This document shows, piece after piece, positions 1 through 64,000 of a stretch of DNA of 64,000 nt. Both the position numbers and the translations under genes were made by a program. The stretch lies in contig NZ_JAAHGO010000002.1 in assembly GCF_010672455.1 (NCBI RefSeq), forward strand, positions 124,001 to 188,000. Direction: 5' to 3'. Below the pieces are notes generated by a model. The model saw only the letters and a list, made by a program, of their open reading frames with translations. It was not told where the DNA came from and searched no databases. Source of the stretch: Okeania sp. SIO2C9. GTDB taxonomy: Bacteria > Cyanobacteriota > Cyanobacteriia > Cyanobacteriales > Microcoleaceae. How positions within the stretch are numbered: position 1 is the stretch's first letter; every line of letters begins with the position of its first letter.

Positions 1-20
1 TCCTTCTTCCTTCCTCCTTC

Positions 21-1010
21 TTAATTAGCGGGTGTCAAAATAATTACTGTTCGCTGGTTGACATCAGCAGCAGGGTCGGTACCAGGGAGTGGTTGAGAAA
101 ATCCCATTCCTTTGCCAACAACCTGATATGGTAAATTCTGCTGTTTCAAATATTCGACTACTGCATTTGCTCGGTCTTGAGATATTTCTTGATTTAACTG
201 AGCACCACCGACCTGAGATGTATGACCTTCAACTCTAATCGTAACTTTATTCGGATCGTATTCTTTAATTTCTGAGATGAGACTATTTATAGTTTGCTCT
301 GCTTGGGGAGATAATTCAAATTCATCAAATCCAAATTTGACTTGACCTAAAGTTTTGTTTTGACTCAAGTTCTTGCCTTGTGGTTTAGATGTTGTAGATG
401 TGTTAGTAGTAGCAGCAGAAGTTTCAATTTCGGGGGATGATGTAGCAGTTGGTTGTGTAGTTTCGACTCCAGAGGTAGCAGTAATATTAGTAGTAGGTGA
501 TACGGTCGCGGATGGAGAAGTAGATACTGAGCTAGTAGTTGTTTCAGTGTCTGTGGTTTCTGTAGTTGTAGTAAAAGACTCTGTTTGAGTTGTTGTTGTA
601 TCAGTTGTAATAGGAGTGGGAGACTCTGCTTGAGTAGTTGTTTCAGTGTCTGTGGTTTCTGTAGTTGTAGTAAAAGACTCTGTTTGAGTTGTTGTTGTAT
701 CAGTTGTAATGGGAGTGGGAGACTCTGCTGTAGTAGTTGTTTCAGCTTCTGTGGTTTCTGTAGTTGTAGTAAAAGACTCTGCTTCAGTAGTTGTTGTATC
801 AGTTGTTTCAGTTTCTGTTGTTTGTACTTGAGTAACTTCTGTTTGATCGTCTACATCTTCAGTTTCAGGTAATTGAACTTCAATAATAGGTTTTTCAAAA
901 GCTTTAGGAGCTGCAAATGCCCAAGCACAAATCATCATAAAGCCCATACATCCTGCTAAGATAGTAGGGTGTACAGTTTGTTGTTTATCTATTTTTTTTT
1001 CAGTAGTCAT
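21..1010 (-). CDS. OmpA-family peptidoglycan-binding protein with Thr-rich repeat stalk
   Basis: 329 aa. One hydrophobic segment lies near the N-terminus (about residues 15-34), an uncleaved anchor or signal. A long Thr/Glu/Ser-rich stalk (about 50-215) follows, with roughly three copies of a unit of about 33 residues built on TTTTETTDTETTT and AESPTPITTD. Residues about 220-329 are a C-terminal OmpA domain, seen as VEGHTSQVGG, QDRANAVVEYL and NQRTVII. OmpA domains bind peptidoglycan; the Asp usual after GHT is Ser here, so binding may be altered. The protein probably anchors an envelope structure across the periplasm. No strong ribosome site precedes the ATG. The repeat DNA makes stalk length prone to change. 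No operon partner is visible. Confidence 0.8.
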   Translation of the reverse strand: MTTEKKIDKQQTVHPTILAGCMGFMMICAWAFAAPKAFEKPIIEVQLPETEDVDDQTEVTQVQTTETETTDTTTTEAESFTTTTETTEAETTTTAESPTPITTDTTTTQTESFTTTTETTDTETTTQAESPTPITTDTTTTQTESFTTTTETTDTETTTSSVSTSPSATVSPTTNITATSGVETTQPTATSSPEIETSAATTNTSTTSKPQGKNLSQNKTLGQVKFGFDEFELSPQAEQTINSLISEIKEYDPNKVTIRVEGHTSQVGGAQLNQEISQDRANAVVEYLKQQNLPYQVVGKGMGFSQPLPGTDPAADVNQRTVIILTPAN

Positions 1011-1237
1011 ATCTAAAATATAGCTCCAAACTAAGTTTATTTCAAATAACTTCTATTAAACAAATATGATATTGACAATCAGCAAGTGAGACAAAATCCC
1101 AAATTATTAATCATGGAGATTCTTGTTCTTATTTATAGCAGCATTTTATGATAAAGGCCATAAATCATCAACTCTTTTTTCTCAGCTCTTTTGATTGTCA
1201 ATAAATTTGATTTTAATTAAAAATTAAATATCTTTAA

Positions 1238-1262
1238 AGAGACGTTCTGGCGGAACGTCTCT
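1238..1262 (-). terminator. Hairpin downstream of the 46-aa gene (terminator or REP-like palindrome)
   Basis: A perfect 10-bp inverted repeat (AGAGACGTTC / GAACGTCTCT) with a 5-nt loop lies 22 bp beyond the stop of the 1285-1425 gene. On that strand it is followed by an A/T-rich stretch ending in TTTTT. It may be an intrinsic terminator, but its core resembles the mobile GACGTT..AACGTC palindromes seen at 39964 and 62218. Confidence 0.45.
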
Positions 1263-1284
1263 AAGTAATTTGTATTGTTTTTAA

Positions 1285-1425
1285 CTAGCTAACTGTATAA
1301 GCGGTACTGAGTCCCCACAAAAGAAGCAAGACTATTCCACCTAGAATGACAATCGCAGAAATGGCGATCGCGCTGGGAGTATCTGCTCCCTTAAATTTCA
1401 TTATTCCACGGTCGAGGTCTGACAT
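1285..1425 (-). CDS. Small single-helix membrane protein, 46 aa
   Basis: The ATG is preceded by TAGGAG about 7 nt upstream. The product is 46 aa: a polar N-terminus (MSDLDRGIMKFKGADTPS), one strongly hydrophobic helix (about residues 19-38) and a short tail ending STAYTVS. Size, topology and the good ribosome site look like the tiny thylakoid subunits attached to photosystems or the NDH-1 complex in cyanobacteria (NdhP/NdhQ or Psb types). I cannot assign it to one of these from sequence alone. A hairpin lies just downstream. Confidence 0.65.
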   Translation of the reverse strand: MSDLDRGIMKFKGADTPSAIAISAIVILGGIVLLLLWGLSTAYTVS

Positions 1426-1708
1426 GATATTTATCTCCTAATTCTACTTTTGATTTTAGCTAAGATTTTCTAGAAATATGTCTATGTTGCTACTATATTT
1501 TCTCCCATTTTTGCTTCTGATTCGTCTCTAATTTTAAAATAATAATAAAGATTGGCAATGGTCATATTTTAGGGGGTTTATAAATTGGATAATCCTAGGG
1601 TTTTATAACTTGCTTTAACTAAGTATTGACTGATATAAGGCTCAAATTGTTTCCTAATTTATGGTTTTATTAAAAATAATATTTGGTCTTGCAAGGATGT
1701 GGCTTAAG

Positions 1709-2064
1709 TTAGCTTAATATGCCACTAATTATTCCTGTTAGTTTAGAGACTACTTCTACTAATACATCACTGGGTATTTGACAGATAAATTCTGCTCTAC
1801 GCGATCGCCAGTCTCAAGACTTAATATGATCTATTAAGATTACTCCTGAATTTTCTAATCCTTCAGGAATTGCTACTTCTAAAGAATAACTTTTATCCTT
1901 ATAAGTAATAGGGGAGACTGAAGCTAACCCCACCCTAGGATTGTATTTTCTCCTTAAGATTACCAGACCAGGACGACGACCTGCTTGTTCTCTTCCAGAT
2001 TGAGGATAAAAGCTAATCTAAATCATATCTCCTCTCTGGGGAATATATAAATTTGAACTACCAT
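1709..2064 (-). pseudogene. MazF/PemK-family toxin, degraded
   Basis: Reading leftward, the sequence gives IPQRGDM, stop, ISFYPQSGREQAGRRPGL, VILRRKYNPRVGLASVSPIT and, after another stop, DWRSRRAEFICQIP. These are the conserved blocks of MazF/PemK mRNA interferases. There are three lesions: a 2-nt frame slip after the first seven codons (MVVQIYI), a TAG where Trp is expected, and a TGA before DWRSRRAE. The ATG overlaps the stop of the upstream ORF (ATGGTAG), the usual coupling of toxin-antitoxin operons. Active toxin cannot be made without suppression. Confidence 0.8.
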
Positions 2065-2402
2065 ATTTCACAACCTACAGGTTCTCCAAAGTCAATTTCA
2101 CTATGTAATTTTTCTGGTGTAATACTATCTAACATTTTATTCAAGCGACGTTCATTTTCTATTCTTTTCGGCGTACAACTAGCAATCATTTGTATTGCTA
2201 AGTTTTCAATTATTTCTTCTATTTGAGCATCATTAAGCTCAGGGAGAAAATTATTTCGTTGCTTAATAAGCTGTTGAATATGTTGCTGTAGGAAAGTCAA
2301 ATGAGTCTCTACTTTTTCAACTCTCTTAGCTAGAGGTTGACGTTTTTCAATGATATTTTTAATTTCTGAGGATATATCAGTAATACCATTTCTCTGTAAC
2401 AA
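2058..2402 (-). CDS. Putative antitoxin-like partner of the dead MazF; 5' end replaced by a mobile element
   Basis: 114 aa, mostly helical and charged, with a likely coiled coil over residues 15-50 (KRVEKVETHLTFLQQHIQQL). I recognise no family. Its stop overlaps the start of the mazF-like pseudogene, so it sits where an antitoxin would. The first seven residues (start codon TTG) are encoded by the end of the M-family element at 2384-2485, so the natural 5' end and promoter were probably lost or displaced. It may be a remnant rather than a working gene. Confidence 0.45.
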   Translation of the reverse strand: MLQRNGITDISSEIKNIIEKRQPLAKRVEKVETHLTFLQQHIQQLIKQRNNFLPELNDAQIEEIIENLAIQMIASCTPKRIENERRLNKMLDSITPEKLHSEIDFGEPVGCEIW

Positions 2403-2485
2403 TGCGCTTAATAATTATTGCTCAGACCTGATTAAACCGACTATTCTCATCTTTATATTAAGTGCAACTTCATGGAGAAATGGTA
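2384..2485. mobile_element. M-family MITE, copy 1 (102 bp, TAA duplication)
   Basis: The termini are inverted: TACCATTTCTC at the left and GAGAAATGGTA at the right. TAA occurs directly outside both ends (2381-2383 and 2486-2488), consistent with a 3-bp target duplication. There is no coding capacity. Other copies are at 7489-7580 and 9080-9181. This copy entered the 5' part of the putative antitoxin gene. Confidence 0.8.
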
Positions 2486-3296
2486 TAAGCATAAACTGTG
2501 TTTAAAAATGGGGGTTGTACATTATGGAATGATATTGCCAAAAGTTGGTTTAGACTTTGACTAAAAAAATTTAATATTAGTCATTCTAATAATTCTTAAA
2601 TCCCAAATTATTTTAATCAAAAATATCAAATCATTCTTCACTGTGCAATGCCTAAAAATGGGTTTGCCTTGAGTCTTTTTATTTGGCATTGTTGAGGGGC
2701 GGGATCAATATAAGTGGTAAGTCGGGGCAGGCATCCTGCCTGTCCCTGCCAGGGAGTGAAAATATCAGGAACGGGAAAATATAAACAACGGGCAAGATGC
2801 CAATTCCACTTCCACAAAACTATTAAAATCCCAAGCGCATTTATCAAAATAATATGGGTATAAAACCCCGCCTTTTAAGGCGAAATATTTTTGGAGCGAG
2901 GCTTAAATCCTCATTACAAAAATAACTTCTGTACGGGCGTTAACGGAGCTTTGCGCCAGCAAACGGCCGTTTGCTTCGCATAACTATCGTTAACACCCCT
3001 ACTGACTTCTGACTTCGTTAAGTAATGCCTTTTATTTAATAACCTAGTTTAACATAGAAGAACAATTAAAGCTTTTGTATAGAGCGATTTCTTAGCTCAA
3101 AATTTTATAGATCATCTCCTCAATCAAAAGGCGATATAAACAAAATAATCAGAATATATTCTCATATTTTATAAGGTAAATTAATAATAGTTAAAGCTTT
3201 GATCCATAGCAATTTATCCACTCAAAAAAAATCTAGAGCATATCCTCGATTAAAAAGCGATATAAACAAAATAAAATAGACAAAAACTTATTATAA

Positions 3297-3520
3297 GTTA
3301 AGCATTCAGCTATCAGCATTCAGCACTTCCCTGCGGGATGCTACCCAAACAGTAATTATTCATTACTAATTACTTCTAAGGTTTTCTTCTGGGACTTTGG
3401 CAGTAACTTTTTATTCTTTTTCAACTTCAAATTCTGCTTTTACGCAGACCCAAAATTAATAGCTGATAACGCAGTTTCGACCATAGGAGGCTAGCTAATA
3501 ACTGACGGCTGAATGCTTAC
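3297..3520. mobile_element. E-family MITE, copy 1 (224 bp, old)
   Basis: The left end reads GTTAAGCATTCAGCTATCAG and the right end GACGGCTGAATGCTTAC, inverted relative to each other. An internal GCGGGATGCTACCCAAACAG matches an internal motif of other E copies. No clear 8-bp target duplication remains, suggesting an older insertion. Confidence 0.6.
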
Positions 3521-4139
3521 ATTAGAAGATTTTACAAAGTTAATACAATTATGTAATTGATTCAGCGTAATACCATTTTCAATTTCCTTAAAACAACCTC
3601 GTTTTTTGATTTAATTAGACCTAAGTATTCAGTATTCAACAGTCAGCTATCAGCTCTTGAGAAACACCTACATTTCCCACCACAAAGTTGTATTAATTGG
3701 GTACATTTCATATTTGCAAAAATACTATTTTCATATATATTCCCTGTTGCCATATGAGCTTTTGCCTGTTGCTTAAAAGCGATAATTTTTTGGCTTTATT
3801 CAAAATTGAGATGCACTCTATGAATTGAACTCAAACTCATCGTTATTGTGGTTCATTCTCTGATGAAAAATTTAATACTAAGTTAAACTAATGGTTGCTT
3901 CATTGATGAAAAAGCTAAGAACTGAATACTTACCGAACTAATTAATAATTAAATAATTATGGTTTAAAGCCTCTCCTTTTAAAGGGAAAACAAGAAATAA
4001 TATTTCCTGATCTTCAATCAAGAACGGTTAAAACCAGAGGTAATTATCAATTATCTATTAATGAAAATAATAGCTTATTTGATTTTTATTGCTGACTGCT
4101 GATAACTAATAGCTGTTTGCGCAGCAGTCCGCAGGAAAT

Positions 4140-4406
4140 GCTTACCGAATAATTAATAATTAAATAATTATGGTTTAAAGCCTCCCCTTTTAAGGGGAAA
4201 AAAGCGGTCGTTTGCTTCGCAACGCTGACGCGAAACGCGACAGCGGAACGGAGTTCTCTCTTCGCAGCTTCCCGAAGGGTGGGATGGCGAGGAGACCTCG
4301 CCATATCCAATCGACCAAGAAAAGAAATAATATTTCCTGATCTTCAATCAAGAATGGTTAAAATCAGAGGTAATTATCAATTATCCATTATCAATTATCA
4401 ATCAAT
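4140..4406. repeat. Long dispersed repeat (TTACCGAATAATT family), copy B
   Basis: This is a complex intergenic repeat: TTACCGAATAATTAATAATT, then a GGTTTAAAGCCTCCCC hairpin region, an AAAAGCGGTCG section, ATATCCAATCGACCAAG, AATAATATTTCCTGAT, and an AATTATCCATTATC tail. Related copies lie at 3932-4066 (shorter), 42885-43100, 51777-52060 (inverted) and 52973-53195. Partial copies lie near 22494, 24880 and 52260. The ends are loosely complementary, so it can fold as a long imperfect hairpin. Confidence 0.7.
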
Positions 4407-4599
4407 GAAAATTAGACATACTACTGTCAATCATTTTAATTGGATTGATTCCTCCTTTAAGTCAATTCATTATTCTGATTGTTGAGATACAGAAATCTAG
4501 ATTGATAATGATAACTTTTTGTGAAAGATCTTTACTCAGTAATAACTTTGATTCAGGTATAATAATAATATCTCAATAAAACATTAAATATATATACCT

Positions 4600-7215
4600 A
4601 TGGATACTGCAAAAATCAACACCGAATCAGTCAAGTTACTATCTATTATTACTGGAAATAAATTGAGTAAGAAGGATATTAATCCACCAGTATTATTTCT
4701 GGCAAATTTGGTCATCATACTGATAGGTGTTATTTATGCAGATGGGAAAGTAGCAGAGGAAGAAAGAGCGAGATTAAAAATTACCCTCCATAAATTTATC
4801 CCGCCGAAAGGAAATATCTTGGAATTAACTAAATTAATGATTAAAGGAGTTTCAAAGCAACATCTTTACAAAAAAATTGAGGCGATTTTGACATTGACTT
4901 ACCCTCTGTCTCCTCCAGAAAAATTGTTATTAATTTGCTTTGGTTATGAGATGTCTGCTGCTGATGGAAATATTGATGTACGAGAAAAAAAATATTTGGA
5001 AATTATTAGTCGTAAGTTAGGCATTAAAACCAAACATTTGCAGGTATTAGAAGCAGGGTTTACTCATCAAGAAAATTTCGCCCACAAGGCGATGGAGGAA
5101 GTGGCATATTTACTCAATCCAGCACGTTTCCATCAGTTAGATAATATTTTTGTCAAAGCTGCTAGTGAAATGCTACATTCACTCTTACCCAACTACAATC
5201 AAAATCAAAATAAAAAAAATCAGCCTCAACAAACTGTAGTTTATCAAAAGTTAAAAGAGTTTCAAAAACATAAACAACAACTGCATAATCTTTGCTCCGA
5301 AATTTATCAAATAGTTGCATTATTAACTGAGAGAGATTTACTGCCAAATACTTTAATATCTGAAGTAGGTAAAGTCTCCGAAAAAATACAATCCCAAAAA
5401 TTCCGAGTTGCTGTGGTTGGAGAATTTAGTCAAGGTAAATCAACCTTATTAAATGCTTTGTTAGGAGAAGAAATTCAACCAGTTAGAGAAATTCCTTGCA
5501 GTGGTACAGTTACAGTTTTAAAATATGGCGAAAAAAAGCGGGTTATTTGTCGTGATAAAAACGGTAATGAGATAGAAATATCTTTAGCAGAATATCAGAA
5601 AAAATCTACTATTTCAGAATCAGCAGCTTTAGGAGATATGAGTCAAGAATTAGCACATTCGGAGATAGAATCAATATTTTTTGAACATCCAGATTTAGAG
5701 TTATGTAAAAGTGGGGTTGAAATTGTTGATTCTCCTGGTTTAAATGAACATCCAGACCGTAAAACTATTACTCAAAAATTAATAAAAGATACGGATGCTG
5801 TGATTTTTTTAACTAATGCTTCTCGTTCATTAACTCAAGGGGAACGAGAGTTACTTCAAAGTTTTAAATTGCAGTTAAATGGGAATCAAATTGATTTACC
5901 TGCAGATAATTTATTTGTATTGGTGAATTTTCTAGATTTGGTCAGAAGTGAAAAAAGTCGTCAGCAAATTAGAAGGAGTTTAGAAAATTTTGTCTTTGGT
6001 GAAAAACCGATTATTGCGAGTGAAAGTCGTTTACATTTTATTTCTGCTCAAGCTGCTTTGGATGCCACTTTAGAGGATAAAGAAAATGAATATTTGACCT
6101 ATTTTTATAATTTCACAAAATCCATAGAAAATTTTCTTACTGTTGAGCGAGGTGTTGTGGCAATTCAGCAATTTGTGACTAAGATTAATAGTTTAATTTA
6201 TGAGGCAATAAAAGGATTAGAGCAAGCAGAAAAAGTTTTAGATGGTAAGGTGTATTTGCCAGAAGAGGCAAAACAGAAAATATTGGAAAAAATAGGGGAA
6301 GCTAGTGAAGGGGATGTGAAAATTTTATCAACTACTGAAAAACTGAAAGATAAGAGTATTAAAAAAGCGGCTGAAGCATGGGATAAATGGGCAGAAGAAT
6401 TGAGCGATCGCTTATCTGAAAAAATTAATGAATGGGATTCAGAACATTCACCTCTTTGGGATAAGGAAAAGGTTGTCAAAGATTATGCTGAAGGATTTAC
6501 AAGTTCTCTTTCTACAGAATTAGAAAATTGGGGTAATACAGAAGTCAAGAAAATTGTGGTGAATAATTTACAAATTCTCAGTAAGGAAGTTTGTCAAAAT
6601 TTAGAGGTTGTTAGAATGAATTTACAAGAGGTTGATGAGCAAATAAATTCTAATTTGAATGAGCAATTTAATTTGGCAATTGAAAATATTAAAGCAGATG
6701 GATTAGATATAAATTCTGTAATTAAGTTAGAAGAATATGATGATAATGGAGGTGGTTTATGGGAAGGATTACAATTAGGTGGTCTGACGGCAGGTGCATT
6801 ATTTATGTTTACAGGATTGGGGATTTTGCCTATTATTATAGCTGGGGGAGCTGTGGCTTTGATTAGCTCATTTTTTGGTATTGGTGGTGATGAAGAAAAA
6901 GCAGATATGAAAATTAAACAACAAGTTTATAATGTGGGTTTTCAAAAGTTTCAGGAGTCTTCTGAAGAAATACTTGATAAGGTTTGTGACAATATTGCTG
7001 AAGTTTTCTATACTCAGTTTAAATCTGTAAGTACGGTAATTGAGCAGGCAATTTTGCTTTACGAAAATCTCTTGGAACAACAAGATAAAGCTCACAAAGA
7101 AACGCAGTCACAACTACAAGTTGAAAAAGCATTTATATCTACTAAACAACAGCAACTTAAACAAATACAAAACCGACTTGAAATAATATTAATTCAAATT
7201 AGTGGTAGTCGTTAA
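4600..7215 (+). CDS. TerB-like plus dynamin-family GTPase
   Basis: 871 aa. Residues about 30-150 resemble a TerB/DjlA domain, with two acidic helices around IYADGKVAEEE and SAADGNIDVREKK. A dynamin-like GTPase follows: P-loop GEFSQGKST at 274-282, switch DSPG at 377-380, and a G4-like NFLD at 443-446 instead of NKxD. Long helical stalk regions surround a hydrophobic paddle (about 720-760) that could insert in membrane. Bacterial dynamins remodel or protect membranes; a link to phage or envelope stress is known for some but is inference here. The gene stands alone, with inverted copies of one repeat (2845-3020 and 7215-7320) on either side. Confidence 0.8.
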   Translation: MDTAKINTESVKLLSIITGNKLSKKDINPPVLFLANLVIILIGVIYADGKVAEEERARLKITLHKFIPPKGNILELTKLMIKGVSKQHLYKKIEAILTLTYPLSPPEKLLLICFGYEMSAADGNIDVREKKYLEIISRKLGIKTKHLQVLEAGFTHQENFAHKAMEEVAYLLNPARFHQLDNIFVKAASEMLHSLLPNYNQNQNKKNQPQQTVVYQKLKEFQKHKQQLHNLCSEIYQIVALLTERDLLPNTLISEVGKVSEKIQSQKFRVAVVGEFSQGKSTLLNALLGEEIQPVREIPCSGTVTVLKYGEKKRVICRDKNGNEIEISLAEYQKKSTISESAALGDMSQELAHSEIESIFFEHPDLELCKSGVEIVDSPGLNEHPDRKTITQKLIKDTDAVIFLTNASRSLTQGERELLQSFKLQLNGNQIDLPADNLFVLVNFLDLVRSEKSRQQIRRSLENFVFGEKPIIASESRLHFISAQAALDATLEDKENEYLTYFYNFTKSIENFLTVERGVVAIQQFVTKINSLIYEAIKGLEQAEKVLDGKVYLPEEAKQKILEKIGEASEGDVKILSTTEKLKDKSIKKAAEAWDKWAEELSDRLSEKINEWDSEHSPLWDKEKVVKDYAEGFTSSLSTELENWGNTEVKKIVVNNLQILSKEVCQNLEVVRMNLQEVDEQINSNLNEQFNLAIENIKADGLDINSVIKLEEYDDNGGGLWEGLQLGGLTAGALFMFTGLGILPIIIAGGAVALISSFFGIGGDEEKADMKIKQQVYNVGFQKFQESSEEILDKVCDNIAEVFYTQFKSVSTVIEQAILLYENLLEQQDKAHKETQSQLQVEKAFISTKQQQLKQIQNRLEIILIQISGSR

Positions 7216-7683
7216 CGAAGTCAGAAGTCAGAATTCAGAAGTTATTTTTGTAACGGGGATTTGAGCAAGTCTCCAAAATATTTCTCTTTAAAAGGCGGGG
7301 TTGTGCGACCCAATTATTTTGATCAACTACTATTAACTGAAATGAAAAATCCTCATTAAAAAAGGAAAAAGGAAGAAGGAAAAATATTGCCTTGTCTGAA
7401 TTTTAAGCTTTCGATCTGTGCTAACCTTTCCTTCAACTACTATAATTAAGAGGAATATAGCACTACAATAATTGGTTATACCATTTCTCCATGAAGTTGC
7501 GCTTAATAAAAGACAGCAGCTATTAGTAAAATTCAGGTTTGGGTAAAAATTATTAAGCGCATTGTTACAGAGAAATGGTATTAGGATTTTTTCAATCCTA
7601 ATACTCTTTTTAAAACCCTTTTAAAGTTTGCTATCCCCTGTTCCATATTCCCTATTCCCTAGCGCATAGCGCTATAAAATCAA
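7216..7683. other. Repeat-rich gap with an occupied M-element site
   Basis: No gene is visible. 7215-7320 is the inverted partner of 2845-3020. The stretch from about 7455 to 7680 (AGCACTACAATAATTGGTTA, the M element, then CAATCCTAATACTC and a CCCTATTCCCTAGCGCATAG tail) parallels 16860-17010, where the same DNA occurs without the M element. Confidence 0.7.
7489..7580. mobile_element. M-family MITE, copy 2 (92 bp, TTA duplication, empty site known)
   Basis: The termini TACCATTTCTCC and AGAGAAATGGTA are inverted, with TTA directly outside both ends (7486-7488 and 7581-7583). The related locus at 16876-16900 reads AATTGGTTAGGACATTTTTC, an unoccupied version of this site. The comparison fixes the element boundaries and the 3-bp duplication. 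Orientation is opposite to copies 1 and 3. Confidence 0.85.
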
Positions 7684-8127
7684 ATGAGTCGCAAGAAACC
7701 TTTTTCTCCAGAAGAGTTTAAACTGTTATATTCTCAAGTGCCTAGATTAGTTGTAGAAGTAATTGTAAAAACTGATGTAGGTGTGGCATTAACTCTCAGA
7801 AAAGATGCTGCCTGGAATAATCTGTGGCATATTCCTGGAGGTACGGTTTTTTATCAAGAATATGTTGAAGATGCTATTCAAAGAATTGCCGTAGAAGAGT
7901 TGAGTATTACAGTTACAAAACAACAGTTATTAGGATATTTAGAATATCCGAGTGAAGAAAAACAACGTGGTTTTGGTTGGTCCGTAGGATTAGTATTTTT
8001 ATGTACTCCTAATTCTCCGTTCCCGACCGAAAATCAAGAAGGAGAAAAAATTAAAATTTTCGATTATGTTCCTGAAAATACTGTTGAAGAACACAAGAAA
8101 ATGTTGACTCAAGTTTTATCGATTTAA
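7684..8127 (+). CDS. Nudix hydrolase, GDP-mannose hydrolase-like
   Basis: 147 aa. A Nudix fold is indicated by HIPGGTVFYQEYVEDAIQR followed by IAVEELSI. The box departs from the canonical REUxEExGU: the first Glu after Arg is Ile, and Gly near the end is Ser. GDP-mannose mannosyl hydrolases (Gmm/NudD) carry a comparable altered box, so a nucleotide-sugar substrate is plausible but not shown. The gene stands alone, after a repeat tail ending in AGCGCTATAAAATCAA. Confidence 0.75.
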   Translation: MSRKKPFSPEEFKLLYSQVPRLVVEVIVKTDVGVALTLRKDAAWNNLWHIPGGTVFYQEYVEDAIQRIAVEELSITVTKQQLLGYLEYPSEEKQRGFGWSVGLVFLCTPNSPFPTENQEGEKIKIFDYVPENTVEEHKKMLTQVLSI

Positions 8128-8292
8128 GAAGGAACAGAAAACCATAAATTTATATTCTTAAATATCTGGAATTTATTACACTGTTTTATACCAAATCCGG
8201 TTATCAAAAGTCCGTTCTTTAAATTACTCTCTAACCCTCCTGCCTTCTGACCTCTGCCTTCTGCCCTCTGCCTTCTGCCTTACCTTAATAAT

Positions 8293-8589
8293 AACGGTTA
8301 TTTCGATCGCCGGATTTAGTATTACAGGTTGAGAGTATTAGAGAGGGAAAAAGATTACCAAATAATGAATAATTATTCATTAAAGTTTCAATTCAGATTC
8401 CCCACGTCAATTTGTTACATAAAAAGTACCACAAACATCATAACGGTTATTTCGATCGCCGGATTTAGTATTACAGGTTGAGAGTATCAGAGAGGGAAAA
8501 AGATTACCAAATAATAAATAATTATTCATTAAAGTTTCAATTCAGATTCCCCATGTCAATTTGTTACATAAAAAGTACCACAAACATCA
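8293..8589. repeat. 149-bp tandem direct duplication
   Basis: Copies 8293-8441 and 8442-8589 are nearly identical and adjacent, both starting AACGGTTATTTCGATCGCCG and ending in CACAAACATCA. The few differences (for example CACGTC versus CATGTC) imply a recent event. Neither copy has an ORF. Confidence 0.9.
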
Positions 8590-8846
8590 GTGAGTTACTC
8601 AGTATTTAAACACTATAAATCATCATAATTTAACTGAGGTACAAGCCAAATTAAATTGAATAAATTAAATAAAAATACTTGATGAAGCCAGATAATTAGT
8701 CAGCATCATCTCCTACTGACTAATGTACCTTGCCAATCCCACAGCTCCCCTACTTGAGTTCTGACTCCTAAGTAGTCACATAACTATTTGTAGCAAACAT
8801 TTGTCATGGTTGGTCTAATTTTTAGACCAGTTTAATAAATTTTGGC

Positions 8847-9047
8847 GTAAGCATTTAGCTGTCAGCTATCAGCTATAAACTTACTATTACACCAAAGGAG
8901 GAATTAGTTTCCAAAGAGACTTAAAACTTATGTTTGCGTAGCATTCCGCAGGAAATAAAAAGGTCATTAGTTAACTTGAGTAAGTTATTAGGTTCAAAAG
9001 CTGTTTGCGTAGCATTCCGTAGGAAAAGCTAATAGCTGAATGCTTAC
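8847..9047. mobile_element. E-family MITE, copy 2 (201 bp, perfect 8-bp duplication)
   Basis: The left end is GTAAGCATTTAGCTGTCAGC and the right end GCTAATAGCTGAATGCTTAC, inverted. ATTTTGGC occurs immediately outside both ends (8839-8846 and 9048-9055), a perfect 8-bp target duplication. Internal GTTTGCGTAGCATTCC words occur twice. There is no coding capacity. Confidence 0.85.
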
Positions 9048-9079
9048 ATTTTGGCTACAAATAATTAGGCTGTTGCTAA

Positions 9080-9181
9080 TACAATTTCTCTGTAACAATG
9101 CGTTTAATAATTGTTGATCAAACCTTATTACACTGACTATTATCGTATTTATATTAAGTATAATTTCATGGAGAAATAGTA
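9080..9181. mobile_element. M-family MITE, copy 3 (102 bp, TAA duplication)
   Basis: The element runs from TACAATTTCTCTGTAAC to CATGGAGAAATAGTA, with TAA outside both ends (9077-9079 and 9182-9184). It has the same orientation and length as copy 1, and lies 24 bp beyond the target duplication of E copy 2. Confidence 0.8.
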
Positions 9182-9390
9182 TAAGATTTATATCATGTCC
9201 GGTACTTATCAATTAATACAGTTTCCTAGGTCATGCTGCGCAAACAGATAAGACTAAAACTCATAAGGTATGGAACCATTAGAGTAGCTCTTCAGATTAC
9301 AGAACTGCCAAAAAAAATCCTTAACTGAACTGTATTGATCTATAGACTTATCTACTTTCCTTCTTCAAAAAATCCTTAACAGAATTGTAT

Positions 9391-9559
9391 GTAAGCATTA
9401 AGCTATTAGCTGTCAGCTATAAACTTTTTAATGAATCAAGCAAGTATTCCTTTAATTCATACTACATTCTCAATCAGATATTCGTACTCTGAAGCTTTGA
9501 TAAAATTGCTTTTTTCTCCTTTAAAGCTAATAGCTGATAGCTAAATGCTGAATGCTTAC
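9391..9559. mobile_element. E-family MITE, copy 3 (169 bp, 8-bp duplication)
   Basis: The left end is GTAAGCATTAAGCTATTAGC and the right end GCTAAATGCTGAATGCTTAC. The flanks are AATTGTAT (9383-9390) and AACTGTAT (9560-9567), 7 of 8 matching. There is no coding capacity. Confidence 0.75.
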
Positions 9560-9706
9560 AACTGTATTGACTTATAAATAAGGGAGTATCGGAGATATTT
9601 GTCGTTGAGAAGAGGCTTCAAACCCAAATTTTTCAGTGAATATTAAGGCAATTTTCTACCTTTTTCCCCTATTCTATTTCTCGAACTCCTAACTCCTGAC
9701 TCCTTC

Positions 9707-10251
9707 GCCAAAAACCCTTACATTTGCAAAGATATCTAAGAGTTATGTAATACCAGAATACACGATAAATTTTGGCTACAAATAATAGAAAATTGTGATG
9801 ATAATTGCTCTATATTATATGATGGCTTTTTTCTTACTTCTTCTACTTCTTCCCTCTTCCCTCTTCCTGATAAAAAAACTAAATATTACAAAAAATTCAA
9901 CTTAGATAATTAACCCTTTCTTGACTACCTTCTACTATAAACTTACAGTCGCGATCACAACTACTTTACTATTACGATTGCCAAAAACCCTTACCTTTGC
10001 AAAGATATCTAAGAGTTATGTAATACCAGAATACACGATAAATTTTGGCTACAAATAATAGAAAATTGTGATGATAATTGCTCTATATTATATGATGGCT
10101 TTTTTCTTACTTCTTCTACTTCTTCCTTCTTCCCTCTTCCTGATAAAAAAACTAAATATTACAAAAAATTCAACTTAGATAATTAACCCTTTCTTGACTA
10201 CCTTATACTATAAACTTACAGTCGCGATCGCAACTGCTTTACTATTACGAT
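9707..10251. repeat. 273-bp tandem direct duplication
   Basis: Copies 9707-9979 and 9980-10251 both begin GCCAAAAACCCTTA and run through TTTTGGCTACAAATAATAG, a CTTCTTCCCTCTT stretch and CAGTCGCGATC. They differ at a handful of bases. No ORF of note. Its TTTTGGCTACAAATAAT stretch resembles the flank of E copy 2. Confidence 0.9.
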
Positions 10252-10402
10252 CTACTTTTATTATCCAAAATCTAAAAATAGTAAATTCTCAGTTTATATT
10301 ACTTAATGTAGTATAAATGTAATATAATTAATCTAGCACTACGCAAATAAGTTAGGACATTTATAAATGCTCAAAGTTAGTCAGGAATAACTGTTGACTT
10401 TT

Positions 10403-10430
10403 GTAGGGGCGAATGGCCATTCGCCCCTAC
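10403..10430. repeat. 28-bp palindrome, GTAGGGGCGAAT type
   Basis: A perfect palindrome with arms GTAGGGGCGAATGG / CCATTCGCCCCTAC, 59 bp before the ABC transporter start. Other copies are at 18238-18265 (inside a tnpB remnant) and 29315-29342; a version split by another repeat is at 18487-18535. Confidence 0.85.
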
Positions 10431-10488
10431 TGACTTCTAACTTGCCTAGCGCTCTAGCTGTGCCTCTAAAATATTTAATAGTAGAATT

Positions 10489-12315
10489 ATGGCAACTTTT
10501 CGGGACATCATTAAATACTATCAGGCATACCTACCACTTTCCATCTTAGGTATCGGAGCATCTAGCACCCTCGAACTAATTGATTTAATAGTTCCTTATG
10601 CCATCGGTCAGACCTTGAACATACTTTCAGACCATTCTACAGACTGGCCAATGGAAAACTTGATTGGAGCAATCTCCAATCTAACTGGACTACCAACAAA
10701 TCAACTATTATCCCTATCAGTGACATTAGGACTAATATTTTTGGTCAGCATCACCAAAGGTCCAACTATGGCTTGGTTAGGACACTGGTATCACTGGGTA
10801 GTTCCTCTAAAAGCACGTCGAGACCATTTCCAAAACGCCGTCAAAAAAATCCTCACCCTACCTATAGAATTTTATGATGAAAATAACCCAGGACGGATAG
10901 CCAACCGTATTTCTAAAGGAGTCTTAAACCACACTTGGACTTATCCTGAAATTGCTGGTGTATTAATACCCAAATTAGTGCGTGTACTAGGTATTTTTAT
11001 TGTTATCTGTTTAATAGAATGGCAGATTGCTATTCTATTCTTAATTTCTTTTATCTTTATTCTCAGCTTTACTACCAAAACTCTTCAACATCTTATCAAA
11101 ATGGAAGTAACTTTTGATAAGTATGAAGAAAACACAGAAAGTCATAATTCAGAAATTATTACCAATATTAAAACAGTCAAAGCATTTGCTACAGAAACTA
11201 AAGAATTCCACAAACAAACTACCCGAATTAACCGCGCTCTAAAATTTATTATCTATCGAATTCATCGAGGCTATGTTTGGCTATCTATGTATCAGACAAC
11301 AGTTGTTCAATTTTGCCTTTTCTTCATTCTGGGTTTAACATTATCAGCAACATTATCTGGTGAAATTTCTCTAGGATATTTTGTGACTGTATATACACTA
11401 GCAAGCATGGCTTATGCAGAGATAACTCCCATCAGTCAGATAACTGAAGAATTTGTCCGTCGCTATGCTTCAATGATTCGTTTCCATGAATTTATGCAAT
11501 TACCTATAGGTTCTGATGCTGCTAATTTATCAGGAGAAATTGCCAGTTCATCACAGATTAATGCCTATAAATTTACAGGAAAAGTTGAGTTATCTAATTT
11601 AAGCTTTGGCTACAATCAAAACCAACCTGTTTTACAGGATATAAATCTCTTAATTACACCTTGCCAAACAGTTGCCTTAGTAGGAAAATCTGGCTCAGGA
11701 AAATCTACTTTAGTCAAATTAATATTCAGATATTTTCAACCAAATCAAGGCAAAATTTTAATTGATGGAGAAGATATTAATACTCTGGATATTACAGGTT
11801 ATCGACGTAGATTAGCAATTGTTCATCAAGAAGTAGATATATTCAATGGCACTCTATTAAATAACTTGACCTACGGTAATCCTCAAGCAACTTTTGCCCA
11901 AGTTAAAGATGCTTGTAAAATTGCTAAAGTTGATGAATTTATTCAACAAATGCCTCAAGGTTACTATACAGTTGTTGGTGAAAGAGGAATGCGATTATCC
12001 GGTGGTCAACGACAACGTTTAGGAATCGCTAGGGCATTATTAGTAGACCCAGATGTGCTAATTTTTGATGAGGCAACTTCAAGTTTGGACTATGAAAGTG
12101 AGCGATCGATTCAGTTAGCAATGCGTAATATTTTTGGTACTCGCACTACAATTATTATTGCCCATAGATTAAGTACAGTTAGGGAGGCGGATAAAATCGT
12201 AGTTCTTGACCAAGGTAAAATTGTCGAAGTTGGTAGTCACGAAGAATTATTAGCTCAAAAAGGTATTTATGACCGACTACATTCATTACAAGAGACTGGA
12301 GAATTAATAGCTTAA
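10489..12315 (+). CDS. ABC exporter, fused permease and ATPase
   Basis: 608 aa half-transporter that should act as a dimer in the cytoplasmic membrane. The N-terminal ~330 residues are the transmembrane domain, with several hydrophobic helices. The nucleotide-binding domain has Walker A GKSGSGKST (about 398-406), signature LSGGQRQ (about 502), Walker B VLIFDEATS (about 520-528) and the H-loop IIAHRLS. It belongs to the lipid/peptide/multidrug type I exporter group; the substrate cannot be inferred. A 96-bp segment spanning its 3' end is duplicated downstream at 12755-12850. Confidence 0.9.
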   Translation: MATFRDIIKYYQAYLPLSILGIGASSTLELIDLIVPYAIGQTLNILSDHSTDWPMENLIGAISNLTGLPTNQLLSLSVTLGLIFLVSITKGPTMAWLGHWYHWVVPLKARRDHFQNAVKKILTLPIEFYDENNPGRIANRISKGVLNHTWTYPEIAGVLIPKLVRVLGIFIVICLIEWQIAILFLISFIFILSFTTKTLQHLIKMEVTFDKYEENTESHNSEIITNIKTVKAFATETKEFHKQTTRINRALKFIIYRIHRGYVWLSMYQTTVVQFCLFFILGLTLSATLSGEISLGYFVTVYTLASMAYAEITPISQITEEFVRRYASMIRFHEFMQLPIGSDAANLSGEIASSSQINAYKFTGKVELSNLSFGYNQNQPVLQDINLLITPCQTVALVGKSGSGKSTLVKLIFRYFQPNQGKILIDGEDINTLDITGYRRRLAIVHQEVDIFNGTLLNNLTYGNPQATFAQVKDACKIAKVDEFIQQMPQGYYTVVGERGMRLSGGQRQRLGIARALLVDPDVLIFDEATSSLDYESERSIQLAMRNIFGTRTTIIIAHRLSTVREADKIVVLDQGKIVEVGSHEELLAQKGIYDRLHSLQETGELIA

Positions 12316-12433
12316 GTCTGGCAGGAGGAAACAAGAAAATTTGTAACATTATTTTTTTGAACTGGTATCATAAACATTCAACACAAATATAGTCTTATGT
12401 AGTCATATATAGTCATATGGTCTCCAGAAATTG

Positions 12434-12725
12434 GGGCGACTATTGACATAATCTAACAATGTCTGTGATGATGAAAATCAAATAGCCTCAAGAGTCAACG
12501 ATCTGATTTTAATAGGGTGAAATTCCTGGACTGACACGCTACCTCTAGACACATCAGAACCTACGTCCAAGCCTCTGTATTATGACCAAGTAGAAATTGA
12601 ATCAGGGAGATCATCATGCAAAGAGGAAAAGAAAAAGCAGTCTCAAATGCTTTTAGCTATGGGAAGCGAGGGTGTTGTAGTTCACCCAGTCATGGTAACA
12701 CCTGCAAAATAAGGATGTGTCATAT
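12434..12725 (+). other. Possible 5' fragment of a group II intron
   Basis: The segment starts GGGCGAC (group II introns begin GUGYG). It continues with AGAGTCAACGATCTGATTT, AATAGGGTGAAATTCC and GACACGCTACCTCTAGACAC, which look to me like domain I of cyanobacterial group II introns. No reverse transcriptase ORF and no domain V hairpin follow. The assignment is from pattern memory; an unrelated structured element is possible. Confidence 0.3.
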
Positions 12726-12754
12726 TTGACTACATTTTTATGAACTATTTATCG

Positions 12755-12850
12755 CCGACTACATTCATTACAAGAGACTGGAGAATTAATAGCTTAAGTT
12801 TGGCAGGAGGAAACAAGAAAATTTGTAACATTATTTTTTTGAACTGGTAT
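12755..12850 (+). repeat. Duplicated 3' end of the ABC exporter gene
   Basis: These 96 bp match 12273-12368 almost exactly (one difference seen: AAGTTTGG versus AAGTCTGG), including the last codons, the stop and about 50 bp beyond. The intervening 386 bp include the possible intron fragment, so insertion with a long target copy or unequal recombination produced this layout. Confidence 0.9.
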
Positions 12851-12975
12851 AACCACTATTTCTTCCTGTTCCCTGTTCCCTGTTGCCTCTTCTCTAGAGA
12901 TGTCTAATAAATTTTTTCTCAAAAACTATTGCAATTAATTTTTTTTGTGTTACTATATATAAATGTGAGTCGTAA

Positions 12976-13057
12976 GGGTCGGTGCCCGAGTGGTTAATGG
13001 GGGCGGACTGTAAATCCGCTGGCTATGCCTACGCTGGTTCAAATCCAGCTCGGCCCA
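12976..13057 (+). tRNA. tRNA-Tyr (GTA)
   Basis: 82 nt with a long variable arm, as expected for a class II tyrosine tRNA. The acceptor stem GGGTCGG pairs with TCGGCCC, the anticodon loop contains CTGTAAA (anticodon GTA), and the T arm is GCTGGTTCAAATCCAGC. The 3' CCA is not encoded. It is followed 30 nt later by tRNA-Thr, so the two are probably co-transcribed. Confidence 0.95.
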
Positions 13058-13087
13058 CTCACAAATAGGAAGGATTGAAAGAAAAAT

Positions 13088-13159
13088 GCCCGTGTGGCTC
13101 AGTGGTAGAGCACACCCTTGGTAAGGGTGAGGTCACGAGTTCAATCCTCGTCACGGGCT
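13088..13159 (+). tRNA. tRNA-Thr (GGT)
   Basis: 72 nt. The acceptor stem GCCCGTG pairs with CACGGGC, the anticodon loop TTGGTAA gives GGT (reads ACC/ACU), and the T arm is CGAGTTCAATCCTCG. The 3' CCA is not encoded. It follows tRNA-Tyr. Confidence 0.95.
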
Positions 13160-13397
13160 TTGAAAATAATTAACAGTATTCTTAAATATATAATATCCTA
13201 ATAAATGAGTTTTGCTTTTTTTGTTGATGATATGTAGTTCTAGTTAGAGCCAGATGAAAAAAGCCTAAAGTCTTAGATGATTATGTAATTAAAGCTTTAG
13301 TATTTTAAGTAAAGTTATACATATTTAGCTATTATTCTCAAATAGCTTCAATGGTATGGCACAATCAATAAACTAGGTATTTTTTGGGGAAGGTGGT

Positions 13398-14330
13398 ATG
13401 ACACCTACAAAACTTTCAGATTCAGAAAAATTAGAAATTGTTGAGCTGTATCAAACTACAGAACATAATACTATTACTCTAGCAGACCGCTATGGAGTAA
13501 GTAGTTCTACGATTAGACGTATATTGCAAAGTAGCATACCAGAAGATGAATATAAAGACCTAGTTCAACAGAAACAAAAACGTCCATCTCGTTCCCAAAA
13601 AAATATCGACCAGGATACAACAGACGACTTGGATGAATTCAAAGTCAAGGAAGATCAAGATCGAGAAGTATTAGATGATGGGGAAGATGAATCAGGTGAA
13701 GTAATCAAAAAAAGACGACGACGGTCTTCTTCATCTAATAATTCTGAGATTAATCAGCAAACAGAAGTTCCTAAATTATCTTTAACTTCTCAAGACAAGC
13801 AAAGATCAAGCGATCGCCTTGAGAATAATTACGAACTGCCAAAAGAAGAAATAGAAGAGATTTTAGCAGCAGACTTACTAGAGCAAACCCAAAATTTAGA
13901 TGATTTTGAGGATGATGATTTAGAAGATTTTGCTCAGGAATTTGACGATGAAGATAAGCTTGACGAAGAAGAGGATCTAGAAACCCCCTATAACTTATCT
14001 ATTCATAATTCTAGTTATTCTGAAATTAGAGTCTATCCTCTCACAGAATCTGTTCTGCCAAAAATTTGTTATCTAGTAGTAGATAAATTTACAGAGTTAG
14101 TTACTAAACCTTTGATGGCCTTTGGCGAGCTAGGACAAATACCTATAGAAGATTCTCAAGAGAGGACTTTACCAGTTTTTGACAATCACCGAGTAGCTCA
14201 TAGATTTTCTACCCGCAACCAAAGAGTGCTAAAAGTGCCTGATGGTAGAATGTTGCAAAAAACTTCAGTATATTTACAAGCAAAAGGAATTACTCGACTA
14301 CTGATTGATGGTCAAGTATACAAGTTATAG
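13398..14330 (+). CDS. Putative DNA-binding protein with transposase-like HTH and acidic linker
   Basis: 310 aa. The ATG follows GGAAGGTGG. Residues about 1-50 form a helix-turn-helix like those at the front of transposases (KLSDSEKLEIVELYQ, then ITLADRYGVSSSTIRRIL). Residues about 60-200 are low complexity: basic patches (KKRRRRSSSS) alternate with runs of Asp/Glu. The C-terminal ~100 residues (from RVYPLTESVLPK to the end) form a folded block with a hydrophobic KICYLVVDKF segment. I believe this arrangement is conserved in cyanobacteria, with unknown function. It looks like a domesticated HTH regulator rather than a transposase, since no catalytic domain is present. Confidence 0.65.
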   Translation: MTPTKLSDSEKLEIVELYQTTEHNTITLADRYGVSSSTIRRILQSSIPEDEYKDLVQQKQKRPSRSQKNIDQDTTDDLDEFKVKEDQDREVLDDGEDESGEVIKKRRRRSSSSNNSEINQQTEVPKLSLTSQDKQRSSDRLENNYELPKEEIEEILAADLLEQTQNLDDFEDDDLEDFAQEFDDEDKLDEEEDLETPYNLSIHNSSYSEIRVYPLTESVLPKICYLVVDKFTELVTKPLMAFGELGQIPIEDSQERTLPVFDNHRVAHRFSTRNQRVLKVPDGRMLQKTSVYLQAKGITRLLIDGQVYKL

Positions 14331-14413
14331 TAACTACTGAGGTCAGGAAATTCTTGACTAAATTCTTTAAATTAAAATCTAAGAATAGGCACAATTTATT
14401 TTCCAGAATCAAA

Positions 14414-14659
14414 TCAAAAATCCTCTTGATGCTCTTTTATCTGTCCAATGCCAAACAGAGGTGGTAGGAGAATAGAACTAATAATAACTCCTATACTCAC
14501 ACTAAATGCCAAAATTACTCCAACAGGTATATGAATGGACTGGAAAGCCATAAATTTCAAAGATATTGGGGTAGAATTCTGGACTGAGAAGATTGCAATA
14601 CCACTCACCCACAATGCCAGAATTATACTACTAAGAATTGGCGAAATGAATTTTTGCAT
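14414..14659 (-). CDS. LapA-domain (DUF1049) membrane protein
   Basis: 81 aa with two transmembrane helices (about 9-27 and 42-65) flanking SVQNSTPISLKFMAFQSIHI. That pattern, a helix, an xVQNxxPVxLxF strand and a second helix, is the LapA/YciS signature. In enteric bacteria LapA takes part in envelope assembly; its role in cyanobacteria is unknown. It converges with the upstream DNA-binding gene. Confidence 0.75.
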   Translation of the reverse strand: MQKFISPILSSIILALWVSGIAIFSVQNSTPISLKFMAFQSIHIPVGVILAFSVSIGVIISSILLPPLFGIGQIKEHQEDF

Positions 14660-14855
14660 TAAATCAGCTTAAGACGCAAAATAACTAATTACTACCTTAC
14701 CATGAATGACAAAATTCTGACTTCTGACTTTAGTTAGCCCCCCTCTCTGACTTCTAACTTTTGACTTTTGACTTTTGAGTTCTGACTTCTAACTTCGTTA
14801 ATGATGTACCGTAGTCTAAAATTAAATCAATTCATCTAAACTTGAAAATTGATCA

Positions 14856-15545
14856 ATGCTAGTTCCTCTAACTCGTAAAACATTTGAACAACTAATTCCA
14901 ACTGTAGCTACGAGCGACCAATATAAATATTATTGGGGAAAATTCTCTGATGTTTTGAAACGAGCTTTAATTTCTGCCGTTGCAGTTTTGACCATTGTTT
15001 TAATTAACGTATTTGCTCATAACGATGGAGACCCTTTATTCTTACTAATTGGTATTACAGCAGGTCTTTATTGGTTTTGGGGGCCTGTTTTGTTAGCTAG
15101 TCTTCGCAATATGGAATGTAGGCGATACCCATATAGTGGTTTATGGCAAGGACGAGTTTTAGATGTATATATTACGGAAGAAGTTGTTGGTGAAGAAGAA
15201 ACAGTTAATAAGAAAGGGGAACTAATGATCGTAGAAAATTTAGAGCAACGAATTAATTTAGAAGTAGGCGATAAAACAGGATTTGTAACTGAAATTCAGG
15301 CTCCACTACGCCGTCATCATCAAGGGGTTTCTAGAGGTCAGGTAGCTGTAATGTTAGTAATGTCTTATCAAGAAGATTTAGGAAAAATTGTGAAAAGTTC
15401 AGATGTTTATCTTCCTACTGTAAATCTCTGGGTTAGTGATTATCCATATCTCAGAAGAGATGCTTTTGTTGAAGCAATTAATCAGGTACGTTCATCTCGT
15501 AAAAAAAGTAAGCAAAGTCAATCAAGTGATATGAGGTTTAGTTAA
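14856..15545 (+). CDS. Conserved cyanobacterial two-helix membrane protein
   Basis: 229 aa. Residues about 33-75 contain two closely spaced hydrophobic helices (ISAVAVLTIVLINVF and LFLLIGITAGLYWF), followed by a soluble domain beginning SLRNMECRRYPYSGLWQGRV. Relatives are sometimes labelled phosphate ABC transporter permease, but I see no permease features and treat that as a misnomer. The tail is basic and Ser-rich (SSRKKSKQSQSS). Function unknown. Confidence 0.65.
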   Translation: MLVPLTRKTFEQLIPTVATSDQYKYYWGKFSDVLKRALISAVAVLTIVLINVFAHNDGDPLFLLIGITAGLYWFWGPVLLASLRNMECRRYPYSGLWQGRVLDVYITEEVVGEEETVNKKGELMIVENLEQRINLEVGDKTGFVTEIQAPLRRHHQGVSRGQVAVMLVMSYQEDLGKIVKSSDVYLPTVNLWVSDYPYLRRDAFVEAINQVRSSRKKSKQSQSSDMRFS

Positions 15546-16099
15546 AATTCTACAAGTTAGACTATAAACATATTTAACTCGATCTTCTTATAGCTGATTA
15601 AAATTAGGTTATTTTCCTAACAAAACTTCGATATGGCTTATTTCTAAATAGTACAATTTCACGAAATATTCAATAAATAAATATTACTTAACTTATACAC
15701 TAAAAATTTAGACTTCGGTCTTAATGTTTTTGTCGATACATATTTCTAGAATCATAAAATTTATCTGATATTCGGTATGATAAAGGTTAGTAATTTATTA
15801 TCTATATTTTTATTTTTAATAGGTTCGTAATTGACCTCCACTATTTCAAGATTATCTCTTTGAACGGAAGCTAAGAGGGGTGCATCTCAATGTTTGCAAA
15901 AATACTTTTTTCCTATATACTCCCTGTTGCCTTCCGGAGCTGTTGCCTCTCTTGGTCAGCATTCCCTTGCGTCTGACGCCGACGCGGGGTCTGACCGCTG
16001 TTGCCTAAAAGCGATAAATTTTTGGTTTTATTCATGCATTGAGATTCACCTAGTAACAGAGCGGTAAACTTATGATAATTTATAGTTAAATTCAGTAGT
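15546..16099. other. Gap with a dispersed repeat
   Basis: The first 300 bp are AT-rich without recognisable structure. 15880-16050 is a copy of the 3698-3820 repeat (GCAAAAATAC, ACTCCCTGTTGCC, AAAAGCGATAAATTTTTGG) with about 70 extra GC-rich bases (CGTCTGACGCCGACGCGG) inside, apparently a nested insertion. The apparent ORF at 15913-16125 is made of this repeat. Confidence 0.6.
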
Positions 16100-16726
16100 T
16101 CACTTACCTTGACCTTGTTGACCATAAGCTTGCCAAGCTAAGTCCACTAAACCATTAATAATAGCCACTGCTACCACAGCACTACCCTTACGACCATCAA
16201 TTCTAATATGAGGAATCATCGAATCGTATAAACGTGACTTAGCTACATCCACCCCCACAAAACCAGAAGGAGTACCAATAACCAAAGCAGGTCTAATTTC
16301 CTCAGCTTCAATTAAGTCAACAATTGCACAGAGGGCAGTTTGAGCTTCACCTATAACAAAAATTCCCTCTGGATAACGTCTAGCTAGAGTTTCAATTCCC
16401 CAAGCTGCCGTAGTTTTTTCCTTTTGGGGTCTAGTTATAGCATCCATTGAACAATAAACAGGATTAACAAAGGTACTTTGAATTACTGGCGCAATACCCA
16501 CTTGGACCATTGGCACATCTACGACAATAGTTGTACGAGCAGCTAAAGCAGCAGCTCCAGACTGTAAAGCATGGTCAGAGAAACTAATTAGAGACTTATA
16601 TCCAAAATCTGCTGTAGCATATATTACCCGCCTCACAATTTCGTACTCCGCAGGAGAGAATGCGTGAGGGCCAATTTCTCTGTCAATAATTCCTAAGCTT
16701 TGGGCATCTGTGATGTGCCATTCCAT
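16100..16726 (-). CDS. cobH: Precorrin-8X methylmutase (cobalt-precorrin-8 isomerase)
   Basis: 208 aa, the normal length. CobH/CbiC moves the C-11 methyl group to C-12, forming hydrogenobyrinate or cobyrinate in cobalamin synthesis. Family blocks seen are IVRRVIYATADF near the N-terminus, SDHALQSGAAAL, the ARRYPEGIFVIGEAQTAL core, ALVIGTPSGFVGV, and GRKGSAVVAVAIINGLV, the expected glycine-rich end. There is no other cobalamin gene here, typical of the scattered pathway in cyanobacteria. I found no cobalamin riboswitch upstream. Confidence 0.92.
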   Translation of the reverse strand: MEWHITDAQSLGIIDREIGPHAFSPAEYEIVRRVIYATADFGYKSLISFSDHALQSGAAALAARTTIVVDVPMVQVGIAPVIQSTFVNPVYCSMDAITRPQKEKTTAAWGIETLARRYPEGIFVIGEAQTALCAIVDLIEAEEIRPALVIGTPSGFVGVDVAKSRLYDSMIPHIRIDGRKGSAVVAVAIINGLVDLAWQAYGQQGQGK

Positions 16727-17044
16727 ATCAAATTATTCCTCTGCCTGCAATAAGTTAATTAATATAAAGATTCAAAAAAATGAAAATATTAGCAATTAAT
16801 AATACCCTGGAAGGGCAAAATTTTAAAGAAATTTCCACGGGAGTAAATTTATAATTTATATAGCACTACAAGAATTGGTTAGGACATTTTTCAATCCTAA
16901 AATCCTTTTACAGTTTGCTATTCCCTGTTCCCTGTTCCCTGTTCCCTGTTCCCTGTTCCCTGTTCCCTGTTCCCTGTTCCCTGTTCCCTGTTCCCTAGCG
17001 CGTAGCGCTATAAATATCTAATTAGCTATCAGATTTTTATAGAT
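16727..17044. other. Gap: empty M-element site and heptamer tandem array
   Basis: No gene. 16860-16900 is the unoccupied counterpart of the M copy 2 site. About ten to eleven head-to-tail copies of TTCCCTG follow (16919-16996), then CTAGCGCGTAGCGCTATA, which also closes the related block near 7665. Confidence 0.8.
16919..16996. repeat. TTCCCTG heptamer tandem repeat
   Basis: About ten to eleven perfect head-to-tail copies of a 7-bp unit. Shorter runs of the same word occur near 7640, 12865, 42728 and 49612. Such short tandemly repeated heptanucleotides are well known in cyanobacterial intergenic DNA. The array is likely to vary in length between isolates. Confidence 0.9.
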
Positions 17045-17119
17045 ATGTTTAATCGTCGTAAATTTATACTTTCTTCTGCTTTGATCGGTGGTGGTCTAAT
17101 TACCGAAAAGCAACGTTGA
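17045..17119 (+). pseudogene. phoD: phoD alkaline phosphatase, 5' fragment
   Basis: MFNRRKFILSSALIGGGL is a twin-arginine-like export signal characteristic of PhoD/PhoX-type phosphatases. The frame ends after 25 codons in the left end of an IS605-type element. The sequence resumes at 18679 with the next recognisable PhoD block. PhoD is a secreted phosphodiesterase/phosphatase used under phosphate limitation; this copy is dead. Confidence 0.65.
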
Positions 17120-18237
17120 AGGCCCCCGTATTTGAACTGGGGGATGAAAACAAGTGAGTCGTTTAGACTAGACAACTTTAGTTGTCCTGTGCTATTGTTA
17201 GCTACAATTAAGCTTTCCAACTCCCGTTTCAAATGTACTCTTGTCAGCAAGTTTTAGTAGGTAAAAATCCCGAATTAATTGCTATTTTAACATTCTTATG
17301 TGAACAGTCTCACAAGCTCACTAACATGGGAATATATTATGGTCGGCAATTATTTTTTAAGTCTTACAAAACTCTGGGCAAGTTTGACTTGGAAAAAGTC
17401 TACAAAAAGAACAATCACTATAAAGTTTTATATTCGCTCTTCAGCACAACAAATATTGAGAACTGTAGCTGAATCATTTAGGTCTTCAGGATGGTCTCAT
17501 TATTGCCTACACTGAAGGTAAAATATCAGACATACCAAGGATTCCTAACTACAGAAAAAAAGGGGGAATGGCTACAGTTAGTTACCCAACTCATGCATTA
17601 AAACTTAAAGATAATCAAATTAGAGTTCCGCTAGGTAATACTTGTAAGCGCTGGTTTAGTCTAGATTGCTTTTATATTCCTATGCCGAGTAATCTCGAAT
17701 TTAATGCTATTAAAGAACTGAGAATCCTACCAATAAATAGATGTTTTTACTATGAATTTGTCTATGAAAAAGAAGTAGTTAAACCTCAATTAAATCAAGA
17801 AAATGTATTAGGGATAGATCATGGTTTAAATAATTGGTTGACCTGTGTATCTAATGTGGGTACTAGCGCGGGTTATGGATGGTAAACATCTCAAATCAAT
17901 GAATCGTTGGTACAACAAACAAGTATCAACTATTAAAGAAAATCAACCGACTGGATTTTGGCCAAATAAACTAGCTGCCATTACTGAAAAACGTAACCGC
18001 CAAATCCGATTTGGGTATCAATAAAGCAGCCAGAATAGTCATTAATCATTGCGCACGAAAATTCTATTGGTACAATTGTATTTGGTTGGAATAAAGGTCA
18101 GAAAAATCAAATAAAATTAGGAAAGAAAAGTAATTCAGAATTTGTACCAATTCCGACAGCTAGACTCAAAGAAAGAATAGCTCAGTTGTGTGATGAGTAT
18201 GGAATTATATTTATAGAAACCGAAGAAAGTTATACTT

Positions 18238-18265
18238 GTAGGGGCGAATGGCCATTCGCCCCTAC
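18238..18265. repeat. 28-bp GTAGGGGCGAAT palindrome inside tnpB
   Basis: Identical to the copy at 10403-10430. It sits just after the ESYT block of tnpB, where intact relatives read SKASF (compare 57144-58403), and the local reading frame stays open through it. Confidence 0.85.
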
Positions 18266-18341
18266 GTTTTTAGATGGTGACAATCTGTCTATTTATGGTG
18301 AGAAACCCAATGATTGGAAACCGTCAGGAAAAAGAATAAAG

Positions 18342-18400
18342 CGATGCAGCGCCGCCAAAGGGGGTTTCCCCCATGAGCGACTGCATCAAGACAGCGTGGT
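18342..18400. repeat. GC-rich palindromic repeat inside tnpB
   Basis: The sequence GCGATGCAGCGCCGCCAAAG, then GGGTTTCCCCC, then GCGACTGCATCAAG separates the tnpB segments encoding GKRIKR and the following GLYRAGNN-like stretch. GCGATGCAGC and GACTGCATC are near-complementary ends around a GGGGG/CCCCC hairpin. I recall similar sequences as dispersed repeats in other filamentous cyanobacteria. Confidence 0.65.
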
Positions 18401-18486
18401 TTGTATAGAGCAGGTAATAATTGGTGTGTGAATGCAGACTGTAATGGGGCTGCAAATATCATCACAAAAGTAAGCCGCAAAGCTAA

Positions 18487-18535
18487 GTAGGGGCGATTCG
18501 CGTTTGCGGAGCATTCCGTAGGAAATCGCCCCTAC
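18487..18535. repeat. GTAGGGGCGA palindrome split by a second small repeat
   Basis: The outer arms GTAGGGGCGATT and AAATCGCCCCTAC are the same palindrome family as at 10403. Between them lies GCGTTTGCGGAGCATTCCGT, then AGGAAAT, the short word also found in E elements and at 42361, 51955 and 52686. This is nesting of one tiny repeat in another. The left arm overlaps the tnpB stop. Confidence 0.75.
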
Positions 18536-18678
18536 TTAAGCCGACTGTGTAGGGGCACCGCGGAAATTGTCCCCAGAGAATATATCTTTGGTCAGCTAAG
18601 AACAGACGGAGCAACACGGATTTATCCTGTTGCGTAGTATCTGCTTAGAATCCCCTCGGCAAGAGCCAGGGGAGTAGT

Positions 18679-18816
18679 CAAGGAGTTGCTAGTGGAGATA
18701 TTTCTGGTGGAGCAAGGGCAGTAATTTGGAGTCGAAGCGATCGCCCAGCTCGAATGATTGTAGAATACGCTACTAATAGTTCCCTCAAGAGTTTTACCTT
18801 TTCACGGGTTGACTAG
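18679..18816 (+). pseudogene. phoD: phoD alkaline phosphatase, internal fragment
   Basis: The 45-codon frame reads QGVASGDISGGARAVIWSRS, then DRPARMIVEYATNSS. This is the conserved N-terminal block of PhoD (GVASGDxxxxxAVIWSRxDRPARM). It ends at TAG after FSRVD, just before the 76-bp tandem repeats. The remaining ~400 residues are absent from the window. Confidence 0.85.
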
Positions 18817-18837
18817 AACTTCTGAATTGAACCCCAT

Positions 18838-19525
18838 ACTCATAGTCAGGAGTTAGGAATTTTTGGGTCTTAACACTATTTATCTATAACGTTATAGTTT
18901 TTCAACGCTATATATCATAGTCAGGAGTTACGCATTTTTGGGTCTTAAACACTATGTATCTATAACGTTATAGTTTTTCAACGCTATATATCATAGTCAG
19001 GAGTTACGCATTTTTGGGTCTTAAACACTATGTATCTATAACGTTATAGTTTTTCAACGCTATATATCATAGTCAGAAGTTAGGCATTTTTGGGTCTTAA
19101 ACACTATTTATCTATAACGTTATAGTTTTGGAAGGCTATATATTATAGTCAGGAGTTAGGCATTTTTGGGTCTCAAACACTATTTATCTATAACGTTATA
19201 GTTTTGGAAGGCTATATATTATAGTCAGGAGTTAGGCATTTTTGGGTCTTAAACACTATTATCTATAACGTTATAGTTTTTCAACGCTATATATAATATT
19301 CAGGAGTTAGGCATTTTTGGGTCTCAAACACTATGTATCTATAACGTTATAGTTTTGGAAGGCTATATATTATAGTCAGGAGTTAGGCATTTTTGGGTCT
19401 TAAACACTATTATCTATAACGTTATAGTTTTTCAACGCTATATATAATATTCAGGAGTTAGGCATTTTTGGGTCTCAAACACTATGTATCTATAACGTTA
19501 TAGTTTTTCAACGCTATAAATAGTG
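18838..19525. repeat. Nine tandem copies of a 75-76-bp unit
   Basis: The palindrome CTATAACGTTATAG occurs at 18884, 18960, 19036, 19112, 19188, 19263, 19339, 19414 and 19490, a period of 76 or 75 bp. Each unit also has CAGGAGTTAGGCATTTTTGG and CTTAAACACTAT. Two subtypes differ after the palindrome (TTTTCAACGCTATATAT versus TTTGGAAGGCTATATAT) and are interspersed, a sign of unit exchange. There is no variable spacer, so it is not a CRISPR array. The array abuts the broken end of phoD. Confidence 0.92.
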
Positions 19526-19611
19526 TCTCTGCGTAAGTCGTGATTGTGTTTCTCCTATTTTTTAACAAGTTGAGGGATACTCGACACACCATTAATAAGC
19601 AATATTATTTC

Positions 19612-19989
19612 CTACTCCGCATTATTCCAGCCATCAATCGAAGCCATTAAAATATTAACTGCTGGATGGTCAATCAACTCCTTAAAAGCTTCCTTTCCTC
19701 CCTGTTTTAAAGCTTCAATTATTCGATAATTCAGAGAGGGATTTTTCTCAATTTCCTGCATTACCTCACCTACAATTATTGCATTTTCCATAGAAGTTGC
19801 AGAATACCCAGGTTTAGACAATTGCTGTAATAATTGTTGAATTTCTTTTGCTGCCTCTGCTAAATTTTGCTTTTGCTCTGGGGAATAATTATATTGATTT
19901 TGAGTTGCTTTTCCTTTGCCAGTAACGCTGCCTAAATTAGAATGATCAATTCTATCAATCTTAATATTAGGTTGATTTTCGTTAGTCAT
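19612..19989 (-). CDS. Small conserved protein of the GKGKATQ type, function unknown
   Basis: 125 aa from the internal ATG at 19989, chosen because AAGGAG lies 8 nt upstream and because the family I recall begins MTNENQP. Features: DHSNLGSVTGKGKATQNQYN, then a helical EQKQNLAEAAKEIQQLL segment and a C-terminal ELIDHPAVNILMASIDGW. Related small proteins occur in many cyanobacteria, often near conflict-type or signalling genes; the function is unknown. The frame is open upstream to 20230, continuing from the 406-aa ORF after its TAA, so it is also the in-frame 3' extension of that gene. Confidence 0.6.
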   Translation of the reverse strand: MTNENQPNIKIDRIDHSNLGSVTGKGKATQNQYNYSPEQKQNLAEAAKEIQQLLQQLSKPGYSATSMENAIIVGEVMQEIEKNPSLNYRIIEALKQGGKEAFKELIDHPAVNILMASIDGWNNAE

Positions 19990-20229
19990 ATTTAATCTCC
20001 TTATTTCACTATTAACAAAAATGTTAGTACCATTATATTGATACTTAGTACTTGTCTGTTGAACAACCTTTTCTGAATTGTTTTCCAAATATTGGATAAT
20101 ATCGTCAAATTTGACTTTTATTGCTTCATATTGATTCTGCTCCTTAGTTTGATTAACTATACTTTCCAAAGTAGAAAAGACTTTCCTGAAATATTTTGTA
20201 GATGCTTCTTTAATGGGAATAACAAGCTT
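19990..20229 (-). pseudogene. In-frame C-terminal continuation of the upstream ORF beyond its TAA
   Basis: After the TAA at 20230-20232 the same frame continues KLVIPIKEASTKYFRKVFST, then LESIVNQTKEQNQYEAIKVK and onward into the downstream small protein. The peptide looks like ordinary protein and joins smoothly to CIVFLPPLTEISGQ before the stop. A single nonsense mutation (perhaps CAA to TAA) probably truncated an originally longer product. A separate TTG-initiated protein (20169) is possible but less likely. Confidence 0.5.
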
Positions 20230-21408
20230 TTATTGACCGGATATTTCAGTTAAAGGTGGCAAGAATACTATGCAGGGAAGTTGGTCAGAAGGGATACCTA
20301 AATCTCGTGCTATTTTGTAAGATTCATTTCTGTTAAATGGCTTTTTAGTAAACAGCCTGATTGGTTTAAATATTTCATGTAGTTTTGATAAAAGCAAATA
20401 CTTCCAATACTTTCTCAAACGCTTCCAGTTAATTCCTTTTTTTTCTAAGACATATATGTAGAACCACTCACCAGTTAACTCATCAAAAGCTTCATAGTTA
20501 TTCATCACATAGTCTACTATTTCTGAATCTTCATCTGTATAGAGGAAAACTCCTTGGACTATGCTATGTGAGTCATTCTTGATATTTTTGTCGGTAATTA
20601 TGATGCCTTCATGTAGAGTTTTACTTGTAGAGGTGAAGCGGTAAAAACCTCGACCTAATTCTTTGTATAAAGCTTTGCTTGTAGGGGTAGGAGGCACACA
20701 TGGAAACGGCGTGGGATAATAGTCCCTTAAAAAGTGCTTGTACTCCTGCCTAATTACAGGGATAAAAACTCTACTGTTATTTTCAATTAAATTTAACTCC
20801 ATTAACTCAATTAACCTTTGATATTGAGTCTGAATTGTGGCAGCAAAATTAGACTTACGATTACCTTGTAGAGCGGGGTAAATATCTTCAATTATTGTTC
20901 CATATATTATCTTGATTGCAAAGATAACATTTACCCTATTGCTTTCAGCTAAATTTGATTTTGTCAACTCCACTAATTTCAGGTACTGTTTCTCAATTTT
21001 TAGGACAACATTTACCTCATTCTGTGCATCTATGTCTCGCTTAATTAACAATTTAGCTAATTCAATTAACTTTTTATGTACCAGATCAATTTTAAATAAA
21101 ATAGATGTATTATCTTCAGTTGAATTTAACTCAATTAACTCAATTACTTGCTGATTGATTGCCTCAGATAGAGAAACAATGCTAGTTGTTTTATTATTGA
21201 TTTCATTTAACTCTATTAATCTAATGAGCCATTGATATTTTTCCTTGATTCTAAAAGCAATGTACAAATACAACCTTTCAAGAAAATCATCATTTTCAAG
21301 TAATTCAACAAAAGCTGTATCTTGCTCAGAATTTGATGTACTTAATTTATCTAATTTAAGAAACTCTCTCAATTGCTCTAATACTTCATCCCGACTCTTA
21401 TTACTCAT
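20230..21408 (-). CDS. Unknown helical protein, probably truncated by a nonsense codon
   Basis: 392 aa from ATG 21408 (MSNKSRDEVLEQL), preceded by GGGGG; the ORF itself is open 14 codons further. The N-terminal 240 residues are helical with repeated LxELMELN-type blocks (LIRLIELNEIN, QVIELIELNST, LVELTKSNLA, LIELMELNLIE), suggesting a degenerate repeat scaffold. The C-terminal 160 residues form an alpha/beta-looking domain ending DLGIPSDQLPCIVFLPPLTE. I recognise no family. The upstream 160 bp are a remnant of another gene, and the downstream frame continues after the TAA. Confidence 0.6.
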   Translation of the reverse strand: MSNKSRDEVLEQLREFLKLDKLSTSNSEQDTAFVELLENDDFLERLYLYIAFRIKEKYQWLIRLIELNEINNKTTSIVSLSEAINQQVIELIELNSTEDNTSILFKIDLVHKKLIELAKLLIKRDIDAQNEVNVVLKIEKQYLKLVELTKSNLAESNRVNVIFAIKIIYGTIIEDIYPALQGNRKSNFAATIQTQYQRLIELMELNLIENNSRVFIPVIRQEYKHFLRDYYPTPFPCVPPTPTSKALYKELGRGFYRFTSTSKTLHEGIIITDKNIKNDSHSIVQGVFLYTDEDSEIVDYVMNNYEAFDELTGEWFYIYVLEKKGINWKRLRKYWKYLLLSKLHEIFKPIRLFTKKPFNRNESYKIARDLGIPSDQLPCIVFLPPLTEISGQ

Positions 21409-21610
21409 AATAATTACCCCCAATTCATCCAACTTCTTAACAACCAACAACTCTCATTCCCTAAGTTGTTGATCGCCTTAACTACTATTTCCCGATGCTC
21501 CCCTGGTTCAAACGGTGCGTTGGTAGTACCTGCCAAATGTTCCCACACCGAATCTTCATAACTACCTTTCAATTCTTTCTTGATACTATCCCAAACATTT
21601 GTCCACTGAA
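21409..21610 (-). pseudogene. 3' remnant of a gene, possibly a DNA methyltransferase
   Basis: Leftward reading gives TNVWDSIKKELKGSYEDSVW, then EHLAGTTNAPFEPGEHREIV and VKAINNLGNE. After a frame slip, LVVKKLDELGV follows. AGTT.APFEPGEHxEIxVKVID..GNEL resembles the C-terminus of type III modification (Mod) methylases as I recall them. There is no start and no upstream body; 21610-21800 is TTCTAAATTCTGAATTC repeat. This hints that a restriction-modification gene was once adjacent. Confidence 0.4.
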
Positions 21611-21805
21611 TTCTAAATTCTGAATTCTACATTCTAAATTCTTGTAGCGATCGCCTCTTTATCACTTTTATCTAAATTTCAGGAGACATTTGTAATAATA
21701 AAAAACCAGTTCAATTAACTTATAAATTCTCAATTCCCAATTCTAAATTCTAAATTCTGAATTCTAAATTCTACATTCCAAATTTCCAATTCTAAATTCT
21801 GAATT
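21610..21805. repeat. TTCTAAATTCTGAATTC low-complexity block
   Basis: Many tandem and near-tandem copies of ATTCTAAATTC / ATTCTGAATTC / ATTCTACATTCC. They run into the stop region of the ABC ATPase at 21806. The word is a palindrome-like hexamer array with no coding potential. Confidence 0.7.
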
Positions 21806-22435
21806 CTAAATTCTACATTCCAAATTTCCTTTATTTAAAGTCCAACATTTATCAGCTATGGGTAAAAGGTCACTAGCATCATGGGTGACAACCAATAAAC
21901 TCCAATGTTTTTTCAATTTAGCCAATAAATTGACAAGTTGTTTTCGCATTGACCAATCTAATCCTGCTGTTGGTTCGTCTAACATTAATAGATGAGGTTG
22001 TCTAATTAGTTGTACTGCTAAAGCGAGGCGACGTTGCTGACCTCCACTTAAAGCATGAGGTGATGTACTTAATAATAAGTCCTGAAGTCCTACTTCTTCC
22101 AGAGCAGAGGATATTTGTTCTGGCCGTATTTCTGGATGGCCTAATCGTAATTCTTCGAGAATAGTAGCGCCACAAAAATGTCTCTCTGGGAATTGAAATA
22201 CTAAACCACCGAGTTGTTGTAAATGTTCGGAGGTTAATTTTTGGTCTCGCCAGCAAATTTCTCCTTTAGAACATTCAGCTAAACCAGCTAATATTTCTAA
22301 TAATGTAGTTTTGCCGGAACCGCTACGACCGATAATTAGTCCCATTTGTTGAGGTGCTAATTCCAGGTTTATATTTTTGAGAATAGGGGTGGTACTAGCT
22401 GCTGGATGATAATGTAGGTTTTTGAGATATAGCAT
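21806..22435 (-). CDS. ABC transporter ATPase, EcfA/CbiO-like
   Basis: 209 aa single nucleotide-binding domain: Walker A GRSGSGKTT (about 36-44), Q-loop in LVFQFPERHF, signature LSGGQQRR (about 129-136), Walker B LLMLDEPT and H-loop VVTHD. The FQFPE motif after the Q-loop is typical of energy-coupling-factor and cobalt-type ATPases. It would power a membrane importer, but no permease gene is adjacent. Plant-plastid non-intrinsic ABC proteins are also close in type. The stop lies inside low-complexity repeat, so the C-terminus (LECRI) may have been reshaped. Confidence 0.85.
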   Translation of the reverse strand: MLYLKNLHYHPAASTTPILKNINLELAPQQMGLIIGRSGSGKTTLLEILAGLAECSKGEICWRDQKLTSEHLQQLGGLVFQFPERHFCGATILEELRLGHPEIRPEQISSALEEVGLQDLLLSTSPHALSGGQQRRLALAVQLIRQPHLLMLDEPTAGLDWSMRKQLVNLLAKLKKHWSLLVVTHDASDLLPIADKCWTLNKGNLECRI

Positions 22436-23042
22436 TTTAAGAAGGAAGAAGGAAGAAGCAAGAAGGAAGAAGGGAGAATTTAATTTTCTGTATTTACCAA
22501 AAAATGAGGTCTAAAACCTCCCATTTCAAGGGGATGAAAAAAAAATAAACTTCAATATTTCAATCCCAATACTTCAAGCAGAGGTATTGATAACTGATAA
22601 CTGAAATGACCCCTTGTTCTTTTAAATATCTTTTTTATTGTTTCTACTCAGAAATTTTTCTGAGTTTGGGTTAAAACGTTTTCTGGATTTAGATGAAAAT
22701 TGTCTAAAAATTTATATATAATCTAGCTTAGATAATAACATAGAACGTAAGCATTCAGCTATTAGCCATCAGCTATCAGCAATAAGATCCTATGCTTAAG
22801 AAAGGGGTTTACATGAATATAGACTTTGGAACTGACTTTTGTTGTAAGATTTTTCGTTTCTCAATTAAGAAAGCTTTTATCACTAACTAAAAGCAATAGC
22901 TGATAGCTGATAACTGACGGCTGTTTGCGCAGCATTCCGCAGGAAATGCTTACCATAGAAAATCACAAAATCCACTCTAGTAGTAAATTTCTCTATTAAC
23001 AACCTAAGCACCGTAAAAATCTAATTACTCTCAAAATAACTT
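22436..23042. other. Gap with polypurine run, partial dispersed repeat and E copy 4
   Basis: 22440-22480 is a GAAGGAAGAAGG run. 22494-22620 resembles the central part of the TTACCGAATAATT repeat (AGGTCTAAAACCTCCC, then AACTGATAACTG). 22747-22953 is an E element. No ORF of interest. Confidence 0.65.
22747..22953. mobile_element. E-family MITE, copy 4 (207 bp, 8-bp duplication)
   Basis: The left end is GTAAGCATTCAGCTATTAGC and the right end GCAGGAAATGCTTAC, preceded by GCTGATAGCTGATAACTGAC. The flanks are CATAGAAC (22739-22746) and CATAGAAA (22954-22961), 7 of 8 matching. It carries the GTTTGCGCAGCATTCCGCAG word near its right end. Confidence 0.75.
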
Positions 23043-24050
23043 ATGCTAAAAACTTCATTTATTTGGTGTAAAGAAATTCCATTATTGAAACAAATATCAG
23101 TTTTTTCTAGTGCTACTTTAATCGGTTTAAATCTATTAGTAAGTCCAGCAATTGGAGACCCATTTCGCAAAAAAAATCCTATTGAAATAGGAGAAAAAAC
23201 TGAAGCAGCTTTTAAAGCGATGTTTGAGGAAGGAGATTATAAACAAGCAAAAGATTATCTTAAAATAGCTGAATCTGAAGAGATAAGTGAGCCACTTGTT
23301 TATGCAATGATATCTTCCTTACATTACTTAGATGAAAATTGGGAATCGTTAAAATTGTATGCCCAGAAAACCACTGAAGTAGCAGAAAATTTAATTACAA
23401 TTAATCCAGTTCGCGGTAATATTTATGCTGCAACTGGTCAATTTCTAGAAGGTGCTTATATTATATCTACTGAAGGTACATTAAAAGGCGCTCCAAAAGC
23501 TCTGGAGAAACTTCGGAAAGCTTTGAGTCATTTTGAAACAGCAGAGAGAATAAATTCATCAGATCCAGAGTTAAATTTGCTCAAAGGATATATGGATTTA
23601 ATGTTGGCTGTTAATTTACCATTTTCTGACCCGGAAAAGGCAATAAAAACATTGCAAGATAAAGCTTATCCTCATCATTTAGCTTATCGAGGAGTGGCAG
23701 TAGCTTATCGAGATTTAGACAAGCTTGAAAAAGCTTTAGAATATGTGGATAAAACTTTGTTAGAAGTTCCAGATAATCCTGAAGTACATTACCTAAAAGC
23801 ACAAATTCTAGTTGCTCAAGCTCGAGATAAAGATAATGATTTATCAATGAGAAAAAAAGCTAGGGAAAACTTTGATATGGCTTTGGAAAAGTCAGATAAA
23901 ATGCCAAGACGTTTGGTAGCACAAGTATTTTTTGAACAGTGTAAAAATATTAATAATATAGATGATGGTAAACGACCTTGTGACCCAATGCGAGATGCCA
24001 TTAGGGATGGTTCGGGGACATGGGGACCAACAGAATTACCACTGCTTTAA
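23043..24050 (+). CDS. Sll0314/Alr1548-family TPR protein, exported
   Basis: 335 aa. The N-terminus has a hydrophobic segment (about 20-38, VFSSATLIGLNLLVSPAIG) acting as signal or anchor. TPR-like helical repeats follow (EALEYVDKTLLEVPDNPEVH type), with conserved family phrases GNIYAATGQFLEGAYI and RGVAVAYRDLDK, and the end FEQCKNINNIDDGKRPCDPM with two cysteines. The family is restricted to cyanobacteria and its function is unknown; a periplasmic or thylakoid-lumen scaffold role is inference. Confidence 0.8.
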   Translation: MLKTSFIWCKEIPLLKQISVFSSATLIGLNLLVSPAIGDPFRKKNPIEIGEKTEAAFKAMFEEGDYKQAKDYLKIAESEEISEPLVYAMISSLHYLDENWESLKLYAQKTTEVAENLITINPVRGNIYAATGQFLEGAYIISTEGTLKGAPKALEKLRKALSHFETAERINSSDPELNLLKGYMDLMLAVNLPFSDPEKAIKTLQDKAYPHHLAYRGVAVAYRDLDKLEKALEYVDKTLLEVPDNPEVHYLKAQILVAQARDKDNDLSMRKKARENFDMALEKSDKMPRRLVAQVFFEQCKNINNIDDGKRPCDPMRDAIRDGSGTWGPTELPLL

Positions 24051-24359
24051 AGTAACAGTTAGCGATCGGCGATCGGCACTCAGCAGTAAATGTTTATAAG
24101 GAGATTTAAACCCAGAACGGCTAAAATATAATAGCTAGTTAAACTGCTAATTAAAAAGTATAAAATTTTAACTAATCTTGATTTTTTTCTATAACAACTT
24201 TTGGGGTAGTTGTAGAGAAAAAATCTGGGAATTCAGATAACAGATGTTAGTACTCATACTTTTTATATATACTGGGAAATTTTGATAATTTATCCCCAGA
24301 TTGTTATAGTGATAAATTACTCGAATTAGTAAAAAAAAAATCAGGCATGACAAATATTT

Positions 24360-24812
24360 ATGGAAATACAATTTCGCGAATTTAATCCTTTTGATGTGTG
24401 GATTTGGTTAGAGTTTAGCACTGTTCCTTCAACGGCAGAAAAGCATTACATAGAGGAATTATTTGATTCCTGGTTTTTATTAGGAAAACTGGGTGGCTTT
24501 AATGCAGAAAATCTACAGGTTCAAGATGCAGGAATAGAAGTTAGTTATATGGAATATAATCAGGAAGTTGCAGGTCAAAGTATGATGGCTGTTATGCACA
24601 ATATGGGAGAAGTAGAATATCAAGGATTTTGGGGTCGTTGTTGGTTTGATTTGGGAACTAGCGATGCTTTAGCAATAGATATTTTGACTAATAGTTTTCA
24701 AAGATTAGATGAGGAGTTTGTCAAAATAGAAAAACTTATTATTGGGGGGCAAAATGAGGATTGGCCTGTGCCTGAAAATAACGATGAAATGGGTTTTTCT
24801 GATTATAATTGA
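24360..24812 (+). CDS. DUF3531-family protein
   Basis: 150 aa, full length. Conserved features are the start MEIQFREFNPFDVWIWLEF, an acidic middle, and CWFDLGTSDALAIDILTNSF. DUF3531 proteins occur in cyanobacteria and plastid-bearing eukaryotes; no function is established. The gene stands alone, and the upstream 300 bp show only AT-rich DNA. Confidence 0.85.
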   Translation: MEIQFREFNPFDVWIWLEFSTVPSTAEKHYIEELFDSWFLLGKLGGFNAENLQVQDAGIEVSYMEYNQEVAGQSMMAVMHNMGEVEYQGFWGRCWFDLGTSDALAIDILTNSFQRLDEEFVKIEKLIIGGQNEDWPVPENNDEMGFSDYN

Positions 24813-25052
24813 TTGTAATTTTATGTTTTTTTATATTGTCAAAAATCAACCAGATGGAGCTTTTTTACCGTTCAGAAAATTAGGTTTCAAGTTTCCCCTT
24901 TTAAAGAGATAAAAAGCGGTCTGCCATATCCAATCAACCAAGATCAAGAAAATTGAGTATTTTAAGCCTCCTACAGAAATAGGAGGTACTGATAACTGAT
25001 AACTGATGACTGATAACTAAAATGACCCTTGATATTTATCTGAGAAAATTAT

Positions 25053-25484
25053 ATGAGTAAGAAGCATAAAATTAGGGTCTTAGCTTTGGGTTTAATTAGA
25101 GATGGCGATCGCTTGTTTATTTCTCAAGGTTACGACTCTGTCAAACAGGAAACTTTTTATCGGGTTATGGGTGGTGGTGTTGATTTTGGAGAGTATAGTC
25201 ATGATGCTTTACAAAGAGAGTTTCAAGAAGAGATTCAAGCTGAATTGACTAATATTAAATATTTGGGTTGTATGGAAAACATTTTTATATTTAATGGGGA
25301 GGAAAGACATGAATTAATTCAATTATATAAATGTGATTTTGCCGATAAAAAGTTTTATCAAACAGAAGAGTTAACCTTTTGGGAGAAGGAACGAAAGAAA
25401 ACCGCACTTTGGGTTTCAATAGATAAATTTAAGTCTGGAGAATTGAAAATAGTTCCAGAAAATTTTTTAGAGTATTGTGATTAG
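25053..25484 (+). CDS. Nudix hydrolase
   Basis: 143 aa. The Nudix box [18 protein letters not shown] with the following QEEIQAEL fits Gx5Ex7REUxEExxU, with the usual Gly replaced by Gln-Ala. It should hydrolyse a nucleoside diphosphate linked to another moiety using divalent metal; substrate unknown. The last bases overlap or abut the next gene (25477/25492), so the two are likely translated together. Confidence 0.85.
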
Positions 25485-25491
25485 AAGAATC

Positions 25492-25869
25492 ATGGAAATG
25501 GAGATTAATAATCCTGATGTAGTTGCAGAAGTAACAACAGTATTTGAGGAATATGAAGCAGCTTTGATGAGTAATAATGTCAATATTTTAGATGAATTAT
25601 TTTGGCATAGTTCTTATACTATCCGTTATGGAGTTAATGAAAATCTTTATGGGTATGAGGCAATAGCTGCTTTTAGAAAAGCTCGCGGAAAGGTTAATTT
25701 AGATCGGGTATTGATGAATACTGTTATTACTACTTATGGTCGAGATTTTGCTACAGTAAATACTGAATTTCAACGTCAAGAAACTGGAAAGGTTGGTAGG
25801 CAAAGTCAAATTTGGATGCGTACTTCTGTTGGTTGGCGAGTTGTGAGCGCTCATGTTTCTTTTTTGTAG
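25492..25869 (+). CDS. AtzH/HpxZ-like (DUF3225) protein
   Basis: About 126 aa from ATG 25492; a GTG at 25477 is possible and would overlap the Nudix gene. Signature blocks are [55 protein letters not shown] and a C-terminal [12 protein letters not shown]. The SnoaL/NTF2-like family is linked to oxalurate and ureide catabolism (HpxZ) and to AtzH, a small amidase partner. No amidase gene lies beside it here, so the role is open. It probably forms an operon with the Nudix gene. Confidence 0.8.
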
Positions 25870-25902
25870 GGAAGGAAGGAGGGATAGGAGAGCAGAAGTA
25901 AG

Positions 25903-25990
25903 ATGAATCTAAATTTACAAGATCGAATTTTTTCAACAGGATAATAAATCCCCAAATTATACTCAATTATTATCGGGAATGAAGAGGGAA
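25903..25990 (+). pseudogene. Degenerate duplicate of the start of the downstream TPR gene
   Basis: ATGAATCTAAATTTACAAGA and the following bases (AACAGGATAATAAATCCCC, TTATACTCAATTA) closely match 26131-26210, the first ~26 codons of the TPR gene. Here the frame breaks after ~20 bases. This is probably a small tandem duplication or an abandoned 5' end. Confidence 0.75.
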
Positions 25991-26130
25991 TAAAGAATAA
26001 AGCAGTCGAAGGAAAGGTTAGAACATATCAAAAGCTTAAAACTCAGACAATGGAATATTTTTATTTCTTCCTTCTTCCTTATACTATAAAGTAAAACATC
26101 AAATTGCTGAAGATAGATATCTGAAGAAAG

Positions 26131-26718
26131 ATGAATCTAAATTTACAATATCAAAAAACTTTCCAGCAGGATAATAAATCCCAGAATTATACTCAATTAA
26201 GTAAAGTAAAAAACTATTACTCTGAGTTATCAAAATCTGAAGAAAATGATGTTGATGCTATTAATAAATTAGCAGAAACTTATTATAATCAAGGAAATTG
26301 TACAGAAGCGATCGCTCTGTGTCATCAAGCTCTAAAAAATCAACCAAATTTTGCCCCAGTCTACAAAACTTTAGGAAATGTACTGCAAGCTCAAAATAAA
26401 GTAAATGCTGCGATTCGTGCTTATTCATTAGCGATAAAGATTAATCCAAAATTTGTTGAAGCTATTGTCAATTTGGGTAGTATGTTTTATAAAAAAGGGC
26501 AAATTGATGAAGCAATGATTACCTATAGAAAAGCAATTAATCTCAAACCAGATATAGCAGCTGCTTATTGGAATTTAGGTAAAGTTTTAGAACAAGAAGG
26601 TAGATTTTACGAAGCATTTTTTTTTCAAGAAAAAGCTTTAGAAATGCAGCCATATTTAGTTAATAATGGTCGAAAAAATCATCAAGAGAGTTTATTTAAA
26701 AAGTGGCATGGTCAATAG
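26131..26718 (+). CDS. TPR-repeat protein
   Basis: 195 aa. About 45 residues of polar leader precede three to four TPR units (residues about 50-180): TYYNQGNCTEAIALCHQALK, then PVYKTLGNVLQAQNKVNAAI, then EAIVNLGSMFYKKGQIDEAM and YWNLGKVLEQEGRFYEA. TPR modules mediate protein contacts. The repeats resemble the TPR segment fused to DUF579 at 41213, so both may derive from a sugar-transfer gene set. A partial copy of its 5' end lies just upstream. Confidence 0.8.
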   Translation: MNLNLQYQKTFQQDNKSQNYTQLSKVKNYYSELSKSEENDVDAINKLAETYYNQGNCTEAIALCHQALKNQPNFAPVYKTLGNVLQAQNKVNAAIRAYSLAIKINPKFVEAIVNLGSMFYKKGQIDEAMITYRKAINLKPDIAAAYWNLGKVLEQEGRFYEAFFFQEKALEMQPYLVNNGRKNHQESLFKKWHGQ

Positions 26719-27307
26719 AATTAAATAGGATAACCTCTTGCGCATTTAAACCGCATATTTGTTGTGTGCCTAGTTAATAATATAATTCTTATCAATTTTG
26801 ACTTTTGACTTTTGACTTTTGACTTTCTAAGACGCATTTAAAATGCATCTTAGCTGATCCTGAATTTTTTTTTGCAAAGGTAGCTAAACAATTAATAATT
26901 AATAATTAATAATTAATAATTACCTCATAGACAAGTTAATAAATAAATTTCATAATTCTGTCCCACCTCACATAAAATTAGTATAAAATCCAATACCTAA
27001 CACCTAATTCTGTGCAGCCTCAAATAATTTTGGTATTAGACATTTAAAGACATTTATTATTTGCTTTTTGTCTAGAGGCCAGCTATTAATTTTTCCAAAT
27101 CACTCTAGCTATTTTTCCTTCTTACTTGTTTTTTGTAAAAAAGTAATTGTTATCATAAGACTCATTCTTTGAATGGCAAAATTAGATTTTATATTTACTT
27201 AATTGACTGAAAGGCACTTTTATTTCTCCTGACTCCTGACTCCTAAATAAAATAATTAAAATTAAAATCATACACGCGCTTCAGCAACACCCTTATTCCT
27301 TACTTTT
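26719..27307. other. Gap without recognisable gene
   Basis: TGACTTTTGACTTTTGAC words lie at 26805-26825 and an AATTAATAATTAATAATT run at 26890-26920. 27140-27290 is a segment repeated at 29055-29500, where an E element interrupts it. Nothing else is recognised. Confidence 0.6.
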
Positions 27308-27589
27308 ATGAAATCAGAAGAACAACAGCATCCTCAGTATCATAAAGACCGCGAAATAGTTAACATCCTGTTAAGAGAAAAAGATACTACTTACAATTTA
27401 GCGGAATTGGCAAGATTAAAAATTCGTTATCGAGGTTTTCCTGGTGCGAGAGATATTCAGGAAGACTTAGAAAAAGTTCTGCAAAAATGGGAATTAACAG
27501 AGGAACAATTGTATGAAAAAACCCGCGCAATTCATAGTAAAGGTCAGGTATATAAACGACAAAATAACGGACAAGAAGATTGGTTTTAG
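27308..27589 (+). CDS. DUF3288-family protein
   Basis: 93 aa with the family core YNLAELARLKIRYRGFPGAR, then the helix QEDLEKVLQKWELTEEQLY and the tail SKGQVYKRQNNGQEDW. It is soluble, small, widespread in cyanobacteria and of unknown function. The normal length suggests it is intact. An orphan E-like left end (GTAAGCATTCAACTATTAG) starts directly after its stop. Confidence 0.88.
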   Translation: MKSEEQQHPQYHKDREIVNILLREKDTTYNLAELARLKIRYRGFPGARDIQEDLEKVLQKWELTEEQLYEKTRAIHSKGQVYKRQNNGQEDWF

Positions 27590-27697
27590 GTAAGCATTCA
27601 ACTATTAGTTTCGGGCAACTATTAAGCACTACGCAAATAGGGCACGGACATTTATAACCTACATTCCGCACAACAAAACGTAGCATAAAAATATAAG

Positions 27698-28057
27698 TCA
27701 AAAGCGAGTGCGTAATTCTGAGGTTTCCTCAGAATTTAAGACGCACTCAAGACAGTCAAAAGTTAGAAGGAAATTATAGTGGTCAATAGATTTAGCCCAA
27801 GTATAAAACTCAACAATTAAATCTAAAACAGCTTCTACGGTTGGCGCTGCGGGTTTGTGATTTCTGGCAAAAATCTGCATAAAGCTTAATTCCATAATCA
27901 AACCAACACCACCAATAACTAAATCATTAATTTCAAAAAGTTTAGCTTGTTCGCCTCCAGTAACACGATAATTTTCTTTTAAATGACCGGATACTCGAAG
28001 ACTATCAGAGGCAAACATTAAGCGGTCTGAATATTTTTTAGCTGCAACAACACTCAT
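27698..28057 (-). pseudogene. Proteasome-type (Ntn hydrolase) protein, C-terminally truncated
   Basis: The N-terminal ~95 residues (MSVVAAKKYSDRLMFASDSL, GGEQAKLFEINDLVIGGVG, SFMQIFARNHKPAAPTVEAV) look like small proteasome-beta-related Ntn hydrolases in bacteria. The frame then enters unrelated sequence (LLTFDCLECVLNSEETSELR) that comes from a TTTTGACTG repeat and a TCTGAGGAAACCTCAGA hairpin. I recall relatives of about 170-190 aa, so 119 aa suggests 3' loss by repeat insertion. Possibly non-functional. Confidence 0.6.
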
Positions 28058-28099
28058 AATATTTAATGAAATTTCCTCAAATTAATTCTCTGCTATTTT

Positions 28100-28168
28100 G
28101 TAAGCATTTCCTGCGGAATGCTGCGCAAACAGCAGTCAGCTATCAGCTATCAGCTATCAGCTAAATGC
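28100..28168. repeat. Short E-related element or deletion derivative
   Basis: It starts TAAGCATTTCCTGCGGAATG, passes through CAGCTATCAGCTATCAGCTA and ends AAATGCTCAT, so both ends resemble the E family with the interior lost. The flanking CTATTT on each side may be a decayed duplication. It lies directly downstream of the methyltransferase gene. Confidence 0.5.
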
Positions 28169-28177
28169 TCATCTATT

Positions 28178-28918
28178 TCACTTTTTGCGATAAACATGAA
28201 ACTTTTGGCTTTCATCGACACTAACAAAACTAAATCCAACTTGTTCCATGATTTCTTCTTTTTTCCATTGCTTAATGTAATTCAAATTAAGTTTTTGTTG
28301 AGATAATATTTCTCCGTCTTTCTTAAAAAAATAACTTTTCTCAATGGATTCAATTTCATCATTTTCCCCAATTTTTTCTATCTCCTGAGAATAAACAATT
28401 CCTGTAGGGAGATTTTGTTGATGACTTTTATATTCTCCTTGAACACTCAACAGAAATAATCCATCTTGACGCAGATGTTTAGCCACATTAATTAATCCCT
28501 TAATATCCTCATCAATATCCTTAGTATGATTTCTTAAGTCAGTCCGATCGCCTCGTTGACTTATTACCCAAACTCCTCTACTAGAAACAGCAATATCAAA
28601 AGTTTCTTCAAGGTTCATATCATAGATATCTACCTCTATTAATTTTCCCCATTCTCCCAATCTTTTTCTGGCAATATTGAGCATTGATGAACTAATATCC
28701 ACCCCTGTAAATTTAGCTTCAGGAGCAAGTGCAAATAATTTTTCAGCAAATAATCCTGTTCCTACACCTAATTCAAGTATTTTTTTCTGACCATATTTCA
28801 TCAAAGAATAGACTGCATTAGCCATTCCTTGATAATCATAATTGCCTTGAGTCATCAAAAGATCGTAATAATCAGTAAAACTATCCTAATAATCAGCGAT
28901 ATTAGTATATTTATTCAT
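28178..28918 (-). pseudogene. SAM-dependent methyltransferase with TAG at codon 11
   Basis: From ATG 28918 the frame reads MNKYTNIADY, stop, DSFTDYYDLLMTQGNYDYQG and is then open for 226 further codons. Motif I is ILELGVGTGLFAEKL, and DISSSMLNIARKRL follows, typical of class I methyltransferases. The Tyr-rich start (ADYYDSFTDYYDLL in relatives I would expect) places the nonsense codon (28886-28888, probably from TAT) near the front. Reinitiation at ATG 28855 could still give a nearly complete enzyme. The substrate is unknown. Confidence 0.7.
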
Positions 28919-29127
28919 AGTTAATTTTGCAGAAGTAAAGTGCAGTCCCTAATAAATAATTTGGCTTTTAGTAACTATACTATGATAATTTGATTTAAAA
29001 AAAATCGGCGTTGTTGATTTGAGGTATGAAATCAGTAATTTAGGTAATAAATTAAGAGTAATTCTTTGAATGGCAAGATTAGATATTGTCTTTACTTAGA
29101 TTGACCGAAAAGCACTTTTCTTTCTCC

Positions 29128-29453
29128 GTAAGCATTCAGCTATTAGCATTTCCTACGGAATGCTCCGCAAACAGCTATCAGATGCATGAAAGAAAGAATC
29201 AAACAATGACCAAGGTTAGCTGAAAGGACTATTTCATTCATATTTAACTTCTTGAATACTAATTCCTTCTTCTAAGATAATGACTTACAGCAATTTTCAT
29301 TTCGGTAGACCACAATAGGGGCGAATGGCCATTCGCCCCTACAGGATTTTGGTTATGACGTGAGGTCATCGATCTCAAAAGTGCTGTAATAACTCATAGC
29401 TGATAGCTGATAGCTGACCACTGTTTGCGCAGCATTCCGGAGGAAATGCTTAC
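29128..29453. mobile_element. E-family MITE, copy 5 (326 bp, perfect 8-bp duplication, empty site known)
   Basis: The left end is GTAAGCATTCAGCTATTAGC and the right end GGAGGAAATGCTTAC. CTTTCTCC flanks both sides (29120-29127 and 29454-29461). The homologous locus at 27212-27245 reads CACTTTTATTTCTCCTGACT without the element. The copy is longer than the others partly because it carries the 28-bp GGGGCGAATGGCC palindrome (29315-29342). Confidence 0.88.
29315..29342. repeat. GGGGCGAATGGCC palindrome nested in E copy 5
   Basis: Matches the 28-bp palindrome at 10403 with its first base changed to A. It lies between the left part of E copy 5 and the GTGAGGTCATCGATCTC segment, and has no counterpart in the other E copies. 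Confidence 0.8.
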
Positions 29454-29527
29454 CTTTCTCCTGACTCCTGACTCCTAAGTAATTAAAATTAATATCATAC
29501 ACCAGCTTCACCAACGCCAAAAAATCA

Positions 29528-32500
29528 TCAATTTCCCGCAAATTTTTGATAATCTTCAAGTAACCAATGAGGCAATTTAGTTATATCTTCAATTCGTAAT
29601 TGTTCAGAAGGACAATATAACATTGCTGCTAATAAATAATTTATAGCTTTTGGTGCTTCTATTCCTTTGGCAAGTTGAGCAGCTAACTGTCGTAAAAATT
29701 CTTGTTCGCTTTCTATTAAAGATTCATTTTGAATTTTGCTATTGAGTAATGCTTGATAACCTTTACCCATTTCACTCAAGTAAAAAGTTTCTAGTTTTTG
29801 CGGTTCTAAATTTATCCAAAAATCAGCCGTTTGTTTTCTGATTTGACGCAATTCTTGAACCACAGATTCATCAGATGGGTCAATATAGTAAAGATTCACA
29901 CTACCCAATAATTGATTGATAAATTTTTGCTGTGAAATGTCTAAATTATTTGTTTGATTTGCTGTTAAAACTACATTTTTTTCTGGTCTAACTTCAGAAG
30001 TTGTGACTGAAGAATCTTCTAATAAATGAGGCGATTTAGATTTAAAAGTTTTTTCCAACTTCTGAGCAACTTCTCGACTTTCAAATATCTGTTTATAATC
30101 TTCTATCAACCACTGAGGTAAACGATTTTTAGCATCTCGGACTAACATTTTACTTGGAGGAAAATATAACATTGCTCCTAAAAGTGTATTAATAGCTTTT
30201 GGATTAGTTAAACCCATACTTGTCTCAGCTAATTCTTGGAGAAATTTTTGTTCGTCTTCAGTCTGGGGTTCGTTTTGAATTCCACTTTTTAACAAAGCTT
30301 GATATGCTTGTCTAATTTTGCCTTGATAAGTAGTTTCTAATTCTTTGGGAGCTACAGATAACCAAAAATCAGCTATTTGTTTACGAATTTGACGTAATTC
30401 TTCTATTAAAGATTGGTCAGTAGGGTCAATTTCGTAGAGATTCACACAACCAATCAAACGGTTAATAAATTCAGAAGTTAAAGAATTGTCATCTTTTTCT
30501 TTTGGGTTTAATACCCTGTCGTCTACACGGTTTTGAAAATTGGTTAGGGTTTGAGTACTCATCCACCTTTTCTCTCTTCCTTCTTCCTTCTTCTCTCTTC
30601 CTTCTTCCTTCTTCCTTCTTCCTTCTTCAACTGTTGATTCTATAGTTTTTGGCGCGTGAATATTTTGCCATTCTTGGAATAATCCTTGAAATAATTTACC
30701 TATCTGTGTAGAGTAACTAAGACTGTCTAAAAATGAAGGATTTTGCTCAATTTTTTCCAGAATTTCTTGGCGTTTTTGTTGACGAAATTCTAAATTATTG
30801 GCAAGCTGAATGGCGAGATTAATATATTCTGCTTCGTTGTTAACTATTAGGTCTGGAATGGAGAGCGATCGCAACAATGAACTACCCATTAAGGAGCGGA
30901 ATGAATTACCGTTTTTTGTAATTATTGGGATGCCTATTTCTAGGGGTTCTATGAGGGAGTTTACTCCAGCAAATGGATAGGAGTCTAAATAGACGTTACA
31001 TAATTTCAAGCATTCTTTGATGTCTGATCGACTTGGTAATGTTTTAATTACTATTAGTCGTTTTTTATCGATGCCATATTTATTAAATGTAGAGCGCAGG
31101 TCATTAACAAAATGGGTACTAGCTTGATAGGTATTACTCCAGTTAGGATTAAAGGGATATAAAACTAGAACAGAATTTGGTACGGCAGCAATAATTTTTG
31201 CCCAATTTTCTCTCAGTTCGGGAATGATTTTATAAAAGTTTGCTCCGGAAACAAAGACTATATTTTTATCGGTTACTCCCCAACTTTCTCGAGTTGGTTT
31301 AACTACTGGTTTTTCTGGTTGAGTTGCATAGTAATTGAAGCAATGGGCTGTATTTTTTAAGGTAATTAATTTTTCCCGATATTGTTGTTGTGCTTGTTGT
31401 TGGGGTTCTGTTAATTTTCCAGATATATAATAGTCAATATGTCTCATTCCTGTTGTTACGCAAGAAGAGGTTGATGTTAGTTGAATTCTTGCTAGTCGGT
31501 GTAAAGCAAGTAAGGTAATAGGATTAGTAATAGCAGTAATGTTGGTACCAATTAAGAGGATATCTAAATCATCGGTGCGAATAGTTTCTACTTGTTTGCT
31601 TAGGTTATCTGGTAATTTTACGAACCGCTCTGCACGACTTTGACAATATTTTTCTAGGGGATATTTACTCAGGTTTTTGCTATATAAGATAATTTCAAAT
31701 TTAGTTTTGTCTAAATGTTCAAAAAATGGCAGGGTGGAAAAAGTTTCTGTTTGAGGAATAAAGTGATTGCTGAGAATTCCTAAACGAATTTTATTTCGGT
31801 TGCTGGGTCTTTCTGGAAAGGAATAATTGAGTTTAAAGCCTCGATTTTCTAAGGCTAGTTCCATTATTTCGGCACGTTTAATATATATGTCTTTCAGATT
31901 TTCATCATTAAAGTAGAGGGGGATAAAGTTTGATTTTTGGGTAAAAAACCAAGCTATATCTTGCCACATTTTTGAGTCGGAGTTGCCGAATATTCTTTGA
32001 TGTAGATAGTTAGTCCAGTTGAAGGTATAACGATAAAAGTTATCTGCTTCTCCTATTTCTTGAAAGTAGCTAGGAGCATCAATCATAAATTTTATATAAT
32101 CATTGATAAACCATTTAGGAATTGGAGCTTGTTCGTACCAGTTTGGTGAAAGTTGATGGGGATAAAAATAGAGAGTTGCAGCTAAGAGATATTGAATAGA
32201 ATTTTGTCGATCTAATCCTTGAGCAATATGATTTTTTATTTCCTTGACCAAGGATTTTTCTGTATCTGTAATTTTTTCATATTTCAGACTACTACCGATT
32301 AACTTTTGATTAGCTTTACCAACATCACCTAAATAAGCACTTTCTAATTTTTCTGTAGGTAAATTGAGCCAATAGTTAGCAATTTTCTGACGGAGTTGAC
32401 GGAGATTATCTAAAACTGACTGATTGGAGAAATCTTTCTGATATTCCTCAACATATTTAGACACTTCAGAAAAGAGCTGAGTAGTATTTATTTCCAGAGT

Positions 32501-35500
32501 AGAATCTGAAGAAATAAACAGAGAAATTATCCCCTCCTTTACTTGATTAGACTCACTACATTTTAAAGCTTCTTGAATTTGAGCGATCGCTACTTCTAGT
32601 TTTCCAATTCTCAACATTTGTCGTGCTATTTGAGTGGCAGAAATAGCATAATGTTCTCTAGCTTGAGTAGATAATTTTTTTACTTTTTCTGGTGGGAGGT
32701 AAGATTGGGAAATTTCGATAGATTTCCGAGTATCAGCAATATTCCCACCAAACTTAATTAATCTCGTACTTTCTGATGCTGAATGTAAACGATAACAAGC
32801 TAGAGGTTGAGGTTGATAACCAACAGAATAATAAGTAGCTATTCGTTTCCACATTTCCCAATCTGCTGCGGAATTTGCTTCTGGACAAAATCCTCCTAAT
32901 TGTTCATAAACGCTACGTTTTACTACTATCGAAGCACATTGAATTTTTTGCATTACGGCAATTTTTTCTAGCCATTCAGGAATAATACCAGGAGTTTCTT
33001 TTTCCAGTGGAGAGACCATCTTTTGATTATTATTTTCATCTATATAATAGTGGCGACAAAATGCTGCTCCTATTGTGGGATTTGCCTCAATTACACTACG
33101 GATACTTTCATAAAATCCTGGTAATACTAAATCATCTTGATGGAGAATATGAATCCATTTACCTGATGCTCGTTTTAGACAATCATTCCAATTATCAACT
33201 AATCCCAAATTTTGAGGTTGTCGATAATAAGAAATTCTCCCCTTACCAATTTTTTTGACAACTTCTTCTACATTTACTGTAGTTGAACAATCATCAACAA
33301 CTTCTATTTCCATTTCACCCCGTTCTGGCGCTTGTTTCAAAACAGAATTCAAAGTTTGTTCCAAAGTTAATGTGGGATTATAAGTAGGAATCATTACAGA
33401 CCAAAAAGGTCGAGTCTCTGTTTCAGAAAGTGGTGAAATTTGTGGATATTTAATTGCGAGATTTTCCACCATGGAAGATTGAGATTTAAGTTGATTTAAT
33501 TCTGTCATTAGTGAGTTTCTATATTTATGCAATATTTCTTCTGACCAAATTACTTCCTGTTGACTATACAACTGGGAATGTAGATAAATAATTATAGCTT
33601 TATGAACTGCCAAATTAACCGAATTTTGATGCAGTTTTTGTTGGCGAGACCCAGAAGAATGTTGTCTATAATAAAGATAAGGTTTTTCCAGTCTATAACC
33701 TAACCAACCTTTTTCATATGCTGAAATCCAAAACTCCCAGTCTTCCCAACCCTGTTTCATTACAGTTTTAAATCCACCCACCTGTAGAAAAATTTCTCTT
33801 CTCAATAAGGATGTAACTGGAGCTTGATTTTCACTTAAAAAACGTTTGACATTAAAATCTCCGAAACTTTCTAACTTCTCCTCAAAACCAAATTTATGAA
33901 TATCTGTATAAACAAAACCAACTTGTGGATTTTGTTTTAATACCCCTAAAGTTTCTGCAATAAAATTAGGATGAATCTTGTCATCCCCATCCACAAAAAG
34001 AATAAATTTACCAGAACTATAATTTACTCCTACATTTCTAGAATCAGACACTCCCGTATTTTCTTTCTCTATTAAACGGAGACTTTTTTCAGAATACTTT
34101 TTAGCTAAATTTCTTGCCACTTGAGATGTGTGGTCAGGACTACCATCATTAACAATTAAACATTCCCAATTTTCATAGGTTTGATTAACAACACTCTCCA
34201 CAGCTTCCGTTAAATATTCTGCCTGGTTATAACAAAGAATAATTACCGAAACTAAATCCGATCTACTCAAAAAATCAATAGGTTCATACTGGGAATTTTT
34301 CACTTTTGACCTTTGACTCCCCCCAAGAATTTGACGGTAGGGTAAAGTCATTAATTCCCCAGAAGAAATTTCAGTAGTAACAGAAACTTTACGCTTAACC
34401 CCACGCTGAAAAATTCCATACTCATTACAAATATCATCAGTTTCTTCCTTCGCTCTTTCACCTCCCTTTTCCAAACCTTCTTCATTCTCAAAATACAACC
34501 CTAAAATTTCTGGCAAACGAACAATTTTTTCATTTTTACCAATCCTGAGCCAAAATTCATAATCACCCGCAACCCTAAATTCAGACCTAAAATATCCATA
34601 CCTTTCATGTAGAGATTTTCTCCACATTGGTTGAGGACCAATAATACAACGTCGCTCTAATTCCTGATAGTCAAACTCCGGCCAATTCCAACATTTATCT
34701 GCTTGAGTTGTTGCCCAAAAATCATTAGGAAAAGTAGTAACTAATTGGTCTCCATATACTAAAGATATCTGAGGATTATTATCCAAATAATTTGCCATAA
34801 ACTCCAAAGCATCTGGTCGGTGTCGGTCATCTGTATTAGCATTAGTAATATAATTCCCCTTAGCAATTTTTATCCCACGATTCCAAGCAGCATAAATACT
34901 CTCCCTTTCCAGTGTTCTTTGATAAATTATCTGGGAATATTTAGTTTGAAACTCTTGAGCGATCGCTCCTTCTTTCTCTTCGGATGCGCTGTCAATAATG
35001 ATAATTTCTAACTTCCCTTTTTTATAGAGAGTTTGATTGACTAAATCTTCTAAACATCCTTGGAGAAATTTTTCAGAATTATATGTAGAAATAATCGCTG
35101 ATACTTGAGGTATTGAAATTAACTGGGATTCTAATTTACTTTGACTAGCTTCTTCTCTAAATACTTCTATTTTTTCTGAGCGTTTGACTGTTGCCCAAAT
35201 CCAAGGTTTAGCAGATTTTAGAGAAACTAAATTAAAACCTGCTTCCAGGAGTAAATCTTTTAATTGTTCTTCAGTATAAGCATTACCAGAAAAATAATAT
35301 TGTTGATCTTTCGCCCCTTCCTCATCAAAATTCCCCAAACTTTCAGCACTATGGTCATGTACTTGAATTCTAAAATATCCCCCTGGTTTTAACACCCTAA
35401 ATATTTCTCGAAAATAACTCTTGACAATGGAAATAGAACGGATGTGTTGAAAAACTATTGTGGAATAAACAAAGTCGTAACTTTCAGAACTTAGTGCTTG

Positions 35501-38500
35501 TAAATCACAGCCATTGTTAACATATACCTCTCCATTTTGTTTCCCATTTGCCAAACAATATTTGGCAAACTGAATCATTTTTTCCGAAATATCTACACCA
35601 TCCACCTGTGCAAATATTTTCCGTAAAGGTTGAATTAAACGACCGACACCACAACCAATTTCTAAGACTTTCCACTCTGGTTTTGCCGGGATATCTCCCA
35701 TAATTTGTGGCATCCAATTTTCTATTGACTTTTCCCAAACTTGCTTTTTTTCTTCTGGGGAAAGAGTCTCTATTCCGCTGTAAGCTAATACCCGCCCAAA
35801 CATAGCTTCATCTATAGAATTAACATTCCAAAATTGGCGTTGTAATTCCAGTTGCTTCTCGTTTATTGGTGCAACCTTGCCTAGATTTTCCCTACTTTCC
35901 ATAGCAGATAGTTTCTCTAATTTAAGAGGAAATTTTTCTACACCTACTTCTACTTTTTGTGCGCGTTTGACTGTTGCCCAAATCCAAGGTTTAGCAGATT
36001 TTAGGGAAACTAAATTAAAACCTGCTTCGAGGAGCAAATCTTTTAGTTGTTCTTCAATATAAGCATTACCAGAAAAATAATATTGTTTATCTTTCGACCC
36101 TTCCTCGTCAAAATTTCCCAAACTTTCAGCACTGTGGTCATGTACTTGAATTCTAAAATATCCTCCGATTTTCAACACCCTAAATATTTCTCGAAAATAA
36201 CTTTTGACAATAGAAATAGAACGGATGTGCTGAAAAACTATCGTTGAAAAAACAAAGTCATAACTTTCGGAACTTAGTGCTTGTAAATCACAACCATTAT
36301 TGACATATAAATTTCCATTTTGCTGACCATCAGCTAAATATTGCTTGGCAAATTGAATCATTTTTTCCGAAATATCTACACCATCCACCTGTGCAAATAT
36401 TTTCCGTAAAGGTTGAATTAAACGACCGACACCACAACCAATTTCTAAGACTTTCCACTCTGGTTTTGCGGGGATATCTCCCAGAATTTTTGGTATCAAA
36501 GTTTGTATTGAATTTTCCCAAGCTTTCTGTTTTTCTTCTGGAGAAAGTGTCTCTATTCCACTGTAAGCTAATACTCGTCCAAACATAGCTTCATCTAGAG
36601 AATTAACATTCCAAAACTGACGCTGCATTTTTAACTGCTCATAATTTATTAGAAGTTGAGTTTTGCCTAAACTTTTCCTATCTTCCATCACAGATAATTC
36701 CTCTAATTTAAGAGGAAATTTTTCTACACCTACTTCTAGTTGTTGTTCGCGTCTTACCGTTGCCCAAATCCAAGGTTTAGCAGATTTTAGGGAAACTAAA
36801 TTAAAACCAGCTTCCAGGAGTAAATCTTTTAGTTGTTCTTCAGTATAAGCATTGCCAGAAAAATAATATTGTTGATCTTTCGACCCTTCCTCATCAAAAT
36901 TTCCCAAACTTTTAGCACTGTGGTCATGTACTTGAATTCTAAAATATCCCCCTGGTTTTAACACCCTAAATATTTCTCGAAAATAACTTTTGACAATGGA
37001 AATAGAACGGATGTGTTGAAAAACTATTGTGGAATAAACAAAGTCGTAACTTTCAGAACTTAGTGCTTGTAAATCACAGCCATTGTTAACATATACCTCT
37101 CCATTTTGTTTCCCATCTGCCAAATATTGTTTGGCAAACTGAATCATATTTTCCGAAATATCTACACCATCTACCCATGCAAATGTTTCTCGTAAATACT
37201 TAATAAGACGACCAACACCACAACCAATTTCTAATACCTTCCACTCTGGTTTAACAGGGATACCTTCCAGAATTTGTGGCATCCAAGTTTGTATTGAATT
37301 TTCCCAAGTTTGCTTCTTTTCTTCTGGAGAAAGTGTCTCTATTCCTTCATAAACTAATACCCGCCCAAACATAGCTTCATCTATGGAATTAACATTCCAA
37401 AATTGGCGCTGCAATTCCAGTTGCCGATTGTTTATTGGTGCAATTTTAGTTGGATTTTGCTCGAGATTTTCAACTGTTGAATTAGCCATTGAAATTAACT
37501 GGGATTCTAATTTACTTTGACTAGCTTCTTCTCGAAGTACTTCTATTTTTTCTGGGCGTTTGACTGTTGCCCAAATCCAAGGTTTAGCAGATTTTAGGGA
37601 AACTAAATTAAAACCAGCTTCCAGGAGTAAATCTTTTAGTTGTTCTTCAGTATAAGCATTGCCAGAAAAATAATATTGTTTATCTTTCGACCCTTCCTCG
37701 TCAAAATTTCCCAAACTTTCAGCACTGTGGTCATGTACTTGAATTCTAAAATATCCTCCGATTTTCAACACCCTAAATATTTCTCGAAAATAACTTTTGA
37801 CAATAGAAATAGAACGGATGTGCTGAAAAACTATTGTGGAATAAACAAAGTCATAACTTTCGGAACTTAGTGCTTGTAAATCACAACCATTATTGACATA
37901 TAAATTTCCATTTTGCTGACCATTAGCTAAATATTGCTTGGCAAATTGAATCATTTTTTCCGAAATATCTACACCATCTACTTGTGCAAATATTTTCCGC
38001 AAAGGTTGAATTAAACGACCTACACCACAGCCAATTTCTAAAACTTTCCACTCTGATTTTATTGGTATATCTTGAAGAATTTTTTCCGTAGAACTTAAGA
38101 TTGAATTTTGCCACGCCAGATTTTTTTCTGAAGGAGACATCCCATTAATTTTTTCATCAGTAAGAACTCGTTCAAACATAGCTTCATCTATAGAATTAAC
38201 ATTCCAAAACTGACGTTGAAAGGAAAGTTGTGCTGTATTTATCTGTTCAGAGGAAGCAATAGAGATATTATTTTTACTTTCTACAAAATTGTCAGCTTTG
38301 CCTTGAGACTTAATACCATCCGTGGAAAGTTGTAATTTTTCTTTCCTCCCTAATATTTTCTGCAATATTTCTGTAGCAGGAGTAAAACTAGGTGCTTTTT
38401 GTACTACTTGACGCAAAACTTTTTCTGCCAAGTCAAAATCATTAACTTTCTCTGCCGAAATTGCCAAATAATATCCTACTCTCCAGTTATTACAACCTAA

Positions 38501-39853
38501 ATTTATAGCTGCTGTAAACTCAGAAATAGCTTGACGATGCTGACCCTGTTTTTGTAAAACTAATCCCGACCATAATCTCAAATAACCATCTTTTGAATAA
38601 TAATCTCGATAATTAAAAATTCCACCTCCATATCTATTACAAAGTACAGGAGAAGAATGAGAAATCTGATTCTCCCCAACTAATAATTCTGAAATATTTT
38701 CAGACTTCATACTCACAGAAAAATTTTCTGCCATTTCCCCTAAAGATTGAATAAATAATTCCGCACCAGATAATTTACTCTTATTCCATTGACGTTTTCT
38801 TTTTGGTTGTTTGAGGAGGTAGTCGTAAATTTCATTAATCTTGTTTGTAGAACTTTCAGGACTAAAATTTTGTCGCGCATATTCTTGAGCATTACGACCT
38901 AATCTCATCCTTTCCTCTGGGTGAAAATAGAGATATTCTATAGCATTTTTATATTCCGTTTCATTATTAACAACTAAACCAGTTTGATTATGAATAACTA
39001 ATCTTTTAATTCCGCCAAAAGGGAAAACCACAGGTGGTACTCCAACCCACATTGCCTCTTGCAAACTCTTCTCTGAAGTAGCATAAGTATCTTCACACAA
39101 TGGATAACCAAAAACATCTAAAACTTCTAATACCGACTTAATATCTTCAACGTAACCCCTAAACTCAAAACGCTCTACTGCACCTAACTTTTCCGCTTCT
39201 TTTCGTAAATAATTATTGATACCACCACAGACAATAAATTTCACATTTGGGATATTAACTTTGGCACTCATTCCCACATAATTAGAGTACATTTTCGCAA
39301 AATCAACTGTACCAATATAGCCAACATTAAATGTATCGTGAAATTGTGGCTGAAAATCCTCAAGTCTATCAAAATCTGCAATCCCATAAACCACAGAAGT
39401 ACTTGAACTTTTCTTCGTCGAAGATAAACTTTCAAATACAGGTAATTCCAGAGTATAAGGACTTGTTACTATAGAAAAATCAGCATATTCCAATAACTCC
39501 TTTGTAATAATATGAGGCGCTCGATCGCCAATTATTTTAAACCAAAATACCAACCGCATTGCCGGAAGTTCAGAGCGTAATAATTCATAGATTTCTGGAT
39601 TATTCCAAAAATGAATATGTACAATATCCGCCGCCTCTATTTCACTCCAAATAATTTCTTTATTAGGTTGATTTATCACATACATCCCTTCATTATTCCC
39701 AAGTGAAACTGCCTCTGTTTCTGCTGGTAATAAACTCAGAACTCGATGTTGTTGCACCACACCCATTCGAGACGAATATTTAGCAGTTGCCATCATTGAG
39801 CGACCAGCACCACCACGGGAAAGTTGTTGAATAATATGCAGAATTTTTAGCAT
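29528..39853 (-). CDS. Giant multidomain glycosyltransferase/methyltransferase with GT41-like module
   Basis: About 3441 aa from ATG 39853 (MLKILHIIQQLSRGGAGRSM); the open frame extends 57 codons upstream, but that part is repeat-derived. Domain order (residues from this start): GT4-like glycosyltransferase 1-400; helical/TPR linker 410-540; four class I methyltransferases at about 545-770, 814-1035, 1076-1295 and 1336-1555, each with VLEIGCGVGRLI; three GT2 domains at about 1581, 1866 and 2146, with NANTDD, FVDGDD and LHQDD metal motifs; a helical repeat near 2471; an OGT/SPINDLY-like GT41 domain at about 2688-3100; and two more helical repeats at about 3128 and 3314. It probably builds and methylates a surface or secreted glycan, or glycosylates proteins. 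Two stretches of simple intergenic repeat lie in frame inside it. Confidence 0.85.
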   Translation of the reverse strand: MLKILHIIQQLSRGGAGRSMMATAKYSSRMGVVQQHRVLSLLPAETEAVSLGNNEGMYVINQPNKEIIWSEIEAADIVHIHFWNNPEIYELLRSELPAMRLVFWFKIIGDRAPHIITKELLEYADFSIVTSPYTLELPVFESLSSTKKSSSTSVVYGIADFDRLEDFQPQFHDTFNVGYIGTVDFAKMYSNYVGMSAKVNIPNVKFIVCGGINNYLRKEAEKLGAVERFEFRGYVEDIKSVLEVLDVFGYPLCEDTYATSEKSLQEAMWVGVPPVVFPFGGIKRLVIHNQTGLVVNNETEYKNAIEYLYFHPEERMRLGRNAQEYARQNFSPESSTNKINEIYDYLLKQPKRKRQWNKSKLSGAELFIQSLGEMAENFSVSMKSENISELLVGENQISHSSPVLCNRYGGGIFNYRDYYSKDGYLRLWSGLVLQKQGQHRQAISEFTAAINLGCNNWRVGYYLAISAEKVNDFDLAEKVLRQVVQKAPSFTPATEILQKILGRKEKLQLSTDGIKSQGKADNFVESKNNISIASSEQINTAQLSFQRQFWNVNSIDEAMFERVLTDEKINGMSPSEKNLAWQNSILSSTEKILQDIPIKSEWKVLEIGCGVGRLIQPLRKIFAQVDGVDISEKMIQFAKQYLANGQQNGNLYVNNGCDLQALSSESYDFVYSTIVFQHIRSISIVKSYFREIFRVLKIGGYFRIQVHDHSAESLGNFDEEGSKDKQYYFSGNAYTEEQLKDLLLEAGFNLVSLKSAKPWIWATVKRPEKIEVLREEASQSKLESQLISMANSTVENLEQNPTKIAPINNRQLELQRQFWNVNSIDEAMFGRVLVYEGIETLSPEEKKQTWENSIQTWMPQILEGIPVKPEWKVLEIGCGVGRLIKYLRETFAWVDGVDISENMIQFAKQYLADGKQNGEVYVNNGCDLQALSSESYDFVYSTIVFQHIRSISIVKSYFREIFRVLKPGGYFRIQVHDHSAKSLGNFDEEGSKDQQYYFSGNAYTEEQLKDLLLEAGFNLVSLKSAKPWIWATVRREQQLEVGVEKFPLKLEELSVMEDRKSLGKTQLLINYEQLKMQRQFWNVNSLDEAMFGRVLAYSGIETLSPEEKQKAWENSIQTLIPKILGDIPAKPEWKVLEIGCGVGRLIQPLRKIFAQVDGVDISEKMIQFAKQYLADGQQNGNLYVNNGCDLQALSSESYDFVFSTIVFQHIRSISIVKSYFREIFRVLKIGGYFRIQVHDHSAESLGNFDEEGSKDKQYYFSGNAYIEEQLKDLLLEAGFNLVSLKSAKPWIWATVKRAQKVEVGVEKFPLKLEKLSAMESRENLGKVAPINEKQLELQRQFWNVNSIDEAMFGRVLAYSGIETLSPEEKKQVWEKSIENWMPQIMGDIPAKPEWKVLEIGCGVGRLIQPLRKIFAQVDGVDISEKMIQFAKYCLANGKQNGEVYVNNGCDLQALSSESYDFVYSTIVFQHIRSISIVKSYFREIFRVLKPGGYFRIQVHDHSAESLGNFDEEGAKDQQYYFSGNAYTEEQLKDLLLEAGFNLVSLKSAKPWIWATVKRSEKIEVFREEASQSKLESQLISIPQVSAIISTYNSEKFLQGCLEDLVNQTLYKKGKLEIIIIDSASEEKEGAIAQEFQTKYSQIIYQRTLERESIYAAWNRGIKIAKGNYITNANTDDRHRPDALEFMANYLDNNPQISLVYGDQLVTTFPNDFWATTQADKCWNWPEFDYQELERRCIIGPQPMWRKSLHERYGYFRSEFRVAGDYEFWLRIGKNEKIVRLPEILGLYFENEEGLEKGGERAKEETDDICNEYGIFQRGVKRKVSVTTEISSGELMTLPYRQILGGSQRSKVKNSQYEPIDFLSRSDLVSVIILCYNQAEYLTEAVESVVNQTYENWECLIVNDGSPDHTSQVARNLAKKYSEKSLRLIEKENTGVSDSRNVGVNYSSGKFILFVDGDDKIHPNFIAETLGVLKQNPQVGFVYTDIHKFGFEEKLESFGDFNVKRFLSENQAPVTSLLRREIFLQVGGFKTVMKQGWEDWEFWISAYEKGWLGYRLEKPYLYYRQHSSGSRQQKLHQNSVNLAVHKAIIIYLHSQLYSQQEVIWSEEILHKYRNSLMTELNQLKSQSSMVENLAIKYPQISPLSETETRPFWSVMIPTYNPTLTLEQTLNSVLKQAPERGEMEIEVVDDCSTTVNVEEVVKKIGKGRISYYRQPQNLGLVDNWNDCLKRASGKWIHILHQDDLVLPGFYESIRSVIEANPTIGAAFCRHYYIDENNNQKMVSPLEKETPGIIPEWLEKIAVMQKIQCASIVVKRSVYEQLGGFCPEANSAADWEMWKRIATYYSVGYQPQPLACYRLHSASESTRLIKFGGNIADTRKSIEISQSYLPPEKVKKLSTQAREHYAISATQIARQMLRIGKLEVAIAQIQEALKCSESNQVKEGIISLFISSDSTLEINTTQLFSEVSKYVEEYQKDFSNQSVLDNLRQLRQKIANYWLNLPTEKLESAYLGDVGKANQKLIGSSLKYEKITDTEKSLVKEIKNHIAQGLDRQNSIQYLLAATLYFYPHQLSPNWYEQAPIPKWFINDYIKFMIDAPSYFQEIGEADNFYRYTFNWTNYLHQRIFGNSDSKMWQDIAWFFTQKSNFIPLYFNDENLKDIYIKRAEIMELALENRGFKLNYSFPERPSNRNKIRLGILSNHFIPQTETFSTLPFFEHLDKTKFEIILYSKNLSKYPLEKYCQSRAERFVKLPDNLSKQVETIRTDDLDILLIGTNITAITNPITLLALHRLARIQLTSTSSCVTTGMRHIDYYISGKLTEPQQQAQQQYREKLITLKNTAHCFNYYATQPEKPVVKPTRESWGVTDKNIVFVSGANFYKIIPELRENWAKIIAAVPNSVLVLYPFNPNWSNTYQASTHFVNDLRSTFNKYGIDKKRLIVIKTLPSRSDIKECLKLCNVYLDSYPFAGVNSLIEPLEIGIPIITKNGNSFRSLMGSSLLRSLSIPDLIVNNEAEYINLAIQLANNLEFRQQKRQEILEKIEQNPSFLDSLSYSTQIGKLFQGLFQEWQNIHAPKTIESTVEEGRRKKEEGREKKEEGREKRWMSTQTLTNFQNRVDDRVLNPKEKDDNSLTSEFINRLIGCVNLYEIDPTDQSLIEELRQIRKQIADFWLSVAPKELETTYQGKIRQAYQALLKSGIQNEPQTEDEQKFLQELAETSMGLTNPKAINTLLGAMLYFPPSKMLVRDAKNRLPQWLIEDYKQIFESREVAQKLEKTFKSKSPHLLEDSSVTTSEVRPEKNVVLTANQTNNLDISQQKFINQLLGSVNLYYIDPSDESVVQELRQIRKQTADFWINLEPQKLETFYLSEMGKGYQALLNSKIQNESLIESEQEFLRQLAAQLAKGIEAPKAINYLLAAMLYCPSEQLRIEDITKLPHWLLEDYQKFAGN
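30553..30640. repeat. In-frame CTTCTTCCTTCTT repeat inside the giant gene
   Basis: The polypyrimidine run (coding-strand GAAGGAAGAAGG) encodes EEGRRKKEEGREKKEEGREK between the GT41 module and the last helical repeats. The same word is otherwise intergenic in this window (first 20 bases, 22440, 49860). The frame is retained throughout. Confidence 0.85.
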
Positions 39854-41212
39854 TTTTTTCCAGCTAAAGCTTAAGTAAATTAATCCTCTAAAACAGGGAA
39901 TAATTATACCATTTATCAAAAACTTTTCTACATTTTTTTGAGTAGGGGAGTAGGGGAGTAAGGACGTTGTATGTAACGTCCCTACAGGGAGAAGTAAACA
40001 GAAGAATAATAATACCAAATTCAATCAAGATTGTTACAGTAACACCTTCTGCTGAATGGAATTGAAAAATATTCACTTTTTATTTTTGATACCTACCACC
40101 TAACACCTCACACCTACCACCTAATACCTCACACCTGAGAATAATTAACACCAAATTTAATCAGGATTGTTACAGCAAAATTGAAAAATATTCACTTTTT
40201 ATCTTTGATACCTACCACCTAACACCTCACACCTACCACCTAATACCTCACACCTAACACCTAATACCTGAGAATAATTAATACCAAATTCAATCAAGAT
40301 TGTTACAGCAAAATATAAATGCTGAACAGAATTGAAAAATATTCACTTTTTATTTCTCATACCTAATACCTCACACCTAATACCTGAGAATAATTAATAC
40401 CAAATTCAATCAAAATTGTCACAGCAAAATATAGATGCTGAACAGAATTGAAAAATATTCACTTTTTATTTCTCATACCTAATACCTCACACCTAATACC
40501 TGAGAATAATTAATACCAAATTCAATCAAGATTGTTACAGCAAAATATAAATGCTGAACAGAATTGAAAAATATTCACTTTTTATTTCTCATACCTAATA
40601 CCTCACACCTAATACCTGAGAATAATTAATACCAAATTCAATCAAGATTGTTACAGCAAAATATAAATGCTGAACAGAATTGAAAAATATTCACTTTTTA
40701 TTTCTCATACCTAATACCTCACACCTAATACCTGAGAATAATTAATACCAAATTCAATCAAGATTGTTACAGCAAAATATAAATGCTGAACAGAATTGAA
40801 AAATATTCACTTTTTATTTCTCATACCTACCACCTAATACCTGAGAATAATTAATACCAAATTCAATCAAAATTGTCACAGCAAAATATAGATGCTGAAC
40901 AGAATTGAAAAATATTCACTTTTTATTTCTCATACCTAACACCTCACACCTAATACCTAATACCTGAGAATAATTAACACCAAATTTCATCAAGATTGTT
41001 ATAGCAAAATTGAAAAATATTCACTTTTTATTTCTCATACCTAACACCTAACACCTAATACCTCACACCTAATACCTAATACCTGAGAATAATTAATACC
41101 AAATTCAATCAAGATTGTTACAGCAAAATATAGATGCTGAATGGAATTGAAAAATATTCACTTTTTATTTCTCATACCTAAAACCTAAAACCTAAAACCT
41201 AAAACCTACCAC
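39854..41212. repeat. About ten tandem copies of a ~115-bp unit plus ACCTAATACCT decamers
   Basis: The unit carries AATTAATACCAAATTCAATC, GATTGTTACAGCAAAATATA, GAATTGAAAAATATTCACTT and a variable run of ACCTAATACC / TCACACCTAA words. The CAAATTCAATCA-type marker recurs about ten times between 40015 and 41100. Copies 2 and 9 lack the ATGCTGAACAG part. No variable spacers, so not CRISPR. 39898-39961 also matches, inverted, 53205-53268. The array fills the whole space between two same-strand genes and so forms the leader of the giant gene. Confidence 0.9.
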
Positions 41213-42061
41213 CTAATACCTTTTCAAAGAATAGTGCTTGAGCTTATGAACTTGATTAATTAAATATCCTTTGTCAAAAAAATAATCACTATAAATATCT
41301 TCCACTTCACGGTCACAATCATGAATAAATATATCAGTATTACCACTTTCCATAGCTAGTTTAGCTGCCATATAAATACTCTTCATTCTCCCTGGTTTCT
41401 CCTCAGAATATCCTGCTGGTGCATCTACCAAAATAAAATCCCATTTTGTAAATAAAACTTTCTCAGGTAATACCATCCATAAACAATCATTTCCTTGACT
41501 ATATTCTTCCAGTAAACTTTTCCATAAATAAACTCTCGTACCATACTCAACCAAATAAGCCTCAATATAATTTTCACAACCAACTTTTACTTGATTCAAC
41601 CAATCTTTATCATCCTCCAAAAATACAGTTTTTCCACCTCTATTTACCCCCAACCAAAGTAAACTATCCTTACCAACTCCAAAGATTAGAAAATTACCAG
41701 GTACTTTCCCCCCAATCACATTAGTAATATAAGCATATTCTTGAAAAGACATTTGACCAGGATTATCATTAACTAACTGAAAAATTTGACTACCATACTC
41801 ATCAAATAAACAGCGGTCTAACCGACTATAAACTGAACCATTATCAAGCAAAATTTCTGTTGCTTTAATATAAGCACGAACAGCAGCATTTATATCCCCA
41901 TTCAACTGCAAAAAACTTCCCAGAATTTCATATACTTCCACAAAATCTGGTTGACCTTTAATAACTTCATAGCACCAGGCGATCGCTTCCTTGAATTTTC
42001 CTTGATTGTAATAAAATTGCGCTTTTTTATTTAAAGCAATAGTATCGCCAAAATTAATCAT
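41213..42061 (-). CDS. TPR-DUF579 (IRX15/GXM-like methyltransferase) fusion
   Basis: 282 aa. ATG 42061 is chosen because AAGGAGG lies 8 nt upstream. Residues about 8-90 contain two TPR units (YNQGKFKEAIAWCYEVIKGQ, then LGSFLQLNGDINAAVRAYIK). Residues about 120-282 resemble DUF579: NFLIFGVGKDSLLWLGVN, GGKTVFLEDDKDWL, FILVDAPAGY, and KPGRMKSIYMAAKLA followed by FIHDCDREVED. In plants this family includes glucuronoxylan 4-O-methyltransferases. Upstream of the giant glycosyltransferase on the same strand, it may methylate the same glycan. The start of the tail meets the tandem repeat array. Confidence 0.8.
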   Translation of the reverse strand: MINFGDTIALNKKAQFYYNQGKFKEAIAWCYEVIKGQPDFVEVYEILGSFLQLNGDINAAVRAYIKATEILLDNGSVYSRLDRCLFDEYGSQIFQLVNDNPGQMSFQEYAYITNVIGGKVPGNFLIFGVGKDSLLWLGVNRGGKTVFLEDDKDWLNQVKVGCENYIEAYLVEYGTRVYLWKSLLEEYSQGNDCLWMVLPEKVLFTKWDFILVDAPAGYSEEKPGRMKSIYMAAKLAMESGNTDIFIHDCDREVEDIYSDYFFDKGYLINQVHKLKHYSLKRY

Positions 42062-43327
42062 CAACTTGACCTCCTTAACTATCAACTACAAATAAGCCTC
42101 CTTATTCAGAAAAATCAAAAATAATCATCACCTAAATAATCCATGAATTATCAATACTAAATATCTCTAACGTTCTAGTTTTTATTCTCTATACTTATGA
42201 CATTGATATACATAGTCTCTTTGCCTAAGTTATGAATAATTTCATACAGTATATATTAATTATCTCAAACTTTTGAAAATATCTACAATTAAGTTATTGA
42301 TTAGGGTTTGCTGAAAAAGTATTTTGGTAGGGGTTGAAGTCAGAACTCAGGAGTCATAATTTCCTACGGAATGCTCCGCAAACAGGAGGAAAGAGGAATT
42401 TAGAGGAGGTAGTCGGATATATTTATCCCTTTATTTTTTTGCCATAGTTAGCTCAAAATCCTAACTTTTTGGTCACTTAAGTTTAAAAAGTTGCACTTTT
42501 TTTCCCTCCTTAAAGGCTAAAACTTTTATCTGTAAATGCTTTTATATTTGCTCGGTAAGTCCTAATTACTTTGACAATAAACAATAAATAAACAATAGAA
42601 AAACTATATTTAATAGGTCTGAGTACTTCCCTAACTCCCAAAACCTGATCGCCTAAAAAAAATTAATAATTAGACATCTCCAAATAATAAAAAATCAAAT
42701 CAACTATCCCACTCTAATTCATCAATTCTTTCTCCCTGTTCCCTCTTTTAGAGGAGATGTCTATTAATAATAACTAATTTTGCTCTTCCCTATTCCTTCA
42801 AAATCTACAATATCTGACAACGAAAAAAGGACTACTATATCAATACTTGCCTAGTGCAGGATGGCATAAATAACTGACCAGTTACCGAATAATTAATAAT
42901 TAATAATTAAATAATTCTGGTTTAAAACCTACCCTTTTAAGGAGAAAAAAGCGGTCGATCTTCCGAGCTTCTCAAAGGGTGGGATGGATGGGTTTCCTAA
43001 CCATATCCAATCGACCAAGAGAAGAAATAATATTTCCTGATATTCAATTCCGTAACGGTTAAAACCCGAGGTAATTATCCATTATCCATTAATGAAAAAA
43101 TCCTCAAACAATTGCAAATCAAAAATGATTGACTTTTAATTTCTAATTTTGACTTTTAATTTTGACTTTTAATTTTGACTTTCTAATTTCTAACTTTTGA
43201 CTTTTGACTTTTGACTTTTGACTTTCAACTACTGTGATATTATATTAGAAATCAGTTAACATAAGTTAATATACCTGGATCAAAAAATAGTCCCAATAGT
43301 ATAAAAAGATAAGAAGGAGCAACCCCA
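42062..43327. other. Gap of repeats upstream of ftsH
   Basis: 42165-42240 faintly resembles the 76-bp unit and its flank at 19500-19540. 42361-42384 is the small TTTCCTACGGAATGCTCCGC word. 42849-42884 (CTAGTGCAGGATGGC, then AAATAACTGACCAGTTAC) matches the start of the insertion in the MotA-like gene. 42885-43100 is a long TTACCGAATAATT repeat. 43130-43225 is TGACTTTTAATTTTGAC simple repeat. No gene seen. Confidence 0.65.
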
Positions 43328-45169
43328 GTGAATAATAAAAGGTGGAGAAATGCTGGCCTATATGCCCTATTAGCAATAGTAGTCATCGCCTTAGCAACAG
43401 CATTCTTCGATCAACAACCCCAAACCAACGAAACCTGGAAATATAGTCAATTTATTCAGCAGGTAGAAACCAAAAACGTAGACAGAGTAAGTATCAGCGC
43501 CGACCGTACAGCAGCACGAGTCAAAGTCGCCGACGGTAGTATAGTCCGCGTTAACCTACCCAACGACCCCGACCTAATAAACATCCTCACCAAAAACAAC
43601 GTAGACATTTCCGTACTCCCCCAAAGCGAAGAAGGTTTCTGGGTTAGAGCATTAAGTAGTTTATTCTTCCCCGTCCTATTATTAGTGGGACTATTTTTCC
43701 TACTACGTCGTGCCCAAAGTGGACCTGGTAGCCAAGCAATGAACTTTGGCAAATCCAAAGCAAGAGTCCAAATGGAACCCCAAACCCAAGTCACATTCGG
43801 CGACGTAGCAGGTATCGAACAAGCAAAACTAGAACTAACAGAAGTAGTAGACTTCCTCAAAAATGCCGATCGCTTCACAGCAGTAGGCGCAAAAATTCCC
43901 AAAGGAGTATTATTAGTAGGTCCTCCGGGAACAGGTAAAACCCTATTAGCAAAAGCAGTAGCTGGAGAAGCAGGAGTACCATTCTTCTCCATCTCCGGTT
44001 CAGAATTTGTAGAAATGTTTGTAGGTGTAGGTGCTTCCCGCGTCCGCGACCTATTTGAACAAGCAAAATCTAACGCTCCCTGCATCGTATTTATAGATGA
44101 AATTGATGCGGTGGGTCGTCAAAGAGGTGCTGGTTTAGGTGGTGGTAATGATGAAAGGGAACAAACCCTCAACCAGCTACTTACCGAAATGGATGGTTTT
44201 GAAGGCAATACAGGTATCATTATTATTGCAGCTACTAACCGCCCAGACGTTCTAGATGCTGCCCTACTCCGACCTGGTCGTTTTGACCGTCAAGTAGTAG
44301 TAGACCGTCCTGACTATGCAGGTCGTCTAGAAATTCTCAATGTTCATGCTCGTGGTAAGAGTCTCTCTAAAGATGTAGACCTAGAAAAAATTGCTCGTCG
44401 AACTCCTGGATTTACTGGAGCAGATTTGTCTAACCTATTAAATGAAGGAGCTATTCTGGCAGCTCGTCGCAACTTAACTGAAATCTCTATGGACGAAGTT
44501 AATGATGCTATTGACCGGGTATTAGCAGGTCCAGAAAAGAAAGACCGAGTAATGAGCGAGAAGCGCAAGGAACTTGTAGCATATCACGAAGCTGGTCATG
44601 CTTTAGTCGGAGCGTTGATGCCTGATTATGACCCAGTGCAGAAAATTAGTATTATTCCTCGCGGTCGTGCTGGTGGTTTGACTTGGTTTACTCCTAGTGA
44701 AGACCGGATGGACTCTGGTTTGTACTCCCGTGCTTATCTACAAAATCAGATGGCTGTAGCTTTGGGTGGTCGCCTTGCTGAGGAGATTATTTTTGGTGAT
44801 GAAGAGGTGACTACTGGTGCTTCTAACGATTTACAGCAGGTCGCTCGTGTGGCAAGGCAAATGGTGACTCGGTTTGGCATGAGCGATCGCCTTGGTCCAG
44901 TTGCTCTTGGTCGTCAGAACGGCAATATGTTCTTAGGTAGGGATATTATGGCGGAGCGTGATTTTTCTGAGGAAACTGCTGCTGCTATTGATGATGAGGT
45001 GCGCAATTTGGTAGAGCAAGCTTATCGTCGCGCGAAGGAAGTTTTAGTAGGTAACCGTCATGTTTTGGATAAGTTGGCCGAGATGTTGGTTGACAAGGAG
45101 ACTGTAGACTCTGATGAGTTACAGGAGTTGTTGGCTACTAATGATGTGAAGATGGCTGCTTTGATTTAG
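43328..45169 (+). CDS. ftsH: ATP-dependent zinc metalloprotease FtsH
   Basis: 613 aa. GTG start with AAGGAG 11 nt upstream. Two N-terminal helices (about 9-27 and 108-126) flank a lumenal or periplasmic domain. AAA domain: Walker A GPPGTGKT (about 198-205), Walker [13 protein letters not shown] and second region of homology [18 protein letters not shown]. Protease: zinc motif HEAGH (about 420-424). Length and termini match thylakoid/plasma-membrane FtsH of cyanobacteria, which removes damaged PSII subunits. Codon choice shifts sharply inside the gene: the 5' half uses GAA, GTA and CTA, the 3' half GAG, TTG and GTG. Confidence 0.96.
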
Positions 45170-45235
45170 TCAGCCATCTTGTAGCTCACACGGATTATGG
45201 CACGGATGTACGGATTAAGAGTCCAGTAGTTTGTC

Positions 45236-45272
45236 AGTGCAGTAGGGTGCGTTAATGAAATGTAACGCACCA
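45236..45272. repeat. GTGCGTTA / TAACGCAC palindrome
   Basis: GGTGCGTTAATGAAATGTAA then CGCACC forms a hairpin with 8-bp arms. A second copy, with the same ATGAAATG loop, lies at 49725-49750, at the far end of the MotA-like locus. Confidence 0.75.
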
Positions 45273-46177
45273 CCTCTGTCAAATATTTCTGTCTCAAATA
45301 TTTTGGTTAGTGCGTTATGCTTCGCTAACTATTCATCTCCTCTGGTTTGGTGCTTCAGAAAATGTGTCAACTGTTACTCTATACGCAATAGTTGGAAATT
45401 TTACTATTCATCTCCTCTGGTTTGGTGCTTCAGGAAATGTGTTAACTGTTGCTCTAGGCGATGAACTATTCAGGAATTTTTTCCCAGGAGCAATGCCACC
45501 AAGATTTTCATTGTATGAAGCTCCAGGGACTTAAAGGAATTTCCGTTGCATTCTCACAAAAATTCTGATATCATAAGGGTTAAATGAGGTCGCTCGCCTA
45601 TACGCATGACTTTTTATTCAACTAAATTTCCTTGCTCAGAAGTGATCGACTATTCAGGATTTTTCTCCCAGAAGCAATACCACCAAGATTTTCATTGTAT
45701 GAAGCTCAGGATACTTACTTTTCCCCGATCAAATCTTTCCATCCATGGCAATTGAGTGGAAAATCACCAATACTTCATTCTTATGAGCTCCTCGCGCCTC
45801 AAAGGAATTTCCGTTGCATTCTCACAAAAATTCTGATATCATAAGGGTTAAATGAGGTCGTTCGCCTATACGCATGACTTTTTATTCAACTAAATTTCCT
45901 TGCTCAGAAGCGATCAACTATTCAGGAATTTTTTCCCAGGAGCAATACCAGAAATATTTTCATCTTGTGAGAGCTACCTAAAAATACTTATTTTTCCCTG
46001 ATCGAATCTTTCCATCCATAGCTATTGAGTGGAAAATCACCAATATTTTCATTGTATGAAGCTCCTCGCGCCTCAAAGGAATTTCCGTTGCATTCTCACA
46101 AAAATTCTGATATCATAAGGCTTAAATGGGGTTGTTCGTCTATACGCATGACTTTTTATTCAACTAAATTTTCTGGC
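45273..46177. repeat. Decayed ~270-bp repeats, three units
   Basis: Blocks starting GGAATTTCCGTTGCATTCTC recur at about 45538, 45800 and 46078, each followed by ACAAAAATTCTGATATCATA, TACGCATGACTTTTTATTCA and a partial TTTTCATTGTATGAAGCTCC. A shorter duplicated stretch (CTATTCATCTCCTCTGGTTT) lies at 45330 and 45404. Frames are short and broken. These may be internal repeats of an RTX-type gene whose tail survives next to them. Confidence 0.6.
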
Positions 46178-46327
46178 TCAATTGTTTACAATCAGACCAA
46201 AGGCAATTTGTTTGACAACCAAAATGGCAGTAATAGTGAGTTTGGTAGTGGTGGTTTATTTGCCCGTTTATAAGGAAGTCCTGCACTAGAAGCGACATTG
46301 ATAATTAGAGTATCGGGTATTCCATAA
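46178..46327 (+). pseudogene. C-terminal remnant of an RTX/calcium-binding protein
   Basis: The frame reads SIVYNQTKGNLFDNQNGSNS, then EFGSGGLFARL, a TAA, and GSPALEATLIIRVSGIP. The pattern VYN..TG.LFYNQNG....GFGSGGxFA.L.GSPxL.A resembles the C-terminal domain of cyanobacterial hemolysin-type calcium-binding proteins as I recall it. The stop inside the conserved phrase shows it is dead. Confidence 0.6.
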
Positions 46328-46473
46328 TTAAGGAATAAAAATGTAGGGGCAATCTAACCGTAGTTGCCCTGTAATTCAGTAATAATTATATTCGTCGAAG
46401 CATAGCTTAGGAAATTACCACTCAGTCAGAGATTTCTTTTGATTTTTGACTTTTGACTTTTGACTTATCTTAT

Positions 46474-47079
46474 ATGAGCAATCTTTCTTACAGTAAATTC
46501 ACATTGGAAATAGCTAAGACAAATTTTGAATTAACTCTAGAAGAAAATCAAGATTTATTCGCTCAAATTCAACCAGTTAAACCTTCTGAAATTCTCACAA
46601 CTATCTTGCGAGAATATATTCCATTGGCAACGGCTATTAATACAGAGAAAGCTCGTTCAGAATTATTAATTTCTCAAATTTTAGCTGATGTGAGACGGCA
46701 ATTAAATTATCGAATTAGTCTTTTTTCAGGAACAGAATTTAATGTAGAAGCAGAATTAGGATTACAGGGATATTGTGATTTTTTGCTCAGTTTTTCCTCT
46801 GAACAATATTTCATTACAGCTCCAGTTATCATCATTGTTGAAGCTAAGAATGAAAATATTATTCGTGGGTTAGGACAATGTGTTGCTAGTATGCTCGGAG
46901 CGCAATTATTTAATCAGCGATATGACAATTCAGTTAAGGTTATTTATGGTGCAGTTACAACTGGAACAAATTGGAAGTTTTTAACACTTGAAGGAAAAAT
47001 TGTTCGTATAGATGCAGGGGAATATTATGTCAAAGAAGTTGATAAAATTTTAGGAATTATTTTGCAACCATTTCGATAA
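46474..47079 (+). CDS. Conserved protein with PD-(D/E)XK nuclease-like signature
   Basis: 201 aa from ATG 46474; an earlier ATG at 46453 lies in TTTTGACTTTTGAC repeat. The sequence order GLQGYCDFLLSF, then PVIIIVEAKNE, resembles the D...(D/E)xK core of restriction-endonuclease-like folds, with an upstream helix carrying Glu. The remainder predicts mixed alpha/beta (GLGQCVASMLGAQLFN). I know similar stand-alone proteins in filamentous cyanobacteria without assigned roles. Nuclease activity is inference. No operon partner is adjacent. Confidence 0.55.
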   Translation: MSNLSYSKFTLEIAKTNFELTLEENQDLFAQIQPVKPSEILTTILREYIPLATAINTEKARSELLISQILADVRRQLNYRISLFSGTEFNVEAELGLQGYCDFLLSFSSEQYFITAPVIIIVEAKNENIIRGLGQCVASMLGAQLFNQRYDNSVKVIYGAVTTGTNWKFLTLEGKIVRIDAGEYYVKEVDKILGIILQPFR

Positions 47080-47619
47080 TATTTAGAGCAACAAAATTCT
47101 TGAATAGTTCATCGCTAGATTTTCTTACCAGTATTTTTGATGTATTTGAATAAAAGTAAGCATTCAGCCGTCAGCTATTAGCTAGCCTCCTGCGGAGGAA
47201 CTGGGTTAACAGCTATTAATTTTGAGGAAGGTAAAAATAATTGAGAAATTGAGACAGAATAAAAGTTACTGTTAAAGTCCCCTTCCTAAACCTCAGAAGT
47301 AATGAATAATTACTAATTGCTGATAGCTGACTGCTAATAGCTGAATGCTTACGAATAAAATAATATCAATTCTCAAAATTGAATGGAGACTTAGTATAGG
47401 TCTATAATTACAATAGTCATATTATTTATCAAAAATAGTACTATTTTTGACTGTCCTGTAACTGTGTATCTAATACCAAGTTTTTAGGGCAATAAATACT
47501 ACTTGTTTCAGACTCATTCCTTCTTTAGCTTCTGACTCCTGAATTCTGAGTTCTAATTTCCAAAGATATATAGTCAAACTTTTTTATTCAATTAAATATC
47601 TCAAATAGGAGAAAATTCA
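47080..47619. other. Gap with E copy 6
   Basis: 47156-47352 is an E element. The remainder is AT-rich, with CTGACTCCTGAATTCTGAG words near 47535. The last 12 bp hold the AGGAG ribosome site of the next gene. Confidence 0.7.
47156..47352. mobile_element. E-family MITE, copy 6 (197 bp, perfect 8-bp duplication)
   Basis: The left end is GTAAGCATTCAGCCGTCAGC and the right end GCTAATAGCTGAATGCTTAC, inverted. GAATAAAA lies immediately outside both ends (47148-47155 and 47353-47360). There is no coding capacity. Confidence 0.88.
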
Positions 47620-48837
47620 GTGTCAAAAAAAAGTGGCAAATATATTAGATTATGGTGTTTATTTTTGTTGATAATTATCATCAGTGTCTACGGATTTTTA
47701 AGCTGGTATTTTTCCTCAGAAAATAGTGCCAAAAATTATTATGCAGACAAGGCAGGAGTTACTTGGATAATCTTAGGATTATTTTTTGTTGCCCTAATAA
47801 TTAATGCAATTAATACCTTGAATATCCTTGTTCAATTTAGATATATAAAAAATTTAGAAGGTTTAAATGCAGAAGGTTTATTTAGAGAACATATTAAAAA
47901 TTTACAGCAAGCTTCTGAAAATAAACTCTCTTTAGAACAAGACTTTTCCCTCAGTCTCATCGAAAATAAACTACTCAGAAAAGAAAGTTGGGTAGGATTA
48001 TTCTCGAACCTAATGATTACTTTAGGAATGATTGGAACTATTCTTGGTTTAACTACAGCAATGAGCGGTCTTTCTGAAGCCATGAGTAGTTTAGGAGAAA
48101 ATTTTGATAATACCAACTCTCCACTTATAGGATTGAACGATGCTCTCTCTGGAATGTCTAGTGCAGGATGGCGGAAATAACTGACCAGTTACAAAATCCC
48201 AAAACAATTACAAATCAAAAATGATTGACTGTCAGATATGCGTCTTACATTCTGGAGGGGCTGTGTGCGGAATTACTTCCGCACAGTAGGCGCCCCGTAG
48301 GACACCTCGCCAATTAGCACTCGATGCATGAATTTTGACTTTTAACTTCCGCGTAGCAGCACTAGTGCATTTGTTACAACTTTAGCTGGAGCTATATTAG
48401 GAGGATTTTTTCTGAAAATTATTAGTCATTCAACTACAAATTTGATTGAAGATTTAATCGATAATATTAGACAAAAAACTGAATTGGAAGTCATTCCTTA
48501 TTTACAAAATCAAATTTGGTCTAGAGAGACAAATAATCTTAATCAAGCTCATCAAAATTTGAGGCATTTTATCAATTCTGCTGTCCAAATTGAAGAATTG
48601 TTAAAACAATACACTCTTAGTATGAATGAAGCAGTGGAAAAAATTAATTTTAGAGTCAGTCAAATAGAAGCGCAAACTTCTGTGGAAAAAACAAGAAGTT
48701 TAATGAATACACTAAATTCAAATTTGATAAAATCTAGTCAAACAATTGAACGGGTGTTAAATAGATTAGTAGCTGTAGTAACTGCTTTACTGATAGTTGG
48801 AATTTTTATTGGTTGGGTTGTTGTGACAAAAATGTAG
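47620..48837 (+). pseudogene. MotA/TolQ/ExbB-like channel protein, interrupted by a 204-bp insertion
   Basis: GTG start with AGGAG upstream. Before the insertion: two helices (about 9-29 and 46-69), a cytoplasmic region, then NLMITLGMIGTILGLTTAMS and LNDALSGMSSA, the proton-channel core of MotA/TolQ proteins. After the insertion the frame resumes with FVTTLAGAILGGFFLKIIS, a long helical tail and a final helix (VVTALLIVGIFIGWVVV). Removing 48166-48369 restores one continuous 337-aa frame. The insertion brings a TAA after 186 codons. Together with the next gene this looks like a MotA/MotB- or ZorA/ZorB-type ion-driven pair; ZorA is a possibility, not a call. Confidence 0.75.
48166..48369. mobile_element. 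204-bp insertion in the MotA-like gene, bounded by CTAGTGCA
   Basis: CTAGTGCA occurs at 48158-48165 and again at 48362-48369. Deleting one copy plus the intervening 196 bp restores GMSSAFVTTLAG. The inner ends (GGATGGCGGAAATAACTG and the complement of TTTTAACTTCCGCGTAGCAG) are weakly inverted. A hairpin TGTGCGGAATTACTTCCGCA lies in the middle. The first ~35 bp, including CTAGTGCA, also occur at 42849-42884, so part of the apparent duplication may belong to the element. Confidence 0.65.
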
Positions 48838-48842
48838 GAAAA

Positions 48843-49538
48843 ATGATAATAAATAGAAAATATAAAGAAGCTTCAATTTTTGAGTTAATGTCTGACATTT
48901 CTTTGTCTTCATTAGGACTTTTGTTGGTGGTTTTTGTGATTTATGCACTGATTTTTAATTCTCGGAGTTCTGTACTAATAAATAAGAGGGATAATTTAGA
49001 GAGAGAAGTTTCTAGATTAAATGAAAATAATCAGCAGCTTCAGCAACAGAATTCAGAATTAACTTCAGCAAATTCTCGACTCATGTCTGAAAGAAATGAG
49101 GCTATTGAAAATAGTGAAAAGTTTCAGAATCAAGCTAATCGATTAAGGCGAGAATTAAATGCAGTATTAAAACAAAATCAATACACTGGATATTATACTG
49201 GTAATTTTACAAGTAAATATTTTTATGGTGGGTGTAACAGTAATAATTTTGAAATAATTGAAGGAGAACAGACAATAGTTTATCTGCCACAATTAAATTT
49301 AGTTGTGCATTCTTTGAAATCAAAATATGGTACACTTAATTATCGTTATACTGGTGAAATAAATGGTAATACTTTTACCAGTGACTCTACAGAATATAAT
49401 CGAACTGAACAAATAGAAGCTTGTGAGGAAAAAAGGTCACTTGTGATTAAATTTGAAGATGATTCTTTAAGACTTTATTATAGGTCTGATGATAATTCTG
49501 AACTTGTTGAAGGTTCTATTTTGCAAAAGTTAGAGTAG
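48843..49538 (+). CDS. Single-helix coiled-coil protein with beta-rich C-terminus, partner of the MotA-like gene
   Basis: 231 aa from ATG 48843 (MIINRKYKEASIFELMSD), 5 nt after the previous stop. One helix near the N-terminus (about 26-45, LSSLGLLLVVFVIYALIF) follows FELMSDISLS, as in MotB/ExbD/TolR proteins. A coiled coil with Asn/Gln/Glu heptads (about 50-110) leads to a beta-rich domain (QYTGYYTGNFTSKYFYGG). No OmpA peptidoglycan motif is present, unlike MotB or ZorB. It is tightly coupled to the broken channel gene, so the pair probably worked as one complex. Confidence 0.7.
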   Translation: MIINRKYKEASIFELMSDISLSSLGLLLVVFVIYALIFNSRSSVLINKRDNLEREVSRLNENNQQLQQQNSELTSANSRLMSERNEAIENSEKFQNQANRLRRELNAVLKQNQYTGYYTGNFTSKYFYGGCNSNNFEIIEGEQTIVYLPQLNLVVHSLKSKYGTLNYRYTGEINGNTFTSDSTEYNRTEQIEACEEKRSLVIKFEDDSLRLYYRSDDNSELVEGSILQKLE

Positions 49539-49887
49539 TTAGTTAGCTTTTTTTCATTAAAAATGATATAGCGTTTCTCAGGGTAATGAGGTACACCTAT
49601 CTTGATTTCTTTTCCCTGTTCCCTATTCCCTATTCCCGCGCAACAAACGAATGCCTGTACCTCACGCTTTTTGGGAATTGCTATAAAAGATATTAAGCAT
49701 TGTGAGTAGTAAGCCATCTTGTAGTGCGTTAATGAAATGTAACGCACCGTCTCTAAATATTTCTATTCCCAAATATTTCTATCCCAAGTATTTCGCTCAG
49801 TTACGCTTTGCGAATAGACCCTACTGGACTCTGTACTTTTTTTCAATATTTACTCCCTCTTCCTTCTTCCTTCTTCCTTCTTCCTTC
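49539..49887. other. Gap of repeats
   Basis: It contains CCCTGTTCCCTATTCCC (49612-49635), the second GTGCGTTA palindrome (49725-49750) and a CTTCCTTCTTCCTTC run (49858-49890) that reaches the 3' end of the convergent membrane protein gene. No gene. Confidence 0.7.
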
Positions 49888-51621
49888 TTATTCCTTCCCC
49901 AAAATACAATTAGCATCCAAAACAAACAAACTATCATTCTCAAAAACAGTACAAATAGATATAGTTGTTGCCAAAGCAGGAATATATCCTAACTGCAAAA
50001 AAGTCACCGCTTCCTGTGCAGATTCATATTGCATTAACCAACTATTATCCTCAATATATTCCGGAGTAAAACTACCACGATGTAACATCCAAAAATCAAT
50101 TCCATACTTTTGAATAAAATTTTTCACATCTGTTAAATCTGAACTATATTGAGCAACAATTAAATCTATAGTTCGTTGCCTAAATTGACTATAATAACCA
50201 ACTTGATAAGGAATAGCATATTCCCTACCCAACAAAATAGAACGTTGAGCAAATGTAGGTAATAAATTTGCCTCTTCCTCCAAAGAAGCAATCAGAATAT
50301 CTTCAGGTTGTGCTTGAAAAAATCTATATAAATCTGTAGCTCTGCCAACTTTATATTTAACCAAAGGAAAACCTTTAACAAAAGCAGGATATAACACCAG
50401 AGACACCATAATCAAACCTGTTAAAACTAAAGAAATAATACCCTGAAATTTAACAGGAGACTTTTCTCTATTTTCTGCCCAATTAAACAAAGCATCAATA
50501 ATTAAAGTCAGAGCGATCGCCGTTGCTAAAGCAATAATTATGCGGAAACTTAATCCTGTATATCTACTCGGAAGATGTAACCGAAAAAGTAAGGCATGAG
50601 CAATAAAAAACATTGCCAAAGATGACAATAATAGATGTACCAACAACCAAATTCTATTAGTAACATTTCTGATTAAAGGAAAAGCAGATTTAAAAGTCAA
50701 TAAAAACGGCAATAATAATCCTGCACATTGAGTCGCTGGAGTAAATAAAGACTTGGGAAACATTCCACTACGTTTGCCAGTTAACCAAAAATCTTTTGGG
50801 TGAACGTGAAAAAAAGTACTCCTCCCATTTGGATAAAATTCTCTTAATTTCATTGCTGCTTCTCGACTAATAGCAGGTCCGAATTCTGAAGAACTTAAAG
50901 CGTAGGGCAATAAAACAAAAAATGCCGTACTTAAACCAACTCCGCAAAATAGAAAATTCCGTTTTTCTGATGATAATTGAAACCTCCCATTTTTCCAGTA
51001 AATTAATTGCAAAATTAGCATCCCAGAAGCAATAAATACATACTGAGGATAAAATAATCCCACCAGAGCGATCGCTATTCCCATTTTGACCAACGAACCT
51101 CGGAGTAAATAATATAAAAAAGCCAGAAAAAATGGATAAACAAATGCTCTAGGCGTAGCAGAAGCAACATCATCTTTCATCCAAATAGCCTGATTCATTA
51201 CCAAAGCAGCAATAAATCCTGCCATTGGAACTGGTAATATCTCTAAACAGATTTGAAAAATATAGTAAGTACAAATTAAACCCAAAATAAAAGGAATAAT
51301 TTTAGCAAAAATAAAAGGGTTAATTCCTATAATTGCTGCACTTTTATAAAGTAAAGTATATCCTGCTGGAGCTACTGACTGAAAATAATCAGCAATTAAA
51401 TCATTAGGAAATAAATCTGGATTAAAAAAACGCTGCATCCAAAAAATATGTTGTCTAGCATCATCTTGCACGCTCAGACCACTAGCAAAAGCTTTTTTCA
51501 GTGCCATCAAAGCATAAATTGTAGCAAAAGTCATGCTGAGATTAAACCAAAATATAACCCTTTTACGAGATTTTTTATCTATAGGAGCAGTTAAAAAATT
51601 ATGTATATTTGTCATTAACAT
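49888..51621 (-). CDS. Polytopic membrane protein, GT-C glycosyltransferase-like
   Basis: 577 aa with about eleven to twelve predicted helices through residue ~430, then a soluble C-terminal domain. The first loop after helix 1 holds SVQDDARQHIFWMQRFF, an acidic pair placed like the catalytic Asp of GT-C lipid-linked sugar transferases (Wzy-, ArnT- or PMT-like). The rest of the loop (PNDLIADYFQSVAPAGYTLL) supports that class. I cannot assign a donor. Start could be ATG 51621 or 51615. It may add to the surface-glycan theme of the 29-42 kb locus. Confidence 0.6.
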   Translation of the reverse strand: MLMTNIHNFLTAPIDKKSRKRVIFWFNLSMTFATIYALMALKKAFASGLSVQDDARQHIFWMQRFFNPDLFPNDLIADYFQSVAPAGYTLLYKSAAIIGINPFIFAKIIPFILGLICTYYIFQICLEILPVPMAGFIAALVMNQAIWMKDDVASATPRAFVYPFFLAFLYYLLRGSLVKMGIAIALVGLFYPQYVFIASGMLILQLIYWKNGRFQLSSEKRNFLFCGVGLSTAFFVLLPYALSSSEFGPAISREAAMKLREFYPNGRSTFFHVHPKDFWLTGKRSGMFPKSLFTPATQCAGLLLPFLLTFKSAFPLIRNVTNRIWLLVHLLLSSLAMFFIAHALLFRLHLPSRYTGLSFRIIIALATAIALTLIIDALFNWAENREKSPVKFQGIISLVLTGLIMVSLVLYPAFVKGFPLVKYKVGRATDLYRFFQAQPEDILIASLEEEANLLPTFAQRSILLGREYAIPYQVGYYSQFRQRTIDLIVAQYSSDLTDVKNFIQKYGIDFWMLHRGSFTPEYIEDNSWLMQYESAQEAVTFLQLGYIPALATTISICTVFENDSLFVLDANCILGKE

Positions 51622-53496
51622 ATAATCAAAAATTGATTGAATAGGCAGATTTTAACAGATATTTAAAATAATTGTTTATACTATTGGGACTTAAACATTT
51701 TATGGTCGAAAAATGGCTGATACTCAGTCTATATAAGGGAATTACGTCAATGCCATAAAAATGCCTAGAACCCTTGTTCATTAATTGATAATTGATAACG
51801 GATAATTGATAATTACTTCGGGTTTTAACCGTTACGGAATTGAATATCAGGAAATATTATTTCTTTTCTTGGTCGATTGGATATGGCTCCGAGACCCGCT
51901 CTTATCAGAGCCGCTCCGAATGGCGCCATCCCACCCTACGGGAAGCTTTCCTTACGGAATGCTATCGCAAACGCTAACGACAGCTTTTTTCCCTTTAAAA
52001 AGGGAGGTTTTAAACCAGAATTATTTAATTATTAATTATTAATTATTCGGTAATTAAGGATTTATTTTTTTTTGACATTAAAGCCTGTGTCTGTATAGAT
52101 TTGAGACTATTTTATAACTCTATTTTGTATAACTTCCACTATAAAAATTATCATACTGGTAAGTTACAATATTCTGGTTTTCAGAGAACATTATCCTAGG
52201 AATTTTAGCAGAATAAAAATACAAAGGCTATACTTTAAAAAGGTTAAAAACGCTATATTATTACCGAAAAATTGTGGTTTAAAGCCTCCCCTTTTAAGGG
52301 GATAATAAAAAAAAATAATTATTAGTCAATCCTCTTCTTTTCAAGGAGAGGTAATTATTCATTATTCATTATTAATTATTAATTTTTGAAGGTATTAATT
52401 GCTTGATCAAGCTTTTATAAAAAACTAGGTTTGTCTGATTATTGATAGGTATAATTATAATAGTAAAATTCAATTCAAAAAGATTGATTGATTGGAAGAT
52501 ATTACAAATATTATTATGATCAATTTAAAACATTTAAAATCAAAAAAAACCAGCATAATTTCAATTTAAAAAATATATATAAAAATGTAATAAATTTAAT
52601 TTTTAGCAGTTCTAAATATGTAATAATATTAGTAGCTAAATTCCTTGAATTATTAGTGGTAATTACACATTTTCTAGTCAAAAAAAGCCTATTTGCCCAG
52701 CATTCCACAGGAAAAGTCTCTCTGCATAAGGGAATTATGTCAATGCCCTAAAAATGCCTGGAACCCTTGGTAGTCAAAGAATTATACTTTTTGACGTCAA
52801 ACTCTATACCTGTATATATTTGAGACTATTTTATGACTATACGAGCATGTAATACCAATTCCTAAAAGTAATGCTATACTTAGGTAAAACTTCAGCCATT
52901 AAGTAATTAACACAGGTAAAATAATTTTTTTGTTAATTTGAGTCAAGTTAATGTTAATTATTCTTATGTTTACCGAATAATTAATAATTAATAATTAATA
53001 ATTAAATAATTCGCGCCTTGAAGCCTCCCCTTGGATAGGGGAAAAAAAGCGGTCGAGGGATGGCGAGGAGACCTCGCCATATCCAATCGACCAAGAAAAG
53101 AAATAATATCTCCTGATATTCAATTCCGTAACGGTTAAAACCCGAGGTAATTATCAATTATCAATTATCAATTATCCATTATCAATTAATGAATTCTCCT
53201 ACACTCCCCTACTCCCCTACTCCTCTACTCAAGAAAATGTAGAAAAGTTTTTGAGAAATGGTATAAGTCCCATTACGAAGATACACAAGAAAAATAATTA
53301 CTTGTTTAGCACTACCTAATTTGTTGATGAAACGCCCTAGTAAAAAATCTGTTGATTATAACTAACGATAACTCGATTAAGTTATATGCAATTTTCCACA
53401 CCATACTGTATAGCCAACGCCAGGTCTATCATAAAAATTTATTGTGATATAATCAGACTAATAACATTTACTTAATCAGCAGCTTTAAGACCTTTA
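51622..53496. other. 1.9-kb gene-free region of repeats
   Basis: 51777-52060 (inverted) and 52973-53195 are copies of the TTACCGAATAATT repeat, and 52260-52390 is a partial one. CCTAAAAATGCCTGGAACCC at 52747 repeats a word at 51757 (AATGCCTAGAACCC). 52686-52712 is the small AGCATTCCACAGG word. 53205-53268 matches the inverse of 39898-39961. No convincing gene. The DNA is very AT-rich around 52450-52660. Confidence 0.7.
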
Positions 53497-53889
53497 ATGG
53501 AGCCACCAATTGAAAGAATACGACTTTCTCAAACAGCCAAAGATCAGTTAACTAAGCTGAAGCGTAATACCAAAATAGACCAATGGAATATTCTTTGTCG
53601 TTGGGCATTTTGTTGCTCTTTAGCAGAATCAAGCATTCCCTCTCCAGTACCAACCCCTGCTGATAGTAATTTAGAATTAACATGGAGAATTTTCGGTGGA
53701 GAATTTTCTGACATCTTTTTATTGGCTCTAAAGCAACGTTGTTATAATGATCGAATAGGCATAGAAAGGGAAACTTTGGCCACTCAGTTTCGCCTACACT
53801 TGCATCGAGGTATTGGATATTTAGCTGGTAACCCAAATATCAAAAGGATAGAAGACTTAATCGTAACTGTGATTCCTTCTCTCGACTAA
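53497..53889 (+). CDS. dndE: DNA sulfur modification protein DndE, solitary
   Basis: 130 aa. DndE family features: ERIRLSQTAKDQLTKLKRNT at the N-terminus, then WNILCRWAFCCSLAESS, ELTWRIFGGEF, LATQFRLHLHRGIGYL. In Dnd systems, DndE binds nicked DNA and is needed with DndA, C and D for phosphorothioate modification. None of dndB, C or D is beside it in this window, so it is an orphan here. Spacing to comFB (234 bp) does not suggest an operon. Confidence 0.85.
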   Translation: MEPPIERIRLSQTAKDQLTKLKRNTKIDQWNILCRWAFCCSLAESSIPSPVPTPADSNLELTWRIFGGEFSDIFLLALKQRCYNDRIGIERETLATQFRLHLHRGIGYLAGNPNIKRIEDLIVTVIPSLD

Positions 53890-54123
53890 ATTTTAACTCT
53901 AAACATTAAATGTTTAGGTATCTCTTGTTATGGAGAGCAACTATGATTTATGTAACTAAATTGTTACATCAAATTGTAAATAAATAATAGAAGTTGAGTC
54001 AATCAAGTCATAAACTAAGTTAACTAAGTTAATAGTATAGAAGCATTCTTATCCTAAAGTTTGAGGTACAACAGCTAGGTAGGTTAAATAATAAATATTG
54101 GAACAATAAAAAGGAGATATGCA

Positions 54124-54552
54124 ATGATTCAGGCTAACTCTAAAAAGAAATATCTAAATGTCATGGAAGATATGGTAGCACAGGAAGTAAATCGCCAAAT
54201 TACCTTATTACCTCAAAAGTTAGCGAAATATATTAAGCGAGCTGATGTAGAAACTTATGCACTGAATCGCCTCCCACCCTTATATGCTTCTAGTCAGGAA
54301 GGCTGGAAGTTTCAAACAAAAAAAGCAGAAGAAGATTATAGAAAGGAGATTGTGGTAGTAGTACGTCATGCTTTTGCAGCAGTACAAAGAGACTTGTTAA
54401 AAAGCTCAACTCCTCTATTTAGAGATGAAACCAAAAAAGTATCCTCCTCAATAACAAAAGCAGGAGGATCTACGGCAGAAAATAAAGAAAGCAGTAAAAA
54501 TTATAATTGGAAGCATAGTCAGTACTATCGCTTAGGGAGTTCTAGAAAATAA
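54124..54552 (+). CDS. ComFB-family protein
   Basis: 142 aa. AAAAGGAGATATGCA precedes the ATG, a strong ribosome site. Conserved core: NVMEDMVAQEVNRQI, a KLAKYIKRADVETYALNRLP segment with PPLYASSQEGW, then KEIVVVVRHAFAAVQRDLL. ComFB proteins have been described as cyclic dinucleotide (c-di-AMP/c-di-GMP) receptors linked to competence and type IV pili in cyanobacteria. The C-terminal ~40 residues are polar and not conserved. A likely terminator follows. Confidence 0.88.
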   Translation: MIQANSKKKYLNVMEDMVAQEVNRQITLLPQKLAKYIKRADVETYALNRLPPLYASSQEGWKFQTKKAEEDYRKEIVVVVRHAFAAVQRDLLKSSTPLFRDETKKVSSSITKAGGSTAENKESSKNYNWKHSQYYRLGSSRK

Positions 54553-54564
54553 GTATATTTTGAA

Positions 54565-54609
54565 ATGGCTATTACCAACTTAACCATTAGCCATTTAGCC
54601 AATTTTTTT
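54565..54609 (+). terminator. Probable intrinsic terminator after comFB
   Basis: ATGGCTA (54565-54571) and TAGCCAT (54588-54594) form a 7-bp stem around a 16-nt loop, followed within 8 nt by seven T. It lies 13 nt beyond the comFB stop and before the convergent thiD. Confidence 0.55.
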
Positions 54610-54657
54610 CTTAAATTTTTCTAGCAAGATCGAGATAGATAGCTAAAACATTCTTAC

Positions 54658-55476
54658 TTATTGCTTTAATAAAGGAAAAAAATGTCCTACTGGACCTTGA
54701 CCAAGACCAATTTCTAAAGCATACTCCAAAGCATTTGTGACATAATCCTTCGCCAATTTAACTGCAGAAAATAAATCTTTCCCTTGAGCTAAATTAGCAG
54801 CAATAGCTGCCGAGAGAGTACAACCAGTGCCATGAGTATTATTAGTCTCCACCGTAGCAGTCCTTAAAATTTCAAACTGCGCTCCATCAAACCAAACATC
54901 TACTCCTAGTAATTCATTCTTCATAGCTCCCCCCTTGACTAAAACTGTTTTTGCTCCTAACCTGTGAATTTCCTGAGCAGCCATCTGCATATCATCTAGG
55001 TTGTTAATCTCTAGACCCGTAAAAATCTCTGCCTCATAAATGTTAGGAGTAACAACAGTCGCCTTAGGCAGCAAAACATTCTGTAGAGCTGCCACAGCAA
55101 AATCATCAATCAACTGAACACCTGCACGGGAGACCATCACTGGGTCTATCACTAATTTATTTAAATTTAAAGCTTCTATCTCTTCAGCTACGGCCAAGAT
55201 AATTTCCTGGCTCAATAACATTCCGGTCTTAGTTGCTTGTACGCCTATATCCGTAACAACCACTTGAATTTGTGCTTTTACCGCTTCTGGAGACAAAGCG
55301 TCAACCCTATTTACTCCCAAAGTATTTTGAGCAGTAATACAAGTCAAAGCACTCGTACCATGAACACAATGAAAAGCAAAAGTACGCAGGTCTGCCTGAA
55401 TACCAGCTCCACCACCACTATCAGATCCAGCAATAGTCAAAGCAACAGGAATACTTGATGCCATAAAATTATCCAT
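54658..55476 (-). CDS. thiD: Hydroxymethylpyrimidine/phosphomethylpyrimidine kinase
   Basis: 272 aa, the standard size. ThiD phosphorylates HMP and HMP-P in thiamine synthesis. Motifs seen: VALTIAGSDSGGGAGIQADL at the N-terminus, QIQVVVTDIGVQATKTGML, DPVMVSRAGVQL, TPNIYEAEIFTG and the catalytic/anion-hole NTHGTGCTLSAAIAANLAQG. The start may be ATG 55476 or the fifth codon (MASSIPV). No TPP riboswitch was recognised upstream. Confidence 0.95.
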   Translation of the reverse strand: MDNFMASSIPVALTIAGSDSGGGAGIQADLRTFAFHCVHGTSALTCITAQNTLGVNRVDALSPEAVKAQIQVVVTDIGVQATKTGMLLSQEIILAVAEEIEALNLNKLVIDPVMVSRAGVQLIDDFAVAALQNVLLPKATVVTPNIYEAEIFTGLEINNLDDMQMAAQEIHRLGAKTVLVKGGAMKNELLGVDVWFDGAQFEILRTATVETNNTHGTGCTLSAAIAANLAQGKDLFSAVKLAKDYVTNALEYALEIGLGQGPVGHFFPLLKQ

Positions 55477-55680
55477 TATATCAAATTTAGTAGTCAGTAG
55501 TCAATAGTCTGTAGTTATTTTTAAATAAATAGAACTTACGCACAAATACTGCATAACATTTATAAACTATAGTTATACCTATAGTGCCACACTATATAAA
55601 TAAACGTGTTAACCACTAAAGAATACTTAAATTTAGCTCTAACTAAACTACTATTAACTTAATTAACTTAAACCTTTAAA

Positions 55681-55696
55681 TTGCACTGCCGTGCAA
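55681..55696 (-). terminator. Small hairpin downstream of ftsZ
   Basis: TTGCAC-TGCC-GTGCAA forms a 6-bp stem with a 4-nt loop, 78 bp after the ftsZ stop. On the ftsZ strand it is followed by TTTAAAGGTTTAAG, only a weak T tract. Confidence 0.3.
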
Positions 55697-55773
55697 CCCC
55701 AACAGATTTGATATAACAATTAACAGAATTGACCTGGATGTCAATATCAAGAAAATTCCCTTGCTTTAACCAT

Positions 55774-57045
55774 CTATCTATTAGTAGGTGGAGTCCTTCG
55801 CCTTTGCAGAAAATCAGGAATATCCAATCCTGGTAATTTTTTATGCTGCTCAGTGCTTTGAGTTGGAGTTGGAGTTGGAGTTGGTATCGACCTTCTTGGC
55901 TGTGCTATTTCCTGGGTAGGATTCATTTGTGCTTCTCCACTAAAACCAGTTGCTATGACAGTAATTTTGATTTCTCCCTGCAATTTCTCATCAATTACAG
56001 CCCCAAAAATAATATTAGCATTAGGATCGACAACTTCATAGATAGTCTCAGCAGCAGTATTAACTTCATGTAACGTTAAATCAGTTCCACCAGTAATATT
56101 AAATACAACCCCTCTAGCTCCTTCCACTGAAGATTCCAGTAAAGGAGAAGAAATGGCCATATTTGCTGCTTCTCTTGCCCTAGACTTCCCAGACCCCATA
56201 CCAATTCCCATCAATGCGGAACCTGCATCTGCCATAACTGCTCGTACATCGGCAAAGTCAACATTCACCAACCCAGGCACAGTAATAATATCTGAAATTC
56301 CCTGTATACCTTGACGTAATATATCATCTGCAATTCTAAAAGCTTCCTGTACCGGAGTTTGTTCATTAATTACAGATAGCAAACGATTATTGGGAATCAC
56401 GATTAAAGTATCAACTCTACTTTGTAAAGCAGCAACTCCTTCATCAGCTTGAGTAATTCGACGTCTTCCCTCGAAAGTGAAGGGACGCGTCACAATGCCC
56501 ACTGTCAGAGATCCTGCTTCCTTAGCAATTTCAGCTATAACTGGTGCTGCACCAGTACCAGTGCCACCTCCCATTCCAGCAGTAATAAATACTAAATCGG
56601 GGTGGTCTAAAGCATTAGCTATTTCATCCCTAGATTCTTCAGCCGCTTTTTGGCCAATAGCAGGATTACCCCCTGCTCCCAAGCCTCTTGTGAGTTTTTG
56701 TCCAAGTTGTAAGCGTTTAGGAGCATTGGACAGAGTTAGAGCTTGGGCATCTGTATTAACTGTCCAGAATTCTATACCAGAGACCTCACTAGCAATCATT
56801 CGGTTAACAGCATTGCCGCCACCCCCTCCAACACCTATTACTTTAATTTTTGCTGTATTACTTGGCACAATATCATCACTCCTAAATTCTTCCTCTGGGG
56901 TGGCTTTGGGGTCATAACTTGTTTCTCCATAAAGTCCCGAGCTATTGCGAAAGGGATTAGAGACATTTTTTGGTAATGGAAAATTTCCTTGTCCGTGGGA
57001 CTGGGGACTTTCATTGTTGACCCCTTGTTGATTATTCACTATCAT
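55774..57045 (-). CDS. ftsZ: Cell division protein FtsZ
   Basis: 423 aa. The tubulin-like GTPase that assembles the division ring. Motifs: [14 protein letters not shown] (nucleotide binding), GGGTGTG (159-165), NNRLLSVI, and the T7-loop NVDFADV (261-267). A cyanobacterial-style unstructured N-terminus (residues 1-60) and a Thr/Pro linker (TPTPTPTQS) precede the conserved tail peptide [13 protein letters not shown]. ftsQ lies upstream on the same strand, but a tnpB element has entered the gap, so ftsZ is now transcribed from whatever lies in the ~100 bp plus IS DNA before it. Confidence 0.97.
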
Positions 57046-57059
57046 TTTTGGGGATGGTA

Positions 57060-58480
57060 GATATATAGTATTTTTGACTTTTAATTTAATTTATCATTCA
57101 TAAACATATAGTTACACAAGACATATCCTTCGGATCGCAGGTATTACCCTGACGCTCGTGAACTATAACACCATGCCAGTTGCTTTAAGTCGGGAGACCC
57201 GCAAGGGCGCACTGGAACCTCTATCCCATGGTCAAATACATTTGGGACTGCTTTTCTCATGATATTCAAAGAACCATTAACATCAGCATTAATCAATCTT
57301 CTACAACCTGTGCGATACAAACCCCGTTTCACCCTTTTTCCACTGAAAGTTGACTGATTTTTCTCACAATTGTTATAAACAGGAATTACATCATTATCCA
57401 TAAAACTTGCTTTTGATGTATAAGATTCTTCGGTCAAAATTACCTTAACTCCTACCATTTTTGCTTTATAAGATAAAATTTATATTAAATTAGCATGGGG
57501 TATCTGAACAAAATTTTGATTGTTCTTTTTTCCCAAGTTAATCTCCTGTTTCCAGTCCGTATTTTGGCCAATTATCAGAGTTCCTATTTTGTGAGCGACC
57601 AGGGTATTAATAATCAAACGAGATGCTTTATGGAAATAATCATTTATTTTAAATTCTCTTTTATTACATAGCTTTTTCAGTCTCTGACTTGATTGATTTT
57701 CCTTGAGCAGAGCTTGAAGAATGCCTCTAACTTTGTTATAGTATTGATTGATGGATTTCAACGGTATACCATTTATCAAGAGCGGTTTGATGTCGGCTTG
57801 ATTAAAAGTTAATGTAGCTAAATTGTTTAATCCAATATCAATACTGGCACAACGATTTTCTTCTAACTCGTATTGTTTTTCGCATTTTTCATAAATGACC
57901 TCTATGACATAATGGTTAAGTCTAGGAACGAGACGAACTTGTTTAATTTGTGAAGTAGGTATAATAGTTTTGAGATAAATTCCAGTTTGAGAAGGATGAA
58001 TTATTCCTTGCTTAAGTTGCTTATTGCTGATGGCTTGTGTAGTATAAACTAGAAGATTTATTCCAATTATTTTATTTTTATATCCAGGAAGACGAGGACG
58101 AGATTTAAACTTTGATGGGTTCTGTTTATAAACTTCGTTTGCTGTTAAAAAACTCTTCCAGTTTCTATCTATTATCATCAATATTTGTTGAGATACTTTA
58201 GCTGGCATTGCTTGATAGTCTGCTTGAGATTGCAGTATCTCTTGAAGCTGATGATAAGAAAGATAAGTATTTTCAAATATCCAAGACTTACGAACTAAAT
58301 AATTGGCATAATTATAGATATTTTTAGACAAGAAACATAGTCGGTCAATTTCAGCATAATACCGATGATTTTTCTGAATAATATGTCTCTCAACTAATTT
58401 CATAAATTCATGGAGTTAATCTTGACGAGCGGGACTTTAGCCTTGAATTTAAGGCCAATTTCATTATACTATTAAACTTA
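57060..58480 (-). mobile_element. IS200/IS605-type element (tnpB only) between ftsQ and ftsZ
   Basis: It contains a full-length tnpB frame broken once. The left-end candidate hairpin GGCCTTAAATTCAAGGCT (complement of 58436-58455) lies before the start. The right-end candidate around 57120-57145 (TGCGATCCGAAGGATATG on the gene strand) follows the stop. Exact termini are approximate. There is no tnpA. A guide RNA overlapping the 3' end of tnpB would be expected in this family. Confidence 0.7.
57144..58403 (-). pseudogene. tnpB: TnpB with one in-frame stop codon
   Basis: The frame is continuous over 420 codons except for TAA at 57480-57482 (after IPHANLI), followed directly by ILSYKAKMVGVKVILTEESY. 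Catalytic residues are all present: Asp in CASIDIGLNNLA, Glu in LTEESYTSKASF and Asp in LINADVNGSLNI. The zinc-ribbon cysteines expected between them are largely missing. A CAA-to-TAA change would explain the stop. TnpB is an RNA-guided DNA nuclease; this copy should be inactive. Confidence 0.85.
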
Positions 58481-58974
58481 TGGTCGAAAGTTATTAAATT
58501 TTGTCAAATATTTAGTAGCTCTTTTGTACAAATCAACGAAGATATTTGACATTATATGACTATATTTATGTATAACTTTTACTATACCTTATTACCAGAA
58601 TAGCTCTTAGCATAGATTAATGAGTCATATTCTAAAGTATGGTGAAGTTCTCTCTCGTTAAAATCAGATTTGAACATCAATCGACATCTGTTTAATTTAC
58701 CACAGGCAATTCCCTTCCGGTTAAATCGGAGATTATAGTGGGGGACTCCTTGCCTAATCTTGTTGGATTATAACCCAACCTGCTCAGAATATTTATCAAT
58801 TTTTCTCTATTGGCAACTTAGCTGATGATTAAGCGTCTTTAATCTAATTTTTCTGTTTTTTTGGAGATTTCAATTTGCAACTTTAAAAATTGGAAAGACA
58901 TATAATTAAATTTACTTTGGAGTTTTTCTGAAACTAAAGGTAATATTTTAATATACTTTGAAATTATTGTCGAT
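58404..58974. other. IS end and AT-rich DNA between tnpB and ftsQ
   Basis: 58404-58480 is the presumed element end. A hairpin-like CCGGTTAAATCGG lies near 58715. Otherwise no gene or repeat was recognised in this stretch, which was probably the original ftsQ-ftsZ spacer together with element DNA. Confidence 0.5.
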
Positions 58975-59811
58975 TTAATTCGACTGAATTTTAATTCCTC
59001 TAGATTTATTTGGTAATTGGATTAAAGGAGATTCTGGATTTTTCAGATCGATATAGGCAATTCGGCGAGCATCAATTTTATTTGGTAATTCCCGCATTTG
59101 GTCTAGAACATTTAATTGTTCGCTAAATCGAGAACTGTACTGTCCTAGATGAACTATTCCCAGTTCAGTTGTTAGAATTAAGTTTCCTGGATCTTGCCAA
59201 TTAATCTCGAACACTTTAACAGGGCTAAGACTTAGGCTTTGGTATAGCAGATGCCAATATTTACGATACTGTTCAGTAAAACCAATTACTTTTAGAGTAG
59301 GTAAAGATTGAGTTCTTTCTAGAGCAGAAAAACTTTCTAGGGGTATCCAGTTCCCTTCGGCATCTAACCACCCCATTTTTTGTGAGTTACCAGCACCTAC
59401 TTTACTCTTAAATTGAGTAATTGCGACAGGACGTCTTTCTGTAATCTCAATCTTTAAACTCAGAGGAAATAACTGCCGACTAATTTTTGCCCGAGCAATT
59501 GGACCGTGAGACTCTAAATTTTTAGCTAGTACTTGTGGTTGAATTTTCCAAAGAGACTGAGGATACTCTAAAGGAATTAGAGATAATATTGCTCGGTCTG
59601 AAAGTAATTGATTGCCTTCTACACTTAATTGTTCCTGTTTAGTTATTAGCCAAATTGGCTGAGTAATTGCCCAGAGTAAAGCTCCTGCTAAACCACCAAC
59701 TGCTAGTATTTGCCATATTATAACTACTAATCTTAATCGTCTTTGACGCAGCAATGTTTGTCGCCGACTTGACAAATCTGATCGAGAAACCGATGCAATA
59801 CCATTAGCCAT
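58975..59811 (-). CDS. ftsQ: Cell division protein FtsQ
   Basis: 278 aa. A basic N-terminus (RRQTLLRQRRLRL) precedes one helix (about 27-48). A POTRA domain follows (about 57-125, LSVEGNQLLSDRAILSLIP and SLWKIQPQVLAKNLESH), then the FtsQ beta domain ending YIDLKNPESPLIQL. FtsQ (DivIB) bridges early and late division proteins in the periplasm. It precedes ftsZ on the same strand as in most cyanobacteria, but here a tnpB element separates them. Confidence 0.92.
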   Translation of the reverse strand: MANGIASVSRSDLSSRRQTLLRQRRLRLVVIIWQILAVGGLAGALLWAITQPIWLITKQEQLSVEGNQLLSDRAILSLIPLEYPQSLWKIQPQVLAKNLESHGPIARAKISRQLFPLSLKIEITERRPVAITQFKSKVGAGNSQKMGWLDAEGNWIPLESFSALERTQSLPTLKVIGFTEQYRKYWHLLYQSLSLSPVKVFEINWQDPGNLILTTELGIVHLGQYSSRFSEQLNVLDQMRELPNKIDARRIAYIDLKNPESPLIQLPNKSRGIKIQSN

Positions 59812-60240
59812 TATATTTATTTACTCACTAATTAGTTAATATTTTTTAATGCCACCCTACACAATTATCATTTTGATTTAATCACTTATACAAATATTAT
59901 TTTAGTTGTGAGATATTTGAGATTTTCAGCAAACAAGTAAAAGTTAAATGATCGCCGATGATTGATAACTTATAGAGATTTATGTAGTTATAAATCATAA
60001 CTTTTAAATATATAAAAAAAAATCTACACAACACAAGTAGATGTTTTTACTAATTAATCAAATTTTAGATAGAAAAAATATCTAATTGATTTTCTGTTCT
60101 GTTTATTTGTATACTCAATTTTCCTATTAACTATCTACTAAGGCTTAAGCACCTAGAGGCTGACGTACCTCTTGCCCATAGCCAAAAAATTCCAGAGAAT
60201 AACATAGTTAAGTAATATATAATTTAGCCTTTTTTTTGTT
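59812..60240. other. Divergent intergenic region
   Basis: Between ftsQ (leftward) and the ATPase gene (rightward). It is AT-rich, with a TATAAAAAAAAATC stretch near 60010. On the minus strand 60192-60145 reads EFFGYGQEVRQPLGA then stop, without an initiator; it may be a gene remnant. Promoters for both neighbours must lie here, but I cannot place them confidently. Confidence 0.4.
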
Positions 60241-61596
60241 ATGAGAAAAACTGTGTTAGAAACTCTTGACTTAATTAAATTTTACAAATCTTGTAACCCT
60301 AGCAAGACCCTGATAGTAGGACATCCTGAAGATGAAAAATATTACATAGATTTTGCCAGTGTTAGAGGTAGTGACATTATTCGAGAATTAGAAAGAACAA
60401 TAACACTACTATCTGGAAATCAGCCAACTTGTCAACTATTTACAGGGCACATCGGTTGTGGCAAGTCCACTGAACTATTTCGACTGAAAGATAAACTAGA
60501 AAAACAAGGTTATCATGTTGTTTACTTTGAATCCTCTGAAGACTTAGATATGGGGGATGTAGACATTAGTGATATTTTACTGGCGATCGCTCGTCAAGTC
60601 AGCGAAAATATGGAGCAAGCTAACATCAAACTCAAACCAGGTTACTTCCAAAAACTATTTACGGAAATATCAGACGTATTACAAACCCCCATCCAACTTT
60701 CAGGAGAAGCAGAGGTATCTGTTGGTATTGCTAAAATTACTGCCAAAACAAAAGATTCTCCCAAACTACGTTCTCAATTAAGACAATATCTAGAACCACG
60801 AACCAGCACCATTTTAGAATCAATCAATCAAGAACTACTCGGACGAGCTAATATTGAACTTCAACGCAGAGGAAAACAAGGACTTGTAGTAATTGTTGAT
60901 AACCTAGACCGGGTAGATAATTCACCTAAGTCATGGGGACGTACTCAACCAGAATACTTATTTGTAGACCGAGGAGAACAACTTAAAAAACTAAACTGCC
61001 ATGTAGTTTACACAATACCCCTGACTTTAATGTTCTCTAATGATTATGGCAGATTATCCAGTAGATTTGGAGTTAAGCCAAAAGTATTACCAATGGTTCC
61101 GGTACAAGTCAGGAGCAAAAAACCGACGATGGAACCTAATGATTATGAACCAGGAATGTCATTGTTACAACAAATGGTATTAGCTAGAGCTTTTCCAGAA
61201 ACGCCATCCCAAGAACGTATAGAATTAGTCCCAAATCTATTTGACACCCCTGAAACCCTCAATCGACTTTGCCGTATTAGTGGGGGTCATATGCGACGAC
61301 TGTTAATGTTACTCTATAGCTGTCTACAGCAAGAAGATCCTCCTTTCTCCCGTGAATGTTTAGAAAATGTGATTCAGGAATACCGAGACGACCTGATCAG
61401 AGCTATTACTTTTGATGAGTGGGAATTGTTATTTAAAGTAGTACAAAATCAAAGAGTTACTGGAGAGGAAGAATGTCAAACTTTACTGCGAAGTATGTTT
61501 GTGTTTGAATATCGAGACCGGGATGGTCATTGGTTTGGAATTAATCCGGTTTTGGCAGAAACTAAAAAATATGCTGGTTGGATCAATAGTAATTAG
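60241..61596 (+). CDS. P-loop ATPase paired with a STAND protein
   Basis: 451 aa. Walker A GHIGCGKST at 69-77 and Walker B QGLVVIVDNLDRVD at about 212-225 place it among AAA/STAND-like ATPases. The helical C-terminal half has an arginine-rich SGGHMRRLLMLLYSCL segment. Family relatives in cyanobacteria that I recall sit directly before a TPR-STAND ATPase gene, as here (46-bp gap). Neighbour and domain architecture suggest a two-component NTPase module in signalling or defence; no function is demonstrated. Confidence 0.75.
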   Translation: MRKTVLETLDLIKFYKSCNPSKTLIVGHPEDEKYYIDFASVRGSDIIRELERTITLLSGNQPTCQLFTGHIGCGKSTELFRLKDKLEKQGYHVVYFESSEDLDMGDVDISDILLAIARQVSENMEQANIKLKPGYFQKLFTEISDVLQTPIQLSGEAEVSVGIAKITAKTKDSPKLRSQLRQYLEPRTSTILESINQELLGRANIELQRRGKQGLVVIVDNLDRVDNSPKSWGRTQPEYLFVDRGEQLKKLNCHVVYTIPLTLMFSNDYGRLSSRFGVKPKVLPMVPVQVRSKKPTMEPNDYEPGMSLLQQMVLARAFPETPSQERIELVPNLFDTPETLNRLCRISGGHMRRLLMLLYSCLQQEDPPFSRECLENVIQEYRDDLIRAITFDEWELLFKVVQNQRVTGEEECQTLLRSMFVFEYRDRDGHWFGINPVLAETKKYAGWINSN

Positions 61597-61642
61597 TAAA
61601 AAGTTTCATCTTTAGCAGATTTGGTAATAATATTTGGTCAAT

Positions 61643-64000
61643 ATGAAAGATTTTAAAAATCTTGAAGAAAGTATCATCTACAATCAGCGATCGTTCAAAA
61701 GATTGATGAGGTCTATAACTCTTTCTCAAGCACAATTTTCACTCATTTTAGTTTTCTGTAACTATAAATGTTTACAGGAAAAAATCATGAGACAATTAAG
61801 AGAATCATCTTCAGTAGAAATTCAAGAAATAGTATTACCAAAAACTGTCAATACTCTTTACACAACAATTGATAAACAACTAGATGAATCCCCTAAATCA
61901 TCGGCATTAATAGTCTTTGATTTAGAGAAAGTAGAGGCAATAGATGAACTACTGATATCTACTAATCAGGTGAGGGATGAATTCCGGAAAAAATTTACTT
62001 TCCCTTTAGTTTTATGGATAACAGATGAACTGTTAGCTAAACTAATTAAACTAGCACCTGATTTTAAAAGTTGGGCAGCAGCTACAATCAAATTTGAACT
62101 AGCAGCTTCTGATTTAATCAATTTACTGAGACTGGAAATAGAAAATTATTGGATAAATGAATCTACTGATGAAAAACAAATAATACCATTATCAACAAAT
62201 AATGCAATCTCTACTTTGTACGGACGTTGCATGCAACGTCCCTACAATTGTGATATTCAATGCAATTGTTCATATTTTCAGGGATTAGGTAAAAATAAAC
62301 GTCAAGAAATTGAGTTGGCTCTCAAAGACCTCAAAAATCGTGACCAATATTTAGAACCAATTCTCAAAGCGAATATAGAATTAATTATTGGTCGAGATGA
62401 CTACTACAATGAAAAGATAGATTCTGCTATTTTTCACTATCAAGAAAGCCTAAATTTATGGGAAAATGAAGTTAGAGAACAATGTTATCTATATCAAGCA
62501 AAATCTTCTAGTTTGTCAATTGTTAGCAACAGATTTATTTTAAAAAAACAAGGAATAATTTTATATAATATAGCCTTATGTTACTATCTTAAATCTACTC
62601 AAAGTTCTCTACTAAATTTTTCAGAACTAGAACAAGCTAAACTAAAACTTAAACAATCAAAACAGTTATTTGAAAAAGTTAATTGTTTTAGTTTAGTAGC
62701 TCAAGTAATTACAACACTAGGGCAAGTTATAGAAAAGAAAAAAGCTTGGGAAGAATTAGAAGCTATTGCCATAGAAGGGCTAAAAATACATCAAGAATAT
62801 GGAAATGATTTACAAGTAGCACAAGATTACGGTTTTCTTGCAGAAGTTGCTTTACAAAAATCAAATTGGGAACAAGGACTGAAGCTATCTGAAAGAGCGC
62901 TTAATACTTTATTTTATGCAACGGATATAACATTACCAACAGAAAAAAATAGATACTTATGTTTACTAGCAAGGAGTCTCAAAAAACTACATCGCCAAAA
63001 AGAAGCTATTGAATATCTAGAAATAGCCGAAGTCACAGAAAAAAATGCAATTCAAAATAGTTTAAAAACTCAAAAAGTTAGAGACCCTAAAATTTATTTA
63101 GAGATTTTAACAGAATTGCGATCGCTTTATTATGACCAAGGAAAATATCTACAGGCATTTCGCCTCAAAAAAACACAGAGGCAAATTGGTCATCAATATG
63201 GACTGATAGCTTTTATTGGTGCATCTCAATTACAACCACAAAAACAAGTTTATCTCAAAGAATCACTGGATTATTATCAAAATTTACCAGAAGAAATAAC
63301 TGCTTCTAGTAGGCAAAAAGATATTAATCATCTCTTAGAAAGAATTAGTCGAGATGACTACAAATTAACTATTATTCATGGTCGTTCTGGTGTTGGTAAA
63401 AGTTCTTTAGTTAATGCTGGATTAGTGCCAGCTTTAAACAATATTAGTATTTCAGCAAGAGATACAATACCAGTAGTAGTACAAGTATATACTGAGTGGC
63501 TTGAAACATTAGCAAATTGTTTACAAAAAGCTTTATATAAAAAAGGAAAATTTCTACAGGATCAAAATCTAATAAAACCGGAAATAAATCATTCAGAAAA
63601 TGAAAAATCAACCTCTACTCTAATTTCAATAAAACCAGGTATAGAAGCAGAAGAAATTACTCCATACTTGCGTTTTATTACCGATAAATTCAAAGCTATA
63701 AAATCATCTATTTTAGAAAAATTAAGAAACAATGCAGAGAGGAATTTATTAACAGTAATAATCTTCGATCAATTTGAAGAATTTTTTTTTACTAGCAAAA
63801 CCAGTGAAGATAGAGAAGCATTCTATACATTTATGCGAGATTGTCTCAATCTGCCCTTTGTAAAAATAATTTTATCAATGAGAGAAGATTATTTACATTA
63901 TTTATTAGAATGTGACTTTATTAACTATCTAGATGCCATTAACAATAATATTTTAGATAAACAAATTCGTTACCATTTAAGAGATTTTTCTAGAGAAGAT
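61643..64000 (+). CDS. TPR-STAND ATPase, 3' end beyond the window
   Basis: Open from ATG 61643 to the window end (786 codons so far). Residues about 20-170 form an alpha/beta domain (MRSITLSQAQFSLILVFCNY, VNTLYTTIDKQL, STNQVRDEFRKKFTFPLVLW). TPR-like helices fill about 230-530. A nSTAND domain begins with Walker A GRSGVGKSS (about 580-588), followed by Walker B LLTVIIFDQFEEFF (about 702-715). Such proteins usually end in WD40 or TPR sensor repeats, which would lie beyond 64000. A 28-bp palindrome is embedded in frame at 62218-62245. Confidence 0.8.
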   Translation, partial: MKDFKNLEESIIYNQRSFKRLMRSITLSQAQFSLILVFCNYKCLQEKIMRQLRESSSVEIQEIVLPKTVNTLYTTIDKQLDESPKSSALIVFDLEKVEAIDELLISTNQVRDEFRKKFTFPLVLWITDELLAKLIKLAPDFKSWAAATIKFELAASDLINLLRLEIENYWINESTDEKQIIPLSTNNAISTLYGRCMQRPYNCDIQCNCSYFQGLGKNKRQEIELALKDLKNRDQYLEPILKANIELIIGRDDYYNEKIDSAIFHYQESLNLWENEVREQCYLYQAKSSSLSIVSNRFILKKQGIILYNIALCYYLKSTQSSLLNFSELEQAKLKLKQSKQLFEKVNCFSLVAQVITTLGQVIEKKKAWEELEAIAIEGLKIHQEYGNDLQVAQDYGFLAEVALQKSNWEQGLKLSERALNTLFYATDITLPTEKNRYLCLLARSLKKLHRQKEAIEYLEIAEVTEKNAIQNSLKTQKVRDPKIYLEILTELRSLYYDQGKYLQAFRLKKTQRQIGHQYGLIAFIGASQLQPQKQVYLKESLDYYQNLPEEITASSRQKDINHLLERISRDDYKLTIIHGRSGVGKSSLVNAGLVPALNNISISARDTIPVVVQVYTEWLETLANCLQKALYKKGKFLQDQNLIKPEINHSENEKSTSTLISIKPGIEAEEITPYLRFITDKFKAIKSSILEKLRNNAERNLLTVIIFDQFEEFFFTSKTSEDREAFYTFMRDCLNLPFVKIILSMREDYLHYLLECDFINYLDAINNNILDKQIRYHLRDFSRED
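62218..62245. repeat. 28-bp palindrome embedded in the STAND gene
   Basis: GTACGGACGTTGCATGCAAC followed by GTCCCTAC, with near-complementary halves. It is read in frame as YGRCMQRPY within the linker before the TPR region. A related sequence is intergenic at 39962-39985 (GGACGTTGTATGTAACGTCC). Confidence 0.85.

What the first reader, a model, noticed from the sequence alone, without database searches (positions are those of the whole stretch)
29120..29461. E-family MITE with 8-bp target duplication and a visible empty site
The ends GTAAGCATTCAGCTATTAGC and GGAAATGCTTAC are flanked by CTTTCTCC on both sides (29120-29127, 29454-29461). The same host DNA occurs at 27212-27245 without the element (CACTTTTATTTCTCCTGACT). 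Thus a repeat that could pass for low-complexity noise is a discrete mobile unit. Target duplications at copies 8847-9047 (ATTTTGGC), 47156-47352 (GAATAAAA), 9391-9559 (7 of 8) and 22747-22953 (7 of 8) agree. 8-bp duplications fit several DDE IS families, but no matching transposase is in the window.
Basis: seen in the sequence. Interest (0 to 1): 0.85.

Follow-up and report, generated by a model that had tools for sequence, protein, structure and literature searches.

The report
IS66-type miniature transposon family in Okeania
The repeat is a small, gene-less jumping element with hundreds of relatives in this marine cyanobacterium; its ends and its 8-base footprint match those of a known transposon family (IS66), and other small repeats have since landed inside it.

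Summary
In detail: an element at 29128-29453 between two copies of CTTTCTCC. In 1.22 Mb of the genome, 27 of 41 close end pairs carry an 8-bp duplication (>=7/8, 21 perfect). With looser ends it is 30 of 532 pairs against 0 of 1625 poor-end pairs; in 20 further loci, 14. Of 19 copies tested against related genomes, five have an uninterrupted single target at a syntenic place. Likely mobiliser: IS66. Some Moorena and Okeania IS66 elements share the terminal 12 bases GTAAGCATTCAG, and full elements make 8-bp duplications. The exact parent was not found: 84 of 84 IS66 ends examined differ at base 13, and the host genome (Okeania, inferred) shows only one decayed IS66 fragment. This copy also holds a TA-flanked IS630-like insert and two copies of a 21-bp dispersed module; at copy 22747 that module is present in two species and absent in a third. 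New family of a known kind; modest interest.

The parts
29120..29127 (.). left target-site duplication CTTTCTCC
29128..29453 (+). E element, 326 bp, ends GTAAGCATTCAG... and, reversed, GTAAGCATT...
29151..29171 (+). 21-bp dispersed module in the left arm, between ATT and CAGC
   Evidence: read
29288..29386 (.). nested IS630-like MITE (CAGCA...TGCTG) flanked by TA at 29286-29287 and 29387-29388; absent from the related copy C24:689482
   Evidence: boundaries read
29424..29444 (-). 21-bp dispersed module in the right end, next to the terminal GTAAGCATT
   Evidence: read
29454..29461 (.). right target-site duplication CTTTCTCC
27156..27291 (+). unoccupied copy of the dispersed repeat into which E29128 inserted (paralogous empty site, 85% identity to the joined flanks)
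3298..3520 (.). E copy, duplication 7/8; single uninterrupted target in syntenic G002 and G004
8847..9047 (.). E copy, duplication ATTTTGGC 8/8
9391..9559 (.). E copy, duplication 7/8; present at the orthologous site in G002
22747..22953 (.). E copy, duplication 7/8; orthologous copies in G002 and G004; the 21-bp module of the right end is missing in G004
47156..47352 (.). E copy, duplication GAATAAAA 8/8

Best explanation
E is a family of MITEs (median 202 bp, 167-420 bp in the 30 copies examined) that an IS66-family transposase (TnpC, DDE type) moved in trans by recognising the terminal GTAAGCATTCAG and joining it to AT-rich targets cut with an 8-bp stagger. Shown: ends, 8-bp duplications, single-copy empty targets at syntenic places, presence/absence between Okeania species, and the same 12 terminal bases and 8-bp duplication in some full IS66 elements of related cyanobacteria. 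Inferred: that an IS66 transposase acted on E, and that it is now lost or unassembled in this genome. Copy 29128 jumped into a dispersed repeat; an IS630-like MITE then entered it at a TA, and it carries two copies of a 21-bp module.
For: 8-bp duplications: 27 of 41 close pairs, 30 of 532 against 0 of 1625 poor-end pairs, 14 of 20 further loci. Empty single targets: C24:301773 (G003), 488327 (G001), 60751 (G003), 53974 (G001; target 6/8 alike) and window 3298 (G002, G004); synteny on both sides for 488327, 60751 and 3298, on one side for 301773 and 53974, which lie near contig ends in the relative. IS66: 32 of 80 loci have paired ends with a duplication >=6/8, 30 of them 8/8; both ends GTAAGCATTCAGGTG in three of five Moorena loci (L203, L263, L270). 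Okeania IS66 fragments end GTAAGCATTCAGGTGTAGGGG. Transposases: NF033517 IS66, 293.9 bits for L154 and 187 bits for the fragment in L188. Own-genome IS66 relic C69 with one end GTAAGCATTGAGGTGTAG. Table rows for ISPpa5a and ISPpa7 (IS66) hold an 8 that I take for the duplication length, header not seen (PMC3281130, passages).
Against: No parent found: in 42 cut IS66 elements (some loci counted twice) 84 of 84 ends have G at base 13 where E has C; 7 of the 84 begin GTAAGCATTCAGGT and 63 GTAAGGATTCAGGT. Another Okeania IS66 (L174, duplication 8/8) shares only GTAAG with E. A blastn of the 30 E copies against those 42 elements gave 115 weak rows, of which the 25 printed are at most 18 bases long (best E of those 0.026), so the E interior shows no clear IS66 sequence. 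The IS66 end search used a pattern resembling the E end, which favours such ends; the duplications are an independent check. No intact IS66 in this assembly, but it is in 317 contigs. Ten of the 19 copies tested for empty sites gave no resolved state and one was ambiguous; the match lists were capped.
Confidence: 0.85

Rival explanations
1. E is a MITE of another, undetected DDE transposase family that also makes 8-bp duplications; the 12 shared bases with IS66 are convergence.
For: No IS66 with base 13 = C and the CAGC heptads was found (84 of 84 ends have G); several IS families make 8-bp duplications (recalled).
Against: Twelve of twelve terminal bases identical to IS66 ends of Moorena and Okeania, plus the same duplication length. 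No pair of E-like ends with a perfect duplication between 450 bp and 10 kb in 1.22 Mb. Other transposase families were not searched.
Confidence: 0.12
2. The repeats are not mobile units but regulatory or recombination-made repeats, with flanking matches by chance.
For: Copies vary in length and in heptad number; several flanks are themselves repeats.
Against: Duplications far above chance and single-copy empty targets at syntenic places in related genomes.
Confidence: 0.02
3. E is fossil: it spread before the Okeania species split and has not moved since.
For: Copies 22747, 9391 and 232502 are shared between species; only an IS66 relic was found here.
Against: Copies 301773, 488327, 60751, 53974 and 3298 are present here and absent with an intact target in at least one species; precise loss is not excluded.
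Confidence: 0.15

Closest known systems
IS66 family, single-gene (tnpC only) cyanobacterial elements, e.g. Moorena L203 (1543 bp)
   Same: Terminal GTAAGCATTCAG and 8-bp duplication
   Different: E has no transposase, C instead of G at base 13, and CAGC-heptad arms without clear IS66 similarity
Nezha and other cyanobacterial MITEs (seen only as a reference in a passage of PMC10969869)
   Same: Short non-autonomous inverted-repeat elements in cyanobacteria
   Different: Ends of Nezha not compared here; no IS66-type MITE of cyanobacteria was apparent in the listings (25 of 44 papers listed)
IS630/Tc1-mariner-type MITEs (nested element only; the TA rule of that family is recalled)
   Same: TA on both sides of 12 of 12 near-full copies, ends CAGC...GCTG (read from the printed flanks)
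   Different: No transposase with these ends was sought
Small dispersed repeats (SDR) of Nostoc, Elhai et al. 2008 (recalled; only a citing passage read, PMC4390886)
   Same: Very short, dispersed, precise insertion point
   Different: Sequence and target not compared with the published SDRs; that paper was not found in the library

Membership tests
MITE | short, gene-less, multicopy | tested here: met
   167-420 bp in 30 copies; no ORF >=100 aa in 29128-29453; 417 end matches in the genome
MITE | terminal inverted repeats and target duplication | tested here: met
MITE | precise empty sites | tested here: met
   5 of 19 copies tested; 10 of 19 unresolved, 3 occupied only, 1 ambiguous
IS66-derived MITE | ends shared with IS66 | tested here: met
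   12 of 12 terminal bases with some Moorena/Okeania IS66; base 13 differs in 84 of 84 ends
IS66-derived MITE | 8-bp duplication as in IS66 | tested here: met
   PMC3281130 table passage
IS66-derived MITE | internal-deletion relation to a parent IS66 | tested here: not met
   no IS66 found with E-type inner sequence; so E is called IS66-type by its ends, not a proven deletion derivative
IS66-derived MITE | moved by IS66 transposase | not testable with these tools
   needs an assay
IS630/Tc1 MITE (nested unit) | TA target duplication | tested here: met
   TA on both sides of 12 of 12 near-full copies, which alone could be part of the repeat; the E copy C24:689482 reads through with a single TA
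SDR (21-bp module) | dispersed, found apart from E, precise presence/absence | tested here: inconclusive
   85 matches in 1.22 Mb, control 0, many outside E; one clean orthologous presence/absence case among 33 modules examined

The most novel reading that the evidence does not exclude
The 21-bp module TCCTRCGGAATGCTNCGCAAA (424 matches in this genome) is itself a mobile unit, one of the smallest, that inserts without a visible target duplication at a fixed point (ATT^CAG) in E ends. It changes transposon ends after they have landed and may disable them.
Probability: 0.35. Interest if true: 0.6.

Novelty: new member of a known kind. Interest (0 to 1): 0.4.

Why it matters
It names the likely source of hundreds of repeats in large Okeania genomes, and gives orthologous insertion sites and one module presence/absence site for testing how MITEs and 21-bp repeats move.

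Tried and rejected
Rejected: low-complexity noise and chance flank matches. Rejected: the 27212 site as an orthologous empty site; the intergenic regions of G002, G003 and G004 at the place of 29128 do not align with it. Tried without result: long element pairs with E-like ends and perfect duplications; more IS66 in the own genome by protein search (only C69). A first run for module presence/absence printed no hits, probably because of an unsupported BLAST gap setting, and was redone; there, besides the clean 22747 case, two G002 modules match G004 only with 14 gaps and two places carry the module in both genomes compared. Orientation of minus-strand loci was wrong and corrected. In one search the script's count of TA-flanked copies reads 0 because its boundary was off by one base; I read the TA from the printed flanks. 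Folding as DNA gave no unusual stability for the module-bearing end (z -0.23; bare module z -2.12). Copy 11246: three relatives lack E (G004 syntenic), but the junction is not a simple single target copy.

Full report
OBSERVATION. The element lies at 29128-29453 with CTTTCTCC on both sides. The 16-base end is far above chance in the window (11 against 0.08) and in the genome (417 matches with up to 2 mismatches against 5 for the reversed pattern). The window lies in G000, contig C112:124001-188000; G000 is 10.88 Mb in 317 contigs. Two same-genus genomes have contigs whose lengths equal those of Okeania sp. SIO2B3 (G002:C22, 22,064 bp) and SIO1I7 (G004:C44, 750,120 bp) records, so the host is inferred to be an Okeania, a filamentous marine cyanobacterium.

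TARGET DUPLICATIONS. In C112, C24 and the first 80 kb of C223 (1.22 Mb), 41 inward-facing end pairs lie under 450 bp apart; 27 have an 8-bp duplication of at least 7/8, 21 of them perfect, against about 0.45% when all flanks are re-paired. With looser ends, 30 of 532 good-end pairs under 600 bp reach 7/8 and 0 of 1625 poor-end pairs do. In the 20 of the first 30 exact-match loci that lie outside C112 and C24, 18 have a partner end and 14 reach 7/8 (10 perfect), while the same test 20 bases further out never exceeds 5/8. The 30 duplicated targets are 77% A+T; the sampled contigs have 36-37% G+C.

EMPTY SITES. The 27212 site is real (116 of 137 aligned positions). However, the flank is a dispersed repeat: 12 matches listed run across the junction in G002, G003 and G004 (one aligned cleanly, L283), and the intergenic region of three relatives at the place of 29128 does not align with it. 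I therefore tested 19 copies with joined flanks against four same-genus genomes (10, 9; lists capped). Five show an uninterrupted single target: 301773 in G003, 488327 in G001, 60751 in G003, 53974 in G001 (target 6/8 alike), and 3298 in G002 and G004, where the window also has a partial tandem copy of the left flank. Longer flanks are collinear on both sides for 488327, 60751 and 3298, and on one side for 301773 and 53974, which lie near contig ends in the relative; the flanks of 301773 and 53974 also have weaker matches elsewhere. Three copies are occupied in the relatives where resolved: 22747 (G002, G004), 9391 (G002) and 232502 (G002, G003); 301773 is occupied in G001 and G002. One (11246) is ambiguous. 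Ten gave no resolved state: 8847, 29128, 47156, C112:194096, C112:229961, C24:90840, 321426, 340749, 427273, 563556.

FAMILY. A search for the IS66 transposase family gives one decayed fragment in the own genome (C69), bounded on one side by GTAAGCATTGAGGTGTAG. With the same search 16 of 59 genomes (own included) match, some with open frames of about 490 codons. In 80 named loci, 32 have paired ends with duplications of 6/8 or better, 30 of them 8/8. The commonest end is GTAAGGATTCAGGT (63 of 84 ends of 42 cut elements, some loci counted twice); 7 of 84 begin GTAAGCATTCAGGT; 84 of 84 have G at base 13. Three of five Moorena loci (L203, L263, L270) have GTAAGCATTCAGGTG at both ends, and Okeania fragments in G002 and G004 have GTAAGCATTCAGGTGTAGGGG. 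E shares bases 1-12 with these and differs at base 13. One Okeania IS66 (L174) has an 8/8 duplication but shares only GTAAG. The transposases are IS66 by NCBIfam and, for L154, Pfam. Table rows for two Paracoccus IS66 elements hold an 8 that I take for the duplication length (PMC3281130, passages). That IS66 ends begin GTAA is also my recollection. The E interior has no clear IS66 match. The exact parent is open.

DISTRIBUTION. With up to 2 mismatches on a 20-base end, 17 of 59 genomes (own included) match, with high counts only in genera g1 (own), g7 and g8. At up to 1 mismatch, 15 of 61 genomes of the family (own included) match. The 21-bp module, searched as a 24-base pattern with up to 1 mismatch, has 424 matches in the own genome and is found in 14 of 59 genomes (own included), control 0. 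Some g7 genomes with many E ends have almost none of it (G010: 44 E ends, 1 module; G025: 53 and 1), so the module looks like a separate repeat.

LAYERS. In copy 29128 the module sits at 29151-29171 and 29424-29444, and a 99-bp nested unit at 29288-29386 is flanked by TA. Twelve of 12 near-full copies of that unit (of 56 match rows, duplicates removed; this copy included) show TA on both sides, and the related E copy C24:689482 reads through at the place with a single TA. In the sample, 22 of 85 module matches directly follow GTAAGCATT. At copy 22747 the module is present here and in G002 but absent in G004, where the flanks close up with one gap in 161 aligned bases. This is the one clean case among 33 modules examined, and its direction (gain or loss) is not known. 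It offers an explanation of how ends reading GTAAGCATTTCC can still have perfect duplications: the module can come after insertion (inferred).

LITERATURE. Searches on MITEs in cyanobacteria (25 of 44 papers listed), IS66 with MITE, Trichodesmium and Okeania repeats listed no IS66-type MITE of cyanobacteria by title or abstract start. PMC10969869, PMC2246112, PMC3116915, PMC4390886, PMC3281130 and PMC9950141 were opened for passages only. Most subscription papers are not held, so a prior description cannot be excluded.

Noticed in passing
29528-40024 (-): 3498-aa open frame with three glycosyltransferase family 2 and four methyltransferase stretches by Pfam; parts match each other in register-shifted alignments to relatives
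   Followed up: no
18842-19521 and 40003-41215: probable tandem repeats (shifts of about 76 bp and about 116 bp) seen as register-shifted alignments to relatives
   Followed up: no
27156-27291 and 29063-29127 with 29462 onward: about 137-bp dispersed repeat with TCCTGACTCC heptads, several copies in at least G002, G003 and G004
   Followed up: partly
L189:1686-2720: 1035-bp IS66 deletion derivative with both ends but no matching 8-bp duplication in G004 (Okeania SIO1I7)
   Followed up: partly
genome C24, left flank of 427273: about 108-bp flank belongs to another repeat with a dozen or more listed copies in each of four Okeania genomes
   Followed up: no
3030-3297: the left flank of the 3298 copy is partly tandemly duplicated here but single in G002 and G004
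   Followed up: partly
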